A stretch of DNA of 64,000 nt, taken from assembly GCA_020628165.1 (NCBI GenBank), contig JAHDFM010000005.1, positions 3,981 through 67,980 of the forward strand, written 5' to 3'. This DNA comes from Bdellovibrionales bacterium (GTDB lineage: Bacteria; Bdellovibrionota; Bdellovibrionia; Bdellovibrionales; UBA1609). Under the pieces are notes generated by a model. The model searched no databases, was not told where the DNA came from, and was given only the letters and a program-made list of their open reading frames with translations. Positions 1 through 64,000 of the stretch are shown piece by piece. How positions within the stretch are numbered: position 1 is the first letter of the stretch; the number at the start of each line of letters is the position of its first letter. Position numbers and translations under genes: made by a program.

Positions 1-820
1 TATTCAGTTTCGTTTTGATATTTTTTATGGTTTTGCTATCTATCTCATGAGGGGCGATGACAAGGTTGATGTTGTTTTTTTGACAGTTTTGTACAAAAAC
101 TGGGGTTAAGATTTTTTTGAGGTCTTCAGGCCATACGGACCCTAGCACTATCGTGAACTTATTTTTAGTAATGGGGATTAACTTTTTAGGACTCTCAGTT
201 CTATGGATGACCTCATCGTAACGAGTGTCACCGCTGACCTGTGTGAATTGTCCGGATAATAAATTTTTAAAATTTTTCATATCATCTTCGCTGACAAAAT
301 CAATGGCACTGAGGTCTTGAAACTTCCACTTGTCAAAAAAAGTGGCGATAGAACCTTTCTTTTTTTGTGTGCGTGAAAACAAGAGAGTAGGCACTCCAAA
401 GCTTTTTGCCTGCATCAGTAGTTCTGGCCACACATCAGTTCGAGCAAACAAGATTTTTTGCGGCTTGAAATGGTTAATAAAAGTACGCACCGGCCCAACT
501 ATGTCGAAGGGGAGGGGGTGAGCGTAGTCAACCAGTGGGGATTCGGCGATGGTGTTTGCGTAACTGGGTGAAAAGAAAGTCACCAATGTTTTATAATTGT
601 TTTTTTTTAACAAACGTAGCACGGGCTTAGCATATTCAAACTCACCTGAGCTGCAATGAATCCAAATGGGTTTTGAGTTTTTTGATGCTTTTGCGAGCTG
701 ATATTTTTTGTTAAAACGCAAGGCCAAACTTTGGCGAATTTTTTTGAAAAATAAACCAATACTGAAAATAAAAAAAATCACTAAGGGTTGAACGACAGTT
801 CGGTAGCAAAAAAGCATCAT
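1..820 (-). CDS. waaA: 3-deoxy-D-manno-octulosonic acid (Kdo) transferase, 3' end outside window
   Basis: Partial minus-strand gene, open for 273 codons from ATG 820 to the window edge. WaaA adds Kdo to lipid A precursors at the cytoplasmic face of the inner membrane. The N-terminus has a hydrophobic anchor (residues about 10-25). It is followed by IWIHCSSGEFEYAKP, matching the family's H.xSxGE motif with the catalytic Glu. Further on come RTDVWPEL (family usually E-T-E-L-W-P-N) and GDTRYDE (usually GSLKFD). The start overlaps the stop of the upstream glycosyltransferase as ATGA, so the two are translationally coupled. Family assignment is by motif order only. RTD in place of ETE is a divergent variant worth noting. 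About one third of a usual 420-residue protein is missing off the edge. Confidence 0.8.
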   Translation of the reverse strand, partial: MMLFCYRTVVQPLVIFFIFSIGLFFKKIRQSLALRFNKKYQLAKASKNSKPIWIHCSSGEFEYAKPVLRLLKKNNYKTLVTFFSPSYANTIAESPLVDYAHPLPFDIVGPVRTFINHFKPQKILFARTDVWPELLMQAKSFGVPTLLFSRTQKKKGSIATFFDKWKFQDLSAIDFVSEDDMKNFKNLLSGQFTQVSGDTRYDEVIHRTESPKKLIPITKNKFTIVLGSVWPEDLKKILTPVFVQNCQKNNINLVIAPHEIDSKTIKNIKTKLN

Positions 821-1818
821 GGTTGCAGTTCTTTTTCAATAAGTCGTACGTAGGAGTTGATGTCTTCAGTGGTGATGCTTTGCAAGCACTTTTGAAAGAC
901 GCGATTTGAGCAGCCACCACTGCCGTCTTTACTGCAGGGTTGGCAAGGCAGGTCCTTGCTTATGCTCTTTGATTTTGGTCGACTTGGAAAGCCAAACGCT
1001 GATGGGCCCATAAGGCCGATGTTGTACTTCCCCAGAAAATCTGCAATGTGCATGGCTCCGGTATCGCCGGCAATAAGTATTTTGCATTGATTAATGAGCC
1101 ACATGCTTTCAACCCAAGTGAGCTTGCCGGCCAAATTCACACAGCGATCTGGGGCCACTGAAGCGATTGTTTTGCAATAGGTGTCAAGCGGGCCGCCAAT
1201 GATAAAGAAGTTTCTATTTGGGTTGTTTAAGATGTACTTTTGCCATGAATCCACAGGCCAGCGTTTGAGCTTATGAGCAGCCCCTGGGGCAATGCAAATG
1301 GCCTCATCTAGGTATTCATACTTCTCAAGCACCTTTGGCACAGGGAGGTTCAGTGCGTGAGCCTCATAACACTTCTGCCTGACTCCCATGATTTTAAGAG
1401 GCCATAAAAAGCTCTCCATAGCTCGAAAGGGCGAAGGGAGAACATTGCGACGATTTAATTTAAAATACATAAAACGCTTGATGCGATTTTTTGGACGAGT
1501 GATCAGTTTGACTTTTTTTAGAATAACTAGAGGCCACTTAATGAGGTGAGAGCGAATGTTATTGTGAGCATCGTAAATCAGGCTGTAGTTTTCTTGGCTG
1601 AGAGTGCGGTAGAAGTGCTTAAAAGCATCAAGGCCCTTGTTGCGGTTAAAGCTCCACACTTTATCAACATAGCTATTGGTTTTTACAATATCTGCGAACT
1701 CTGTTTTTGTGATCCAGTGAATTTCAGCTTGTGGGTATTTGAGTTTAATACTGCGAGGAACTTCCATGCAGTGGAATATATCTCCAAGGCTCGAAAAACG
1801 TATAATGAGTATTTTCAT
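817..1818 (-). CDS. Glycosyltransferase family 9 (heptosyltransferase-like)
   Basis: A 333-residue GT9 enzyme, likely adding a heptose or similar sugar to the LPS core from a nucleotide-sugar donor. The N-terminus MKILIIRFSSLGDIFHC is the typical GT9 opening with a conserved Asp. ICIAPGAAHKLKRWPVDSW (about residue 175) and GDTGAMHIADFLG (about 255) are the donor-binding signatures of the second Rossmann domain. The C-terminal region is Cys-rich (CQPCSKDGSGGC). It sits directly upstream of waaA with a 4-base ATGA overlap, so the pair belongs to LPS core assembly. Whether it is WaaC-, WaaF- or WaaQ-like cannot be decided from sequence alone. Confidence 0.85.
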   Translation of the reverse strand: MKILIIRFSSLGDIFHCMEVPRSIKLKYPQAEIHWITKTEFADIVKTNSYVDKVWSFNRNKGLDAFKHFYRTLSQENYSLIYDAHNNIRSHLIKWPLVILKKVKLITRPKNRIKRFMYFKLNRRNVLPSPFRAMESFLWPLKIMGVRQKCYEAHALNLPVPKVLEKYEYLDEAICIAPGAAHKLKRWPVDSWQKYILNNPNRNFFIIGGPLDTYCKTIASVAPDRCVNLAGKLTWVESMWLINQCKILIAGDTGAMHIADFLGKYNIGLMGPSAFGFPSRPKSKSISKDLPCQPCSKDGSGGCSNRVFQKCLQSITTEDINSYVRLIEKELQP

Positions 1819-1879
1819 TGCATCCTTTATTTATGACTGCTCAATAGCCAATCTGAAATAGCAGGGCTTATATTTTTAG

Positions 1880-2431
1880 CTAATAAGCCCATATAGAATA
1901 AAATAAAGATTTAATAACTTCAACAAACACAGGCCAGAATTTTTGCGGGTACGAACTGCTGTGAACTGCATATTTTGTAATAGAGATTTCTTCAGGAAAA
2001 TGTTGTTTAAAGATTGTGTGAGCTCGGTACATATGCAACCGACTGGTGACTAAAAAAATACTCTGACAACGAAAAGCCTCAACCAGAGCTAAACTTTGGA
2101 TGGCATTGCCAAAAGTCGTTTGAGAGTACTTCTCTAAGATAATGTCGTTTTTATCAATGCCCACATATTCAGATAAGCGAGGTAGAATATCAATAAGGCT
2201 GGAGTCTTTGTAGACTCCCGATATGATCACTTTTTTGACTCGCTTTTGCCAGAGCAGATCGATCCCTTTTTGAATACGACCTTTTGAGCCAGTTAAAACA
2301 ACAGCGCAATCAGCATTTCCAGAATTGGTCCATGAACTCACTTCTGTTTTGAGTATCTTTTTTTGCTCGAAGTAAAACATCCCGCAAAACAGAAAGAGAA
2401 TTCCAAATATTACGATGTATATTTTTTTTAT
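1880..2431 (-). CDS. YdcF/SanA-like DUF218 membrane-anchored protein, probable AUA start
   Basis: DUF218 proteins are envelope-linked, with a Rossmann-like fold and poorly known function. The soluble part shows DCAVVLTGSKGRIQKGIDLL, VKKVIISGVY and SIFLVTSRLHMYRA, the usual DUF218 order. The first canonical start is ATG 2380, but the same frame continues upstream through a clean membrane anchor, read as (M)KKIYIVIFGILFLFCGMF. Nothing between it and the RidA stop offers ATG, GTG or TTG. A GAGG Shine-Dalgarno at 2440-2437 lies 5 nt before ATA at 2431. I therefore extend the gene to 2431. If AUA is not used, the gene begins at 2380 without its anchor. The 3' end has the hydrophobic run SLFYSIWAY. 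Confidence 0.7.
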   Translation of the reverse strand: MKKIYIVIFGILFLFCGMFYFEQKKILKTEVSSWTNSGNADCAVVLTGSKGRIQKGIDLLWQKRVKKVIISGVYKDSSLIDILPRLSEYVGIDKNDIILEKYSQTTFGNAIQSLALVEAFRCQSIFLVTSRLHMYRAHTIFKQHFPEEISITKYAVHSSSYPQKFWPVFVEVIKSLFYSIWAY

Positions 2432-2447
2432 AAATGCCTCTTTAAAG

Positions 2448-2828
2448 TTAAAATTGTGCGATCACTTCAATTTCAACATTCACGCCTTTAGGAAGAGTTG
2501 GCACTTCCACACATGATCTCGCAGGTGGAGCATCTGTGAAGTACTTGGCGTACACTTCGTTTACTTTGGCAAAATTGTTCATATCAGTGATAAAGATCAT
2601 AGTTTTGAAGATATCTTTGAAGTCAAGACCAGCCTGAGCGAGCACAGCCTTAATGTTTTGCATAACCATTTCTGTTTGTTCTTGCACGTCGCCCGTGAAA
2701 ACTTCGTTCGTTTTTGGATCAATTGAAATTTGACCAGAGCAGTAAAGGAAGTTTCCAACTTTGACAGCTTGGCTGTACGGACCAACAGGTTTTGGAGCGT
2801 TGTCAGTGTAAATGATTTCTTTGTTCAT
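2448..2828 (-). CDS. ridA: RidA family enamine/imine deaminase
   Basis: A 126-residue cytosolic protein of the YjgF/YER057c/UK114 family. RidA hydrolyses reactive enamine/imine intermediates such as 2-aminoacrylate released by PLP enzymes. Family hallmarks are all present: APKPVGPYSQAVKVG near the N-terminus, YCSGQISIDP, QTEMVMQNIKAVLAQAGL, and the C-terminal PARSCVEVPTLPKGVNVEIEVIA carrying the Arg that binds the substrate carboxylate. Length is normal for the family. An AAGGA Shine-Dalgarno precedes ATG 2828. It is followed within 20 bp by the YdcF-like gene on the same strand. Confidence 0.93.
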   Translation of the reverse strand: MNKEIIYTDNAPKPVGPYSQAVKVGNFLYCSGQISIDPKTNEVFTGDVQEQTEMVMQNIKAVLAQAGLDFKDIFKTMIFITDMNNFAKVNEVYAKYFTDAPPARSCVEVPTLPKGVNVEIEVIAQF

Positions 2829-2856
2829 AATAAGTGTCCTTGTGTTTGAAAGTTAA

Positions 2857-3357
2857 TTAAAAGTAAAAAATCATTCCAGCTTTGAGAGGATGGTTGGCAA
2901 TTGTTTTAAAAGTGATGCCTTCTCCCGCTGTGGTGATTCCAAGGCCTGCCTCAAATGTGATACCAAGGTTTTCTAGCCCTGGAATAAAAAACTCAGCCCC
3001 ACACAGTACTCCAAATTCAACACCCGTTTCTGTGTCTGACACATTATTTACAGTTGTTTCTTGGCTCACGAAGGCCGTGTGCCCACCAAGGTAAAAATTC
3101 ATATTGGCTTCAAAGAATATGATTTTATGTGCTTTTAAAAGAATGCCAAAGTTAGAATCATCATCGTTAGTGTCGATACCGAGAGCTGCCGCAAAAGAAA
3201 TATCGCGCAGGGGAGTGTACTTAACTTGAATGGACGGCGAGCTTTGAGTGATGAAGGCGTCTGAGTAGCCGATACCTACACGGTCAGTTAAATCAACGGC
3301 CCAAAGCTGTGAGCTAAAAAGCAAAGTTAAAAGAATGAATAGAAAGTTAAATTTCAT
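2857..3357 (-). CDS. Small outer-membrane beta-barrel-like protein
   Basis: A 166-residue exported protein of unknown function. I chose ATG 3357, where a signal peptide (MKFNFLFILLTLLFSSQLWA) begins right after a GGGAGG Shine-Dalgarno. A longer upstream frame to 3504 has no signal sequence. The mature part alternates short amphipathic strands rich in Gly and aromatic residues (VGIGYSDAF, FAAALGIDT, MNFYLGGHTAF, GVEFGVLCGAEFF) and ends in the aromatic MIFYF. A terminal Phe is typical of BAM-inserted outer-membrane proteins. Four to eight strands would fit. No specific family was recognised. Confidence 0.65.
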   Translation of the reverse strand: MKFNFLFILLTLLFSSQLWAVDLTDRVGIGYSDAFITQSSPSIQVKYTPLRDISFAAALGIDTNDDDSNFGILLKAHKIIFFEANMNFYLGGHTAFVSQETTVNNVSDTETGVEFGVLCGAEFFIPGLENLGITFEAGLGITTAGEGITFKTIANHPLKAGMIFYF

Positions 3358-3575
3358 AGTGGCCTCCCGAATAATAAAACCTCTTTGAGTTTGCATTTTT
3401 AGCAGTGGAATCAGAGAGGTCGATGGTAAAAAATTTAAACTGACAATAGTATAAATGCCTGTAAAGTCCAGTGATTTGCGGTCAGAATTATTCTTGTAGC
3501 ACAAATATTAAGCAATAAATTTAGACAGTTGCAATTTTCAAAAAAAAGATCTAATTTCTCCCTACCAAATCAAAT

Positions 3576-3651
3576 GGGGCCTTAGCTCAGCTGGGAGAGC
3601 GCCACGCTGGCAGCGTGGAGGTCAGCGGTTCGATCCCGCTAGGCTCCACCA
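3576..3651 (+). tRNA. tRNA-Ala (GGC anticodon)
   Basis: A 76-nt cloverleaf with encoded CCA. The acceptor GGGGCCT pairs with AGGCTCC (one G-T pair). The D arm contains AGCTCAGCTGGGAGAGC. The anticodon stem CCACG/CGTGG encloses loop CTGGCAG, giving anticodon GGC at 3609-3611. The T arm has GGTTCGATCC. It stands alone on the plus strand. Confidence 0.97.
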
Positions 3652-4572
3652 AATTCACGGGCGTGAATTTTGCAACTTTCAAAATCCATCAATTAAATAT
3701 CTAAAATATTAAAGAATGGTTTCAGTAGCTTAGCTGGATCTTTTTCAACAAATATTTCGCAGCCTTTCCTGACATTTCGTAAGTTTGCTTAGTTTTGCTT
3801 AATGAAATGCTTAGTGAATAGCAAGGTACAATTCGTAATAAAAAATAGCAGTTCCTTCAGTTGTAACACCTGTAAATACAGGAAACTTTGTTGAGCACGA
3901 CGCTGGCAGAAACGTTATATTTGAAGCCAGCGCTCGGCTGGCAGCGGTGTGCTTGAAAAGTTAAAGAAAATTGAAGTTCGCTTGAGTCAGTAATTGTTGC
4001 ACCTTTTTTGGAATTGCTTTTTATTTGATGATTGTCATTTAATAAAAAGAGCCATGCAATGTCATTAGCATTTGGTTGCGAAATATAGTTTAGTACCTTT
4101 TGTTATTACAATAATATCAATCAAAACTATATTTCTTATCTTTTTCTATATATTTTGTCTCGATTTCAAAAATTGTACACGGGTGGTTGCAAAGTCGCTT
4201 CATAGAATCTTTTGTTCCTGTTGCCATTTTCAAGCAAGAATATCTTCAGATAGTCAGGTTCAAATTGTTGATCGGGCAGCAAAGTTTTCTGCGTATATGG
4301 GGCCCATTTGTATTGGACATTGATTGATTTGCACTTTTCCCTTTTATTAGTTCGATTTTTACTATATTTATTTTCGACCATTAAAATACGATTTAGGCTC
4401 GACAAGCTTAAGGGTGTTGGTTGGTTTACTTACGGACTCAGAAGCTTTTTGATCGTGCTTACCAATTTTCTTCAGAGAGGCCACCTTTTAACTCAGTACT
4501 TGTCTGCCAACTCAACTAAGTTAATTTCAGGCAATTGCCACTGTTCAGACACCTCTTTTCAGATTACAAAAA
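3652..4572. other. Gene-poor stretch after the tRNA, with decayed coding remnants
   Basis: About 920 bp without an intact gene. Besides the minus-strand remnant at 3811-4102, short minus-strand fragments between about 4240 and 4560 read like protein in alternating frames (for example SEQWQLPEINLVELADKY then a stop) but cannot be joined. Plus-strand ORFs here lack a ribosome-binding site and look like chance. Position behind a tRNA gene makes an old insertion or decayed gene plausible. That is inference; no intact integrase or duplicated tRNA end was found. Confidence 0.5.
3811..4102 (-). pseudogene. Possible remnant of an exported protein gene (no start, one frameshift)
   Basis: On the minus strand, about 70 codons are open from 4102 with no start codon, giving protein-like text such as GATITDSSELQFSLTF and AGFKYNVSASVVLNK. 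After a single frame change near 3885 it continues as FPVFTGVTTEGTAIFYYELY and stops at 3811. The strand-like, hydrophobic/polar alternation resembles a secreted beta-rich protein. No family was recognised. It may instead be a chance open frame in AT-rich DNA. Confidence 0.3.
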
Positions 4573-6081
4573 TTATTTTATCAATTTGTTATATATATCC
4601 TGGCGAGGGTAATTTATCCGAGGTAGCAATTTAAAAGTTTTGGCTTCGAGGTCTATGATTGTAAGTTGACCACTCCAACCTTGGTGATAGATGCTTTTTT
4701 CATCATCGCTCAATAGTATTCCAAAATAGCCAAAAAATCTTGAGCCAGTCTGTGGCGTAAGAATGTGCACATTTATTCCTGAATAGTCTTTATTGTCTTC
4801 TTTTTTTGCAATGTAGACGTCAGTCAGCTTGCCGTTCTCTAAGTTTATTTTAGAAAATGATGAGTACCATCTAAATGAAGGTAAATATGCATATTTGTTA
4901 TCCCGAGTAACTGCTACTTGAGATAACTGTGATGATGTTGGGCTCAATAGTGCTTGTACATCAATAGCACTTCTGATTTTTTCTGTCTCAAATGGTACAA
5001 CAGTTTCTTCGTTTGTAAGTAAATTATATTTGTAAATTTCATTCTCATAAAAACAAATTAACATGGTTTCATCTTTAGTAACTAACTGATTGTACTTGCA
5101 TTTAGGAACCATAAATGGGTATCTATGAATTTTTTTGGTACTTAAGTCAATCTTAAGAAAGTGATAATCAATAGTATCCACATATAAATATTTTTTTGAT
5201 TCGCCGAGCTGAATATACCTAGGAGAAAAATTTAGTTTTGTGCCGTCAATAGTGACTTCTTCTCTAGGTATAAAACTTTTAATTTCTCCTGAGTCTTTTT
5301 CAACTGTTTCGATGCCATTATTTCCTCTGGTAATATAAAATAGATTAGTGTTGGCATTATATGTGTAGTCAAATCTAAACCTTAAGGCCCATGATGAATT
5401 TGTAGGAAGTTTAATTTTCTCAGAGCTGTAGATTTGATTTTTTGAAGGGTCACTTAAGTTATATTCAACAAAATTTATAGTAGACGCCTGAATATTCCAA
5501 TTGAATGAATAAATATGTGGGGTTGTCTTGTTCATTCGGCATAAGCTTTCATCGCAAGCCTCTTCTTTGCTTGCTGATGCTTGGCCCCCATCAAGTGAAG
5601 AACAGTCTTTACCGCCGTTTTTTGGTTCAGGATTAGTGCATGTGCGCGTTCGCTCTAAAGTTTTAATGCATTTTTCATTGCACTGGCTTTCTTTCCAGAT
5701 TGACCAAGTTGTCCAATTTCCATCAATAACAATCTGAGAGTCAATTTTGCACAGCCCTTCATTGTTGTCACACATCTCTGTTTTTGTATCAAAAGGTTGT
5801 CCTCCATCAACTAGAGAACAGTCTTTGCCCAGTGCATTTGGCATTGGGTTGGTGCATGTTCGACTTCTTGTTAATGTTTTTGTGCATGACTCATTACAAG
5901 TGTCCTCTAAGGCCCAAGCAGACCATGTGCTCCAGTTGCCATTTATTGTTATCTGATTATTTGGACTTAAAAGTGAATTTAAACTGTGCTGGTTTTGAGA
6001 CTCAAAGCCTTCACCACAGTTATTAAACCCTAAAAGTATAATCACCCCTAAAAAACTAATAAATATGAATTTTTTTTTCAT
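4573..6081 (-). CDS. Lipoprotein-like protein with two thrombospondin type 1 repeats
   Basis: A 502-residue exported protein. The signal peptide ends LLGFNNC-GEGFES, with Asn before the Cys instead of a standard lipobox Gly/Ala. Two tandem TSP1 modules follow. Residues about 48-110 have GNWSTWSAW, CNESCTKTLTRSRTC and a Gly/Cys tail. Residues about 120-180 have GNWTTWSIW, CNEKCIKTLERTRTC and GGKDCSSLDGG. Each keeps the layered Trp row, the CxxxC and RxRxC pattern, and six cysteines. The remaining 320 residues contain repeated strand-rich segments that look like a beta-propeller (YLYVDTIDYHFLKIDL, KYAYLPSF, SIYHQGWSGQLTIIDLE), possibly binding a surface ligand. In eukaryotes TSP1 modules bind glycans and proteins; an adhesin-like role here is inference. 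It is monocistronic and divergent from the decayed operon at 6.3 kb. Confidence 0.75.
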   Translation of the reverse strand: MKKKFIFISFLGVIILLGFNNCGEGFESQNQHSLNSLLSPNNQITINGNWSTWSAWALEDTCNESCTKTLTRSRTCTNPMPNALGKDCSLVDGGQPFDTKTEMCDNNEGLCKIDSQIVIDGNWTTWSIWKESQCNEKCIKTLERTRTCTNPEPKNGGKDCSSLDGGQASASKEEACDESLCRMNKTTPHIYSFNWNIQASTINFVEYNLSDPSKNQIYSSEKIKLPTNSSWALRFRFDYTYNANTNLFYITRGNNGIETVEKDSGEIKSFIPREEVTIDGTKLNFSPRYIQLGESKKYLYVDTIDYHFLKIDLSTKKIHRYPFMVPKCKYNQLVTKDETMLICFYENEIYKYNLLTNEETVVPFETEKIRSAIDVQALLSPTSSQLSQVAVTRDNKYAYLPSFRWYSSFSKINLENGKLTDVYIAKKEDNKDYSGINVHILTPQTGSRFFGYFGILLSDDEKSIYHQGWSGQLTIIDLEAKTFKLLPRINYPRQDIYNKLIK

Positions 6082-6192
6082 TTAACGTACCTAATCCCCT
6101 AGATTATTTCATTTTAGCATATTTTATGAAATTCAAGTAAATTACTGGACTTAAGTTGTATCAAAATGGGACTAACTCTTAAGGGGTGATGT

Positions 6193-6257
6193 AAAAAAAG
6201 GTTCAAGGTACTTAATGGCAACGGGATTGTCTGCCATTGAGGGTCTGAAACCTTTTT
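6193..6257 (+). repeat. Interspersed structured repeat, copy A
   Basis: About 65 bp with an outer stem (AAAAAGGTT with AACCTTTTT) and an inner perfect 7-bp hairpin AATGGCA/TGCCATT, ending in a T run. Its 3' half TCTGCCATTGAGGG..CTG.AACCTTTT matches copy B at 9397-9450 in nearly every base. Copies C and D are weaker. It lies just upstream of the decayed DUF1592 gene. It could be a terminator-like or leader RNA element. Confidence 0.6.
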
Positions 6258-6326
6258 GATTGTTTCAAGTTGATACCAAAAGTTGTAAAAGTCATCTTTT
6301 ACGGGTATTCGGAATATACTGATGAA

Positions 6327-7969
6327 GTGCGGATAAAGAAATTATTGACTAATAAACGGTGTCTTTTTCTTGTTATACCTTTAACAATCACCATTCTTTT
6401 TTATAATAACTGTTCACCAACTTTTGAATCAAGTCGTATTACTAAAAGCTTAACTCAATCATCAATAGATGAATTTGAAACTGGATTTTCAGTTCTTTTT
6501 AAAAACTCATATGTCGTAGATAAAGCTAAATTTAAAAGTTCTAGCAGTGATGAACTTAGCTTTTCCTGCAATTCCCCACAATCAGATACCATTGTTAATC
6601 ATGCCAGTAAGCTAAGTATAGAAGAGATAAATAATACTGTAAAAAATATTTTAGATGTTGAAATTCAAGCTGAAGACCATTATCCCAAACAAAAAGCAGA
6701 GCTAGTTTTTCAGGGGGCCAATGTTTTTACTGTTGAACAAACTCTATATGCTAGTCTCAACAGCCTGGCTAGTGAAGTGGCTGATCGTTTCGTCCAAAGT
6801 TTGGCTTTAGGCTCTAACGAAATTTGGTCATGTGATTTTTCACAAGAATGTACGGAAAAAATCATTAGAGACTTGCCTCGATATCTTTGGCGTCAAGTGA
6901 TGAATGTAGAAGATTCATCGAGAATCAATGATTACCTGAGTCTTTCTGAAAATAGCAATTTAGGTAAAATTAAAGCTTTAATTAAGTTCTTAATAATTTC
7001 TCCACAGTTTATAACAAAAAATTATCAACAAAAAAATGCAAGTGAATTGTCGATAATAGATCTCAATGAATACTCAAATCGTGTGAGCTTTTTTTTAAAA
7101 TCGTCATCACCTTCAATTGATTTTTTAGACAAACTTGATGCGGATCAATTTAAGAGTACAGATGAAATATTGACATATATGTTTAATGGTCTTCGCGAAC
7201 CTGGACAGTTAAGAACCTTTATAACTAATTTTTATGGCGAATGGCTTGGGATCAAATCTCATTTAGAAGATAAAAACAGCTTTGGGAGTGAAACAGTTGA
7301 CAAGATAGCAGCTGATCAACTCAATCATCTTGTTCAACTTTTTGAAAATGATGCTCCTTTATCATCTTTACTTGACGGGAGATAATCATTTTTAACTTCT
7401 AAATTTTTTGCCTTCAAGACGTTTTCAGAAGAAAAAGATTCCGATCCAATCAGACGGGGACTGTATTTGTTATCAAATATTTCATGTTTTGAATTGCCTA
7501 ATTTAACTCCAGCCCTCGAGGCTGAGATAGTAAGTGTTGAAGAGTCAAATGACTTTCCTCATGAGGGCAATAACTTAGAAAAACTTGCATTTCATAGATC
7601 TAGACCTGAGTGCAGCAGTTGTCATAGTATCATAGATCCTAAAGCCGAAGGTTTAGAAAGCATTGGTCCCTTCGGTAATTATCGGACTCATTACCCAAAT
7701 GGTGATAAAATCAATATTAAAGCACAACTTGCAGGTAAGGTTTACACCAACACCAATGAGTACATGGAAATTATGAGTAAAACAATAGACTTTAACGTTT
7801 GTTTTTCAAACAAGTTAAAAAGTAAAATAAGAGCTGTTAAAGACAACTCAGTCAATTCATGTTTTTCGCCTCAACGTTTCAACAGGGCGAGAGCACCGGT
7901 ATAAGAAGTCAAATTTATAATTTATTACAATCTGAAATTTTTAAAACAATAAAAAGACCTAATTATTAA
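6327..7969 (+). pseudogene. DUF1592/DUF1588/DUF1585-type c-haem protein, disrupted
   Basis: A planctomycete-type exported cytochrome-like protein that normally partners a DUF1552 protein. The N-terminal signal ends TILFYNNC-SPTFES (Asn-Cys type). The first part (IIRDLPRYLWRQVM, LRTFITNFYGEWLGI) matches DUF1595/DUF1592. After an in-frame TAA at 7383 the same frame continues without further stops through RRGLYLLSNISCF and the haem motif CSSCHSIIDPKAEGLESIGPFGNYR of DUF1588/1585. A second lesion, a 1-base deletion between about 7840 and 7904, moves the C-terminus (FQQGESTGIRSQIYNLLQSE, end at 7969) into another frame. Start is uncertain: GTG 6327 suits the signal peptide; TTG 6270 is also open. 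The lesions are few and recent-looking, so either gene decay or sequencing errors. Confidence 0.75.
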
Positions 7970-7983
7970 AAGGTAAATGTAGA

Positions 7984-9386
7984 ATGAACAATAGTTTTTT
8001 ATACGACAGACGGCAATTTTTAGCTAAGCTCTCACAACAGCTTGGGCTGTACACCGCTGCAGGGCTCTATAGTCAAAATGTTTTTTCTCAAAGCCAAAGC
8101 TTAAAAAAAATATAATTTTTATTCACTTCAATCATGGAGCCAATATTCCTAAGGATTTAAATAATAGTGAAATTAATATTAAAGGAGGTTTTCAATTTGG
8201 TTCTGATTCTAGCATTTCTAACTTATCATCTGTAAAAGATGATGCCCTTTTCGTAAGACGTACAAGTAATAAATTTAAAGGGTACAATGCTCCTTATAGA
8301 GTCAATCAAGCATCTATTTTTACAGGTTATCCTGCTGTGGATAATCCAAATTTTAAAAATTTAATAAACTCACCGTATGCGGGGAAAAGTGTTGATGTCG
8401 TTGCTGGGGATTACTTAAAAAATAAATATGCCACAAAAAATCCTTATCTTACTCTGGCTCATGCAACACAAACTAGTGGTGGGGCAGACAGTCCTAACCA
8501 TGCGTTCTGGTGGAAAACATCAACGTTTGCTAAAAGTGGCTCACCAATTATTCCTTCAACAAGTCCACGCTCTGTCTATAATATCATGAAGCAAGATATC
8601 AGCTGTGGAGTCGTAAGTAATTCACCTGAAGATAATACAAAAGAAATACAAAGCCTACTGAATGAAGTGGAGAAGATTAAATTAATACGTGACAACTTTA
8701 GTAAATTTAATAGCAAGTACCTTCTTCCTCCTGAAGAGGTTGAGAAAATGATTGCACAAGTCAGTTCCAAAATTGAAAGTAATGAGGCTAAAATTAACCA
8801 GCTTAAAAACAATACACCCATTGAGAGTAGCGATTCTTACTGCCGAGATTTCAGCTTGCAAACTTCTGGATACAAACAAGGGCAATACAATGGCTATGAT
8901 GTTTTCGACAAAAGGAGCAATGCTTTTTTTGACCTTATGGTTCTAGCATTCAAGTCCAATTACACACGCAGCATATCGTATTACTGCAACAATTGGGCTA
9001 ATGGGAAAGATCACCGGCAAGGTGGCCATAAAAAATACAACAATGCAATCATTAGAGAGTATTTGTCTGGCTTGACAAGAACATTAAACAACTTAGTTCT
9101 TAGATTAAAAAAAGCCAATATTTATGATGAAGCCATGATTGTGTTCGCTTGCGAATTGCCATTACAAAACAACGGATCCAATGATAGCGCAACACACAGA
9201 ACTGACAATATGCCTTGGTTAATCGTTAACTCTGGAAAAACGGGCGAATACAATGATAGCACAACTTTGCATCCTGGTGTTATCCACTGTAATATTCTAA
9301 ATCGCCTTGGAATGTCTATGTCTATATTCAGTTCAGCTGACCACGAATTAGGGCGACCAGGAAATAACAAGATAAAGATCTTATAA
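7984..9386 (+). pseudogene. DUF1552 Tat-exported protein, frameshifted at an A8 run
   Basis: Begins with ATG 7984 (AAAAGG upstream) and a twin-arginine-like leader MNNSFLYDRRQFLAKLSQQ. The frame stops after SLKKI at a run of eight A (about 8106-8113) and continues in the -1 frame as IIFIHFNHGANIPKDLNN to 9386. The long remainder is DUF1552-like: AFFDLMVLAFKSNYTRSISYY, then a His-rich GKDHRQGGHKKYN, then YDEAMIVFACELP and HRTDNMPWLIVNSG. The lesion equals one missing A. The neighbouring DUF1592 gene is also broken, so decay is the simplest reading. Slippage at the A run could restore the protein in some transcripts. Confidence 0.75.
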
Positions 9387-9396
9387 TGGCTTTGCC

Positions 9397-9450
9397 TTCA
9401 GGTCCTAAACTGCAATGGAATCATCTGCCATTGAGGGCCTGGAACCTTTT
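9397..9450 (+). repeat. Interspersed structured repeat, copy B
   Basis: Shares TCTGCCATTGAGGG..CTG.AACCTTTT with copy A and GGTCCTAA with copy D. Inner hairpin CAATGG/CCATTG and outer stem CAGGTCC/GGGCCTG. With copy A it brackets the decayed DUF1592/DUF1552 operon in direct orientation and lies 23 bp before the next gene. Confidence 0.55.
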
Positions 9451-9472
9451 AAACTAGACCACCCATAAGTCT

Positions 9473-10879
9473 ATGAATAGCTTTGGAATAAGTGCTCATT
9501 TGCCGATAAATATCTGTAAAATTAAAAAACAAATAAAGGCCAAGCTAATCATTCATGCTGTTATATTAAAACGTTACACGTGGTTCTTCTCTGTAGTGTT
9601 ACTTGTGTCATCGAGCATTTGGGGCTTTCATCCCCTCATGGCTGAGACGATGTCGCAAGCTGAGTTTTTAAAGTACAAAAAAAAGTATATTAAAACCAAG
9701 TCCAATATAGACCTTTTCAACTACGCCAATGCTCTCTATATGCGTGGGCAATACAATCTAGCTTATAAAGGTTACCGCTTAGTAGTCACTAGAAACAGCA
9801 AGCTTGAAACGTTCGCACGTTACTATATGTCTCTTGCATTGATCAAAATGGACAAAAGCAAACAGGCCTTAGATTTGTTAACCAAGTTAGCTCAAGATGA
9901 TTTAAAACCAAACTTACGAAAAAATGTGACGGCAAAAATTAAAGCATTGTCGAAACAAAAAAAATCTGAAACTAAAGTTTACGTTAAGAGAAAGAGATTT
10001 AACCTTTTGACTGATTTAAGCTTTGGCTACAATACAAATCCTGAACTTAACTCAGATGATGAAAACTCCTTCGATGATGAAGATGCTGGTGATATGGAGT
10101 ATAAGGGAATGTTGAATGCCAGTTATTGGCTGTATGATTCACTCAAGTTTGATAGTAAGCTGGCTGCGACGATGACTTATTTGAGCTATACAGAAAAGCA
10201 AGACCTCACTAATATGCTGTTAAGCACTAATATAGCAACAGCCGGCTACATAGGCCTTTACCGCTTTCGCATAACTCCCGCTTACACTCAGGAATATAAC
10301 GATGGTGAGCTTATTCTATCCAATGTAAGTTCTAATTTTGACATCGCTAGAAAGTTACCTAAAGGTCTTATTAGTCTTGGGGTCAATTTCGGGATGAATT
10401 CACCTATGGCTGATGAGTTCAATTATTTAGAAGGCGAGCGTTTCTTTGTATACAGTGACTTTTCATATAAGTTTAAAAAAACAGCTCTTTATTTGTACGC
10501 CGAGTACTTTGATAACTCTTACATCGATGAAGTGCAAAATGAGTCCAATAATGGCTACCAGTTGTCTGCTAAGTTTAAATATTATTTTAATAAGTCATTT
10601 TCTGTTGAAACTGGATATCGCTATAAAGTAAGAAAATATAACGAGTCAAATCTGTTTTTTGATGACGGAACAAGAACTTTTAGCCTTAACTTAGCAAGAG
10701 AAGATGAGCTTTCTCAATTAGATTTAGCAATTAATTACAATTTATATAAGGGCATGGATATGAGTTTGATTTTGTCTCAAATTGAGAACAAATCAACATT
10801 TGATAGTATTTTCACAGACGTGGGTGACAAAAACTATGAACTATTGAATGTAAAATTGAATTTTGGATTTTATTTTTAG
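9473..10879 (+). CDS. Outer-membrane beta-barrel protein with N-terminal TPR-like domain
   Basis: A 468-residue exported protein of unknown function. After a long N-terminus the signal-like hydrophobic segment YTWFFSVVLLVSSSIWGF lies at about residues 35-55. A helical TPR-like region follows (YANALYMRGQYNLAYKGYRLVV, YYMSLALIKMDKSKQALDLL). From about residue 175 (FNLLTDLSFGYNTNPELN) to the end it shows repeated barrel strands with aromatic girdles and terminates in LNFGFYF, the usual C-terminal Phe of an outer-membrane protein. This TPR-plus-barrel layout recalls Slam/DUF560-type proteins. ATG 9473 has no clear ribosome-binding site and the leader is unusually long, so the true start may be further in. 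It precedes the ECF operon. Confidence 0.7.
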   Translation: MNSFGISAHLPINICKIKKQIKAKLIIHAVILKRYTWFFSVVLLVSSSIWGFHPLMAETMSQAEFLKYKKKYIKTKSNIDLFNYANALYMRGQYNLAYKGYRLVVTRNSKLETFARYYMSLALIKMDKSKQALDLLTKLAQDDLKPNLRKNVTAKIKALSKQKKSETKVYVKRKRFNLLTDLSFGYNTNPELNSDDENSFDDEDAGDMEYKGMLNASYWLYDSLKFDSKLAATMTYLSYTEKQDLTNMLLSTNIATAGYIGLYRFRITPAYTQEYNDGELILSNVSSNFDIARKLPKGLISLGVNFGMNSPMADEFNYLEGERFFVYSDFSYKFKKTALYLYAEYFDNSYIDEVQNESNNGYQLSAKFKYYFNKSFSVETGYRYKVRKYNESNLFFDDGTRTFSLNLAREDELSQLDLAINYNLYKGMDMSLILSQIENKSTFDSIFTDVGDKNYELLNVKLNFGFYF

Positions 10880-10885
10880 AAAATG

Positions 10886-10911
10886 TGAAACTTTTGTCGT
10901 GGTGATTCGTC
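10886..10911 (+). promoter_or_regulatory. ECF sigma-type promoter, TGAAAC-N16-CGTC
   Basis: TGAAAC at 10886-10891 and CGTC at 10908-10911, separated by exactly 16 nt. This is the classic ECF architecture (compare SigW-type TGAAAC-N16-CGTA). It lies 38 bp before the first gene of the operon that encodes the sigma factor. An identical arrangement occurs at 13354-13379. Confidence 0.7.
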
Positions 10912-10949
10912 AACTAGATAACAAGTTAGTGACTAAAACTGGAGGTTTT

Positions 10950-11309
10950 ATGAAATCATTAATATTAACAGCGACAATTACTTTATTGAGCTTTGCAGCT
11001 TCTGATTTATTTGCTGAGGACTTTAAGAGTCATCGCCAAATAAGCCCAGAAATGAAGGCCGAACGTGAAGCTTTTAGAGCTGAGGTCAAGGCAAAAAAAG
11101 ATGCTATTAAATTAATTGAAAATGATGAAGAAAGATTGGCGGCCAAAGAGGCTTTGAAGGCTGAACTTAGTGCTCACCGTGAAGCTAAAAAGAATGAGCG
11201 CATAGAAGCAATGTTAGCTGATGGTCTGTCTCAAGAAGAGATTGACGAAAAAATGCAGGCGAGAAAAGAACGTCGTCAAAAAAGAAGAAGTAAAAACAGA
11301 GGTAATTAA
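10950..11309 (+). CDS. Small exported coiled-coil protein with basic C-terminus
   Basis: 119 residues. Start chosen at ATG 10950, where a TGGAGG Shine-Dalgarno and the signal peptide MKSLILTATITLLSFAASDL coincide; the frame also opens upstream at 10863 without a signal. The mature part is almost wholly charged helix (MKAEREAFRAEVKAKKDA, ALKAELSAHREAKKNERIEA), ending in a strongly basic tail RKERRQKRRSKNRGN. No family recognised. A periplasmic stress-sensing or scaffold role like CpxP/Spy is possible, but their LTxxQ motif is absent. First gene behind the ECF promoter, so probably the most strongly transcribed member of the regulon. Confidence 0.65.
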   Translation: MKSLILTATITLLSFAASDLFAEDFKSHRQISPEMKAEREAFRAEVKAKKDAIKLIENDEERLAAKEALKAELSAHREAKKNERIEAMLADGLSQEEIDEKMQARKERRQKRRSKNRGN

Positions 11310-11326
11310 TAGGAATCAAAATATTT

Positions 11327-11358
11327 AAACAGGAACTGACAAAAAAGTGTTCCTGTTT
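11327..11358 (+). terminator. Intercistronic stem-loop just before the sigma gene
   Basis: Perfect 10-bp stem AAACAGGAAC/GTTCCTGTTT with a 12-nt loop and a short ATTT tail. It ends 5 nt before the AGGAG ribosome-binding site of the sigma gene. It may act as a weak terminator or as a stabilising 3' end for the upstream transcript. Confidence 0.55.
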
Positions 11359-11370
11359 ATTTAGGAGACT

Positions 11371-11913
11371 ATGATTGAATTAAAGCTTGAAACAGTGATT
11401 GAGAACTTACTGCGTGACGATCTAGAGAAAGATAAAACTCTCTTTTATGATTTAACGCATAAGTCTTTGTACAATTACTGTCTTATCCTTGCGCACAAAC
11501 CAGAAGTTGCTGACGATCTTTTACACGACACGTACATCAAGGCTTTTAAAAATTTGAGCACTTTATTAGATAGATCAAAGTGCAATGCCTGGTTAAAGAA
11601 AATCGCAAAAAATATCTATTTAGATCTTTTAAAAAAATCATATGTAAAAAATGAAACTGATATTTTTGAAGATAATTTTTTTGCAACCTCAGTCGATGAT
11701 AACCTGGTCATGCATGACATCATCAATACGATGCAAACTCTGAGTGTTGAATTTCGCGAAGTTATTTATTTGATAGATATGGAAGGTGTCGATTACACGT
11801 CAGCAGCACATATAATAGGTATCACTGCTGAAGCTGTGAAATCAAGAATTCACAGGGCTAGAAAAAAATTTATTAAAAACTACAATTGCACAAGTGCCAT
11901 TCCTGCAAAATAG
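11371..11913 (+). CDS. RNA polymerase sigma factor, ECF subfamily
   Basis: A 180-residue ECF sigma factor. Region 2 spans about residues 22-92 (FYDLTHKSLYNYCLILAHK, VADDLLHDTYIKAFKNL, CNAWLKKIAKNIYLDLLKK). Region 4 spans about 118-172 (LSVEFREVIYLIDMEGVDY, AAHIIGITAEAVKSRIHRARKK), with the helix-turn-helix that reads the -35. A TTAGGAG ribosome-binding site precedes ATG 11371. The next gene encodes a one-span membrane protein, the expected anti-sigma. TGAAAC-N16-CGTC promoters in front of this operon and in front of the peroxidase at 13.5 kb suggest autoregulation plus a small target set. The inducing signal is unknown; an envelope or oxidative signal is inference. Confidence 0.92.
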   Translation: MIELKLETVIENLLRDDLEKDKTLFYDLTHKSLYNYCLILAHKPEVADDLLHDTYIKAFKNLSTLLDRSKCNAWLKKIAKNIYLDLLKKSYVKNETDIFEDNFFATSVDDNLVMHDIINTMQTLSVEFREVIYLIDMEGVDYTSAAHIIGITAEAVKSRIHRARKKFIKNYNCTSAIPAK

Positions 11914-11921
11914 GTGTTAAA

Positions 11922-12437
11922 ATGAATGAGAAAGACTATTTTAAAAAAATCAATGAACTGAATAAACTTTTTGTAAGTCCAAGTTCTGATTTGAAAAAAC
12001 GAGTTTTAAAAAGCTCGAAAAAACCAGAAGTGACACGCAAGCCTCAAATACTATTGTCAATAGCTGCTCTTTTTATCTTCACCTTAGCAATAACAGCCAT
12101 CATGAACTCCAATAAAACTGAAGATTTAACAATTGTTAAATACGTCACCAATCAAAACTACGTTGCTCACTTTAAACTTGAAGATATGAACTTAGATAAA
12201 GCTTTCTTTGTAGAGCTTGAATTGCCAGAAAACATTGATATCGTATCTAAGAATAAAAGCATTTTGAAAAAGAAAAACTTTATGTTTATGTGGTCTGTCT
12301 TTTCAGACACTAAAACGGTGAGTTTTCCTTTTAAAGCCTTAGAAAAAGGTGTCTTTGATTTGCAAATTAAAATTCTGGATCAAAATATGGAACTTATCGA
12401 GACAAAATCAATCACATTAGAAGTGCAAGAGGGGTAA
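11922..12437 (+). CDS. Putative anti-sigma factor, single-span membrane protein
   Basis: 171 residues from ATG 11922, which follows AGGTG; the frame opens earlier at 11886 inside the sigma gene but without a ribosome-binding site. Layout: a cytoplasmic N-terminus (1-45, basic, SSDLKKRVLKSSKKPEV), one membrane span (about 48-66, ILLSIAALFIFTLAITAIM), and a periplasmic beta-rich domain. This matches membrane-bound anti-sigma factors encoded directly after ECF genes. No zinc-binding HxxxCxxC motif is present, so it is not a ZAS-type anti-sigma. Role is inferred from position and topology. Confidence 0.7.
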   Translation: MNEKDYFKKINELNKLFVSPSSDLKKRVLKSSKKPEVTRKPQILLSIAALFIFTLAITAIMNSNKTEDLTIVKYVTNQNYVAHFKLEDMNLDKAFFVELELPENIDIVSKNKSILKKKNFMFMWSVFSDTKTVSFPFKALEKGVFDLQIKILDQNMELIETKSITLEVQEG

Positions 12438-12443
12438 AAAGTC

Positions 12444-12794
12444 ATGTTAAAAGGAGTTCTAATAATTTTATTGTCATTCACAGCCTTAGCTCTTTCAGCT
12501 GGAGAAGTGAGGATGGCCACATCAGAAGACATTGACCTGTTTGACAAAGCCGTTGAAGCTTCTAGTCAAATTGAGAGATCTGACTTTAAATCAGGCCTTG
12601 TGAAAGACAAATCGAAAAAAAACAAAGCAGTTAGAAAAGGAGATCTTAAGAACCGGCCGCCTTTTAAAGGAGATGCCTCTGATTCTAAAAACAGACCCTC
12701 CACAGGTAAAAACACAGTTGAAGGACGTTTTGATCAACTCGAAGAAAGAGCACACAATAAAAGACGCAACAAAAAACGCAGAAAACGGCCTTAA
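12444..12794 (+). CDS. Small exported protein with Lys/Arg-rich tail
   Basis: 116 residues with a signal peptide (MLKGVLIILLSFTALALSAG). The mature chain is low in hydrophobics and rich in Lys, Arg, Asp and Ser, ending NKRRNKKRRKRP. No fold or family recognised. It lies 6 bp after the anti-sigma gene in the ECF operon. An AGGGG lies before ATG 12444. Together with the 10950 and 30741 products it is one of three exported proteins here that end in a strongly basic tail. Confidence 0.6.
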   Translation: MLKGVLIILLSFTALALSAGEVRMATSEDIDLFDKAVEASSQIERSDFKSGLVKDKSKKNKAVRKGDLKNRPPFKGDASDSKNRPSTGKNTVEGRFDQLEERAHNKRRNKKRRKRP

Positions 12795-12805
12795 ACTAGG
12801 TTTTT

Positions 12806-13327
12806 ATGAACAAACTCATTATCATTATATTAACGAGCTCACTGTTATTTCTCTATCAGAACTGCTCCGTTCTGGAGACGGAAACAATCACCGATATGAG
12901 CTCAAAAATAACTGGTGTTGCCAGTATAAATGGCGAATCTTATATATTGAATGATTCTGAAATGAGCTTATACCTTCAAGCCGAACAAAATTATTCAGGC
13001 TATAGCAAGGATATCCCAACGCAAGAGAGTCAAATCACAGATCTCAACAATATCAACTTAAAAAATAGCATCAACTTAACTGAGTATAACTATCTGTGTA
13101 TGGTCGGTAGTGCCGGCAATTCAACAACATACTACCCACTGGCTTTCTACAATTATGAAAGCGTCTCAGACTATTTAGTGCCCATTTGCATGACAAAGTT
13201 ATCTTGTGTGAACATTGTCTCAGAATTAGGCGCAGTTAAACCTATGTTGAGTGAGCTGTGTTCTCAAAACAGCTTAGCTAAGTCATTTAATTCAGAAGAA
13301 GTTCTTCAATTAGTAAAACGTTACTAG
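12806..13327 (+). CDS. Lipoprotein-like protein with Asn-Cys signal end
   Basis: 173 residues. The signal peptide MNKLIIIILTSSLLFLYQNC-SVLETE ends in Gln-Asn-Cys, the atypical lipobox seen in five other proteins of the window. The mature part is unremarkable, with four further Cys (LCMVGSAGNS, PICMTKLSCVNIV, LSELCSQ) that could form disulfides. No family recognised. Last gene of the ECF operon, starting 11 bp after the preceding stop. Confidence 0.6.
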   Translation: MNKLIIIILTSSLLFLYQNCSVLETETITDMSSKITGVASINGESYILNDSEMSLYLQAEQNYSGYSKDIPTQESQITDLNNINLKNSINLTEYNYLCMVGSAGNSTTYYPLAFYNYESVSDYLVPICMTKLSCVNIVSELGAVKPMLSELCSQNSLAKSFNSEEVLQLVKRY

Positions 13328-13353
13328 GCTCATTTAAATTTTTTTATTTTTTG

Positions 13354-13379
13354 TGAAACTTTTGTGCGATTAGGTCGTC
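13354..13379 (+). promoter_or_regulatory. ECF sigma-type promoter before the peroxidase gene
   Basis: TGAAAC 13354-13359 and CGTC 13376-13379 with a 16-nt spacer. The surrounding TGTGAAACTTTTGT is identical over 14 bases to the promoter at 10886. It lies 100 bp before ATG 13479. Confidence 0.7.
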
Positions 13380-13478
13380 TTCTAAATATTGGGTGGGAGC
13401 ATTTTAACTAAATTCATTTTAAATCAATACATAAAAAATTAAAAATGCACTGAAATATACTTTAAAGAAAGGTTGCCT

Positions 13479-14627
13479 ATGAAAGTTATTCTTTTGCTTA
13501 TGTTTTTTTTAGTATCAAGTTGCACAATTGAAAATGAAGAACTGTCGGTCGATTCATTCTTTCAAACTAATTTTCCAGATTTTTACAATGCCTTTGTGGG
13601 AAAATTAGATTTCAATAATCTTCCAAAATACAGATCGCAGGAAATACCTTTATATATAACCAGAGACAATACTGACAGCAATGAGATCACTGACTCTGGT
13701 GCCTTACTTGGGCGTATATTGTTCTATGATACAAAGCTATCTACAAATGATTCTATCTCATGTGCGAGTTGTCACATTCAAGCACATGCCTTTGGAGATA
13801 CGGCCCAAGTAAGCATTGGGGTGAATGGAGTCACGGGGAGGCACTCAACAAGGTTGATCAATTCGCGCTTTTCAGACGAAGCGAACTTCTTTTGGGATGA
13901 GCGAGCATCTTCTCTTGAGGAACAAACCACCATGCCCATTCGAGATCATTCAGAGATGGGATTTAGTGGAACATTGGGTGCTCCTGACTTTGATGACCTC
14001 ATAGCTAAATTATCTGCAGTTCCTTATTATACGGATTTGTTCACGTATGTGTTTGGCACAGCTGACATCACAGAAAATAGAATGCAATTGGCGCTCGCTC
14101 AATTTATCAGGAGCATACAGTCTTTTGATTCAAAGTATGACATTGGCCGTTCACAAGTGACTAACGACAATCAAAACTTTCCTAACTTTACGACTGATGA
14201 AAACCTTGGCAAGAAGCTATTTTTAGATCCCCCCAATGTAGGTGGGGCGGGCTGTGCTACTTGTCACACGCCACCAGAATTCTCAATTGATCCCGACTCA
14301 TTAAACAACGGAGTGATTGGGGTTTTTGCAGGTGGTGTTGATTTGACAAACACAAGATCGCCAAGTTTAAGAGACTCGGTCAAACCAGACGGCAGTAGCA
14401 ACGGGCATTTCATGCATGATGCAAGCCAAGTAGATCTAGAGGCCGTGATAGAGTTTTATGATAATGGAGTTGTTGATAATGCCAACTTAGACCCAAGGCT
14501 ACAGCCAGGTGGTAATCCACAAAATTTAAACTTAACCGCTTTAGAAAAAGCTCAGTTAGTCGATTTTATCAAAACCCTCTCAGGCAATGATGTCTACACC
14601 AACGAAAAGTGGTCGAACCCCTTCTAA
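13479..14627 (+). CDS. Di-haem cytochrome c peroxidase / MauG family lipoprotein
   Basis: 382 residues. Start chosen at ATG 13479 behind AAAGAAAGG; TTG 13473 is also in frame. The signal ends LLMFFLVSSC with a normal lipobox. Two haem c sites are visible: CASCH (about residue 95) and CATCH (about 258), each at the start of a cytochrome domain, with GRILFYDTKLSTNDSIS and ANFFWDERASSLEEQTTMPI typical of bacterial CCP/MauG. Such enzymes reduce hydrogen peroxide or oxidise a partner using two haems in the periplasm. The C-terminal VDLEAVIEFYDNG and LVDFIKTLSG are family motifs. The ECF-type promoter upstream suggests it is a target of the adjacent sigma factor. Confidence 0.88.
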   Translation: MKVILLLMFFLVSSCTIENEELSVDSFFQTNFPDFYNAFVGKLDFNNLPKYRSQEIPLYITRDNTDSNEITDSGALLGRILFYDTKLSTNDSISCASCHIQAHAFGDTAQVSIGVNGVTGRHSTRLINSRFSDEANFFWDERASSLEEQTTMPIRDHSEMGFSGTLGAPDFDDLIAKLSAVPYYTDLFTYVFGTADITENRMQLALAQFIRSIQSFDSKYDIGRSQVTNDNQNFPNFTTDENLGKKLFLDPPNVGGAGCATCHTPPEFSIDPDSLNNGVIGVFAGGVDLTNTRSPSLRDSVKPDGSSNGHFMHDASQVDLEAVIEFYDNGVVDNANLDPRLQPGGNPQNLNLTALEKAQLVDFIKTLSGNDVYTNEKWSNPF

Positions 14628-14680
14628 CATGTGCTCGATTTTTACTAGCTGATTACGGACCAGTGAGACAAAGAAAGTAT

Positions 14681-14742
14681 AAACGGTTCCAGGTTCTCAG
14701 TGTCGGTGTTGCTATCTACCGGTGTGGGTTAGGAACCTTTTT
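14681..14742 (+). repeat. Interspersed structured repeat, copy C
   Basis: Outer stem GGTTCC/GGAACC with a terminal T run. The 3' half TCTACCGGTGTGGGTTAGGA aligns with copies A and B at about 21 of 28 positions including the AACCTTTTT end. Lies between convergent genes and could serve as terminator for the peroxidase gene. Confidence 0.5.
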
Positions 14743-14757
14743 ATTGCTATTAAACTC

Positions 14758-15321
14758 TTAATTCCAATCAAAAACATAAGTTCTAGCAGAGTTTATCAAA
14801 TTGAAGTTCAATTCATTTTTAGACCAATCTATATCTATTTTAGGAATCAAACCTTTCGTAGCCACCCAACCGCCGCCATATCGACGTATTTTATTGTCTT
14901 TTATAGTTTTAGCTAATTGATCTCCATAAAGGTCTTTTAAAGAGATTGTTTTAATGAGTTGACCATGTCGATATATTACAACCTCTGGTGAGTTTCCTGT
15001 CTCTTTGTTTTTGTAAGGGCCGAAATATATATTTCCAATAAGTAAAAGAGTTTCACCAGCTGGCGAAACTAAGTATTCACGTCTTCCAATAAAAGTATCT
15101 ACTTTCCAGAGGACATTGCCTTTTTCTGTAGTAATGCTTGTTGTGCCTTCTGTAGAGTAAGAGTCATCTTTTTTTCTGACTGAGATGATTGTTAAACCTT
15201 TGTCTCCAATAGTATGATTGATGTTGTCCTGATTTTTAAAGGGAGCGGGCTTTAAACCAAAACATAAGTTAGGAATTAGTAATAGACCGCAGATGAGTAA
15301 AAAGTTGCTTAATGTTTTCAT
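14758..15321 (-). CDS. Exported protein of unknown function
   Basis: 187 residues. I place the start at ATG 15321 with AAGGA upstream; the frame opens 18 bp earlier. Signal peptide MKTLSNFLLICGLLLIPNLC. The mature part is strand-rich with repeated short blocks (KGLTIISVRKKDDSY, TLLLIGNIYFGPYKNKETG, VVIYRHGQLIKTISLKDLY) resembling a WD/propeller-like or NHL-like fold. No family recognised. Conservation cannot be judged. Nearest neighbour on the same strand is the lipoprotein at 15393. Confidence 0.5.
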   Translation of the reverse strand: MKTLSNFLLICGLLLIPNLCFGLKPAPFKNQDNINHTIGDKGLTIISVRKKDDSYSTEGTTSITTEKGNVLWKVDTFIGRREYLVSPAGETLLLIGNIYFGPYKNKETGNSPEVVIYRHGQLIKTISLKDLYGDQLAKTIKDNKIRRYGGGWVATKGLIPKIDIDWSKNELNFNLINSARTYVFDWN

Positions 15322-15392
15322 TTTTTTCCTTAGAAACAATTTATATTAAAATTAATTTTATTAATTCATTGAGAGAAGGTTATAAACTTTTT

Positions 15393-15929
15393 TTAATTCC
15401 CAATATAATATTGAATGATCGAGTTAGAGATTTCATCAGAATTCACATATTCCTTACTTTTCTTTGCAGATTTTTCTTGAAGTCCACACTCTCTAAAAGT
15501 TTTAGTGGGCTTCATCATTTTAGCTATATTTTTTATATCACATTTTTTCTCAATAGTTATGAACAGTTCATTAGTGATATCTTCAAACTGAGACTTTATG
15601 CGTTTTTTTGATTTAAACGGCACTGTACTTACCAATTGTACGATGGTTCTTTCTGATCCATCCTTACAAGACTCATTAGCAAACATAATATTGAGAGGAA
15701 AGTTATCGATTGTCCAACTCATCAATAGTATGTTGGCTTTGATAAGAGAAGGGTGTTCGTTTGGAGAAACATTACGGTCGGAGATAAGTTTGAGGTTTTG
15801 ATGTTCACTGATCACTTTTTTGACACAATGAAGATTAGGTTGGTAACCAATGATTTCTTTTTTTACTCTTAAATGTGCATCACAAGCCGTCAGCATAAAA
15901 ATAATTATCAACAAAAATGTTTTAATCAT
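15393..15929 (-). CDS. Lipoprotein of unknown function
   Basis: 178 residues with a standard lipobox (MIKTFLLIIIFMLTAC-DAH). The mature domain has four Cys (LHCVKKV, ESCKDGSE, KKCDIKN, RECGLQE) and reads as a compact alpha/beta unit. No family recognised. There is no clear Shine-Dalgarno. It is followed 72 bp downstream by another exported gene on the same strand. Confidence 0.6.
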   Translation of the reverse strand: MIKTFLLIIIFMLTACDAHLRVKKEIIGYQPNLHCVKKVISEHQNLKLISDRNVSPNEHPSLIKANILLMSWTIDNFPLNIMFANESCKDGSERTIVQLVSTVPFKSKKRIKSQFEDITNELFITIEKKCDIKNIAKMMKPTKTFRECGLQEKSAKKSKEYVNSDEISNSIIQYYIGN

Positions 15930-16251
15930 ATTTTTTATTATCGCAACATATGTAAGATCGCAATGTGTAAGCTAAAATAAATGTCACACATGTGCTTCAA
16001 CTTTTAAATAACTAGCTAAATAAAATTAGCCCGATGAACTACATGATATAGCGAATTTGGTCCTAAGTTAAATATGGCAATATAATTATCTACCATTGGT
16101 ATCCTAGATACTTTCTGTATGCACAGAGTTAATACCGGTTATCAGTCCTCAGTAAAATGAGTCTAATATTAAAACTCATCAAGTCATTTTATTAACCTAT
16201 CGAAAACATAATATTTCTGGTATCAAATACATGAAAAATTGAGGGGGAAAT
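15930..16251. other. Intergenic region holding repeat copy D
   Basis: 322 bp between divergent genes. It contains the structured repeat at 16054-16114 and presumably promoters for both sides. A GAGGGGG Shine-Dalgarno at 16241-16247 serves the PhoX gene. No other element seen. Confidence 0.5.
16054..16114 (+). repeat. Interspersed structured repeat, copy D
   Basis: Contains ATGGCAA....ATT.TCT.CCATTG, matching copy A at 20 of about 26 positions, with the same 12-nt spacing from the 5' GGT block. The 3' T-rich end is degenerate. Lies in the leader of the PhoX gene. Confidence 0.45.
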
Positions 16252-18114
16252 GTGCACATAAAGACTGATTTTGAAACTCTAATTGAATCTAATCTAAAAC
16301 GACGATCTTTTATAAAAAATAGTGTAAAACTTGGTCTTGCAAGTTTTGTCCTGGGCGGGACGACGTCTTTGGCTTCGAGTGCAACAACGGACCTTCTCGG
16401 CTTTGAACAAATCCCTGCCAACAGTTTAGACACGGTCACCTTACCTGAAGGCTACAGCTGGGATGTGGTCATTCGCTGGGGGGATCCATTGTTCTCTGGA
16501 GTTGAGAACTTTGATCAAAACACACGAGGCACGGCGGCTTCTCAAGAACTATCTTTCGGAGACAACAATGATGGCATGAACTTTTTTCTTCTAGAAAAAG
16601 ATCACGGACTTATAGTTGTGAACAATGAATACGCCAACCTTGAACATATCATTCCTAAAAAAGTAAAAACTAAAGATGACATTTTAAAAACCCAAGCTGC
16701 AGTTGGCCTTAGCCATTTTGAAGTCAAACGAATTAGCGGCCGCTGGATTTTACAAAAAGATGGGATGCTTAATAGACGGATCACAGCACAAACTCCTATG
16801 GCATTGTCGGGGCCAGCTAAATACAATGATCATTTAAAAACAGCTGAAGACAAGCAAGGTGTTTCGGTCAAAGGAACTTGGGCTAACTGTGGTCAGGGTA
16901 AGACCCCTTGGGGCACTTACTTAACTTGCGAAGAAAACTTTAATGGTTTCTTTGCCTCATCAAATGATGACGTTCAACTCACTAAAGATCAAACGAGGTA
17001 CGGAGTTAAGCGAAGTGATTGGAATTATGAATGGTATAAAATTGATGATCGTTTTGACCTTTCAAAAGAGCCCAATGAACCAAATCGATTTGGCTACGTT
17101 GTTGAAATAGACCCTTTAAATCCTACTGATGTGCCCCAAAAAAGAACTGCTCTAGGTCGTTTTAAACACGAGAATGCAGAAGTGGTGATAGCAGATAACA
17201 ATCAAGTGGTTGTTTATATGGGAGATGATGAACGAGGGGAGTTTCTTTACAAGTTCATCTCTAAAAATAAATATGTTGAGGGCGACAGAGAACATAATAA
17301 AAAATTATTAGATGATGGCACACTTTACGTTGCGAGGTTTGATATCACCAACAGTGAAGGTTACGGCGAATGGGTTGAGTTAACCTTTGGGAAAAACGGT
17401 CTTGATGAAAGTAGCGGATTTAACAACCAAGGGGATGTGTTGATTTTTGCAAGGCGTGCCGGAAGTGTTGTTGGCGCCACCACCATGGATCGACCTGAGT
17501 GGGTGGCTGCAGACCCTTTGAGTAACGATGTGTACTGTGCTCTAACTAACAACAAAAATAGAGGAAAGCGCTCAAATGCTGGTGGTGATAGCACACCTGT
17601 GGGTGGGCCGAACCCAAGAGAGGCGAATCTTTACGGACAAATCTTACGTTGGTCACCAATGAATGGCGATCACACAAATCATAAATTCACTTGGGATTTA
17701 TTCGCTATGGCTGGTAACCCTGAAGTGCATCAAGGCTTAAAGGCCGGCTCTCAAAATATTAATAAGCACAATATGTTCAATTCACCAGATGGGCTTGCTT
17801 TTGATTCTTCAGGTCGTTTGTGGATTCAAACAGATGGCAAATATAGCAACGAAGGTGATTTTGCAGGCATGGGCAACAACCAGATGCTTTGCGCTGACAC
17901 AAACACGGGTGAAATCAAAAGATTCATGGTTGGGCCTGTGGCCTGTGAGGTGACTGGTCTGTCTTGGTCACCAGATCAAACAACAATGTTTGTCGGCATA
18001 CAGCACCCAGGTGAAAAGGGGCGTAAGTCAAACTTTCCAGATGGGGAGGGTAAAGTGCCAAGGTCTTGTATCATTGCCATCACCAAAGATGACGGTGGAA
18101 TTATTGGGAGTTAA
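16252..18114 (+). CDS. PhoX-family phosphatase (DUF839), Tat-exported
   Basis: 620 residues from GTG 16252, preceded by GAGGGGG. The N-terminus has a twin-arginine signal (LKRRSFIKNSVKLGLASFVL). PhoX enzymes are calcium/iron-dependent periplasmic alkaline phosphatases with a six-bladed propeller. Family blocks are plain: ALSGPAKYNDHLKT, GTWANCGQGKTPWGTYLTCEEN, RFGYVVEIDP, ALGRFKHENAEVV, YMGDDERGEFLYKF, ATTMDRPEWVAADP and PDGLAFDSSGRLWIQTDG. It stands alone and is probably regulated from its own leader. Substrate is not testable from sequence. Confidence 0.92.
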   Translation: MHIKTDFETLIESNLKRRSFIKNSVKLGLASFVLGGTTSLASSATTDLLGFEQIPANSLDTVTLPEGYSWDVVIRWGDPLFSGVENFDQNTRGTAASQELSFGDNNDGMNFFLLEKDHGLIVVNNEYANLEHIIPKKVKTKDDILKTQAAVGLSHFEVKRISGRWILQKDGMLNRRITAQTPMALSGPAKYNDHLKTAEDKQGVSVKGTWANCGQGKTPWGTYLTCEENFNGFFASSNDDVQLTKDQTRYGVKRSDWNYEWYKIDDRFDLSKEPNEPNRFGYVVEIDPLNPTDVPQKRTALGRFKHENAEVVIADNNQVVVYMGDDERGEFLYKFISKNKYVEGDREHNKKLLDDGTLYVARFDITNSEGYGEWVELTFGKNGLDESSGFNNQGDVLIFARRAGSVVGATTMDRPEWVAADPLSNDVYCALTNNKNRGKRSNAGGDSTPVGGPNPREANLYGQILRWSPMNGDHTNHKFTWDLFAMAGNPEVHQGLKAGSQNINKHNMFNSPDGLAFDSSGRLWIQTDGKYSNEGDFAGMGNNQMLCADTNTGEIKRFMVGPVACEVTGLSWSPDQTTMFVGIQHPGEKGRKSNFPDGEGKVPRSCIIAITKDDGGIIGS

Positions 18115-18216
18115 ATGACTTTTTTGTGTTCTTTGAGTTGATCATACATTGGCAAGTTAAACAAATGGCCACTTAGTTTGATTCAATTGTCTTATAACTA
18201 AACTAACTTGCTCATT

Positions 18217-19005
18217 TTAATTAAACAAACTTAGATCATTTGTAGATTGTTCTAAAATTCTTGTAATCAATTGAGGCTCATCAGTTGGGTTGAGGCACAA
18301 ATGCAATATATTAGTTAGAAGCTTTTCATTTTCTGGCTGATATTTTTTAATGATGTCATAACAAAGGTATAAGTCTCTCGTCCATTTTTGTTCTTTGTCT
18401 TGGTACTTCTGAAAACCAGATCGGAGGATCTTTTTCATAATCCACGTGCAAAGATCTTTGATGTCTTCTTTGTCAGTATTTCCTTTGAGTTCTTCCTTTG
18501 TGATTTCAAAAGTTTTATTTAAAGATTTTAGCGGGCCAGACATTTCGGAGAGCTTAATAGGTGGCAGCTCACTTGAGTGATCTTTGCCGTAAACACAAAC
18601 GCTTTGAGTTTTAATTAGCTCGTGAAACAAAGATGGAGCTCCGTCCTCTCTTTTCTTAGCAATATCTTGTTCGGTGCCTCCAAAAAGTTCGACACCAAGA
18701 CAAAACGGATACTTTTCTGTGATATTTTTTAGAAATAGCTCTTGTTGATCGTCTTTCAATCTCACTTTTTCTTTAGAGATAAAAAAACTATCAAGGTCTG
18801 ATACATGTTCAACAGCTATTCCTTTAGCAACACTGCCACGAACATAGACTGAAATAAGGCCGTCGACGGTTTCCTTGTAATAACCTATCGTTTCATTAAT
18901 GATAGTTTGCCACTCATGTTGTATGAGTTTTTGTTGGGCCTTTTTGAGGACGTAGCTGTTTGAATCTATATCTAAAAATGTTCCACAAGGTGTAATCTCA
19001 ATCAT
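18217..19005 (-). CDS. Nucleotidyltransferase-fold protein
   Basis: 262 residues, apparently cytosolic. ISVYVRGSVAKGIAVEHVSDLD (about residues 52-73) is the GS(x)n-DxD signature of the polymerase beta-like nucleotidyltransferase superfamily, with the two carboxylates present. A second acidic position may be the Glu in CLGVELFGG. The C-terminal half is helical (KDLCTWIMKKILRSGFQK, DLYLCYDIIKKY). Members modify antibiotics, tRNA or proteins; the specific substrate here is unknown. Convergent with PhoX. No partner gene is obvious. Confidence 0.7.
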   Translation of the reverse strand: MIEITPCGTFLDIDSNSYVLKKAQQKLIQHEWQTIINETIGYYKETVDGLISVYVRGSVAKGIAVEHVSDLDSFFISKEKVRLKDDQQELFLKNITEKYPFCLGVELFGGTEQDIAKKREDGAPSLFHELIKTQSVCVYGKDHSSELPPIKLSEMSGPLKSLNKTFEITKEELKGNTDKEDIKDLCTWIMKKILRSGFQKYQDKEQKWTRDLYLCYDIIKKYQPENEKLLTNILHLCLNPTDEPQLITRILEQSTNDLSLFN

Positions 19006-19289
19006 GTGAATGTTTATAGAGTATTTTTAAATGATCGACAAAGATTAGGTGGAGCCTTGTCATAATGAAAGAGTGGCCACCAAAAAAAAGATCTTTTGTA
19101 AAGTTACTGATTTTTCAGTGAATAAATTAAATATCTTCTAAGATACTGAAATTTATGAGTTTAAATAGGTTCACTTCAAACTTTCTATGCTTTAGAAAGC
19201 TCATAAAATTGTGGAACAATTTTCAACTGCTATATAAATAGTCATTAATTTTTGATATAGAAACTAATAATTCAATAAGGAGAAAAAGT

Positions 19290-19685
19290 ATGAAAAAAAT
19301 CATTTTATCTTTTATTTCGATATTTTTCACATCATCTTTACTTGCTGCTGATGGCGGTCAATTTACTGTGGAAGTACTTAAAGTAACATCATCTGGGAAT
19401 GAAAGCGTTGTTAAATGCTACACCGAATACAATTTAACCTCTGCCCAAGAAATAAGAGGTGAAGGTGAGCTTAAACAGCAGTTGTCAGATATAGCTACAG
19501 AATTAAAGTTTCACCAAGTTGATGCAGGTTCGCTATATTTCACTCATTCCATAAATGGAGAACAAGTTAGCCAAGTAGTTCTCAATGGTAGTGCAACAAT
19601 AACAGTTGGGCCATTTGGTAACTCTTACAGTGTCATTGTAAGTCAGTCTGACCAACTGCCAAGCGAACTTGCAGTTTGTAAGTAG
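19290..19685 (+). CDS. Small exported protein of unknown function
   Basis: 131 residues behind an AAGGAG ribosome-binding site. Signal peptide MKKIILSFISIFFTSSLLA with cleavage before ADGGQ. The mature domain is a short beta-rich unit (GQFTVEVLKVTSS, ESVVKCYTEYNLT, TITVGPFGNSYSVIVSQ) with two Cys, possibly a disulfide. No family recognised. Followed by a clear terminator at 19715. Confidence 0.65.
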   Translation: MKKIILSFISIFFTSSLLAADGGQFTVEVLKVTSSGNESVVKCYTEYNLTSAQEIRGEGELKQQLSDIATELKFHQVDAGSLYFTHSINGEQVSQVVLNGSATITVGPFGNSYSVIVSQSDQLPSELAVCK

Positions 19686-19714
19686 AAAACATAAAAAATT
19701 ATAATTTTGAAATC

Positions 19715-19748
19715 AAAGCCTTTCTAGATCTATAGAAAGGCTTTTTTT
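19715..19748 (+). terminator. Rho-independent terminator
   Basis: Stem AAAGCCTTTCTA/TAGAAAGGCTTT, near-perfect, followed by a run of T. The 5' A-rich side could also serve the minus-strand PilZ gene. Confidence 0.85.
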
Positions 19749-19759
19749 AAAAGAGAATC

Positions 19760-20452
19760 TTACCTAAGATTTTTAATGATGGTTTTAGCCGTTTTAACGT
19801 TGGTTCCATTTTTTTCAAACCTAACTCCAACACCTTCACCAAGTTGTTTGTGAACAATGATCTCACCGGTGAGTGGAGTGAGGGTGCTGTCTCCGTCACT
19901 GATTTTAACCTCAATGGTTTCACTGTTTTCAAGAGATGTGTCTGTTTTTAAGAACAAACCAGATTTAGAAATGTTTAAAATCTGTCCAGACCCTGTTTGA
20001 TTGGCACTTGTGAAAGTGGCATCAATTAAGCTTTGATAGCGTTTGCTTTGTTCCCACCAGCGCAATTTTGGGTCTGTGTAAATCTGTCTTAGAGCCGGTC
20101 TTAAAAAGTAAATCACCACAGCAACATTGATGAACCAAACCAAACTTAATAATAAAACACTGCCACCACTTTGTTCACTGGCAAAGTTGGCGTAGCTGAC
20201 AGTAAATAGAGTTACCATACTTATCAGGTAAACAACTAAACTCCATTTTTTACAAAGGTAAATACAAACACCACCTATGATTGGCAGTAAATACCCTGGC
20301 CAATTCATTGCAATGCTTTCTGCTGTAAAAAGAGTGTCAAAAGCCAGAGTTTGGTTTTTGACAACACGTGAAAAGATCACGGTGAATAAAGGGGCTAATA
20401 AATGTGCGGCTGCTAGTATGTATATGCTTAATGGACGTTTTTTCATAAACAT
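19760..20452 (-). CDS. Membrane protein with C-terminal PilZ domain
   Basis: 230 residues. The N-terminal half holds about four membrane spans (SIYILAAAHLLAPLFTVIF, YLLPIIGGVCIYLC, LVVYLISMVTLFTVSYANF, VLLLSLVWFINVAVVIYFL). The C-terminal half (about 140-230) is a PilZ domain with NISKSGLFLKTD and EGVGVRFEKNG. PilZ domains usually bind cyclic di-GMP through RxxxR plus (D/N)xSxxG. The second motif is present as NISKSG, but the RxxxR position reads about RYQSL, so binding may be weak or lost. Likely an inner-membrane regulator of motility or envelope functions. Monocistronic. Confidence 0.8.
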   Translation of the reverse strand: MFMKKRPLSIYILAAAHLLAPLFTVIFSRVVKNQTLAFDTLFTAESIAMNWPGYLLPIIGGVCIYLCKKWSLVVYLISMVTLFTVSYANFASEQSGGSVLLLSLVWFINVAVVIYFLRPALRQIYTDPKLRWWEQSKRYQSLIDATFTSANQTGSGQILNISKSGLFLKTDTSLENSETIEVKISDGDSTLTPLTGEIIVHKQLGEGVGVRFEKNGTNVKTAKTIIKNLR

Positions 20453-20709
20453 ATTTTATCTAGTTTTAAAGTTGATGACAATGATCGGTTTTTGTAGATT
20501 CAATAATCTCAAAAAAAACAGATAACTAAGGTCGAGGGTAAATTCCTAAATGAGTCTAAGGGCTTTAATTTATTGGAGTGTTTTAAAAATTATATTTTGA
20601 AATTTATAAAAAAAAATGAGACGACTTACGGACGTTGGTCTGGAGTTGTGAGATTGCAAGTTGGCTGACAACATTGTAAGTTACTAATGAGTGATCGGAG
20701 GTAGAGCGT

Positions 20710-21699
20710 ATTCAAATTTTAAGTTTAATGGTCCTATTATTTAGTGCCTCTTGCCAAAGTGTCGATTCTTCAAAAAATCGCAACATTAGTTCCGAAGTTA
20801 AATTAAACCATGAGGCTCATATGAGTGAAGTTTATATAAACTCTTTAATGGACCTAGAAGAAGAGTTGCAGGTAGAGAAAAAACATCGTTCACAATTTTT
20901 TTTAGCTCGTGGGCCAGGTGGTCAATACAAGCAAACCGAGTATGTGTTTGTAGTTTTTCATGGGCTTTCAATGTCTCCTATGGTTATGTCGGCTGTCGCC
21001 AATCGTATTCACTCACAAGGGCACAATGTATTAAGTTTGCGTCTTGCTAACCATTTTGAAAATCCGAGAAAAAAATTAGACTCTGTAACGTATCAACAAT
21101 GGCTAGATCAAGTTGATGAGGTGAGTGAGCATATTCACTTGTTTGGAAAAAAAGTGATTTTTGTTGGGCATTCTACAGGGAGTTTAATGTCAATCTATGG
21201 GGCTTTTAAAAATAAAGACACCATTGCTGGATTATTTTTAATGAGCCCAGCTATAAAATTAACCTGGTTTATTAGGGGTACAAGTGCTCTGTTTCGATCT
21301 TTAAGAATTTCTGGACAGCTAGTAGATAACCTTATTCCTTTTCATACGCCCAAAAAATATGACTCGACATACGCTGAAGTGCAAGTGCGTGGCTTGAGTG
21401 ACTATATCAATAAAGAGTTTTTAAATTACAACTTTAAAGAAAGTACGTTTTTAAATGCTGAGTCGCTCGCTTTTTTAGAAACGGTACCCATATGGGTGCT
21501 TGACACTGAGTCAGATATGCTAGTTGATGTCTACACCAACACACGCCTATTTGATCAGATTGCAAGCGCCCGTCATAGGGTCATTGTTCGTGACCTAGGT
21601 GTGATGCACAATAAGATTATGTATTTGAAAAGATTTTTTAAATCAACCACTCGAGACCTTAAGACACACTTAAGTGATTTTCTACAATCACTTAAGTAA
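20710..21699 (+). CDS. Alpha/beta hydrolase lipoprotein, probable AUU start
   Basis: About 329 residues. The frame after an in-frame TGA (20692) reads to a lipobox FSASC, but the only canonical start is ATG 20728, nine residues before that Cys and too short for a signal peptide. A GGAGG at 20697-20701 sits exactly 8 nt ahead of ATT 20710, giving (M)QILSLMVLLFSASC. The enzyme part shows VFVVFHGLSMSPMVM, the nucleophile elbow VGHSTGS (Ser) and a late Asp (TESDMLV) and His (GVMHNK), a complete lipase/esterase triad order. Membrane-anchored monoacylglycerol-lipase-like activity is inferred. Confidence 0.75.
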   Translation: MQILSLMVLLFSASCQSVDSSKNRNISSEVKLNHEAHMSEVYINSLMDLEEELQVEKKHRSQFFLARGPGGQYKQTEYVFVVFHGLSMSPMVMSAVANRIHSQGHNVLSLRLANHFENPRKKLDSVTYQQWLDQVDEVSEHIHLFGKKVIFVGHSTGSLMSIYGAFKNKDTIAGLFLMSPAIKLTWFIRGTSALFRSLRISGQLVDNLIPFHTPKKYDSTYAEVQVRGLSDYINKEFLNYNFKESTFLNAESLAFLETVPIWVLDTESDMLVDVYTNTRLFDQIASARHRVIVRDLGVMHNKIMYLKRFFKSTTRDLKTHLSDFLQSLK

Positions 21700-21790
21700 A
21701 TGATAGTGAGTTTTTTTTAATTTAAAAAAATATGCATGTGTTTTGCAAGCTTGTATAAACCGATCCCAAACGTGAGTGAGCATTAAACTT

Positions 21791-23359
21791 TTAGTTTGCA
21801 GTTTTTACTTCTTCTAAGTACATAATTAAATTTTCTCGCTGTGTTTTACTCAACTCCATATGTGGAGGCATTTGTTCTCCAAACTGAGCCTGTCCACCAG
21901 TGCGGTATGTAACCTCGTCGACGAGATCTCCTTTTGGATACTCTTTAGTATTGATGTGATTAAACAATAACTCTGGGTTTGAAAAAGGTATTTTTGGTGC
22001 AGACACATAGTGTGTGTTTTCATGACATTGAGCACAGATCTGTTGGGCTGGAGTGTTGTATTGACTGACGGTGAGTTCAAGGTTTTCTTTGACTATGTCG
22101 AGACCAGGATTATCTTGTAAAAAACCACTGAGAGCAGCAAAGCTTTTTTCTTCAAGATCATCACAGCTTAATTTTTTCATTTCAGGCATCATCTCTTTAA
22201 TGAGTTCACGAATGGCTGCGTAAGGATTGCTAGGTATGCCAAAACGTTCTCTAAAAGCAAAACGACCCCCTTCAGTTCTGAAGTCAGTGGACCAATCAAT
22301 GGTACTCACACCGAGGGGTTCAAAGATCAAGGCAATCGATTTTGAAACGGCACGTTTTTGAAATTTTGGTGGCACCGGTGGTGGTAAAATATATCCCTCA
22401 GGAAGGCCTGCTGGAGTTCCAAAATTCGGGGCCTCAGGTGCTGCTGGATTGCGATAATCTCGAATGTATTCTTCTAGTGGCATATTGTTTGTGTGCCAGT
22501 CTTCAAACTCTTGTGGCCAAGGAATATGTTGGCATCTGGCGGCCGAGTAAAAGGCGTATTTATAAAATTTAAAAAATGGAGTCGCCATCGCTAAACGAAT
22601 CATTCGTCTATAACTTTGAGAAATTATGAGCTCGGTAAAAATAGTCGGAAAATCTGTATTGAATTTTTCAAGCAAGCGATATCTAAAATTATAAGGTTTA
22701 ATATATTTTTCAAAATAAGCCAGGTTGTCTTTTTCACTCAAGTGGTCAGTAACAATTTGTTGATCTTCAGGTCTCTTAAAGCGTTCATCATATTTGATGT
22801 TATTTTTGTTAAATGGAAATTTCCCAGAGCTAAAGTAAGTTCCTGGCCAAAAACTGTAAGGCTCCCAATTGGGGCGAGGGTCGATATCAGTTCGGTAATA
22901 ACTTTGGTGGCAAGTGAGGCAAACTTGAGGGTTGGGGTTTGAAAACTGAGCTGGCTTGTTTTTGCTTGGAAAAGCAATTTCAAAGAAATTAAAATATAAT
23001 CCTCCGTACACAGACTCCATGATTTCTAATTTGTTGTAGCTTTCGTGACCTTCGAGGCCATTGTAAGTGATGATCAGCTCTGCGTCGGCGCCAACAAGAA
23101 GAACTCTTGGGTACAAGAACGTTGCAGGCTGCATCGAGCGAGAGTGATACTGCATAATATAGTTCTTAAAGAAATCGGGATAATGTTGTTTGAGTTTAGC
23201 GAGCGTGGCCTCTACAGATGTTAAGTTGTGTTTTTCAACCAATGTCTTAATGTCTACATACTTAAGTTTAGTGAGACCTTTGCTGTTGTAATTGTACAAA
23301 GCAAAAGATGAGTTACAGAATAAAAATATACCTATGAATATATAGAGAACTTTTGACAA
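21791..23359 (-). CDS. Exported multihaem cytochrome c-like protein
   Basis: 522 residues. Start is TTG 23359, five nt after GGAGG on the minus strand; signal MSKVLYIFIGIFLFCNSSFA. Two haem c sites, CLTCH (about residue 147) and CAQCH (about 469), lie far apart, with a long Trp/Tyr/Pro-rich central region (WEPYSFWPGTYF, CQHIPWPQEFEDW). The C-terminal PHMELSKTQRENLIMYLEE is typical of cytochrome c domains. No enzyme family recognised. Likely a periplasmic electron-transfer protein. Monocistronic, divergent from the sugar dehydrogenase gene. Confidence 0.75.
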   Translation of the reverse strand: MSKVLYIFIGIFLFCNSSFALYNYNSKGLTKLKYVDIKTLVEKHNLTSVEATLAKLKQHYPDFFKNYIMQYHSRSMQPATFLYPRVLLVGADAELIITYNGLEGHESYNKLEIMESVYGGLYFNFFEIAFPSKNKPAQFSNPNPQVCLTCHQSYYRTDIDPRPNWEPYSFWPGTYFSSGKFPFNKNNIKYDERFKRPEDQQIVTDHLSEKDNLAYFEKYIKPYNFRYRLLEKFNTDFPTIFTELIISQSYRRMIRLAMATPFFKFYKYAFYSAARCQHIPWPQEFEDWHTNNMPLEEYIRDYRNPAAPEAPNFGTPAGLPEGYILPPPVPPKFQKRAVSKSIALIFEPLGVSTIDWSTDFRTEGGRFAFRERFGIPSNPYAAIRELIKEMMPEMKKLSCDDLEEKSFAALSGFLQDNPGLDIVKENLELTVSQYNTPAQQICAQCHENTHYVSAPKIPFSNPELLFNHINTKEYPKGDLVDEVTYRTGGQAQFGEQMPPHMELSKTQRENLIMYLEEVKTAN

Positions 23360-23592
23360 ACACCCCTCCTAAAATACCCCGTGTTTGTAGTTTTAAAATA
23401 AAACTATTAAATGTATGTGCATTTAGCCCTTCAAGTGACTTTTAGGCCATTTGATTTTAAAGCCATGAAACTTTTATGCAGTTCTATAAATTGAAATTTT
23501 GACGCAATCAAATTGACTAGCTACGTTAAGATGAGTGAAGATATACGTGCTTGATTTTATGCCATGATGGTGAATGTTTTTTGGGAGGACCT

Positions 23593-24639
23593 GTGCTTAA
23601 ACTATTGATTGTTATTTGTTGTATTTTATTTGCTTTGCCAAGTCTTGCTTTAAGGTCCACTGAAGTGACAAGTTTGCCTGGCGTTATATGGGGTGTGGGC
23701 TTCATAGAGTCAAACCACTTGATATTAAGCTTACGAGATGGTGAGCTCTATTCTTACAAAATGAAAGTTCAAACTAAGAAAAAATTAAACCCTCCCAATG
23801 TTATCGCTAAGGGGCAGGGTGGTTTGATGGACGTCCTTTATAAAAGTCCATATATATATATGACTTATACAAAAAAATCCTCAGGTGAGTTAACAACTGC
23901 ACTGGCTCGAGCTGAATTCAATTTAAAAAAGCCACTTGTTTGGCAAGATCTCTTTGTTGCTAAAGTGCAAGGCGGATCAAATGTTCACTTTGGTTCAAGA
24001 GTGGTGTTTCATAAAAACAGTCTATTTATGACCATAGGTGATCGGGGCAAACGCGATTTAGCTCAAAGTTTAGAGCATCACAACGGCAAGATCTTAAGAT
24101 TAACACTTGAGGGGAAGCCTCACCCCGAAAACCCTTTTCTGAATCAAAAAAAAGCTTTGCCCGAAATATGGTCCTATGGTCATCGCAATCCACAAGGCCT
24201 AGCAGTCAATAAGTTAAATGGAAAATTATACAGCAGTGAATTTGGCCCCAAAGGGGGTGATGAACTTAACCTCATTGAAAGGGGCAAAAACTATGGGTGG
24301 CCGGTGATAACTTATGGGCGCGAGTACTGGGGGCCTAAAATTGGAACAACTCAAAAAAAAGGAATGCAGCAACCCTTGTTGCATTGGACTCCAAGTATTT
24401 CTCCATCAGGTTTGCATCATTATAGTGGAGCTAACTATAAAAGTTTGAATGACAGTTTTTTACTAGCTTGTTTGAGTGATCAACACATAAGACAAGTTCA
24501 GCCGACTAAAAAAGGAACGTTTGTGCAAACTGAACATTTCAAAAAAATGAATGAAAGAATTCGTCATATTAAAGAAAGCCCGGATGGTTGGCTTTATTTC
24601 ACCACTGATTCAGGTAAACTTTTTAAAATTATTAATTAA
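23593..24639 (+). CDS. PQQ-dependent aldose sugar dehydrogenase-like protein
   Basis: 348 residues from GTG 23593 behind GGGAGG (the frame opens at 23551 without a signal). Signal VLKLLIVICCILFALPSLA. Six-bladed propeller motifs of the YliI/Asd/GdhB family: LPGVIWGVGFIESNHLILS, GQGGLMDVLY, HFGSRVVFH, IGDRGKRDLAQSLEHHNGKI, EIWSYGHRNPQGLAV, SSEFGPKGGDELNLIERGKNYGWP and ISPSGLHHY. The His/Arg positions that bind PQQ are present. It would oxidise sugars in the periplasm and feed electrons to the respiratory chain. Whether PQQ is made by this organism cannot be seen here. Confidence 0.9.
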   Translation: MLKLLIVICCILFALPSLALRSTEVTSLPGVIWGVGFIESNHLILSLRDGELYSYKMKVQTKKKLNPPNVIAKGQGGLMDVLYKSPYIYMTYTKKSSGELTTALARAEFNLKKPLVWQDLFVAKVQGGSNVHFGSRVVFHKNSLFMTIGDRGKRDLAQSLEHHNGKILRLTLEGKPHPENPFLNQKKALPEIWSYGHRNPQGLAVNKLNGKLYSSEFGPKGGDELNLIERGKNYGWPVITYGREYWGPKIGTTQKKGMQQPLLHWTPSISPSGLHHYSGANYKSLNDSFLLACLSDQHIRQVQPTKKGTFVQTEHFKKMNERIRHIKESPDGWLYFTTDSGKLFKIIN

Positions 24640-24672
24640 GTGGTGGGCTTTTGTTTTGGTTGGGAGTGTGTG

Positions 24673-24743
24673 TTAAGGACCTTCGCTGCGCTCTGGATGA
24701 CAGTTCTTCACTCAGGATAACAAATCTGCGCTCAGGTGACCTT
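24673..24743. repeat. Short interspersed repeat (GGACCTTCGCT...GGATGACA type)
   Basis: Three imperfect 20-bp units (CTTCGCTGCGCTCTGGATGA, then TTCACTCAGGATAAC, then CTGCGCTCAGGTGACC) between convergent genes. The GAGCG/GGACCT words recur at 32258-32419. This kind of short palindromic repeat occurs in many bacterial genomes. Confidence 0.55.
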
Positions 24744-24753
24744 ATGAAAGTGA

Positions 24754-25701
24754 TTACTTTTGAAACGAAGGGTGAACAGTTCCCTTAAAGCAGTTCATCA
24801 CCCAAGGAAAAGCGTTGGTGACGTAATATCCGTATTGACCATTGACAGTCATGCCATTGCACTCATCGAGATCTCCGGCAGCAGTGTATTCGTAATCATC
24901 TCTAAAGGTGCCGTCATAGTTGCCTCCAGGAAAAGCTCCTTCTCCAGCTTGATTGGTTCTTGCACCAGCTCTTAAAGTGTATCCTGAAACTGCCAGGCGA
25001 ATAGAACCACCGTCGTCAAAATAGGGTCCATAAATTGGGTATCCATCAGCAGCAAAACCAATCACGCCAGATGCCACGGTCGGACTGCTGTTATCAAAAA
25101 GAGCCAGTGGGTTGCCATGATAGTGATAGGCACCATCGGGTTGAGTGTGGGCATTGTGTGAGTCTGTCCCAAAATCATTTCCGGCAAACATGGGGTCGTA
25201 TCGCCAAGGTGTGGTGATCACATTGCAGCCAATTTTTTCTGAGCCAAGAGGGTCTGGGCCCACTCCGTAGCAGGCCGCGGGCAATATATCCAGTTTAGCA
25301 CCATTGAGAAAAATTCCGTTGTCGTAAGTCAGTGTTAGATTTGTATTTGAGCCGGCTGGGGTTGGGTTCCGAGTCAAAGTGTAACTTTGAATGACGGGGC
25401 CTAAATTATTTGCAAAACCAGCACCATCATTCACATCATGATTTGGTATGCCATTAGAGCTAATAAAACACTGTGTGGCAGTGTTGGTGATCACCGTACT
25501 GCCAGAAAAGTTTAAGGATCTGTTAACATCTGTGATATTAGAGACGAAATTACCAGTGTACTCCATGCAGTCGCCACTGGTATTGGTGAGTTCAACATCA
25601 TTGATGAGGGTTGGGTTTGTGGACGAGTTGTCGTCACTGCTCTCACTAACAGAACAAGCTACAGTGGAGAGACAAATAATAACTAGTGTTAATCTAAAAA
25701 T
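24754..25701 (-). CDS. YHYH-domain lipoprotein, probable AUU start
   Basis: About 315 residues. The YHYH domain is clear: THNAHTQPDGAYHYHG-like text here reads HNAHTQPDGAYHYHGNP, followed by IGFAADGYPIYGPYFDD and DLDECNGMTVNGQYGYYVT. The only canonical start is ATG 25566, but upstream in frame, after TGA 25712-25714, comes a perfect lipoprotein signal (M)FRLTLVIICLSTVAC-SVSESS with no ATG, GTG or TTG. A GAAGGG at 25715-25710 lies 8 nt before ATT 25701. I take ATT as start. YHYH proteins are exported and usually of unknown function; the paired His suggest metal binding. Confidence 0.8.
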   Translation of the reverse strand: MFRLTLVIICLSTVACSVSESSDDNSSTNPTLINDVELTNTSGDCMEYTGNFVSNITDVNRSLNFSGSTVITNTATQCFISSNGIPNHDVNDGAGFANNLGPVIQSYTLTRNPTPAGSNTNLTLTYDNGIFLNGAKLDILPAACYGVGPDPLGSEKIGCNVITTPWRYDPMFAGNDFGTDSHNAHTQPDGAYHYHGNPLALFDNSSPTVASGVIGFAADGYPIYGPYFDDGGSIRLAVSGYTLRAGARTNQAGEGAFPGGNYDGTFRDDYEYTAAGDLDECNGMTVNGQYGYYVTNAFPWVMNCFKGTVHPSFQK

Positions 25702-25759
25702 AAAGAACGCCCTTCAGTAAGTGTTGTACAACTAAACTTATATAGTTACTATCGGACGA

Positions 25760-26146
25760 ATGATAAAAACTTTAATAATATTCATTGTGATTGCCTGCAA
25801 TTGTTTTACTTTTGCTCATTATAAAACAAATCCAAAAGCAGTTCAGATTGAATTTAAAAATGGTTCAAATTGGAACGACAAAGTCAGTTATAAAAAACAA
25901 AAACACATTGGTGAGCACATACAATTTTTAAAAGAACTCTTTCGCAAAAAAAATATATTAATGAACTATGTTTTTGAGGAGTCTGGGCATTCGGTAGTTC
26001 TAATGCAAGGAATGAACTTAAAAGAGCTCACTCAAACTTTACAAACGAATAAGGCCGTTAAAGACAAAGTGATTGATTACGTGCTAAAACCAGTCAATGT
26101 GACCATGTTTGGTCAGTTGCGAAAAAAAGAACACAAACACAAATAG
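25760..26146 (+). CDS. Exported YciI-like small protein
   Basis: 128 residues with a signal peptide (MIKTLIIFIVIACNCFTFAH). The mature part (IGEHIQFLKELFRKKNILM, SVVLMQGMNLKELTQTLQTN, YVLKPVNVTMFGQL) resembles the ferredoxin-like YciI/YCII fold, which is usually cytosolic and of unclear function; export is unusual. Ends in a basic His/Lys tail (KKEHKHK). It lies 18 bp before the TolC-like gene and may be co-transcribed with the efflux genes. Confidence 0.55.
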   Translation: MIKTLIIFIVIACNCFTFAHYKTNPKAVQIEFKNGSNWNDKVSYKKQKHIGEHIQFLKELFRKKNILMNYVFEESGHSVVLMQGMNLKELTQTLQTNKAVKDKVIDYVLKPVNVTMFGQLRKKEHKHK

Positions 26147-26164
26147 TCAGGAGCTGTCAGTTTT

Positions 26165-27610
26165 ATGATGAAATATTTAGCGTTATACATTTTTTTATTA
26201 AGCAACTGGTCAGGTTATGTCTTTGCTAAAGAAGCTTTTTTAATTGATCAGTTTTTAAAAGAGGTTCAAAAAAACTCAATTTTATATCAGCAAACATTCA
26301 TTGAAAACTCGGCAGCCAATGTAAACAGTTCATTAAGTCTCAATGACTTTAACTGGTCAGGGTTGGTGAGTTACAATTATTTTGATGTGGAAGAAGTAGC
26401 ATTTTCACCGTTCTCTCCAGAGAAGATTACAAAATCGACGTACAACTTAAATGTGACCAAAAAATGGGAGCAGGGGCTCACCTCAAGCCTTAATTACACC
26501 TTGGTTGATAATCTCACCGACTATCCTATGGGCACTCAACTAGATTATTTGCAACCTGATCTCAATCTCACCTTGTCAACAGACTTAGTCCAAGATGTCT
26601 TTTATCGCAAATCTCAAGCTCAAGTGGATCAAGTGAACTCAACATTAACCCTCAATACTTTACAGATGCGACAAAAACAAAAAGAAATCTTAGTGGGGTC
26701 TTTGTTAAGGCTTGCAAACACCCTAGCTTCTGAGGTTCAGTTAGATTCACAACAACAACTCTGTCAGGAGTTAAAATCGCAAGTTAATAAATTATATAAT
26801 AAATCAAGGTCAGGCATTGTCAGTCAAAGAGACTATCTCTTAAGCCTTAAAAAGAAAAACAACTGCTTTGTACAAATCAATACTATAGATTCACAGATTA
26901 AGACATCGGCGGCTTCTTTCCGAGTTGATTATGGGCTCAGCTACGCGGATTACAAAAACATCAGTTTGAGTGCTGTCACGGATAAAGTGATTCCACTCTA
27001 TCAGCAACAAAAACAAACGGGGCAAGAAACCTTTGATGTTAACGCCACATTAAATATGCGCAGACTCACGCAAGAGCTTGAGTCCGTCACACAGCAAATT
27101 AAAAGATTGGGTGCTGAAAGTAAACCTGCTGTGAATTTGTCATTAACTCTAGGGGCAAAGGGGTTAGATAATGACTTTGATTCGTCTCACGAGGATGTCA
27201 GTGAATTAAGTAACCCATATGTCTCTGGGACAGTGTCTGTGGATCTTCCCTTCACCAACAAGCGAAAAGCGGACCAGTTAAAGGCTATGAGCTTGCAGAA
27301 GCAGTTGCTGGATAAAAAAATAAAGGTTGAAAAAACATCTCAGACTGAAAACTTTAATAATTTGAAAGAGCGCATAGAGTTGCAGCTTCAAAACTTAGAG
27401 CTTGTCGATAAAAACATAGGTTATTCTAAGTCAGCTCTAAGAGTTGCTACGAAAGACTTTAATAACGGTCGCATAGACTTTTTGTCTTTGTCTGAGTTTC
27501 AATCACAGTTAATTGAAAGTGAGGTAGAGCTGGTCGCCGTTCATCTCAACTTGATAGTAGATATCATATCTTATCTCGATCATTATAATTTCTTTGAAAG
27601 GTACTATTGA
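26165..27610 (+). CDS. TolC-family outer-membrane efflux protein
   Basis: 481 residues with a signal peptide (MMKYLALYIFLLSNWSGYVFA). The two long helical halves and intervening strands of the TolC/OEP fold are visible (NSTLTLNTLQMRQKQKEILV, GIVSQRDYLLSLKKK, LRVATKDFNNGRIDFLSLSE). The last motif is the classic OEP pattern. It forms the outer-membrane channel of tripartite export systems. Stop overlaps the RND gene start (TGATG), so the two are coupled. No periplasmic adaptor gene is present in this operon. Confidence 0.88.
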   Translation: MMKYLALYIFLLSNWSGYVFAKEAFLIDQFLKEVQKNSILYQQTFIENSAANVNSSLSLNDFNWSGLVSYNYFDVEEVAFSPFSPEKITKSTYNLNVTKKWEQGLTSSLNYTLVDNLTDYPMGTQLDYLQPDLNLTLSTDLVQDVFYRKSQAQVDQVNSTLTLNTLQMRQKQKEILVGSLLRLANTLASEVQLDSQQQLCQELKSQVNKLYNKSRSGIVSQRDYLLSLKKKNNCFVQINTIDSQIKTSAASFRVDYGLSYADYKNISLSAVTDKVIPLYQQQKQTGQETFDVNATLNMRRLTQELESVTQQIKRLGAESKPAVNLSLTLGAKGLDNDFDSSHEDVSELSNPYVSGTVSVDLPFTNKRKADQLKAMSLQKQLLDKKIKVEKTSQTENFNNLKERIELQLQNLELVDKNIGYSKSALRVATKDFNNGRIDFLSLSEFQSQLIESEVELVAVHLNLIVDIISYLDHYNFFERYY

Positions 27611-30600
27611 TGGCATTTTTTAACTGGCTTTTTAAAAACACATTATTTATTCATTATTTGACTTTAGTTATTGTTATTGTGGGAATTGCATCCTTGCTGC
27701 GCATGAAGAAAGAGGCTCGCCCAAATGTGAACTTTAACAGAGCCTTCATACAAGCCATCTATCCGGGAGCTTCACCCAGTGATATTGAAGAACTTGTCAT
27801 AGATCCCATTGAAGAAAAAATATCTGAGGTTGACGGGGTTGAGGACTTTCGTTCTGTGTCTTATCAGGGAGCAGGTTCAATCTCAGTGAAGATAGACGAG
27901 GACGTCCCCAGTGTAGATAAAATTGTCGATGATGTTAGGCAAAAGGTCTCTGAGGTTAAAGACCTGCCTCAAACCGTAGAAAACCCAATAGTTTCTGAGG
28001 CGAAAGCCATCAACATACCTATAGTGGCCATCGCTCTCTACGGAAAGCTCTCTCCATTTGATATGAAGTTAGAAGTCGAAAAACTAAAAAGTTTTTTGAC
28101 CAAAATACCTGGCGTTCAAAAGGTGTCTACCGAAGGCATTGAAGACTTACAGTTGCAACTCATGGCAAACCCTGAGTTCTTAAATAAATACGATGTGACC
28201 CTGTTAGAGCTTGATCAAGCTATCAATCGTTGGACAAAAGAACTGCCTGGCGGATTGTTGCAAGGGCAACGTTTTTCAAACAATTTAACTGTTGGTGAAA
28301 ATTACGACACGGTCGAAAGCATTAAAGGGTTCATCCTTAGAAGTAATGACTCTGGTAAAAAGGTGCGAGTTTCTCAGCTAGCTAATGTTGATTATGAAAT
28401 GGAGCGTTCAAGCATTAAAAATTTGTACCGCTCAGACAGTGCTGTGACTTTAACAGTTATCAAGAAGCCAACTCATGACATTGTGAAAACGGTCAACCTT
28501 GTAAAAGACGGCATGAAACAATATAAAAATAATTTGCCTGAAGGTTTGAGCTACGAGATCTACAATGACCAAGCCACACGTGTAAACAATCGATTGAATA
28601 CGGTTTTTCAAAACGCTATTTTTGGGCTTATATTAGTTTTGATATTACTCATTCTCTTTTTAGATGTGCGCTCCGCCATTGTGACTACAATAGGTATACC
28701 TGTTGCTTTGCTTGGTGGAATCTTTCTACTTTACATATACGGCAGCACCATGAACTCTTTGGTTCTTGTTGGTATGATTGTGGTGCTTGGAATGTTAGTG
28801 GATGACGCCATTGTGGTGTGTGAAAATATATATTATTACGTTGAACAAGGGATTGAGCCGCAACAGGCTGCTCTGCAAGGTGTGCTTGAAATTGGCAAGC
28901 CTGTGGTTGCAACTGTGCTCACCACGGTGATGGCCTTTATGCCCGTACTATTTATGAAAGGAATCATGGGGCAATTCATCAGTGTCATACCTCTGACGGT
29001 GATTTTGCTTTTGTGTGTGTCTTTGTTTGAGGCTTTATTAATATTGCCGGTGCACGCTAGTGAAATTATGAAAGTCTCACACAAGCCTAAGAAAAATTTT
29101 TTCAAGCGCTTTGAAAATCTCTATACTCAGTATCTTAATTTTTCTACCGCACGTTTAAAAAACATTGGGATGACAGTTGTACTGGTTCTAGTTTTTGTTG
29201 TTTCAGGAGCTCAAGGTAAAAAACTTTTTGACCGATTTACACTTTTTCCTGCAACTGGTTTAGAAGGCGTGAGCATTCGTGTTGAGCTAGAAAAAAACAC
29301 ATCTGTGATTGAAACCACTGAAAAAATAAAAATCCTCAACACCATGTTAGAGGAAGTAGCAGGAGACGATTTTGAAGACTTCACATCAACCATTGGGAGT
29401 GTGAGGACTGGGGGAGCAACTGGCAGTCAACAAATCGCTTCACATCTTGGGCAGGTCGGTATTTTCTTTACATCAGATCCAACTTTTTTGTTCAGAGAAA
29501 AATCGGTGTTAAAAAAAATCAAAGAACAAACAAACATATTTGCTGAAAAATACGGTGCTAAAACATCACTTACCATCGATCGACCAGGACCACCTGTTGG
29601 CAAACCCATCCAGTTTGAAATTGCTTCTCGAGATATTGACGTGGGTTATGATATAGCTCAAGAGATTCAAAATAAGTTAGGTGAAATCGACGGAGTGGTC
29701 AGCATTGAAAATGATCTCGATGGCGACAGTGTCAACTACCGCTATAAAATTGATAACGAAAGGGCGACAGCTCAAGGCATAAGCCCACAAGAGGTTGCTG
29801 CCACAATATTTATGGCAAGCACGGGTAAAGTGGCCACAGAAATTCTAAAGAACAATGAAAAGGTGGAAGTCTTAGTGAGTGTTGATCAGAGCAATGATCT
29901 TTCTTACAAAGATATTTTAAAGTTAAAAATAAGAAATAAATACGGGCAGTCCATTTTGTTAAGTAATTTTGTTACAATTGCCGAAGAAAAGGGGCCATCA
30001 ACCATTCAACGATTAGATGGTGTGCGCACAGTGTCTGTTTTTGCTGAGGTAGAAGAAAATAAAATTACGGGCAAAGAGGCCAATAAGCAAGTCATGCCAA
30101 CGGTGATGCAGCTTCAAGAAAAATATCCCAACGTTAAAATCAATTTTGGTGGAGGAGCTAAAAGGAGAATGGAAACTCTGCAAGAAACGCTCTTTTTGTT
30201 TATCTTTTCCATCATAGTGATTTTTATGATCATTAGTGTGACTTTCAACTCTTTTATTTATCCGTTCTTAGTTCTGCTCACAATTCCAATGGGGCTTTGT
30301 GGAGTTGTGTGGGCTTTAACTTTGCACGGAAAGCCTTTCACTTTGATGGGAATCATAGGAGTTATTGGTCTTTCCGGAGTTGTTGTTAATATATCTATTA
30401 TTTTAATGAAGTTTATGCAGGAAAACATATCCAAAGATAAACTATTCAAAGATGCCGTTAAAAATGCCAGTGTTCGAAGATTGAGGCCGATTGTGGTGAC
30501 CACTATCACTACAATCATTGGGTTGTTGCCAACAATGTACGGCTTGGGTGGTGTAGATTCCTTTGTGCAACCACTGGCATTGGTTATGGGCTGGGGCCTT

Positions 30601-30678
30601 TTTGGAGCAACCTTACTTTCTCTATTGTTTTTGCCGTCAGTGATTTCATTGTTTTCCATATTAAAGCCTAGGTCCTGA
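27610..30678 (+). CDS. RND family efflux transporter permease
   Basis: 1022 residues from ATG 27610 (TTG 27607 is also in frame). Standard RND length and layout: first span (about 12-28), periplasmic porter domain (PGASPSDIEELVIDPIEEKI), a cluster of spans with the proton-relay block (GMIVVLGMLVDDAIVVCENI, two Asp), a second periplasmic loop, and a second span cluster (LMGIIGVIGLSGVVVNISII). This fits HAE1/AcrB-type or AcrB-like lipid or drug export rather than metal CzcA, which would show different charged residues. Works with the coupled TolC. Confidence 0.93.
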   Translation: MAFFNWLFKNTLFIHYLTLVIVIVGIASLLRMKKEARPNVNFNRAFIQAIYPGASPSDIEELVIDPIEEKISEVDGVEDFRSVSYQGAGSISVKIDEDVPSVDKIVDDVRQKVSEVKDLPQTVENPIVSEAKAINIPIVAIALYGKLSPFDMKLEVEKLKSFLTKIPGVQKVSTEGIEDLQLQLMANPEFLNKYDVTLLELDQAINRWTKELPGGLLQGQRFSNNLTVGENYDTVESIKGFILRSNDSGKKVRVSQLANVDYEMERSSIKNLYRSDSAVTLTVIKKPTHDIVKTVNLVKDGMKQYKNNLPEGLSYEIYNDQATRVNNRLNTVFQNAIFGLILVLILLILFLDVRSAIVTTIGIPVALLGGIFLLYIYGSTMNSLVLVGMIVVLGMLVDDAIVVCENIYYYVEQGIEPQQAALQGVLEIGKPVVATVLTTVMAFMPVLFMKGIMGQFISVIPLTVILLLCVSLFEALLILPVHASEIMKVSHKPKKNFFKRFENLYTQYLNFSTARLKNIGMTVVLVLVFVVSGAQGKKLFDRFTLFPATGLEGVSIRVELEKNTSVIETTEKIKILNTMLEEVAGDDFEDFTSTIGSVRTGGATGSQQIASHLGQVGIFFTSDPTFLFREKSVLKKIKEQTNIFAEKYGAKTSLTIDRPGPPVGKPIQFEIASRDIDVGYDIAQEIQNKLGEIDGVVSIENDLDGDSVNYRYKIDNERATAQGISPQEVAATIFMASTGKVATEILKNNEKVEVLVSVDQSNDLSYKDILKLKIRNKYGQSILLSNFVTIAEEKGPSTIQRLDGVRTVSVFAEVEENKITGKEANKQVMPTVMQLQEKYPNVKINFGGGAKRRMETLQETLFLFIFSIIVIFMIISVTFNSFIYPFLVLLTIPMGLCGVVWALTLHGKPFTLMGIIGVIGLSGVVVNISIILMKFMQENISKDKLFKDAVKNASVRRLRPIVVTTITTIIGLLPTMYGLGGVDSFVQPLALVMGWGLFGATLLSLLFLPSVISLFSILKPRS

Positions 30679-30740
30679 TATTGTTTGATAGTGCAGTAAT
30701 TGTACGAATTGCTTAATGATTCCTTTAAAATGAAGGAGTC

Positions 30741-31481
30741 ATGCGATTTTTTCTATGTGCTTTACTCATTATCTTTTCTTTACCAGCGCAGGCGCGCTTT
30801 TATTTAGATAGTTACGGCCTTGGCTATGGATTCTTAATGAGTGGAATCTTTACTGAAGCTGTTACAGATCAAAGAGAAAACAGTCTATACGGTTCTTTGT
30901 CTTTTCATTTTTTAAATACATTTATAGGTGTGAGAAGAGATAACTCTAAGTGGAGCGCTCATCTGCGCGGCGCTTATACTCTGATCCCGAGAACAGCCGA
31001 GGATGATGCAGCTAAAATTAGTCAGTGGCGACTTTCAGCCTTGATGGGCTATCATTTTGAGGACCTCAAAGAAAACTCCTATTACGTCACTGCAGGTTTG
31101 GGTGTGTTGGGAACGATCAGTAAAGGGCAGGGCGGAGCTGTTACTCAGGGAAACAGTGCTGGCACGGCCACATTTTATCGCCCGTCCAATGATGTGCAAT
31201 CAAAACTGTTGATGCTTGAGGTGGGATTTAATCATTACCTGTCACGCAATTTTAAGTACTCCGTTGAAGGTATGATCAATGGTCTGTTTGGTGACCGCAG
31301 AAATTTAAATATATACTTTAATTTATCTTATGCTTGGAACCCAGGCCTCTTGCGAAGAATTAAAATATTTGAGCGCAAAAGTCAGCGCCGCCAAGATCAG
31401 TTTGTGGAAGAGAGTGAGTTAAAAACTAAGAAGCGAAAGAAAATACGTCGTAAGAAACGTAAATCAAGGAAGAGGCAATGA
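30741..31481 (+). CDS. Outer-membrane protein with strongly basic C-terminal tail
   Basis: 246 residues, signal peptide MRFFLCALLIIFSLPAQA. Barrel-like strands (FYLDSYGLGYGFLMSG, WSAHLRGAYTLIP, SYYVTAGLGVLGTI, YSVEGMINGLFGD, IYFNLSYAWNPG) fill most of the chain. It then ends in about 35 residues dominated by Lys and Arg (KKRKKIRRKKRKSRKRQ). A soluble basic tail after a barrel is unusual because the last strand normally ends the protein. The next gene overlaps by 4 bases (ATGA), so it is co-translated with a metalloprotease. Confidence 0.65.
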   Translation: MRFFLCALLIIFSLPAQARFYLDSYGLGYGFLMSGIFTEAVTDQRENSLYGSLSFHFLNTFIGVRRDNSKWSAHLRGAYTLIPRTAEDDAAKISQWRLSALMGYHFEDLKENSYYVTAGLGVLGTISKGQGGAVTQGNSAGTATFYRPSNDVQSKLLMLEVGFNHYLSRNFKYSVEGMINGLFGDRRNLNIYFNLSYAWNPGLLRRIKIFERKSQRRQDQFVEESELKTKKRKKIRRKKRKSRKRQ

Positions 31482-32227
31482 ATTATATAAAGACTGTATT
31501 GTTATTTGGGCTTTTATTTAACTTTGGTCATGTTCAAGCTTTTACTTTGATGTTGCCGGATATCTTAGGGTTCAACACCAATAGATTAGAAGTGCATTAC
31601 AGCAACACCGACTGTTATGCTCAGGCAAGATCTGACCTCGAGGATGCTTTAGATTTTTGGAATGCAGCCGTGCATGCAAACTTGGAGCTTTCTATCGGAG
31701 GTAATGTGAGCTTCACTGACACTCAAATTGAAACCTATGCTTTTCCTCAAAGTGTGGTCGTGGGTTGCACTGTCGATATGAACTCGTTGGGGAGCTCTGT
31801 CGATAGGGACGTCACTTTGGCCTTTGCTAGTGTCAGAGATCAAGAAGGAGACGATAAAAAAATAGACAAGGGTTACATCATTTTGAATGTCGACCCTAAC
31901 GGTAAGGCTAATATCTCAAGAAGGCCTTCTGAAGAGCGAACGGCCATCATTGCCCATGAGATGGGCCATGTTTTGGGGTTAGGTCACTCTGGCGTTAAAG
32001 GTGCACTTATGTACTTTAGAGAGAATGGTTACGAGGCAAGGCTTCATCAAGACGACATCGACGGCATAAGGCATCTCTATCCTCAAAATGAACTGAGTGG
32101 TGATTACTTCTTAGGCTGCGCCACTGTCAAAAATACAAATAAACACCAAAGTCATTTAGTAATATGGCTCCTCTTTTTGTTGGTCCCATACCTCTTTTTA
32201 GCTACAATAAAAAAAATACCACTCTAA
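31478..32227 (+). CDS. Matrixin-type zinc metalloprotease, exported
   Basis: 249 residues with signal peptide (TVLLFGLLFNFGHVQA). The metzincin zinc site HEMGHVLGLGH is complete (about residues 160-170), followed by a Met-turn (GALMYF), both standard for matrixins. The C-terminus ends in a membrane span (HLVIWLLFLLVPYLFLATI) followed by a short basic end, so the protease is likely tethered to the membrane. Overlaps the preceding barrel gene. Substrate unknown; a role in prey or envelope protein processing would be inference. Confidence 0.85.
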   Translation: MNYIKTVLLFGLLFNFGHVQAFTLMLPDILGFNTNRLEVHYSNTDCYAQARSDLEDALDFWNAAVHANLELSIGGNVSFTDTQIETYAFPQSVVVGCTVDMNSLGSSVDRDVTLAFASVRDQEGDDKKIDKGYIILNVDPNGKANISRRPSEERTAIIAHEMGHVLGLGHSGVKGALMYFRENGYEARLHQDDIDGIRHLYPQNELSGDYFLGCATVKNTNKHQSHLVIWLLFLLVPYLFLATIKKIPL

Positions 32228-32257
32228 GCAAAGCATTATTACCTTGAGCAAACCACT

Positions 32258-32419
32258 GTCATACTGAGCGAAATGAAGGACCTAAACACAAACTACCGAA
32301 CCAACTAAATAAGTATTTACAACAACTTACCTAAATAAAATCACTTCACTTATAAGTGGAGTTTGCTGAAAATTTAACTTGTTGTGAGGGTTTAGGTCCT
32401 TTACTTCGCTCAGAACGAC
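32258..32419. repeat. MITE-like element with 30-bp inverted ends
   Basis: Left arm 32258-32287 and right arm 32390-32419 are inverted copies matching at 26 of 30 positions (core CTGAGCGAA..AAGGACCT). The 102-bp interior is AT-rich with a perfect 12-bp palindrome CACTTATAAGTG and no ORF. Size, inverted ends and intergenic location fit a miniature inverted-repeat element. No matching transposase is in the window. Confidence 0.65.
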
Positions 32420-32480
32420 CATGCCTCTTTCTGAATGACAATTTGTAGGCAAGCTCAGAGAAAAGTAGTATAGAAGCTGC

Positions 32481-33833
32481 ATGGATCAACACAATAAAGA
32501 CCTGCCAGACTTGCTTTTTAAAGAGAAGTTAGATGCTTATTCTGAAAGTTTTTGTGCAGCCAAGTGGTACAATTCAACCATCTGGTTAGGGGCGGGCCAA
32601 ACGACATCTTGTCACCATCCCCCGAGTCACAAGGTGCCGAGCAAAGTGGTTAAAAATCCAAAGCTTCTCCATAATACCAAAGAAAAAAAACACGACCGCA
32701 AACTCATGCTAAAAGGTAAGCGCCCCAAAGGTTGTGATTATTGTTGGAAGGTGCAAGATCAAGGCGCCGGTGCTATCCCTGACCGAGTTTACAAAAGTCA
32801 TATCTACACGGATGAGGAGCTTCAACAGGCCTTTAAAACACCGGTGAGACAAGACGTTGCTTTAAAAACCTTAGAGATCAGTTTTGATCGCACTTGCAAT
32901 TTTGCTTGTTCTTACTGTAACCCTGGGTTTAGTACAACTTGGGTTAAAGACATTCAAAACGCTGGACCTTACAAAAATATTAACAGCGATGATCGCCACC
33001 ATTTCACCAGCACGCAACCTCAAGCCCAAGTTTATGAAGTTGGAAATAATCCGTTGGTGAATTCATTTTGGCAGTGGTGGGATTTAGAACTTAAAAACAC
33101 CCTCAAAGAATTACGAGTGACAGGCGGAGAGCCAACCATGAGCCCTGAGCTATGGGTTCTTTTCAAAAAGCTAAAATCGTGTTTTGAATCCGGCGAGCTC
33201 AATAAAGACTTCGTACTCAGTGTGAACACGAACCTTGGTATGAAAGAAGCTTTTTTTCAAAAATTAAAATCTCATTTGAGCCAGTTTTCCAATGTTGAGA
33301 TTTATACAAGCTGTGAAGCTCTTGGGCAACAGGCCGAGTACATTCGCGATGGTTTAAATTACAATCTCTGGCGCGAGCGACTGATTGAGCTTGCTAAAGA
33401 CAATAACCTTAGAATGGTGAACGTCATGTGTACGATCAATGCTCTTTGTTTAGAGTCTTTGCCTCAGTTTTTATTAGATTTAAGTGATTTGAGAAAGAGT
33501 TATGGTTCTTACAACAAGTTAACTTTTACTCTCAATATATTGCGATTTCCTTCTTTTCAGTCCTGTCGAATACTTCCACAAGAAGTTAAGGTGGGTTTTG
33601 CAGATAAGCTCAGTGAAATGCTATTAAATCATAAAAATGACTTCTTTCCTCATGAGCAATCTCACATACAGCGCTTAATCAATTATCTCAAAATAGATGA
33701 AGACGACGATTTTTCAATTGAGCAGCAGGATTTTAAAAAGTTTTTTCAGCAGTATGACCTTCGTAGGGGCAAAAGTTTCGAAAACACATTTTCTGGACCT
33801 TTGCTTGATTTTTTTCATGGGATTGAAGTGTGA
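32481..33833 (+). CDS. Twitch-domain radical SAM protein (first of a pair)
   Basis: 450 residues. Radical SAM motif CNFACSYC (about residues 140-147, CxxxCxxC) following LEISFDRT, and RVTGGEPTMSPE, the SAM-binding GGE step. The N-terminal half has a distinctive Cys/His set, FCAAKWYNST then SCHHPPSH and CDYCWKVQD, that may bind a second cluster or zinc. The C-terminal part is a twitch-like region. Twitch radical SAM proteins modify peptides or proteins in unknown ways. It overlaps the next gene by GTGA. No small peptide substrate gene was found beside it. Confidence 0.85.
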   Translation: MDQHNKDLPDLLFKEKLDAYSESFCAAKWYNSTIWLGAGQTTSCHHPPSHKVPSKVVKNPKLLHNTKEKKHDRKLMLKGKRPKGCDYCWKVQDQGAGAIPDRVYKSHIYTDEELQQAFKTPVRQDVALKTLEISFDRTCNFACSYCNPGFSTTWVKDIQNAGPYKNINSDDRHHFTSTQPQAQVYEVGNNPLVNSFWQWWDLELKNTLKELRVTGGEPTMSPELWVLFKKLKSCFESGELNKDFVLSVNTNLGMKEAFFQKLKSHLSQFSNVEIYTSCEALGQQAEYIRDGLNYNLWRERLIELAKDNNLRMVNVMCTINALCLESLPQFLLDLSDLRKSYGSYNKLTFTLNILRFPSFQSCRILPQEVKVGFADKLSEMLLNHKNDFFPHEQSHIQRLINYLKIDEDDDFSIEQQDFKKFFQQYDLRRGKSFENTFSGPLLDFFHGIEV

Positions 33834-35257
33834 AAGATCAACTGGCTGACACTCAAAAAAAACTTTCTAAAGTTTCTAGTACTTTTTGTTTAGCTAAATG
33901 GTATCACTTAAGCTTACATCTACACCTTGGCCACAATCATTCTTGCCATCATCCAAACACACATAAACTTTCGTTAAATAAAATAAAAAAAGACAAAGCG
34001 TGTTTACACAACACGGTTCCAAAAGTAAAAGCAAGACAAGAAATGCTTCAAGGCAAACGGCCGTCTGAGTGCAGTTACTGTTGGAATGTCGAAGACACTG
34101 GTGGAGTGAGCGATCGCATAGTAAAATCGAGCAGTCACTGGGCACAGCCTTATTTACAACAAGCCTTAACAGATGAAGAAAAGGTTCTTCCCAAATATTT
34201 AGAAGTGAGTTTCAGTCATAGCTGCAATTTAAAGTGTTCGTATTGTGACCCGAGGCTGTCCAGTGCTTGGGAAAAAGAAATCAAGCAGCACGGGCCTTAC
34301 TTGCTAAGCCGTATTTACAATGGCACAGGTCTTTTCTCATTTGACGGTAAAAACCCGTGGCCGATGGACAAAGTGAACCCCTACGTCGAAGCTTTCTGGG
34401 ATTGGTTGCCGGATGTCTTTCCACAACTACATGTTTTGCGAGTAACAGGGGGAGAGCCTTTGTTGAGTCGGGACACCTATAAACTGTTGCAGTATGTTTA
34501 CGAGAACAAAAACACACAACTAGAACTTGCGGTCAATTCAAACTTGTGTGTGCCTGAAAAAACACTTACAAATTTCATGCAGCAGATTCAAAGATTTAAA
34601 AAAAACAAGCATGTCAAGAAAGTGCAAATATTCACTAGTGTGGACAGTTGGGGGGCACAGGCCGATTACACTCGCCATGGTTTAAACTTTCAGACCTTTT
34701 GGGGCAATCTTATTCAATTTCTCACAGAACTTCCAGATGTGGATGTGCATATTATGTCGACCTATAATATCTTATCGGTGCCTCAATTTCCCAAACTCAT
34801 TCAAAATTTTTTAGATCTCAAAAAAAAGGTTCAAGCAACTAGGCAAGGTGAATTCACTTTAGATATAAATCACCTTGTGAACCCTAAACACCAGAGTGTT
34901 TTATTGCTACCGAAAGAAATTACTTTAACCAGTCTACAAACAGCCTTAAGAACAGTTAAGGGGTGCGGTGCTTTCAACACTCAAGACTTACAGTTAAAAA
35001 TTCAAAGAATAGCAGACTACGTTGAACAAACTCATCTTGAAGACCTTGAAACCTATCAAGCTGATTTTTACAAGTTCTTTACTCAACATGATATGAGACG
35101 AGCAACGAATATTAATAAAACTTTTCCAGAGCTAAAAGAGTTTTGGTCTTATTGTAAAAAAAAGGCTGAAAACTCACCAAAGGGACCAAGCATAAACATA
35201 AAACACAAACTGGCTTGGCGGGCTTTGCAAGCACAAAAAATATTAACTCGTTATTAA
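33830..35257 (+). CDS. Twitch-domain radical SAM protein (second of a pair)
   Basis: 475 residues from GTG 33830, which overlaps the preceding stop. It is paralogous to the first: FCLAKWYHLSLHLHLGHNHS, SCHHPNTHK and CSYCWNVED in the N-terminal half, CNLKCSYCDP as the radical SAM motif (about residue 133), and RVTGGEPLLSR. The C-terminus is longer and ends in a basic helix (KHKLAWRALQAQKILTRY). The pair arose by duplication or works as a heteromer. It probably uses a peptide or protein substrate that is encoded elsewhere. Confidence 0.85.
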   Translation: MKDQLADTQKKLSKVSSTFCLAKWYHLSLHLHLGHNHSCHHPNTHKLSLNKIKKDKACLHNTVPKVKARQEMLQGKRPSECSYCWNVEDTGGVSDRIVKSSSHWAQPYLQQALTDEEKVLPKYLEVSFSHSCNLKCSYCDPRLSSAWEKEIKQHGPYLLSRIYNGTGLFSFDGKNPWPMDKVNPYVEAFWDWLPDVFPQLHVLRVTGGEPLLSRDTYKLLQYVYENKNTQLELAVNSNLCVPEKTLTNFMQQIQRFKKNKHVKKVQIFTSVDSWGAQADYTRHGLNFQTFWGNLIQFLTELPDVDVHIMSTYNILSVPQFPKLIQNFLDLKKKVQATRQGEFTLDINHLVNPKHQSVLLLPKEITLTSLQTALRTVKGCGAFNTQDLQLKIQRIADYVEQTHLEDLETYQADFYKFFTQHDMRRATNINKTFPELKEFWSYCKKKAENSPKGPSINIKHKLAWRALQAQKILTRY

Positions 35258-35443
35258 AGTAAAAAAAATGTCGAAACTTTTGACGATAAAAAGTGATAGC
35301 CTTGCTTGAACAAGTTGCCTGAATCTTTCAATTTTTTTGTCCTAAGCTATTTAAGTTGTAAAAACGTACAGTCATTTTACGTATTAATTTAAAACAGAGT
35401 GTAACTATCTGCATGTTTTGTAACAGCTTTTGATATCCTATTA

Positions 35444-37693
35444 ATGATGTTAGGGGTTCGTTTTTATAGTTATATTTTATGTTTTAGTCTGCTGGCTACA
35501 GCAAGTCAAAGTGCCATGGCGTTGTTAAATCAACGTGGTCAAGGGACTGCAGAAGATCGCAGTGGTCTTGTGCTTCTATATACCTTCGACGAAAGCAATT
35601 CGACAGACATTATTTATAATCAAGTTAAAAAATCAAATGCAGCAGATCCAACTCATTTAAGGTTTCAAGGTGTTAGAAATAACATGGAGCTTAAAAATGG
35701 CTCATTGTTTTTTAACAGTAACGCAGTTTTGACCTTCAACGACCAACGATATTTGTCTCGAGCTTTAGGACAAAAAATTGGAAGTGTTGTTGTTAATCTA
35801 GAAAGTAAAAAAGCCATTGGAAGAAAGGTGATTCCTAACAGAGCTTATTTAAAATCACAGAGTCCTGTTAGTTTTTCTTCATTGTGCCCTTCGGATGACC
35901 AAATGACTCTACAAATCTTTCATCGCCCATCCAATGCCAATTTTGTGAATCACTACGACCGTAGTAAACGTTATGCTTTGCGCCCCAATGTCTTTGCTTT
36001 GAGACCTTTGAATGAGTACTACGGATCCTTCTTTTCTGGAGTTGATTCATCGAGAAAGTCCATGAACAACTCAGTAAAAAATATATTCCATCAGAACAGG
36101 CGTGATGACCTTTACTATAATGGAGAGATTAACGAGTCGATCATGACGTTTAAGGCTGGTGACTATTTTAATAGTTATCACAAGGTTTACAGTGAAGCTG
36201 GCACACAGGGTTGGACCTCTTTTGAATCAAAAGCGGGAAACCTTAAAGTGCCTAACAGCAATAGCTCTCACTTGCTTTTAGGGTTTGGCTACTTTCCAGG
36301 CGGTGAGTCCGTAGCTGCTAAAAATCAAGCCTTACAGGCTGCAACCTCAGATGCCGTTGTAAAAAACTTAGTGAGTGCTTTTGCCACTGGCTATGTTGGC
36401 GAAGTACTACAAGTGGCTCTTTATTGTCGACAAGTAACAAGGGCAGAGGTTCTTGATGGTGAGTTTATCAATACCACAAAAATTAAAGTCACTCCTGAGC
36501 TAAACTCCGAACCAACTCAATCAGAGCGAGTGGCTGTTCGCCTATTGAGTTTAATCACTAAAAAGAAAATACCCATTGATGCTGGTATCGTTAAAGAAGC
36601 GGCCGCTTTCATTGCTAAGGGTGATTATCAAAGTGCTGCTCGCATAGGTATCGAGCTTCCAGACTTTTATAATAACACAGTGAAAGACTTTGCTTTGCGC
36701 ATGTCAAATAGAGAGGAATCAGTTGACGCTCCCTTAAATGACATGACCGCAACTCTCGTGGGAATCGTACGAGATGAGCTCGATGCAAGGCTGATGTTAA
36801 CGGGTGATTTTTATTATAAAGCGAACCCACTTGCTGGGGTCCCATCAGATGTTCGTCGTCATATGCTATTATCGAATATTCATTATGATGAGATTGAAAA
36901 ACGTGGTTTGGACTTAAAAAAAGTTTTAGTCAGAGAGAATGAACAAAAAATTCTCTCAGATGCAGCTTCCGTGACCAAGCACCCTGATCCGGCAGGAGTA
37001 TTGTCCTCTCGTGCCTTTTTATCAGCACACGCAGTAGCAGGAACAAACCGCAGGCAGGTAGAGTATGCGTTCAAACAGTTTATGTGCGTCGATTTAGCAG
37101 ACATGGCAGACACTAAGGCCTCTGACTTAAGAGTCGGACGAGACATTGACCGTTTTCCTGCGGGCAGCAATAAGAAATATCAAACCAGCTGCAAGGGATG
37201 TCACTCGGTCATGGATGGATTCCGTGGGGCTTTTGCTAAAACTGACTTTGATATTCTTTCTAATTTTGTTAAGCACACTGCTTTTTTTCCGAGCTTTTCA
37301 AAACGAGTGTCCGGTAAGTCTCTGACCTACCCACGAGATGTTCATTACAAAGTCAATCACAACGAGTTTTCATTTCCTAGTGGATATGTGACAAACGATG
37401 ACTCCTTTCAAAACTATGCTAATAGGGGTGCAAATAAAATCCTGTTTGGCTGGAGAGGTCCTGCCAGTAAAGGATTTGGAATGGGGCAATTTGGTAAGAT
37501 GCTTTCTAACAGTGAGCGTTTTAGCAAGTGCATGGTCAAGCGAGTGTTTGAGTCCATTTGCCCAGTCAAAGTGAGTGAAGAGACCTTGGCTAAACTACAA
37601 CTTTATGTTTTAGATTTTGAAAAAAATAAGTACGACTTAAAAAAATTGTATATGCAGGCTGCAGTGAGTCCACTTTGTTTGGGGAGCAATTGA
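35444..37693 (+). CDS. Large exported LamG-like/haem c protein
   Basis: 749 residues. After the signal (SYILCFSLLATASQSAMA) comes a LamG/concanavalin-like strand-rich part (GLVLLYTFDESN, MELKNGSLFFNSNAVLTF, GYVGEVLQVALYCRQVTRAE). A middle DUF1592/1588-like part follows (LSSRAFLSAHAVAGTNRRQ). Then CKGCH at about residue 584, where haem c would attach, and a long C-terminal domain. Gene order (next genes start at overlaps or within a few bases) ties it to a lipoprotein, a DUF1501-like protein and a di-haem lipoprotein. The function of this combination is not known to me. Confidence 0.7.
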   Translation: MMLGVRFYSYILCFSLLATASQSAMALLNQRGQGTAEDRSGLVLLYTFDESNSTDIIYNQVKKSNAADPTHLRFQGVRNNMELKNGSLFFNSNAVLTFNDQRYLSRALGQKIGSVVVNLESKKAIGRKVIPNRAYLKSQSPVSFSSLCPSDDQMTLQIFHRPSNANFVNHYDRSKRYALRPNVFALRPLNEYYGSFFSGVDSSRKSMNNSVKNIFHQNRRDDLYYNGEINESIMTFKAGDYFNSYHKVYSEAGTQGWTSFESKAGNLKVPNSNSSHLLLGFGYFPGGESVAAKNQALQAATSDAVVKNLVSAFATGYVGEVLQVALYCRQVTRAEVLDGEFINTTKIKVTPELNSEPTQSERVAVRLLSLITKKKIPIDAGIVKEAAAFIAKGDYQSAARIGIELPDFYNNTVKDFALRMSNREESVDAPLNDMTATLVGIVRDELDARLMLTGDFYYKANPLAGVPSDVRRHMLLSNIHYDEIEKRGLDLKKVLVRENEQKILSDAASVTKHPDPAGVLSSRAFLSAHAVAGTNRRQVEYAFKQFMCVDLADMADTKASDLRVGRDIDRFPAGSNKKYQTSCKGCHSVMDGFRGAFAKTDFDILSNFVKHTAFFPSFSKRVSGKSLTYPRDVHYKVNHNEFSFPSGYVTNDDSFQNYANRGANKILFGWRGPASKGFGMGQFGKMLSNSERFSKCMVKRVFESICPVKVSEETLAKLQLYVLDFEKNKYDLKKLYMQAAVSPLCLGSN

Positions 37694-38334
37694 TGAAAAT
37701 GGGTCGTCGATTAATTATTTTAGCCTCACTCTTAATTGTATTGATTGCGATGCAGAATTGCGGTGAGTATGAAGCTTTGCAAGACGAAAACTTCGATGAC
37801 TTTATCATTGGTGCAGGAGTGTCTGTCGATAATAATGAAAAAGATCAAAGAGTGCCATTTCAGATGTTATCTAAGAAGCAAGTGGTGGCGAGTTTTGTGA
37901 CGGCAACAGGAGTCACTGAAGCGGATGCTTCATTAAAAACAACAAGTGACACTTTTAAACCTATACTATCTGAAAAGTCAGAGCTCAGTCAGTACAACTC
38001 ACCAAGAGCGATGTCTTATGCCAACTTAGCAGGGTCCGCTTGCAGGCAATTGATATTACAAGAAAAAACTGACAAGAATAAAAGACTCATCCGCTACGGA
38101 TTGCCCGTAGATGCGTCTGAGATCTCTCAGCAAGAGTTAGCAGAAACTATTCGTTCTTTCGCCCGCTCTTTTTGGAGTCGCAATGAGACACAGGCAGAAT
38201 TCCAAATTATTATGGAAAGCCTCGATGACCACAAAAGAGACATTGCAAGTCTGAATCAACAACAACAAGCAGAACGACAAACTTTATTTTTGTGCACGGC
38301 CATGTTGTCGGCACTGGATTCAATCACGTTTTAA
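37693..38334 (+). CDS. Lipoprotein with Asn-Cys signal end
   Basis: 213 residues. Start ATG 37693 overlaps the preceding stop (TGATG); an earlier in-frame start at 37675 would lie inside that gene. Signal MGRRLIILASLLIVLIAMQNC-GEYEAL has Gln-Asn before the Cys. The mature chain is helical and polar with no recognised domain (SARPRAM-like stretches absent; ANLAGSACRQLILQEK, IRSFARSFWSRNE). Its position between the LamG/haem protein and the DUF1501-like protein suggests a structural or adaptor role in the same assembly. Confidence 0.65.
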   Translation: MKMGRRLIILASLLIVLIAMQNCGEYEALQDENFDDFIIGAGVSVDNNEKDQRVPFQMLSKKQVVASFVTATGVTEADASLKTTSDTFKPILSEKSELSQYNSPRAMSYANLAGSACRQLILQEKTDKNKRLIRYGLPVDASEISQQELAETIRSFARSFWSRNETQAEFQIIMESLDDHKRDIASLNQQQQAERQTLFLCTAMLSALDSITF

Positions 38335-38345
38335 AAGGAAATGAG

Positions 38346-39728
38346 ATGAGTAAAAACAAACAAATTCCTCTTTGGGCTAAGTGTGGACATAAAAAGCCCG
38401 TCACTCGTCGTGAAATTCTTTCGTTTTCATCAAAAGCCTTTATGGCATCATTAGCAGTTCCTAACTTAGCTCAAGCTATCACTGCTGCTAATTGTCCACG
38501 TGCCGGATTTGCTCCAGGTATGATACCCTTCTTTTCAATTCACTTGAGTGGTGGGGCTGCCATGTCTGCTAACTTTTTGCCAATGGCTAAAAGTGGGGAG
38601 CCTATCAAGGATCGTTCGCGCATGGGTTTAGGTAAGGGTGACATTAAAATTGAAAAAGCTTTTGGAGCAGCCAACTTTGTAGGTAATGGAAATAGTAAAA
38701 TGCTCACAGGCATGAGGGCTCAAATGGGGGCTGCTGAGAGCAAAACAGCTTTTGTCGGTATTTGTGTTGGGTCCTTTGACGACTCTGATAAGAACAAATT
38801 CAATCCTAATGGTTTGCTACTAAGAACAGGCTACCGAGGCGAGTACTTACCGCAAATCAATCGTCTGGCGGGAGCATCAATGCGCACTCAGCCAGCTATG
38901 GTAGTTCCAGCGACTCCTTTAATGGTCAGCAGAATTTCTGATATGTCACAAGTGTTAAATTTATCAGCCAGTTTAAAAAGTTTAAAAGTCGAAGAAAAAC
39001 ATAAGCTCGGCCGTTTTATATCTCGTTTGAATCAAGCACAGCTAAGTAAACTAGGGCGAGTTCCAGCCAGCAGTAGTATTAAAAATGCATTTGAATGTGC
39101 TGGTTTAAAAAATGAAACTTTACTTAAGGATGGGGGTGCAGATGTGAACCCTTTCAGTAATTCACACAAAAGTCGATTTGAAACTATTTGGTCTCGCGAT
39201 GCCACTCAACAGGTTTTTGGGTCTATGGCTTATAACACTTTAATGAATCATTCTGGGCCTGGACACATTGCTTTGGGCGGGTATGACTATCACGATGGCA
39301 CAAGAACACGAGGTGATGCGAAAGACAGAGAGGCTGGCGAGCTCATTGGTCGAATCATTGCAACGGCCGATTATTTAAAAAAACCAGTGTTTATTATGGT
39401 GACTACGGATGGATCAACAGGGTCTCCATCATCAACGGACCAACAAGCTCCGTGGGTGACTGATTTTGGGCGTGCTAGTGCTGTGTATATGTTATCATAT
39501 GATCCTAACAAACGACCATCGACATCAACCAATCAGCTGGGTCACTTGCTTGAGTCGCAAGCTGTCGATGACTCTCACGTACTTGGGATATCCCCTGAAA
39601 AAGCAACTTTAGGAGTTTTTGCCAATTACTGCTCACTCATAGGGAAGATGGAGTTATTAGAGCAATTGCCGCGAAGGCCATTTGAGCCTCACGAATACAA
39701 AGATGTGATTGCATTTCACAAAGGATAA
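38346..39728 (+). CDS. DUF1501-like Tat-exported protein
   Basis: 460 residues, ATG 38346 behind AAGGAAATGAG. Twin-arginine signal PVTRREILSFSSKAFMASLA. DUF1501-like blocks: FFSIHLSGGAAMSANFLPM near the start of the mature protein, GPGHIALGGYDYHDGTRTRG, GELIGRIIATADYLKK and VFIMVTTDGSTGSPSS. These proteins resemble the sulfatase/alkaline phosphatase fold and usually sit next to DUF1592/1800-type cytochrome partners. Folded export by Tat implies a cofactor. It is in the same transcription unit as the flanking haem proteins. Its reaction is unknown. Confidence 0.75.
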   Translation: MSKNKQIPLWAKCGHKKPVTRREILSFSSKAFMASLAVPNLAQAITAANCPRAGFAPGMIPFFSIHLSGGAAMSANFLPMAKSGEPIKDRSRMGLGKGDIKIEKAFGAANFVGNGNSKMLTGMRAQMGAAESKTAFVGICVGSFDDSDKNKFNPNGLLLRTGYRGEYLPQINRLAGASMRTQPAMVVPATPLMVSRISDMSQVLNLSASLKSLKVEEKHKLGRFISRLNQAQLSKLGRVPASSSIKNAFECAGLKNETLLKDGGADVNPFSNSHKSRFETIWSRDATQQVFGSMAYNTLMNHSGPGHIALGGYDYHDGTRTRGDAKDREAGELIGRIIATADYLKKPVFIMVTTDGSTGSPSSTDQQAPWVTDFGRASAVYMLSYDPNKRPSTSTNQLGHLLESQAVDDSHVLGISPEKATLGVFANYCSLIGKMELLEQLPRRPFEPHEYKDVIAFHKG

Positions 39729-39729
39729 A

Positions 39730-40971
39730 ATGAAGCTTAGGACGTCGTTACTCATTATTTTTTCTTGCTCCCTTTTACTTGGTTTGTATACAAACTGTGG
39801 TGAAGGTTTTGTAGCTATGGGAGATTTTGCTTCAAGCAATGACGACGATATTTTGTTTTCAGTCACAGAGAAGTGCTCTTCAGTGAAACGACAAGCTTTC
39901 AGTCAGGGGGGCTTTCACAATTTTCTAATTGCGAATTGCAAAGATTGCCATTCGTCCGGTGGTGCGCAAGGGCTGTTTGCTGCCTCAGACATCAATATTG
40001 CTTTTGCCACCTTTGATAGTTTTGGTTGGGCTAGAATCAGTGAAAATGCAGTGGATGACAATCACCCAGGCCCGAACAATGGCCCAGGTCTAGCGTCACA
40101 AGTGACGGTGTTAAATAGCACTTGGACGCAAGCTCAAACTGTTTATAACAACTGCATTAAAAACACCAAAAAAACTGGAAGCGGTGTCTTTAGTTTGTTA
40201 ACAGAAGAAAAAAGACTGAATGTGAATGATGAGTGGCAAACACTCAGTTGGGATTTAAATAAAAATCAATTCACAGGAAATGTTGCGCACTCTATGGCCC
40301 TTTCATTTTCTATTGATATTAAAAACTATTACGGTGAAGGGGAGTTGTCGACAAATCCAGTGGGTTATTTGTTTAGACGACCTCGCCTCAAGTTTAATGG
40401 AACAGAAAACAAAGTTTATGTTGAAGGGCTGCAGTTATTGCATGACGGAGTGCCCGTTGAAAACTTTGAAGTGTGGACACAGTTACAAGTTTTGATTGAA
40501 AAAGCGAGTGAAGTGAAGGACGAGGCTCCTGACTCCGTACTGATCAGTGATCAACAGAGGCAGTTTGCTTTGATCTCAGATCAAATCAACGATATAAACA
40601 CTCTTGCGGTTGAGTTCATTCAGATCATTGATAATACAGGTGGCATCAATGCGCGTTTCATACCTGATGAGCCCAATAAAATTATCGTTAAGAAAACAAA
40701 ACCAGTCATCACAGACAGGGTGACATATGCTGATTTAGTGGGTGATGGTAAGTACGGCGTGTTTAAAAAGTTCTGTTATTCTTGCCACTCTGGTAACGTC
40801 AATAACGGTAATTTTTTAATTGATAACTTTGCCACTGCTAAAGCTAAAGCTGCTCGCATTAAGAATAGAATCAACCGCATTGATCGCCCAATGCCTCAGT
40901 CAGGTTTGATGAACCCATTTGAAATTGCTGTGGTTGAACGATGGATTGAGTTAAAAACCCCTGAAAGGTAA
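39730..40971 (+). CDS. Di-haem c lipoprotein with Asn-Cys signal end
   Basis: 413 residues, ATG 39730 two bases after the preceding stop. Signal LLIIFSCSLLLGLYTNC-GEGF. Two haem c sites: CKDCH (about residue 76) and CYSCH (about 356). The central region is strand-rich (MALSFSIDIKNYYGEG, YLFRRPRLKFNG, VYVEGLQLLHDG) and resembles a carbohydrate-binding-like or jelly-roll domain. C-terminal PMPQSGLMNPFEIAVVERWI is a typical cytochrome c end. Probably the membrane-anchored electron carrier of this operon. Confidence 0.75.
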   Translation: MKLRTSLLIIFSCSLLLGLYTNCGEGFVAMGDFASSNDDDILFSVTEKCSSVKRQAFSQGGFHNFLIANCKDCHSSGGAQGLFAASDINIAFATFDSFGWARISENAVDDNHPGPNNGPGLASQVTVLNSTWTQAQTVYNNCIKNTKKTGSGVFSLLTEEKRLNVNDEWQTLSWDLNKNQFTGNVAHSMALSFSIDIKNYYGEGELSTNPVGYLFRRPRLKFNGTENKVYVEGLQLLHDGVPVENFEVWTQLQVLIEKASEVKDEAPDSVLISDQQRQFALISDQINDINTLAVEFIQIIDNTGGINARFIPDEPNKIIVKKTKPVITDRVTYADLVGDGKYGVFKKFCYSCHSGNVNNGNFLIDNFATAKAKAARIKNRINRIDRPMPQSGLMNPFEIAVVERWIELKTPER

Positions 40972-41417
40972 ATTATATATTAACGACAGTTAGGACTTAC
41001 AGATTTTTATAAAGTCATTTTAAGAGTCAAGCTCATTACACCTTCATCGCTAAGCTAAAAAAACAAACATAGATATGGATTCACCATTACTGCGGTGTCA
41101 TCATTGATTCTTATGTCGAACACAAATAGGAATTTCTCTAAAAAAAATTATCAAGAATCAAAAGTTGCAAATAAGCTCTGTTGAAGTTGACACATTAGAG
41201 CTTCTTTTTTTTGTAAAACAAATAGACATTATTGGGAACAATGTTGTTTCAAAAAACTATCAAAAAAAATTGTTGATAGAAATAGTGTTTCAATTCTAGA
41301 GTTTTCGCATTTGTACTGTAATCACAGTAGCAATTTTGCTAACATAAAAAAGTAATAGAAATTTTGAGTTACCCAAGGATGTAGGCCCTTGCTCATAAAA
41401 CCGGTTGAGAGGCTTGC
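40972..41417. other. Intergenic region, no gene seen
   Basis: 446 bp, AT-rich. A TTGACA-like box near 41190 and an imperfect inverted repeat around 41255-41280 (CTATCAA...TTGATAG) are visible. No ORF with a ribosome-binding site and no strong terminator were found. It presumably carries the promoter of the PA14 lipoprotein gene. Confidence 0.5.
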
Positions 41418-42530
41418 ATGAAACACTTCATTCTTTTCACGTTCATTTTAATACTAGTATCCTGTTCAGACAGTGCATTTGAAACAAGCTTAAGTGCTGA
41501 TGGCACAATATTTAATATTGTCGATGATAAAATTTTTGATATTAAGTTAGATAACTTAGTGTGTGACCCTTTTCAAAAAGGGGATGTCAGTTCGACTCAT
41601 GGTTTAAAGGCAAGCCTCTACAGTGTGCAGCCTGACCAGACGGATGTGGTCGATGGTTTCTTTAAAATAGGTGTACGCTCTGAGCAAGAGATTTACTTTT
41701 CAAATTTAAACGTTCCAACTAGGTCTTTTGATTTAGGCTTCCCAACAGTCACAGGTGATGTTTTGAAAAAAGACAATGGTGAAAGTATTTTTGAGTGGTT
41801 TGGCTTAAAGATTGAGTCAGAGTTGAAGCTTGGTGCTGATGATGAAGAGGGTTGGTATGAGCTTGCTATTTTGTCAGATGATGGTTCACGAATATACGTT
41901 AACGATGAACTTGTTGTAGATAATGATGGGGCTCATGAAACTAAGCTTGCTTGTGGCACTCAGAAATTCTATATGAATCGCAATACCAAGTTACCTGTTC
42001 GCATAGAGTACTTTCAAGGGCCTAGATATCATATAAGTTTAATTCCTTTAATGAGACGAGTAACCAGTGAAACTCAGGACGAAACTGCTTGTGGTGATTT
42101 TGGCAACGATTTATTTTTTGACTCTGAAAATGATTCAGCCGCACAACCGGCTTATCATGAACTGATCGGAAGAGGTTGGAAGACCATGACTCCACAAAAC
42201 TGGGGCATTCCTGGAGCTGACAGTGGCAATTTTAACCCATGTGCTGAAGGTGAAGTGGTGATCATGTCAGCTCTTAATGTAGACGTCAGTCAAAGTGATC
42301 AAATCAAAGTGACTTGGCGCACTGACAAGCCAGCGACATCACAGGTGGTCTTTAAAAACCGCAGAACAGGCAAGAAGTTCACAGTTTCTGGTGGAAGAGT
42401 CCTCAGTCAAGATCATGAAGTGATTTTGCCTATCAGCACTCGAAGAGATGTCTTTGATGTCACTGCTATTTCGATCACCAAAGACCTTGGAAAGGTGGTC
42501 AGTGATCCAACACCAGCACCTCTTCCATAA
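41418..42530 (+). CDS. PA14-domain lipoprotein
   Basis: 370 residues with a standard lipobox (MKHFILFTFILILVSC-SDS). The PA14 beta-barrel, usually a carbohydrate-binding module, covers about residues 55-215: GLKASLYSVQ, FEWFGLKIESELKLG, GWYELAILSDDGSRIYVNDELV and PVRIEYFQGPRYHISL. The C-terminal part (about 285-355) has a fibronectin type III-like feel (QIKVTWRTDKPATSQVVF). Possibly a surface glycan binder connected with the upstream cytochrome operon, though 447 bp separate them. Followed by a bidirectional terminator. Confidence 0.8.
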   Translation: MKHFILFTFILILVSCSDSAFETSLSADGTIFNIVDDKIFDIKLDNLVCDPFQKGDVSSTHGLKASLYSVQPDQTDVVDGFFKIGVRSEQEIYFSNLNVPTRSFDLGFPTVTGDVLKKDNGESIFEWFGLKIESELKLGADDEEGWYELAILSDDGSRIYVNDELVVDNDGAHETKLACGTQKFYMNRNTKLPVRIEYFQGPRYHISLIPLMRRVTSETQDETACGDFGNDLFFDSENDSAAQPAYHELIGRGWKTMTPQNWGIPGADSGNFNPCAEGEVVIMSALNVDVSQSDQIKVTWRTDKPATSQVVFKNRRTGKKFTVSGGRVLSQDHEVILPISTRRDVFDVTAISITKDLGKVVSDPTPAPLP

Positions 42531-42547
42531 AAAGTGAAGTTTTCTGC

Positions 42548-42581
42548 AAAAAAAAGGCCTGCCAAACGGCAAGCCTTTTTT
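42548..42581. terminator. Bidirectional Rho-independent terminator
   Basis: Stem AAAAAGGC.TGCC/GGCA.GCCTTTTT with A and T runs on either side, between the convergent PA14 and OmpA genes, so it can serve both. Confidence 0.8.
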
Positions 42582-42601
42582 GATTCAAATATAAGTAGTA
42601 A

Positions 42602-43759
42602 TTACTTTTCAGTTTTGATTGCAGCAACCACACGTCTGTTTTCAGCGCGACCTGCTCTTGTGTTGTTATCAGCAACTGGTTGATCAGGACCGTAACCAAC
42701 AGCCGTTAATCTCTTAGCATCGATACCAAACTCGTTGATCATGTACTTTCTAATAGCTTCAGCACGTTTCTTTGATAAGTAAACGTTGTAAGACTTCTTA
42801 CCAGTGTTGTCAGTGTGACCTTCGATTTCAGCACTTGTAGATGGGTGCTCTTTCATGAAGTTTGCAACAGTAGCGATTTGATCTTTGTATTGTGATTTAA
42901 CTGCGAATTTTCCAGAGTCAAACTTAACGTCTAACTTAACTTCGAAAACTTCTTTAGCTGCACAACCGTAAGAGTTTACAGATTTGCCAGATGGAGTGTT
43001 TGGACATCTGTCGTCAGCATCAGCAACACCGTCGCCATCAGCATCAGCCATCTTCTTAACTTCACAACCTGTTGAATCAACAGTTGTTCCAGCTGGCGTG
43101 TTTGGACAAGCATCGTTCTTGTCAGCAACACCGTCGCCATCACTGTCAGCAGGAGCCGCACTTCTTGGACCAAAACCGTAGTTGAATGCAAGCATTGGAA
43201 CTAGGATTTGAGCGTTTCCAGAAGGCTCATCAGTTTCAGTTTGGAAGTAATGCCAGTCAACATTAAGACCAACACTCATAGAGTTGTTAAGAATATAATC
43301 CATACCTAAACGAACTTTAGGTGTGATTTCATTCCATCTTTTAGCAACAGCTGGAGCTGGATCATCTGAACGTGTGTAAAGTCTGTTCATGATACCCCAA
43401 CCAAGACCGGCACCGATATATGGAGAAAATCCACCCCAGTGACCAATGTTTAGAGTTGTCATGAAACTGAAGTTATCGAAAGCCATTGATTCGATCTCAT
43501 CATTACGAGCAGCTTTTCCATCATCAGATGTGTTAAGCTCAGCACGGTCATAACCCCACTGGATACCCCATCTGTTAGTGATGTTGTAACGAGCCCAGAT
43601 GGATCCTGCTAAGTCAGAGTCAAACTGATCAGCAAAAGTTTCGTTGTTTAATGGCATTGACATACCGGCACCAATACCTAGTGTCCAGCGATTGTCAGCA
43701 TGATCTGCCATAGCGGCAAGCGGTAATAAAAGGGCCATAATTAGGCTCATAAATTTCAT
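42602..43759 (-). CDS. OmpA-family protein with thrombospondin type 3 repeats
   Basis: 385 residues, ATG 43759 behind AAGGAG, signal MKFMSLIMALLLPLAAMA. An N-terminal eight-strand barrel covers about residues 22-190. Two calcium-binding TSP3 units follow (DSDGDGVADKNDACPNTP and DADGDGVADADDRCPNTP). The OmpA C-terminal peptidoglycan-binding domain covers about 272-385 (VKFDSGKFAVKSQYKDQI, AEIEGHTDNTGKKSYN, SKKRAEAIRKYM, RAGRAENRRV). Family architecture matches OprF-like porins. Likely an abundant structural outer-membrane protein linking the membrane to peptidoglycan. Confidence 0.95.
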   Translation of the reverse strand: MKFMSLIMALLLPLAAMADHADNRWTLGIGAGMSMPLNNETFADQFDSDLAGSIWARYNITNRWGIQWGYDRAELNTSDDGKAARNDEIESMAFDNFSFMTTLNIGHWGGFSPYIGAGLGWGIMNRLYTRSDDPAPAVAKRWNEITPKVRLGMDYILNNSMSVGLNVDWHYFQTETDEPSGNAQILVPMLAFNYGFGPRSAAPADSDGDGVADKNDACPNTPAGTTVDSTGCEVKKMADADGDGVADADDRCPNTPSGKSVNSYGCAAKEVFEVKLDVKFDSGKFAVKSQYKDQIATVANFMKEHPSTSAEIEGHTDNTGKKSYNVYLSKKRAEAIRKYMINEFGIDAKRLTAVGYGPDQPVADNNTRAGRAENRRVVAAIKTEK

Positions 43760-44120
43760 ACGTCTTCTCCTTAGTATGTTTTTTAAGTTTTTTGTTACTC
43801 TCTGAGTTTATGTCCCAGACGGAAGGCTGTTCAAGTAATATTTTTTCCTAAATAACCTTTACTGTCGTAAAAAGGAAACACAAGGATTTTACCCTATAGA
43901 AGTAGATCTGTTGAGTTGCTACTTTTCTTTGCTGTTGTTTGTTTGCGCTTATTATTTAGTGCAAAAGTGAGCTCATTAAGATGAAAAAGAGCATGCTGCG
44001 AAACATAATATTTTTATGCTCCTTGTAAAAAGAAAGCATATTAAGTGAAAACAATAACTTATTCTGCAAGAATAAATGTGAATCTAGTTTGTTTATAATT
44101 AATTTTAAGTGGGTGGGAAT
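43760..44120. other. Intergenic region between divergent outer-membrane protein genes
   Basis: 361 bp, AT-rich. No ORF with a start and ribosome-binding site. It carries the OmpA Shine-Dalgarno AAGGAG and the GGTGGGA ribosome-binding site of the 44121 gene. No clear operator or terminator was found. Confidence 0.5.
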
Positions 44121-44915
44121 ATGAAAGTAATTTTAGGACTCGTAGTATTTTTGTTGAGTGTGCCAATTTATGCCAGTGATATAGGCTTTAGTAATTTGAA
44201 CCAAAATGATGTTGATGATGTCTTTGAAGAGTTCGCCGCAACCTTCACACATTCGACGGTTTCAGGAGCTTCAAGCAAATCAAAAATCTTTGGGGTAGAG
44301 CTAGGTTTAGTCGCAGGAGCCACACAATCAGAAAAAATCAAAGAGATTGCTCAAAACACACTACCATCAGGTAGTGATGAAATTAAATACTTACCCTTTG
44401 CTTCTTTATACGGTTTAGTTTCTTTGCCCTTTGGTATCACAGTAGAAGCAAACTTTATACCTGAAGTTGAAGTGCAAGACATTGAGTTTTCACATCTCAG
44501 TTTGGCAGGTAAGTTTGAATTGACGTCTTTGTTAGAGGACAGCCCAGTGAATTTAGCAGTGAGAGGTTTCTTTATAGACTCGTCTTTGAACTTCTCTCAG
44601 TCGGCTGGTGGGTTTACCGGAACCGTTGAAATGTCACAGAGTCAGTTTGGCTTGCATGGGATTGTCAGTAAGAAGTTATTACTTGTTGAGCCTTACGTTT
44701 TTGCTGGTATCGTCAGTGCCAGTGGCGAAATCACTCAGCGTGGTACAGGAACGATTTTTAATTTCTCGGTGAATGATACTATTAAATCAGATGCATCCAG
44801 TGCTCAGTTTGGGTTCGGCTTACAGGCAAATTTATTGATAATTAAAACAGGCATTGAGTATGTGAATTCATTTGGAGCCAGTCACGTTAACGCAAAACTT
44901 GCTCTTTCGTTCTAA
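44121..44915 (+). CDS. Outer-membrane beta-barrel protein of unknown function
   Basis: 264 residues from ATG 44121 behind GGTGGGA (the frame opens 12 bp earlier). Signal MKVILGLVVFLLSVPIYA. The chain is a long series of strands (FGVELGLVAGATQS, YGLVSLPFGITVEANFIP, LAVRGFFIDSS, QFGLHGIVSKKLLL, AQFGFGLQANLLII), ending in AKLALSF with the terminal Phe of a BAM substrate. About ten to twelve strands would fit. Followed by a strong terminator. Confidence 0.7.
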   Translation: MKVILGLVVFLLSVPIYASDIGFSNLNQNDVDDVFEEFAATFTHSTVSGASSKSKIFGVELGLVAGATQSEKIKEIAQNTLPSGSDEIKYLPFASLYGLVSLPFGITVEANFIPEVEVQDIEFSHLSLAGKFELTSLLEDSPVNLAVRGFFIDSSLNFSQSAGGFTGTVEMSQSQFGLHGIVSKKLLLVEPYVFAGIVSASGEITQRGTGTIFNFSVNDTIKSDASSAQFGFGLQANLLIIKTGIEYVNSFGASHVNAKLALSF

Positions 44916-44940
44916 TTTAAAAAAATAATTTTGTATGTAA

Positions 44941-44972
44941 AAGCCTGTCTCATTTTGAGACAGGCTTTTTTT
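44941..44972 (+). terminator. Rho-independent terminator
   Basis: Perfect stem AAGCCTGTCTCA/TGAGACAGGCTT with a T run, after the outer-membrane protein gene. Confidence 0.9.
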
Positions 44973-45126
44973 ATTGCATTTTAGCTTTTCAAGGCAGTGC
45001 CCTTTTTTGCTATCAATCCAACGTAAAAATAAGTTTATCCTTCAAATCAAAATTAACGACCTTAGAGGTCCTTATTGTTGGTACAGATCCTGAATTAAAT
45101 AACTGTATAAATTTTAGGAGGGAGAA

Positions 45127-46314
45127 ATGAAGGGGAAAATTATTAAATCAATTTTAATGTTGGTTGTGTTCATGGGGCTTGCTGCTTGTGATCGTTCAAG
45201 CTTTAAAATTCGTGACGGTAAAAACAGCGACATATTAACTGAAAATCAACCAACAGAATGTACAACTAACTGTGATGAAAATCCAGGTGATCCAGATGAT
45301 TACCCAGAAAACCCAGATGACACAGGTTATGATGACCCTTCAGAAGAAGGTCCTTACTACTGTAAGTACGAAAATGAATTGTTTGGCAGCGTTGCACACA
45401 TCACTCATGGCGAACATTCAAAAGAAATCATTTGGAACTACTTTCCAGAAATTAAAAATAAAAGATTACAAATTAAATACTATCAAGTTGAAATCATGGA
45501 CGCTTCGAAGAACACATTTCAAAGTGAGTACTTGCCGTACAATAAAACATCTTATTTAATTCATCCACATGCAAAGGGCATTGATGGTCAAACTCTAGCT
45601 GAGAAGGGCATCACTTTAGAGCAAGGAAAGTGGTATTGGTACCGCTTGATTGCTCTCGATAAAAATTACTATGAAGTTATGGATCGAGAACTAGACTTGC
45701 CATTTAGCACTTACCAGGGCGAATTCAATCGCTTTGTTGGCTTCTGCTCAGGCTATGACAACAACCCACCAGTAGATAACCCTGTTGACTACGACCCATC
45801 TGAAGATACAAATTATGATGAAGGGTCAAATGGTGATGACAATGATGACTCTCATACCGACGAGACTACTCAATATCCACCAGCAAATGGTGATGATGAT
45901 AAGTTTTATTGTAGATGGCAAAATGAAGTTTTCGGAAGCGTTGCTGATATCACTCAAGGTCATCAATCTCAGTTAATCTTATGGAATCATTTTGCTGAAG
46001 AAAAAAACAAGAACTTAAAATTGAAATACTATCAAGTTGTTGTCATGGATGCTGCAATGACAACGTTTAAAAGTAAATTGTTACCATTCAGTCAAAACTC
46101 ATACCTAGTTCATCCACATGATCCAGGGCAAAATGGTGAGACTTTAACAAGTTTAAAAATAGATTTTCAACAGGGCAACTGGTACTGGTATAAGTTGCTA
46201 GCCCTTGATGAATACAAAAATGTTATTATCGAAAGAAAACTAGATTTATTATTTAGTCCACACAAAGGTGAGTTCAATCGTTTTGTTGGCTTTTGTGGAG
46301 AACAACCTTACTAA
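45127..46314 (+). CDS. Lipoprotein with a duplicated domain and acidic linkers
   Basis: 395 residues with a normal lipobox (LVVFMGLAAC-DRSS); ATG 45127 follows GGAGGGAG. Two paralogous domains of about 125 residues are joined by Asp/Asn/Pro-rich linkers. Domain 1 (about 78-205) reads YYCKYENELFGSVAHITHG to GEFNRFVGFC. Domain 2 (about 260-390) reads FYCRWQNEVFGSVADITQG to GEFNRFVGFC. Shared blocks include YYQVEIMDA/YYQVVVMDA and WYWYRLIALD/WYWYKLLALD, a fibronectin-like strand pattern. No described family was recognised. The linkers resemble calcium-binding or cell-surface spacers. Confidence 0.7.
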   Translation: MKGKIIKSILMLVVFMGLAACDRSSFKIRDGKNSDILTENQPTECTTNCDENPGDPDDYPENPDDTGYDDPSEEGPYYCKYENELFGSVAHITHGEHSKEIIWNYFPEIKNKRLQIKYYQVEIMDASKNTFQSEYLPYNKTSYLIHPHAKGIDGQTLAEKGITLEQGKWYWYRLIALDKNYYEVMDRELDLPFSTYQGEFNRFVGFCSGYDNNPPVDNPVDYDPSEDTNYDEGSNGDDNDDSHTDETTQYPPANGDDDKFYCRWQNEVFGSVADITQGHQSQLILWNHFAEEKNKNLKLKYYQVVVMDAAMTTFKSKLLPFSQNSYLVHPHDPGQNGETLTSLKIDFQQGNWYWYKLLALDEYKNVIIERKLDLLFSPHKGEFNRFVGFCGEQPY

Positions 46315-46342
46315 ATTGAGGATATATTTATTAAATTACTTT

Positions 46343-46372
46343 AAGGTGGAGCTGTGTCTTCACCTTTTTTTT
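46343..46372 (+). terminator. Probable Rho-independent terminator
   Basis: Stem AAGGTG..AG/CT.CACCTT with a T8 run after the duplicated-domain gene. Confidence 0.65.
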
Positions 46373-46376
46373 AGTT

Positions 46377-47180
46377 TCAGTGGCTAAACCAACACAATGG
46401 TTTTGGCAAGTTTAAGGCTCCAGCTATGTAAGTGTCCATTCGGCATTGTGGCGAGTTATGGAATGGGTAGTTATGGGCCACAACACGATGGTCTTTTTCC
46501 GTGAAACTTAATTTATGACTTAACTTTATAATACTTTCAAGAATGACTTCATCTGCAGATAAGTTCTCTAAATTAGGATAATCTAAGGATGTTAGTAAAC
46601 ACGATTTAGTATTCTTTTTTGTTCTTTTTTTGGCCAAAGAATTTTTATAAACGTCTTCAGGGTCAGTTTTTTTTAGTTTTTTTAAACAGTGTGTTCGAAT
46701 GCTTTCAGCAGCATTGCTAAACATAGATGTGACAATATGACAGTAGTTTGTTTCTATAGTGTCTTGAGATTGACAAAATTTCTCGACTCTAGCGTCAGCA
46801 GTCGGGTGGTTTATGTTTAAATAATTGTTTATGTAATTGGGAAGGCATATGTTGGTAGCAAAGTAATCTGCTTCACCTTCATTATAGGCATGAACTAAAT
46901 GGCCAACTTCATGGCATATAACTGTTAAAAGACCACCGAGCGTTAAGCCTTCTTGTTTAGCAAAGCCACCAGATATGATAAGGCTTCTACTGATATTGAC
47001 TGCAAAGGCGAAAGATTGATCTTTTTCCCACATAAAATGAAACGAGTAACTGGGATGATCTTTGGCGAACCTACTTTGAACTATATTAAAACACTCATTA
47101 GAAATAGGTTCATTTATTTCGATACAATCAGCTCCGTAAGAATTAAAGATTGATAAGATTATAAAAATGAGTAATTGCAC
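46377..47180 (-). CDS. Exported zinc metalloprotease (HExxH type)
   Basis: 267 residues from GTG 47180 behind AGGGGGC; signal VQLLIFIILSIFNSYG. The zinc motif HEVGH (about residue 91) is followed by EGEADYFA, the third ligand arrangement of M48/gluzincin-like proteases. Several Cys (CIEINEPISNEC, CLPNYI, CQSQDT, YCHIV, HCLKK, SCLL, QCRM) point to disulfides in the periplasm or outside. Substrate unknown. Convergent with the preceding gene. Confidence 0.7.
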   Translation of the reverse strand: MQLLIFIILSIFNSYGADCIEINEPISNECFNIVQSRFAKDHPSYSFHFMWEKDQSFAFAVNISRSLIISGGFAKQEGLTLGGLLTVICHEVGHLVHAYNEGEADYFATNICLPNYINNYLNINHPTADARVEKFCQSQDTIETNYCHIVTSMFSNAAESIRTHCLKKLKKTDPEDVYKNSLAKKRTKKNTKSCLLTSLDYPNLENLSADEVILESIIKLSHKLSFTEKDHRVVAHNYPFHNSPQCRMDTYIAGALNLPKPLCWFSH

Positions 47181-47493
47181 AAGCGGTGCCCCCTAACGAG
47201 CTTAAAAATTACAACTTTACAGTCTTTTGAAGGTACATCTAAAATTGTTTTGTTTGGTTTAATTTTTTCGATTAATAATTTTTTCTATAAGTAAAAGACA
47301 ATTGATTATATCTTATTCAAAAACAACATTAATAGAAAGATGGCTATGTAAAAAATATACATAGTCTCTTAATTTATTTTAATAGTAAGACTCAATTTAT
47401 ATATGAAATGTGTTGTAAATTTTTTGAGGGCTCAAACTTTTTTCTGGCGAAGGTTTTTATAGAAATAAGCTCTGAACAGAAGCACTAGAGGTC
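47181..47493. other. Intergenic region, no gene seen
   Basis: 313 bp, very AT-rich. No ORF with a ribosome-binding site, no clear terminator and no repeat were found. Confidence 0.5.
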
Positions 47494-48753
47494 TCATGCT
47501 TCTAAAATGTACTCAGACCACTGTGGAATCTGTGCATCCGAAAGCTTTACATGGCAAATAGTTCCTCGTGACGCTTTTTCTTTTTTATCAATAGTAGTGA
47601 TGCGGGCAAGGTCATAAATTTTATGTTCATGCTCATGAGGAAAGTAAAGTGAGACAGGAGTGTTCAAGTTTTTAAGAGTTTCTGCCATCAGTTTTTTCAA
47701 GCGGTCAATGCCTTCACCTGTGACGGCGCTAGTGAAAACACGGTTGTTTTGCTTCACTGAAAATTGGTTCTCTACCGAGGCTTTGTCTAATTTGTTAAAG
47801 ACATAAATAAGGGGTTTGTTTTGCCACTCAAACTGCTCAATGAGTTGGTCAACGATTTCGATTTGTTTTTTTAAACTTGGGTTAGAAAGATCGACAACAT
47901 GTAAAAGCACATCGGCTTCTTCTGACTCCTCCAGCGTTGCTTTAAAGGCTTCTATTAAGTGAGTCGGGAGATTGCGAATAAAGCCCACAGTGTCTGTGAT
48001 CACAACAGGTCCGTGACCTTCGAGGTGAAGCTTTCTGGTGGCGGGATCAAGAGTTGCAAACAGTTGGTCTTTGGCTAAAAGTTGTGATCCAGTCATGCGG
48101 TTTAGTAAAGAGCTTTTGCCCGAGTTGGTGTATCCGATCATAGAAAAGCTGGGAACTTGGTGTTTCTTACGTTTATTCCTGTGCTGAGCACGATGCTTTC
48201 TTACTTGGTCTAACTTTTTTTTAATAAACTTTATTCTTTTTTGGATGTTTCGACGGTCAATTTCTAGGGCTGTCTCACCTGGGCCTCGAGTGCCAATGCC
48301 CCCACCTTGTCGCGATAAAGAGCCATGCCAAGCGCCCACCATGCGTGGAAGCTGGTCGAGCATTTGAGCCAGTTCCACTTGTAACTTACCTTCATAGGTT
48401 TGTGCTCTCTGGGCAAAAATATCTAAGATCAATTGCGAACGGTCGAGTACGCGCAGGGCGAGCTCTTTTTCTAAGTTCCTTGTTTGAATGCCAGAGAGTT
48501 TGTGGTCAATGATAACTAAGGAAATTTCTTGCTCAATACAAAGTTCTTTGAGTTCTGCAATTTTACCTTTACCTATTAGAGTGGCAGCCTGGTACTGAGA
48601 TAAAGTTTGAGTCAGGTTTCCCATGACTTCAGCACCAGCGGCGTAGGCGAGGTCTTCGAGCTCTACTAAGCTTTCCTTCATGTTGACAAAGTTGTCAGAC
48701 TTTAAACAAACTCCAACAACAATGGCTTTTTCTAAATTACTTTTTTCGTCCAT
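47494..48753 (-). CDS. hflX: GTPase HflX
   Basis: 419 residues from ATG 48753, whose N-terminus [16 protein letters not shown] matches HflX; an earlier in-frame start exists at 48795. HflX is a ribosome-associated GTPase that splits stalled 70S ribosomes after stress. The N-terminal HflX domain has [12 protein letters not shown] and [20 protein letters not shown]. The [11 protein letters not shown].xLE loop and the G domain follow: G1 [12 protein letters not shown]3 DTVGF, G4 NKLD. The start overlaps the end of maeB by 17 bases. Confidence 0.95.
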
Positions 48754-51049
48754 TCTTTTTAGCTTTTGCCCGGAACTTATAGGCTTGTGCTTCAACGGCC
48801 GTGAGCACCACGGTGTTGATGATGTCTTGCACCGTGCACGTTCGCTGAAGCACGTTGGCAGGCTTATTAATACCTAGTAGGAATGGACCCATCACTGCAC
48901 ACTCTGACAACTGCTGAATCAGTTTGTAAGCAATGTTGCCGGAGTTAAGGTCAGGAAAAATTAAAATATTTGCCCCATCTTTGATATTACAAAACGGGAA
49001 GATGCGTTCAACAATTGTAGGGTTAATGGCTGTGTCCGCTTGCATCTCTCCGTCGACAATGAGTTTTGGATCAATTTGGTTGATGATCTCTGTGGCCTTG
49101 CGCATTTTAGAAGGTGCCTCTTTGCGTCCGGTGAAGTTTGAGTAGCTGAGCATGGCCACTTTAGGTTCAATGTTATAATATTTTGCCACACGTGATGCTG
49201 ACAGTGCAATGGTGGCCAGTTGTTCTGCAGTTGGGTTTATATTTACAGTTGTATCAGCCAAAAACAACAAACGATCTTCAAAAAGGATAATAATTAAACC
49301 GGCCGCAGTTTTGTACTTGTCGGCTCCGATGATTTCAAAAATGGGCGTGATACAGTCGGCATAGTTCTGTACTGCTCCTGATACTAAAGCATCGGCCTCT
49401 CCATTTTTAACCATCATCGATGAAAAGTAGTACTGGTCTTTCATAAGGCGCTCAGCTTCAGCCTCCATGACGCCTTTTCGTTGGCGTAACTTCCAAAATT
49501 CATCGGTGTACTTTTGATAAAGTTCATGCTCTTTAGGTTGATACACTTCAATGTCATTGAGGTTTTCAAGCTCTAACTCTTCGATCATTTTTTTCACTTT
49601 GTCGGGGTTGCCCAGCAAAATGGGGTGAATGATGTTTTCAGACACAATTGTGTTCATAGCTTTTAATATTTTTCGGCTGTGACCTTCTGGGAAAACAATC
49701 ACTGGTTTTTTGCCGCGCGAACGTTTTACACCTTGTTTGATTTTGTTGATGTTGGTTCTGATAAACCCTTGGCGAAAACTTTGTGCAGCCTCAAGCTGTT
49801 CGGTGTAGGCCTCAATGTCTTTAAGGGGTTTGCGCGCGACTTTTCCCTTCATAGCAGCTTGAGCTACTGCAGGTGCAACGGTCGTGAGCACGCGGTTATC
49901 AAATGGCTTAGGTATTATGTAATCTGGGCCAAAAGTGAAAGATTGATTGCTGTAGGCTTCAGATACAGAATCGGGAACATCTTGGCGAGCCAATTCGGCA
50001 AGCGCTGTCGCTGCTGCCATCTTCATGTCTTCTGTGATGTGGGTGGCTTGCACATCAAGGGCACCTCTAAAAATGGACGGAAAACCGAGCACGTTGTTCA
50101 CTTGGTTTGGGAAGTCACTGCGACCGGTGGCCATAATGACATCAGGTCTTACTTTTTTGGCTTCTGACGGTAGAATCTCAGGGTCAGGGTTGGCCATTGC
50201 AAAAACGATTGGGTTTTTACTCATGCCTTTCAACATAGTTGGGGTTAATGCTCCAGCCACACTTAAACCACAAAAAACATCAGCGCCTTTTAGTGCATCA
50301 GCAAGTGTGCGGTTTTTTGTTTTGATCATGAATTCTTTTTTGTACTCGTTGATGCCTTCTTTGCGTTCGCTTTGAATGACTCCTCTAGAGTCACACATGG
50401 TGATGTTCTTTTTAAGAACTCCAATTTTAACAAAGAGTTTTGCACAGGCAATGGCTGCCGCTCCGGCTCCGTTAAAAACAACTTTCACACTTTTTAGTTT
50501 TTTCTTTGTTATCTGACAGGCATTGATCAATGCGGCCGCTGATATGATGGCGGTGCCGTGCTGATCGTCATGGAAAACCGGGATGTTCATCTCTTTTTTT
50601 AAACGTTCTTCAATAATAAAACAGTCGGGAGCTTTGATATCTTCTAAGTTGATGCCGCCAAAAGTAGGCTCGAGTGATTTAACAGAATTAATGAACTCGT
50701 CGACGGAGTCACTTTTAACTTCAATATCAAAAACATCAATGCCAGCAAATTTTTTAAAAAGAACACCTTTTCCTTCCATCACTGGCTTACTGGCAAGGGG
50801 GCCGATGTCACCAAGACCAAGCACGGCACTTCCGTTGGTGATCACAGCGACTAAATTTCCTTTGGTGGTGTAGTCGTAAACTTTATCTGGGTTTTTGTAG
50901 ATTTCTTTACAAGGAGCCGCCACGCCGGGTGAGTAGGCGAGTGATAAGTCGTACTCTGTTTTGCAAGACTTGCTGCTTTGGACGTCCACTTTTCCTGGTT
51001 TGTTTTCCGAGTGATATTTGAGAGCTTCTTTATTAAATGATTTTGCCAT
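48737..51049 (-). CDS. maeB: NADP-dependent malic enzyme with phosphotransacetylase-like domain
   Basis: 770 residues, the normal length of MaeB. The malic enzyme part (about 1-420) has [46 protein letters not shown] and [16 protein letters not shown] (NADP site). The C-terminal part (about 430-770) is a phosphotransacetylase-like domain ([47 protein letters not shown]), usually regulatory and acetyl-CoA-sensing. It decarboxylates malate to pyruvate with NADPH production. hflX follows, overlapping. Confidence 0.95.
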
Positions 51050-51308
51050 GAAAAATGCCTTTATATAAATGTCATTGTCGTGAAGAGAAGGTTTAGTTCA
51101 GAATTTCAGTACGATGAAGTTAATCCTTATGGGTTGGTAATTTTATCTGTGTAATTTAAACAACTGAAACAATACCCTATCTGATTCCAGTTTTTTTAGT
51201 CATTGAATGATTGTGTGCGTTACCTGCACAATAACTAATTGTTAATATTATCCTATAAATTGCTGTAATATCTTGCAAAAATTAGGTTTCAACATCAGGA
51301 GATGAGCA

Positions 51309-52607
51309 ATGTCGAGAAATGTAGTGATCGTCGATGGTTTAAGAACACCATTTGCCAAAGCGGGCACGGACCTAAAAGATATCCACCCAGCCGACCTCGG
51401 CGAAGCGGCGTTAAAAGAACTCATAGCAAAAACTAACTTAGATACTGACAGTGTCGATGAAGTGATCGTGGGCAACACTGGCAGCCCCGCCGACAGCGTG
51501 AACATCGGGCGTGTTGTTGCCTTGCGCGGAGGCATCCCATTAAAAACATCGGCCTATACAGTTCACAGAAACTGTGCTTCAGCGCTGGAAAGTGTGACCA
51601 GTGGCTATGAAAAGATCATGTCGGGAACAATGGATTGCGTTCTCGCTGGTGGTACAGAGAGCATGTCGCAACTGCCACTCATTTATAACAAAAAAGCCAC
51701 TCAGTGGTTTGCTGAGATGATGTCTAAAAAAACGCCGCTTCAAAAAATAAAACATTTAACAAAACTAAAACTTTCAGCCTTGTTAAACCCTCGCATTGCC
51801 GTTATGGAAGGTCTCACAGACCCATTTGTAGGCATCAACATGGGGAAAACGGCTGAGATTTTAGCTAAAGAATTTGGTATTTCTCGTTTGCAACAAGATG
51901 AGTTTGCCACCACATCTCACACACGCGCAGTGGCGGCTCAAGAAAGTGGTGCTTTTAATGATGAGATCACTCCTGTATTTATTCCGCCAAAGTTTAAAAA
52001 AGTAGTTCATCAAGACATTGGTCCCAGAAAAGGGCAGTCCGTTGAGAAGCTGGCTAAGTTGCGCCCATTCTTTGATCGTAAGTTTGGAACGATCACAGTT
52101 GGCAACGCTTGCCCAATCACTGATGGAGCTGCCATGCTCCTTATGATGGAAGAAGGTAAAGCTAAAAGCCTTGGTTATAAACCATTAGCTAGAATCAAAG
52201 GGTACGCCTTTGCAGGGCTGGAGCCAGAAAGAATGGGGCTTGGGCCTGTTTACTCAACACCCATAGCACTCAAGCGTGCCGGTCTTGAATTCAAAGATAT
52301 GGATCTCATCGAGTTGAATGAAGCTTTTGCCGCTCAAGTTCTTGCTTGTAATAAAGCCTTTGCTAGTGATGAATTTTGTCAAAAGAAATTAGGACTTTCA
52401 AAAGCCATCGGTGAAGTGGATCCAAGTAAGCTCAACGTCAATGGCGGTGCTATTGCTTTAGGGCATCCTGTGGGAACAACCGGAACTCGTTTGGTGATCA
52501 CTCTTGCCAAGGCCTTGAAGGCGCAGAATAAAAAGTATGGTTTGGCTACGCTTTGTATTGGTGGTGGTCAAGGTGGCGCCATAGTTATTGAAAATATGAA
52601 TGTTTAA
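51309..52607 (+). CDS. fadI: Acetyl-CoA acyltransferase (thiolase, FadI-like)
   Basis: 432 residues, ATG 51309 after CAGGAGATGAGC. Catalytic Cys in HRNCASALESVTSG (about residue 88), the general base His in GGAIALGHPVGTTGTR and the second Cys in LCIGGGQGGA complete the thiolase triad. It cleaves 3-ketoacyl-CoA in the last step of beta-oxidation. The next gene, 29 bp downstream, encodes the partner multifunctional enzyme, so this is a fad operon. Length fits the trifunctional-type beta subunit (FadI) rather than the shorter FadA. Confidence 0.9.
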   Translation: MSRNVVIVDGLRTPFAKAGTDLKDIHPADLGEAALKELIAKTNLDTDSVDEVIVGNTGSPADSVNIGRVVALRGGIPLKTSAYTVHRNCASALESVTSGYEKIMSGTMDCVLAGGTESMSQLPLIYNKKATQWFAEMMSKKTPLQKIKHLTKLKLSALLNPRIAVMEGLTDPFVGINMGKTAEILAKEFGISRLQQDEFATTSHTRAVAAQESGAFNDEITPVFIPPKFKKVVHQDIGPRKGQSVEKLAKLRPFFDRKFGTITVGNACPITDGAAMLLMMEEGKAKSLGYKPLARIKGYAFAGLEPERMGLGPVYSTPIALKRAGLEFKDMDLIELNEAFAAQVLACNKAFASDEFCQKKLGLSKAIGEVDPSKLNVNGGAIALGHPVGTTGTRLVITLAKALKAQNKKYGLATLCIGGGQGGAIVIENMNV

Positions 52608-52636
52608 AAAAATTATTTAATTTTGAGGAAGAACGA

Positions 52637-54778
52637 ATGTCAGTAAAGAGCATGGAAATTATAGATAAAGGTGACTACGCCGTAGTTGAGTTTGATTTAC
52701 AAGGCGAGAAGGTGAATAAGTTTTCAACGCCTGTGATGTCACGACTAAAAGAAGTCACGGCTGAGCTTGCAAAATCAAATTACAAAGCCGTCGTAGTGAA
52801 ATCTAAAAAGAAAAAGATTTACATTGCAGGTGCCGACATTGACGAGATCAAAAGTATCACTGAGCCCACTGAATTTAGAAAAGTTTTGACAGAGGCTCAT
52901 TCGATTTTTAATGCATGGGAAGACTTACCAATGCCTACGGTTGCCGCGATTGATGGCGCTTGTTTAGGTGGTGGTTGTGAGTTTGTAATCTCTTTTGATT
53001 ACCGAATAGCAACTCTTGACAAATCCACTCGCATTGGTTTGCCGGAAGTGAAATTAGGAATTATTCCTGGCTTTGGCGGTTGTGTTCGTTTGCCGCGCAT
53101 GATCGGTTTGCAATCGTCTTTAGATATCATTTTGGCTGGCAAATCTGTTGACGGCAAAAAGGCCGCTAAAATTGGTCTTGTTGATGAGGCGGTTCCAAAA
53201 GAAATTCTTGATCAAAGAGTTGAGATGATGGTCAATGACATCATTGCTGGCAAAAAAGGGAAGCGCAAAAAAACTTACAAAGCTAAAAAGTTACCTAACA
53301 AAATTTTAGAATCATTTTTAGGGCGAGGAATTATTTTTTCACAAGCTAGGAAAGCTGTGATGAAAAATTCAAAAGGATTTTATCCGGCTCCATTAAAAGC
53401 TCTCGATGTTGTAAAGAAGGCCTTTGGTGCCTCAAGAGATAGGGCACAAAAAGTTGAAATGGACGGTTTTTGTGAGGTTGCCGTTTCAAAGGAAAGTAAA
53501 TATTTAATCGACCTTTTCTACTTAATGGAAGGTGTAAAAAAACAAACGGGTGTTGCCAGTGATGTAGCTAGCAAAACTGTCAAACAGGTTGGTGTTCTTG
53601 GCGCCGGTGTGATGGGTGGTGGTATCGCACAACTTGCGGCCGACAAAAATTACTTTGTGCGTATGAAAGACATCAGCAACGAAGCTCTTGCCATTGGATA
53701 CAAGCAAGCCAGCGACATATGGAGTAAAAAATTAAAGCGTCGTCGTTTAACTAAACACGATTTCAAAAAGAAAATGAGCCTTATTAGCAGTTCACTCGAT
53801 TACAGTGGCTTTAATAAGTTAGATGTTGTTGTTGAGGCGATTGTTGAAGATATGAAAATTAAAAAAGCAGTGATTTCTGATATGGTCCAGCACTGTAAAG
53901 ATGACGCCATCATTGCAACTAATACATCAAGCCTGAGTGTTACTGAAATGGCTGAAGCTCACCCCAACCCAAAAAACTTTGTAGGCATGCACTTTTTCAA
54001 CCCTGTTCACAAAATGCCACTCGTTGAAGTGATTCGCGGTGAACACACCAGTGATGAAGCGACGGCTACAATTTTTGAGTTGTCTAAAAAAATGGGCAAG
54101 ACTCCTGTTGTGGTTAAAGACGGTCCGGGCTTTCTAGTAAATCGACTTTTGCTACCGTGGATGGCAGAGGCGATGTTTCTACTTGAAGACGGCATGAGCA
54201 TTAAAACCATGGACAGGTACTACACCCATACTTTTGGTATGCCTATGGGGCCGTGTCGTTTACTTGATGAAGTTGGTTTGGACACAGGTATTAAAGTGTT
54301 AAAGATTTTCCAGGACGCTCTCGGTGAAAGAGTTCAAGTTTCAAAGCTTGCCGAAAACATTAAAAACTCAGACCGTTTAGGTAAAAAGAACAAAAAAGGC
54401 TTCTATCATTACGATGAGAAGGGCCGAGACACAGAGCCAGACACAAGTATGTATCAAGAACTTGGTCTGCCAACACCTAAAGACCCCCTCAGTAAAGACG
54501 AGTGCATCGAGCGCGGCATTTACCAGATGATCAACGAAGCGGCTCGTGCCTTGCTTGAAGACAAAATAGTTGAAACTCCCGGTGAGCTTGACCTTGCGAT
54601 GATCATGGGAACAGGTTTTCCTCCGTTCCGTGGTGGCTTATTGAAGTACGCCGATTCAGTGGGAGCAAAGACCATTGTTGAAAAACTTGAAGGCTATCAG
54701 AAGAAATGTGGCATTCGTTTTACAGTGGCAGATTCCCTTCGTAAGATGGCTGATGAAGGCGGAAAGTTTTACTCCTGA
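52637..54778 (+). CDS. fadJ: Multifunctional fatty-acid oxidation enzyme (FadJ/FadB-like)
   Basis: 713 residues behind GAGGAAG. An enoyl-CoA hydratase domain (about 1-190) has IAGADIDEIK and GACLGGGCEFVISFDYRIA with the oxyanion-hole Gly. A 3-hydroxyacyl-CoA dehydrogenase domain starts about 313 (VGVLGAGVMGGGIAQLAADK, NAD-binding) with the catalytic VGMHFFNPVHKMPLVEVI and GPGFLVNRLL. A C-terminal 3HCDH domain closes (GTGFPPFRGGLLKYADS). It performs hydration and oxidation of enoyl-CoA, feeding the coupled thiolase. Confidence 0.92.
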   Translation: MSVKSMEIIDKGDYAVVEFDLQGEKVNKFSTPVMSRLKEVTAELAKSNYKAVVVKSKKKKIYIAGADIDEIKSITEPTEFRKVLTEAHSIFNAWEDLPMPTVAAIDGACLGGGCEFVISFDYRIATLDKSTRIGLPEVKLGIIPGFGGCVRLPRMIGLQSSLDIILAGKSVDGKKAAKIGLVDEAVPKEILDQRVEMMVNDIIAGKKGKRKKTYKAKKLPNKILESFLGRGIIFSQARKAVMKNSKGFYPAPLKALDVVKKAFGASRDRAQKVEMDGFCEVAVSKESKYLIDLFYLMEGVKKQTGVASDVASKTVKQVGVLGAGVMGGGIAQLAADKNYFVRMKDISNEALAIGYKQASDIWSKKLKRRRLTKHDFKKKMSLISSSLDYSGFNKLDVVVEAIVEDMKIKKAVISDMVQHCKDDAIIATNTSSLSVTEMAEAHPNPKNFVGMHFFNPVHKMPLVEVIRGEHTSDEATATIFELSKKMGKTPVVVKDGPGFLVNRLLLPWMAEAMFLLEDGMSIKTMDRYYTHTFGMPMGPCRLLDEVGLDTGIKVLKIFQDALGERVQVSKLAENIKNSDRLGKKNKKGFYHYDEKGRDTEPDTSMYQELGLPTPKDPLSKDECIERGIYQMINEAARALLEDKIVETPGELDLAMIMGTGFPPFRGGLLKYADSVGAKTIVEKLEGYQKKCGIRFTVADSLRKMADEGGKFYS

Positions 54779-54810
54779 CCCTTTAAATGTTGGGCCTTGG
54801 GGTGTGACCC

Positions 54811-54926
54811 AAAGAGGTCAAAGGCTTTCATCCCGTACTCAAAAAACCTCGGGCAGCACCGCTCGCCCTACGGCCGAGCAGCGCACCCGCGGAACTGCGT
54901 GCGGGATAAAAGCCTTTGACCTCTTT
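54811..54926 (+). repeat. Long inverted-repeat hairpin after the fad operon
   Basis: Arms 54811-54835 and 54902-54926 pair over 24 of 25 positions (core AAAGAGGTCAAAGGCTTT), followed by TTTTTG. The 66-nt interior is much more GC-rich than the surroundings and has its own smaller hairpin. It can act as a terminator. Size and base composition suggest an interspersed palindromic repeat. Confidence 0.7.
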
Positions 54927-55038
54927 TTGTAATCTCTCTTTTTACATTTAAAGAATCCGTCGTGCATGCGTGTTGGTGGTTTTTTTCGTCACTGCTAGTT
55001 TGGTTAATTATTTGGTTTTCTTTGGTTCGCTTTTTTAT

Positions 55039-55551
55039 TTATAATTTACTTAGCTTTTCTTTGAGTTCTTGGAAGGCGTCTTTGATGGATTTTTTACTCG
55101 TATCTATGCTTATGGTTGGAGCGGTCCATTTTTCGTAAGTTCTATTAATTACTTGTTCCCATGTGGGTTGTTTGTGGTTTTTGATGTCGTTGATTCTGTT
55201 TTCAACTCGGAATTGGTGTTCTTTTTTGTCGGAGCAAATCACTTCAATGTTTGTGAAGCTGGCTTCTACTGACAGGGCTGTTTGTTGCCATTCATTTCGT
55301 GTCAAAGCAATTGGGTTCACTGAGTCTGCGATGACTTTGTTGCCAAGTTTTAAATTGTCTTTGGCGATGAGATAAGAAATTCTGTAGCCTTCGCCTTGAA
55401 CATCCTTAAGACTGCAGACATCTCTCAATCCTTGTTCAAGGGTATCAATACGCAAGTGTGTTGCTTTGATATGTGTGGCTAATAACTTTGCTAAAGTTGT
55501 TTTGCCCGAGCCGGGGAGTCCTGAGAATATGTATAAGTGGCCTGGTTTCAT
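55039..55551 (-). CDS. P-loop kinase-like protein (AAA_33 type)
   Basis: 170 residues, cytosolic. The N-terminal Walker A GLPGSGKTTLAKLLA (about residues 11-25) is followed by a switch-like HLRIDTLEQGLRD and a later acidic DSVNPIALTRNEW, as in small-molecule or zeta-toxin-like kinases. No gene beside it looks like an antitoxin. Substrate unknown. Confidence 0.75.
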   Translation of the reverse strand: MKPGHLYIFSGLPGSGKTTLAKLLATHIKATHLRIDTLEQGLRDVCSLKDVQGEGYRISYLIAKDNLKLGNKVIADSVNPIALTRNEWQQTALSVEASFTNIEVICSDKKEHQFRVENRINDIKNHKQPTWEQVINRTYEKWTAPTISIDTSKKSIKDAFQELKEKLSKL

Positions 55552-55727
55552 TAGGTCTCTTTATATAAGTAAAGCGTTTCCTGCAAGTGGCTTTTCGAAA
55601 TACATTTCATGAAAACTTAGTTTTAAATTATTCTCGTTAATAACAATCTTTGCACTGATATTCCTTCATTAAGAAAAAACATTTAACGATTTAGAGATAT
55701 TATTTTCTAACAAATTAGAAATTATTC

Positions 55728-56228
55728 TTATTGAGCTAAAATTTGCTCAGCTGCTTCTTTCATTGTATTACAGCTATCTTCTGATTCAGGAAATATGTAA
55801 ATGCTGAAGTCTAATAAGTTAACTCCATTTAATTTTAGTGAGTGACCACCAACACAGCTGACAGATGCAGACCTGCAATCACTTTCTGATACCGGTACAC
55901 AAGTGGGTGCCCCATTCTGATCGCTAGAAGATGCTTTTAACACTTCTTCTTTGAATTGATTGAAATTACTACCATTTTTTGCGTCTCTCATTACTTCACA
56001 ATTAATGAGTGCATTCTCATCTTCTTCAGTTGAAAACCATTTAAGAGAGCTCATAGAATCATATTCGAGTGAATATGCACCTACGCAGTTGTTTGATTCA
56101 GTGACGGTACAGTCTTCATAGATCAACGGTCGACATGTCAATTCACGATACACTTTATCAAAAGCAAACAATTCGCTTGAAAACAATACAGAAATAAGAA
56201 TTAAACTTAAATAGAATTTATTGGTCAT
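55728..56228 (-). CDS. Exported Cys-rich protein with an internal duplication
   Basis: 166 residues, signal MTNKFYLSLILISVLFSSEL. Two paralogous halves share a Cys frame: LTCRPLIYEDCTVTESNNCV then GAYSLEYDSM, and PTCVPVSESDCRSASVSCV then GGHSLKLNGV, each followed by a further Cys (INCEVM, DSCNTM). The repeated Cys spacing suggests two disulfide-stabilised modules. No family recognised. Monocistronic. Confidence 0.65.
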   Translation of the reverse strand: MTNKFYLSLILISVLFSSELFAFDKVYRELTCRPLIYEDCTVTESNNCVGAYSLEYDSMSSLKWFSTEEDENALINCEVMRDAKNGSNFNQFKEEVLKASSSDQNGAPTCVPVSESDCRSASVSCVGGHSLKLNGVNLLDFSIYIFPESEDSCNTMKEAAEQILAQ

Positions 56229-56494
56229 TTCAGAAACTCCTTGTGCTTGTGAGTTTTAAAGTACATTAAATAGATATTTATAGTAGAAGTAATGTAAAAA
56301 AGTTAAGTTTGTACAAAAAATAAATTAACAGGTAGGTTCTTGTAATCACCAAAGTTTTTTAAATAAATAGTTTCATCTGTTAAGATTTTTTTTAATTACT
56401 AGGTTATCAAAATCAAATCAATTTTCATGTGTATAGGGGGTTTGATATAGTATATTCATAGACTTGCACATGTCATTCAGCTATCAAAGAAAAC

Positions 56495-57034
56495 ATGATC
56501 AAACCTTTAGACAAAAGACTATTTTCAACAAATTTAGTAGGAACAAGGATTCAGTTAAAACTAGTGTCACCTGAATTGAGCGAGCAGGTTTGGGAATTCA
56601 TCAATAGAGACCATAGTGCTGGTGGTGAGTTATATATTTGGGTTAAATCTAAAGAAGATGTTGAAAATTACATAACTAAAAAAGTCTCTGAAAATACAAA
56701 AGAACAGGATTATTTCATTATTCAAGAAGACAAGGTGATTGGCACTATCAACATTCACACAATTAACTATCTAGATCATAAAGCTGAGATTGGGTACTCA
56801 ATTGAAAAAGCTAAAGAAGGCCAAGGCTTAGTCACTGAGGGAGTTCAACTCATAGAAGATGAAATGAAAAGGTTAGGCTTTAATAAGCTAATTATTAATT
56901 GTGACATCAATAATATAAGGTCAATGAATGTTGCTGAAAGAAACAACTACAAGAAAGAGGGTGTTTTTATTCAGGATTGTATAGAGAACGGTAAGTTCAG
57001 AGATTCAGTTCTTTTTGGTAAAATCTTAAGATAA
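56495..57034 (+). CDS. GNAT acetyltransferase, RimJ/RimL-like
   Basis: 179 residues, cytosolic. Family blocks: IQLKLVSPELSEQVWEFI, VIGTINIHTINYLDHKAEIG, the acetyl-CoA-binding turn GYSIEKAKEGQGLVTEGVQ, and NKLIINCDINNIRSMNVAER. It resembles RimL-type N-acetyltransferases, which modify ribosomal proteins or small molecules. The actual acceptor is not predictable. Confidence 0.82.
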   Translation: MIKPLDKRLFSTNLVGTRIQLKLVSPELSEQVWEFINRDHSAGGELYIWVKSKEDVENYITKKVSENTKEQDYFIIQEDKVIGTINIHTINYLDHKAEIGYSIEKAKEGQGLVTEGVQLIEDEMKRLGFNKLIINCDINNIRSMNVAERNNYKKEGVFIQDCIENGKFRDSVLFGKILR

Positions 57035-57116
57035 AGCGTTTAATAAATTTATGCTTTATTATAAATAAGTCGTCTTGCTAATGAGTCTTTTGGTAAAAAT
57101 AGTTGAGTTACATAAA

Positions 57117-58004
57117 CTAGTTTTTAAACTTCAGGTAGACATAATCTAGCTGAATTTCACGAGTGCCTTTAAATAATAAGAAATCACTTTCTGGTACAAG
57201 TCTCCTGAATTCTTTTGTGCGATTTTTATATGGACAGTAGATAGGAATATTTATCATTGGAAATGTATTTGTAATATTTATTGAAGCAATTCTTAATTTA
57301 GGCATTGCTGTTTTTAACTCTATTTTAACACTGGTGTTTCCGACAAACTCTTTAGTAGTGTCATCTACAAGGTCGAGTGGTTCTGTAAGAGCATGCAATG
57401 AACCCGTAAGAAATACAATTTTTGAATTTGGGTCATTGTTGTGGATTTGTAAAATATTTGCAGCCATGGACTCATTTCGAAGATCCATTGAATTATTAGG
57501 CTGATCTCTTGTATCGACAGCAAAGACCTTAAAACCAAGATCACAAGCTTTTTCTATGACATCTAAGTAATTATTAGTTTGCTGATGATAAGACCAACTA
57601 GAGCTCCAAATGTTCTCAAAATCATCTCTATTCATTTGTCCTTTGCAGAATTGATTTAAAGAATTTTGCTGAGATTGATTTTGCATTTCTATAGCCAATG
57701 ATTTGTAATTATTTTTTTGTAACAGGACTAAGTTTTCAAGCAAAGTGTGTTTTGCAATGGCTTCAGTGTGAGTTTCTCCTATGATCAGAATTTCAGACTC
57801 AATAGATAGATGATTTAAAAGCTCATGCATTGAAGTCTCAATAGAATTATCAATGACGTCCTCATAGACTTGATGTGTGGCTCTAACCTCATTACTCATA
57901 TTACAATTTGAGCTATAACTATCGGTGTCATGCTGAAAAGCATGCGTGCTGAAGCTTAAGTAATGAGTAAGTAAAAAAAGAATTAATATAAAATAAGCTT
58001 TCAT
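57117..58004 (-). CDS. ChaN-like/EreA-superfamily exported protein
   Basis: 295 residues. I start at ATG 58004, where the signal peptide MKAYFILILFLLTHYLSFST begins; the frame opens at 58103. Diagnostic text: ILIIGETHTEAIAKHTLLEN (about 72-90), LAIEMQNQSQQ and TGSLHALTEP (about 208), the Glu/His pattern of ChaN and related haem-binding or esterase-like proteins. Exported and probably periplasmic. Exact activity unresolved. Confidence 0.6.
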   Translation of the reverse strand: MKAYFILILFLLTHYLSFSTHAFQHDTDSYSSNCNMSNEVRATHQVYEDVIDNSIETSMHELLNHLSIESEILIIGETHTEAIAKHTLLENLVLLQKNNYKSLAIEMQNQSQQNSLNQFCKGQMNRDDFENIWSSSWSYHQQTNNYLDVIEKACDLGFKVFAVDTRDQPNNSMDLRNESMAANILQIHNNDPNSKIVFLTGSLHALTEPLDLVDDTTKEFVGNTSVKIELKTAMPKLRIASINITNTFPMINIPIYCPYKNRTKEFRRLVPESDFLLFKGTREIQLDYVYLKFKN

Positions 58005-58338
58005 ATTATTTTTGGGAGTTAGCCCATAAACAAAGTATAAATGCCTAAACATGTTGCATGATTGAAAAGTTAAAATTTTTCCCCCTAAGAAAACAGAAAC
58101 CAAAGCTAATATGACCTAACTATACTTTTTTGACTGTAAGAATTTAAAATAATTTCTGGAATAATAATTTTTTTACAGACATGCAAATAAATAGACATTG
58201 TTAAAATTACAGTAAAAAGATGTTTTAAGTCTTAATGTTGTTTTTTTTTCTTATAGGTTTATTTATTGAAATAAAACTATCAATTTAAATTCAAAGTGTT
58301 AAAAAATGGTAAATATTTATCAAATGTGGAGAGAGAAA
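58005..58338. other. Intergenic region, no gene seen
   Basis: 334 bp between divergent exported genes, very AT-rich. Only the GGAGAGAG ribosome-binding site of the 58339 gene stands out. Confidence 0.5.
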
Positions 58339-58767
58339 ATGAAAATATTTTTAATGCTTGTTTATGTTGCTTTTGCTAGCGCTGTGTTTGCAGAGTCTGT
58401 ACACACTTACAATATAAATTCAAACACGGTCACAACTGTTTGTGACTTAGGAGCGACTAAGTTAACTTTTGAGTATCCTAACCCGGCTGGATCTTCAAAT
58501 TACACCAACGCAAATTCTGTTAAGTTAGTCTCTTCAGAAGATATCGAGGGTGTGACGACTGATTATAATTTGAAAGCCACTCAACTGTTTTTAACAATTT
58601 ACTCTGACGGTAATACTTATGGAAATGCTGTGAGTGCACTTTTTGTAAATGACAATGCTGAAGTTGTTCTTGGCTTAAATTCGAACAATAAAACTGTTTG
58701 GGGACAGGCTGTAGCTAACATACAGGCAAATGATGACGTTCTATGTTTGTTTGATACTGGTGAATAA
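58339..58767 (+). CDS. Small exported protein of unknown function
   Basis: 142 residues from ATG 58339 behind GGAGAGAG (the frame opens 33 bp earlier). Signal MKIFLMLVYVAFASAVFA. The mature part is a small beta-rich unit with two Cys (TVCDLGATKLTFEYP, DDVLCLFDTGE), probably disulfide-bonded across the domain. No family recognised. A terminator follows at 58789. Confidence 0.6.
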   Translation: MKIFLMLVYVAFASAVFAESVHTYNINSNTVTTVCDLGATKLTFEYPNPAGSSNYTNANSVKLVSSEDIEGVTTDYNLKATQLFLTIYSDGNTYGNAVSALFVNDNAEVVLGLNSNNKTVWGQAVANIQANDDVLCLFDTGE

Positions 58768-58788
58768 TTTTAGTGCACATATATCTTG

Positions 58789-58812
58789 AACCTCTATTTT
58801 TAGAGGTTTTCT
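58789..58812 (+). terminator. Rho-independent terminator
   Basis: Stem AACCTCTA/TAGAGGTT with a 4-base T loop and a TTTTCTT tail, after the small exported gene. Confidence 0.75.
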
Positions 58813-58928
58813 TGTCTTAGAAGTTCCACAGCTTTATGTGAAGTTAGGGGTTCTCGTCATGAAATTGCAGGACCAATAATGGAGCTACAAGTTTTACTTG
58901 TTCTCATCGTGATTAAAGCTTTGAAGTC

Positions 58929-59927
58929 TTATTTAAGTCGCACCTTATACTCAGGGCTTTTGATAACTTTGCCTTTCTTATCGCGAATTTGAATGTAGAA
59001 TTCGCCTTGATGGTATTTATTGAGCTTTTTAAGTGAAAACTTAAGTGTTTTTTTTCCTTTGATGAGAGCACTTTTTTTCTTTCCTAACGGGCGGTGGTAC
59101 CAAAAAATATCATAAGCTCCGTCTTTGTTAATTTCGTAAGAAAGCTTTAAAGGAGTTCCTGCTTTTAAGTTTAAGTTTTGTGACTGAGTTGTACTGATTA
59201 TAACTTCATCTTTAGCAGGCTCATCAGTTTTTGTTTCAGGTGGTTTTGGAATGGCTTTAGCATTTTCTGTTTTTGCAACTTCTTTGACTTCTTCTACAGT
59301 ATTTTCTTTTATGCCACTTTCAACCTCAATATCTTTGATCTGTTGTTCTGTGGGGTTGTCTACCTTAGCTACATCTTCAGCACTGCCTGCAGACTCAGCT
59401 TCTTTCTCCGAAACTTGAAAAAAGATCTGTTGCGGGCGGTCGATGCGATCATCCACTTCAATGACATAGTACTGTGTCTTCTCACCGGCGCTGACTTTAA
59501 AGCTTTCTCCAACTCCAACTTGGGTTAATTTTTTACCGTCTTTGCGCATCCACTTGATGGTAAAGTTCTCACTTCCTTTTTTGACCTTCATTCTTAAGTC
59601 TTTGATTTCACCTTTGGCAAGTTCATGAATAGGTACGGGACGTTCTTCTACTAAGAAGTTGACGTAGTTTTCTGGACGTTCTTTGCGTGGATTGAACTTT
59701 GGTGGAGGCGGGGGAGGTGGAGCGATCTTGCCTATTTTTTTTCTCGGTGGTGGAGGAGGTGGATTGTTGTTGTTAGCATCAGCATTTTGAGGAGCTAATG
59801 GCTCAATATTTTTTTGACTTTTTTTGTTTTTATAAGCGTTATTAGGATCGGAGGAAACGCTTACATAAATGATTCCTGCAACGATTAAAAAAAGTATCCC
59901 GCTTGCAATTATAAACTTTTTATTCAT
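58929..59927 (-). CDS. Membrane-anchored protein with proline-rich linker
   Basis: 332 residues; I choose ATG 59927 (the frame opens at 59999). A single N-terminal span (FIIASGILFLIVAGIIYVSV) is followed by a proline-rich linker with PPPPPP and PPPPPPP runs (about residues 45-75). Two strand-rich, Ig-like parts follow (FTIKWMRKDGKKLTQVGVGE, YDIFWYHRPLGKKKS), connected by an acidic helix (PTEQQIKDIEVESGIKENTV). The outline recalls TonB, but no TonB C-terminal domain is seen. Periplasmic scaffold role possible, function unknown. Confidence 0.6.
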   Translation of the reverse strand: MNKKFIIASGILFLIVAGIIYVSVSSDPNNAYKNKKSQKNIEPLAPQNADANNNNPPPPPPRKKIGKIAPPPPPPPKFNPRKERPENYVNFLVEERPVPIHELAKGEIKDLRMKVKKGSENFTIKWMRKDGKKLTQVGVGESFKVSAGEKTQYYVIEVDDRIDRPQQIFFQVSEKEAESAGSAEDVAKVDNPTEQQIKDIEVESGIKENTVEEVKEVAKTENAKAIPKPPETKTDEPAKDEVIISTTQSQNLNLKAGTPLKLSYEINKDGAYDIFWYHRPLGKKKSALIKGKKTLKFSLKKLNKYHQGEFYIQIRDKKGKVIKSPEYKVRLK

Positions 59928-60138
59928 AGGGTCTCGCTCTGGTAAATGCCTGTTGTCGTTAAATTTTATCCCAAGTTTATATATTTTTAAACATCCCAAC
60001 TAGACGAATGTATGACTCAACAAAATTTTTGAATCAGAAGTACGTCTATATTTAACTTAAGTCCTTCAAGAACTCTTTCGATTGAGCTCAGCTTTGCCGA
60101 TAAAAACTTAATAAAATAGTTATTTATGGAGAGCAGTT

Positions 60139-62595
60139 ATGTCTAAAGTTTTAACTCGTCATGTGATGTTTGTGGTCATTATTACGGCAACTTCGTTCAT
60201 CATGTTTAACTTTCAGAACTGCGCCAAATCACAATTTGCTCTGAGAGAGGGTGTCACTGGTTTGAGCGGATTGAGTGCTGATTCCGATGGAGATGGCTTA
60301 ACCAATGATGTGGAAGCTCAGCTTGGCACAGACTCCAACAACAAGGATAGCGATGGCGATGGTTTGCTCGACGGAGAAGAGGTCAACACTCACAAAACAG
60401 ATCCTTTGAAGCAAGATTCAGATAATGGTGGTGTGAACGATGGTGGTGAAATCAACAAAGGCACAAACCCACTGAATGCCAATGATGATTTGTCGACAGT
60501 GAAGCCCGGCACCGACAATGACAACGACGGCTTAACAGACTTACAAGAACTGAATGAAACAAAAACAGACCCACATGACCCAGACTCCGATGATGACGGC
60601 TTGCTCGACGGGGAAGAGGTCAACACTTACAAAACCAACCCCAACGGCAAAGATACAGACTCCGGAGGTGTGTCAGATGGCAAAGAAGTTGCTAACGGAA
60701 CCAATCCTCGAGACAACCCAAGTGACGATGACACCATGGATACCGACGGAGATGGGCTCACCGATATTTATGAAAATTCTATCTCAGGAACAGACCCAAC
60801 TCTTGCTGACACTGACGGTGATAACTTGACTGACGGTCAAGAGATCACTGGTCTTAATGGCTTTAGGTCAACGAACCCTAAAGAATCAGACACCGATCAA
60901 GATGGTTTGTCTGACGGGGATGAGTTGCAACAGTATGGCACTAGCCCCAATGACCCTGACACAGATAAGGGGGGAGTCACCGATGGTGTCGAAGTCAGTA
61001 ATGGTACAAATCCTTTGGATTCTAAAGATGATAAAAGCATAGCCGCTGTTGATGACGACAAAGACGGTCTCAGCAATATTGATGAACAAAGAATTGGAAC
61101 TGATCCAAGCAACCCAGACTCTGATGGAGATGGGTTGAATGATGGGGCTGAAGTGTTAGCTCATGGTACGGACCCTAAAAAGTACGACACGGATTCTGGT
61201 GGAGTGAGTGACGGGCAGGAGGTGAACGTCAATAAAACCAACCCTCTCATAAAAAGTGATGATCAAATTGATCCCAACAAAGACAGTGATGGTGATGGAT
61301 TGTCTGATATTGTTGAGTCGACAGCAGGAACAAACCCTATGGATCCTGACACTGACAAAGACGGGTTAAAAGACGGACCTGAAGTGCTCACTCACAAAAC
61401 AGATCCTAAAAAACCAGACTCAGATGGTGGTGGTGTGAATGATGGCACGGAAGTACAAAAAGGCACTGACCCGAATAATCCAAAAGATGATTTGAGTGAC
61501 CCTTACGGCGACAACGATAAAGATGGCTTGAACAATCAGCTTGAAAAACTAATGGGCACTGACCCGAACAATCCAGACAGTGACGGTGATGGCTTGAGTG
61601 ATGGGGCTGAGTCAAACACCTACAAAACAGACCCAAAAAAACCTGATACAGATTCTGGTGGTATCGATGATGGTGTTGAAGTCGCAAGAGGAACAAACCC
61701 TTTAGATCGTAATGATGATTTAAATGTAACATCTAATTGTAAGTCTTACCGCGGCCTAGCTGTTTGGTCGGACGCATCAAATAGTAAACAAACAGCTAAT
61801 TCAGACTATTTAGGCCCTATATCTCCCTTCAAAAGCGCTCTGTCGGGTTCAGACAATTACGCCTATGCTAGCGCATCTGCTCACCCAAAAGTAGGTCCAG
61901 CGCCAGAAGAAGGTGTTATGAAAGTATTTTTACATGAAGGTGCTGATGGAATGACAGCGACTTTTTATTTGAACAAAGACAACGCAGCTCACAGAGTTGC
62001 TACTGTGCTAATGAATATCACTACGGGTGGGAACAATACCAGTGATAGCGTACTTATGTCTGACGACGTAAGAGAAACTAAATTGATATCTAGTTCTGGC
62101 GGGGTTAATAAATACCTTACTAAAATGTGGTACAACAAAAATACCGATGGTGCGGTCATCGGGCCATTTAAAACTAATAATTACATCATGCACTTTGAAG
62201 TTGTAAATATGAAAAATGTAGACCGCATTGAAGTGCACTCAGCTGACAACAAAATATACGATGTAAAAGGCACTCACTTTATTATTGGTATGAGAAACTA
62301 CTTGCAGTGCGAATGTCAAAACAGTGCGCACAAAATTACGTTTACAAATATGCCTCAGGCAGTGAGCTCAAAAGTTTCAGGAGAGGTGGTGTATACAACT
62401 AACTTCCTGACCAAAGACACACCCGTGTGTTTGATCAATGAGACCTTAGTGCCTGGCAACTGTCGTCCTAAGAAATCAATCAATTACAATCAATTTTTAA
62501 ACGGTGTGCACAAGTTCAGAGTGCTCACTGAAAGTGCCGAGGGTACCCAATGTGAGGCTCACTTCACTTGGGAAATCAAAGGAGCTGGCCTGTAA
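60139..62595 (+). CDS. Large Asn-Cys lipoprotein with 19 calcium-type Asp/Gly repeats
   Basis: 818 residues, ATG 60139 after GGAGAGC. Signal ends FIMFNFQNC-AKS. Residues about 48-535 consist of about 19 units of the DxDxDGLxDGxE type, as in thrombospondin type 3/calcium-binding rods. Units group into six larger repeats in the order two DGL units, then one GGV unit (for example SGGVSDG, GTNP), with one extra unit in the third. The C-terminal 280 residues form a Cys-bearing domain (GLAVWSDASNSKQ, MKVFLHEGADGMTATFYLN, CECQNSAHKITF) without a recognised family. Likely a calcium-stiffened surface stalk. Confidence 0.75.
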   Translation: MSKVLTRHVMFVVIITATSFIMFNFQNCAKSQFALREGVTGLSGLSADSDGDGLTNDVEAQLGTDSNNKDSDGDGLLDGEEVNTHKTDPLKQDSDNGGVNDGGEINKGTNPLNANDDLSTVKPGTDNDNDGLTDLQELNETKTDPHDPDSDDDGLLDGEEVNTYKTNPNGKDTDSGGVSDGKEVANGTNPRDNPSDDDTMDTDGDGLTDIYENSISGTDPTLADTDGDNLTDGQEITGLNGFRSTNPKESDTDQDGLSDGDELQQYGTSPNDPDTDKGGVTDGVEVSNGTNPLDSKDDKSIAAVDDDKDGLSNIDEQRIGTDPSNPDSDGDGLNDGAEVLAHGTDPKKYDTDSGGVSDGQEVNVNKTNPLIKSDDQIDPNKDSDGDGLSDIVESTAGTNPMDPDTDKDGLKDGPEVLTHKTDPKKPDSDGGGVNDGTEVQKGTDPNNPKDDLSDPYGDNDKDGLNNQLEKLMGTDPNNPDSDGDGLSDGAESNTYKTDPKKPDTDSGGIDDGVEVARGTNPLDRNDDLNVTSNCKSYRGLAVWSDASNSKQTANSDYLGPISPFKSALSGSDNYAYASASAHPKVGPAPEEGVMKVFLHEGADGMTATFYLNKDNAAHRVATVLMNITTGGNNTSDSVLMSDDVRETKLISSSGGVNKYLTKMWYNKNTDGAVIGPFKTNNYIMHFEVVNMKNVDRIEVHSADNKIYDVKGTHFIIGMRNYLQCECQNSAHKITFTNMPQAVSSKVSGEVVYTTNFLTKDTPVCLINETLVPGNCRPKKSINYNQFLNGVHKFRVLTESAEGTQCEAHFTWEIKGAGL

Positions 62596-62728
62596 AATAT
62601 TCATTCATGATGCCCACAAGTCGAGGAAGTTTTTGCCTAAAAAAAAGCATTTAACAAAAAGCTCTATGTTATTGTTAATAATGAGTTTTTTGGCTGGTCT
62701 GTTTTTGCGTAATTACATCGTTAAATAG
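62596..62728 (+). CDS. Possible small basic membrane protein (low confidence)
   Basis: The frame from about 62596 to the stop at 62728 reads as a basic N-terminus (KSRKFLPKKKHLTK) and one membrane span (MLLLIMSFLAGLFLRNYIVK). No convincing start or ribosome-binding site was found: the only ATG lies within the span. It may be a leftover of the preceding gene or a real short membrane peptide. Confidence 0.25.
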
Positions 62729-62798
62729 GCTTATTTATGAAAGTCGAGAGATAAAAAATCATTACGAAAATGACCTGTTTTCATAATATAATAATCGT

Positions 62799-63605
62799 AT
62801 GTCTAATTACTTACATGGTTACTCAAAAGAAGAACAAGACCGTCTTATTCACCAAGCGGAAATGACGGAAAACACCATTTATCAAAATGTTGATTTTTCT
62901 GATAATAAACATGTTTTAGAAGTTGGCAGTGGTGTTGGTGCACAAAGTGAAATTCTTTTAAGGCGTTTTCCCAAAATTGAATTAACTTGTATTGATTTAA
63001 ATGAATCACAAATTGAAGTGGCCAATAGTTACCTGGCTTCAAAAAGTTACTGTAAAGATCGTTACGTAATAAAGAAAATGAACGCCGAGCATTTAGAATT
63101 TGATGGCTATCAATTTGATGGCGCTTTTTTGTGTTGGGTCCTTGAACATGTACCTTCACCAGAGAAAGTTTTATCAGAAGTCAGGAGGGTGCTAAAACCG
63201 GGATCTAAGATTTACGTGACTGAAGTTATGAACTCTTCTTTTTTTCTTGATCCATATTCCCCGCACGTTTGGAAGTACTGGATGGCCTTCAACGATTACC
63301 AGCTTGAGCAAGCCGGTGACCCTTTTGTTGGCGCGAAACTTGGTAATGTGTTGATCTCGCAAGGCTTTAAAAATGTTTATACAAAAGTAAAGAACTGGCA
63401 CTTTGATAAAAGACACCCACAACACCGCACTCGTTTTATTTCTTATTGGAAAGACTTGCTTTTGTCTGCCAGTGATATTTTATTAAAAAATAACTGTGTA
63501 ACGGAAGAAGACATAGCTATGGTGAATAAAGAGCTCAATGAGGTGAGCCGTAACCCAGACGCCGTCTTCAATTATTCATTTATGCAAGCAACGGCAGAGG
63601 TTTGA
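62799..63605 (+). CDS. SAM-dependent methyltransferase
   Basis: 268 residues, class I fold. Motif I VLEVGSGVGAQSEILLRR (about residues 45-62), acidic motif II LTCIDLNESQIEV, motif III-IV FDGAFLCWVLEHVPSPEKVL and VLKPGSKIYVTEVM are all present. Helical C-terminus. Substrate unknown. The stop lies directly before the next gene's start. Confidence 0.82.
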   Translation: MSNYLHGYSKEEQDRLIHQAEMTENTIYQNVDFSDNKHVLEVGSGVGAQSEILLRRFPKIELTCIDLNESQIEVANSYLASKSYCKDRYVIKKMNAEHLEFDGYQFDGAFLCWVLEHVPSPEKVLSEVRRVLKPGSKIYVTEVMNSSFFLDPYSPHVWKYWMAFNDYQLEQAGDPFVGAKLGNVLISQGFKNVYTKVKNWHFDKRHPQHRTRFISYWKDLLLSASDILLKNNCVTEEDIAMVNKELNEVSRNPDAVFNYSFMQATAEV

Positions 63606-64000
63606 TTGGCATCTGAAGACGAAAAGATAGATCAAGAACTGTCGAAAGAAGAACTTTCTACCGTGAACTACGCAGATCGCCCTGCGGGTGGTCTACGTCG
63701 TAAAGTATATATAACAATTTTTGAAGCTGAAACAAAATGGGGTCGCCGTTTTGACCTTATTTTACTTTACGCAATCTCTTTAAGTATTTTAGAGGTTATC
63801 TTAGAATCTGATACTCGAATTTCAGCGGAGTATAGAGACGTCCTCTATTATTCTGAGTGGGCATTAACTATCTTTTTTACCATCGAGTATTTTTTGCGTT
63901 TATGGTGTTCGCGTCGCCCACTTAAGTACGCAAAAAGTTTTTTTGGAATAGTAGACCTCTTATCAATACTACCAACTTATATAGGTTTATTCATGCCAGG
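63606..64000 (+). CDS. Voltage-gated ion channel, 3' end outside window
   Basis: Starts at TTG 63606 immediately after the methyltransferase stop, 5 nt after AGAGG. The visible 131 residues have a cytosolic N-terminus, S1 (FDLILLYAISLSILEVIL), an acidic loop, S2 (WALTIFFTIEYFLRLWC) and S3 (FGIVDLLSILPTYIGLF) with the conserved Asp of voltage sensors. It matches the start of Kv-like potassium channels. The pore lies beyond the window. Confidence 0.8.
   Translation, partial: MASEDEKIDQELSKEELSTVNYADRPAGGLRRKVYITIFEAETKWGRRFDLILLYAISLSILEVILESDTRISAEYRDVLYYSEWALTIFFTIEYFLRLWCSRRPLKYAKSFFGIVDLLSILPTYIGLFMP

Follow-up and report, generated by a model that had tools for sequence, protein, structure and literature searches.

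A YHYH-family lipoprotein gene of a Bdellovibrionales bacterium with AUU as its best candidate start codon

Here we describe a gene for a YHYH-family lipoprotein in a Bdellovibrionales bacterium (assembly GCA_020628165.1, contig JAHDFM010000005.1), in which no other start candidate comes close to ATT 25701, judged from the sequence by the position of the Shine–Dalgarno site, the length of the signal peptide and the start of the closest orthologue. All positions are those of the window, the whole stretch of 64,000 nucleotides that was analysed. This is an ordinary gene with a rare start codon of a known kind. We put the chance that AUU 25701 is a working start at about even, a reading for which we infer both initiation at this codon and the presence of ATT in the real genome.

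The YHYH gene and its signal peptide

The minus-strand frame (25713–24754) is open for 319 codons, ends in TAA and matches the YHYH profile of Pfam (PF14240) from end to end (positions 1–193 of 193; E = 1.1e-47; 162.9 bits vs a cut-off of 25), which makes it a member of that family. No ATG, GTG or TTG occurs in frame between ATG 25566 and the TGA that bounds the frame upstream; the original prediction had placed this stop at 25714–25712, two bases too low, and it lies at 25716–25714. From there the frame reads AGG GCG TTC TTT, then ATT (25701–25699) and TTT AGA TTA ACA CTA GTT ATT ATT TGT CTC TCC ACT GTA GCT, and reaches TGT at 25656–25654 (Table 1). Directly after the stop, the N-terminus of the frame (RAFFIFRLTLVIICLSTVAC...) begins with a short charged segment and continues through a hydrophobic stretch to the lipobox Cys, encoded by this TGT. 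The in-frame lipoprotein signal that had been noticed upstream of ATG 25566 (FRLTLVIICLSTVAC), with no ATG, GTG or TTG to head it, was thus found in the sequence as described. With the bacterial lipoprotein pattern (n-region charge, hydrophobic stretch, lipobox Cys) as our guide in place of a signal-peptide predictor, FRLTLVIICLSTVA followed by Cys conforms, the lipobox having T at position −3, which is less usual than L. The product looks like an exported lipoprotein on this pattern.

Table 1. Features of the YHYH gene region, in positions of the window.
Feature	Position	Strand	Basis or remark
YHYH-family lipoprotein gene	24754..25701	−	315 residues + stop if read from ATT 25701; Pfam and orthologue
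First canonical in-frame ATG, internal Met	25564..25566	−	Conserved block NDVELTNxSGDC-EYTG
Putative lipoprotein signal peptide with lipobox, (I/M)FRLTLVIICLSTVA then C	25654..25701	−	Sequence
ATT, inferred start codon	25699..25701	−	8 nt after GAAGGG; aligns with orthologue ATG
GAAGGG, Shine–Dalgarno-like site	25710..25715	−	−5.8 kcal/mol, 8-nt spacer to ATT 25701
In-frame TGA, upstream bound of frame	25714..25716	−	Sequence
Small exported YciI-like protein, divergent neighbour	25760..26146	+	Adjoins the YHYH gene in G008 and G022 too

The frame is intact over its 319 codons, and comparison with its closest orthologue (genome G008) gives a dN of 0.21 with dS saturated, a strong constraint at the protein level. 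The AlphaFold model of the protein has a pLDDT of 36, too poor to be informative, no solved structure related to it by sequence was found, and a promoter scan upstream of the gene returned nothing. Over the 45 codons upstream of ATG 25566 the codon statistics are weak, at 7.9 bits (near the 5th percentile for true coding sequence); codon usage is thereby too weak a guide to the start, and this counts against AUU. An antisense ORF of 90 codons (25448–25720) runs over the signal-peptide region, where its codon score is better than that of the sense frame, and the antisense frame is largely open in the orthologous locus (L024) as well. This ORF has no Pfam match, and we take it to be a shadow ORF.

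The Shine–Dalgarno site

The GAAGGG reported 8 nt ahead of ATT 25701 is indeed there. By the energy of its duplex with the 16S tail, the tail being assumed canonical, the site beats 57% of the canonical starts on the contig and 89% of random ATGs, and no other codon scored in the frame does better than −3.3 kcal/mol. The gene has in common with established near-cognate starts a properly spaced Shine–Dalgarno site and a conserved N-terminus that no canonical start would fit. It does not have a near-cognate codon kept in relatives together with a strong or extended Shine–Dalgarno site, a combination that is usual in the documented cases and not strictly defining.

Orthologues and gene neighbourhood

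The closest orthologue is a YHYH lipoprotein of Bdellovibrionaceae bacterium UBA1609 (L001/L024, in G008), 70–73% identical (70% over frame residues 8–319 in a profile search) and with the same divergent small gene beside it; it differs in beginning with ATG, not ATT. This ATG heads a lipoprotein signal of 17 residues to the Cys (15 here), lies 64 bp from the divergent gene (58 bp here) and has a Shine–Dalgarno site of the same energy, −5.8 kcal/mol, in the same placement. The agreement in site, neighbour distance and signal length indicates that the ATT stands at the position of the relative's ATG.

The original prediction had left it to an alignment of orthologues to say whether ATT is kept in relatives, or whether all of them begin at the Met of 25566 and have no signal. 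Neither was found: relatives with a readable N-terminus bear an export-like signal headed by ATG, in most cases a lipoprotein signal. Three loci fall outside this comparison, the N-termini of L017 and L021 being unreadable and the start of L032 having been left unread, and L025 has GTG or TTG at its head and no ATG. Behind the signal, L003 has a long linker and L025 a sulfatase domain. Since the relatives with a readable N-terminus have ATG, the ATT is private to this genome. The sulfatase and YHYH domains of L025 (positions 121–2355, G022) are fused in that order (PF00884 + PF14240), and several relatives in Colwellia and Thalassotalea have, by eye, a similar sulfatase–YHYH look.

The gene is patchily distributed, being found in three of the 47 genomes of the family and eight of 369 in the phylum, and it is absent from three other genomes of the genus. 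No second sequence of the species was found, and viral contigs and plasmids gave no match.

Wherever the YHYH gene occurs in the family (three genomes), a YciI-like gene adjoins it, divergently in two and convergently in one (G022), where the homologue has a weak YCII match (E = 7e-4, below the curated cut-off). As the pair is kept together in three genera, the two probably work together, and the YciI-like protein is a probable functional partner for YHYH lipoproteins, which are otherwise unexplained. Elsewhere in the window (26165–30678), an AcrB-type RND pump comes immediately after an outer-membrane efflux protein, and no membrane-fusion gene separates the two. Two related proteins in tandem (32481–35257) have, by eye, CxxxCxxC motifs of the type usual in radical SAM enzymes.

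Frequency of missing starts in this genome

Across the contig (C18, 155 kb), no frame but that of the YHYH gene has a lipoprotein signal ahead of its first canonical start; base-shuffled sequence gave 0.03 such frames per strand. It is also the only lipoprotein with no canonical start in a 511 kb sample of stretches, about 16% of the genome, vs 26 canonical lipoprotein-like ORFs. One generic signal-peptide hit in this sample, on contig C36, was set aside because it is antisense to a gene that we take to be TypA/BipA-like. The ATT start looks like a single event and not a habit of the genome, and with ATG at the same place in relatives it amounts to a one-off change of start codon, real or a sequencing error, rather than a new system.

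Near-cognate initiation at infC and elsewhere

The nearest known parallel is the near-cognate start of infC, the gene for IF3, which is ATT in E. coli and ATC in Streptomyces (PMC5472188). We looked for the infC codon with the best Shine–Dalgarno site in 27 genomes, the nearest of the same genus and the farthest of the same order, and found ATT in 13, ATC in nine, ATA in four and ATG in one; with one genome (G032) ambiguous between ATC and ATG, infC begins with AUU, AUC or AUA in 25–26 of the 27. The bacterium's own infC (L027:1438–1440; contig C36 near 5085) has ATC after AAGGAG with a 7-nt spacer (−9.5 kcal/mol), and its only canonical ATG, three codons after the ATC, has −0.3 kcal/mol. Such a distribution in nearly all the related genomes read suggests that this clade has functional near-cognate initiation. 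Like infC, which has AUC in this genome, the YHYH gene has an AUH codon some 7–8 nt after a Shine–Dalgarno site and no well-placed canonical start. Unlike it, the ATT is private and its site average, whereas the near-cognate start of infC is conserved across the phylum with mostly stronger sites (−7 to −15 kcal/mol in most of the 27 genomes); autoregulation, moreover, is known for infC in E. coli.

The original prediction had overstated the novelty of an AUU start, as such starts occur outside infC. In Staphylococcus aureus, cvfC1 begins with AUU and ccpN with AUA, both with extended Shine–Dalgarno sites, and the AUU of cvfC1 gives about 10% of the expression obtained with AUG (PMC13009471). 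These are near-cognate starts in genes other than infC, as here, but they are proven by ribosome profiling, conserved among relatives and not in exported lipoproteins. The GTC start of Streptomyces sigR (PMC5472188) is likewise a non-canonical start in a single gene, lowering expression through IF3, but it is experimentally shown and regulatory, with another codon and in a cytoplasmic sigma factor. Natural switches from AUG to AUU are rare: a survey of 36 genome groups found one among 61,358 ancestral AUG starts (PMC5622118), or about 0.05 per 3,000 genes. Our literature search for ATT or AUU starts in connection with lipoproteins or signal peptides found no direct precedent.

Origin of the ATT and alternative explanations

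The best explanation, to which we give roughly even chances, is an AUG-to-AUU switch with initiation at AUU 25701. The ancestral ATG of a secreted YHYH lipoprotein would have become ATT in this genome, and the GAAGGG site would position ribosomes such that fMet-tRNA initiates at the AUU, as in near-cognate initiation at infC. The full signal peptide, MFRLTLVIICLSTVA ahead of the Cys, would then be produced at a reduced level, and this output would be expected to be sensitive to IF3. Homology that runs upstream of ATG 25566, an ATG with an equal site in G008 and the intact frame all speak for such a start. Against it stand the absence of ATT from every relative, a Shine–Dalgarno site that is average and not extended, and the rarity of the switch.

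Of the alternatives, an error in the consensus has the most to recommend it, though we consider it unlikely. If the living cell has ATG at 25701–25699, the gene is wholly ordinary; all readable orthologues carry ATG, and the ATT is a single-base departure that has no second case in 511 kb. By our rough estimate, the prior odds of a consensus error in a start codon of a draft genome and of a rare natural switch are similar. However, the genome has a completeness of 99% and little contamination, and the neighbouring frames inspected are intact, giving no indication of a high error rate in the stretch.

We are rather doubtful of a start-loss allele, in which the ATT is real, too little protein is made to be of consequence and the gene is decaying. 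The patchy distribution, including the absence from the three genomes of the genus, would fit such a history, as would the lack of a compensating strong Shine–Dalgarno site at ATT 25701. Yet the 319 codons hold no other lesion and conservation is strong to the C-terminus, and cvfC1 illustrates that an AUU start can still yield appreciable expression (PMC13009471).

It is very improbable that translation begins at TTG 25731 with a longer signal peptide interrupted by TGA 25716, through a nonsense mutation or read-through. This TTG is in frame with the gene and the resulting N-terminus is still signal-like, but the codon has no Shine–Dalgarno site (+0.1 kcal/mol; 97% of starts are stronger), its signal would have 25 residues vs 17 in the orthologue, and a stop would have to be read. 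The most improbable reading of all is a cytoplasmic protein translated from ATG 25566, which has in its favour that it is the first canonical start of the frame, but which has a Shine–Dalgarno energy of only −3.3, would forfeit 45 residues and with them the export signal, as had been foreseen, and is contradicted both by the upstream export-like signals of relatives and by its place directly after a Cys that is invariant across the eight relatives aligned (with ATT as residue 1, this Cys precedes Met 46), so that it would cut into a block (NDVELTNxSGDC, upstream of Met 46) shared with the closest orthologue. A translation start upstream of ATG 25566 is very likely.

The AUU start thus stands as the best candidate, and what has found no support is the idea of its maintained use, given ATG in the orthologues and an average site. 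With no extended Shine–Dalgarno site, low expression or a recent change fits better than a maintained regulatory device. We regard it as quite unlikely that AUU initiation is a kept regulatory feature of the lineage by which IF3 activity would set the surface level of an exported lipoprotein, a link between IF3 and exported proteins that is not documented in the literature searched.

Implications

Start prediction confined to ATG, GTG and TTG would lose 45 residues of the YHYH protein and the export signal with them, so that annotation would list a lipoprotein as a cytoplasmic protein. Should the AUU be real, the gene would add one more rare natural AUG-to-AUU switch, in this case in an exported protein.
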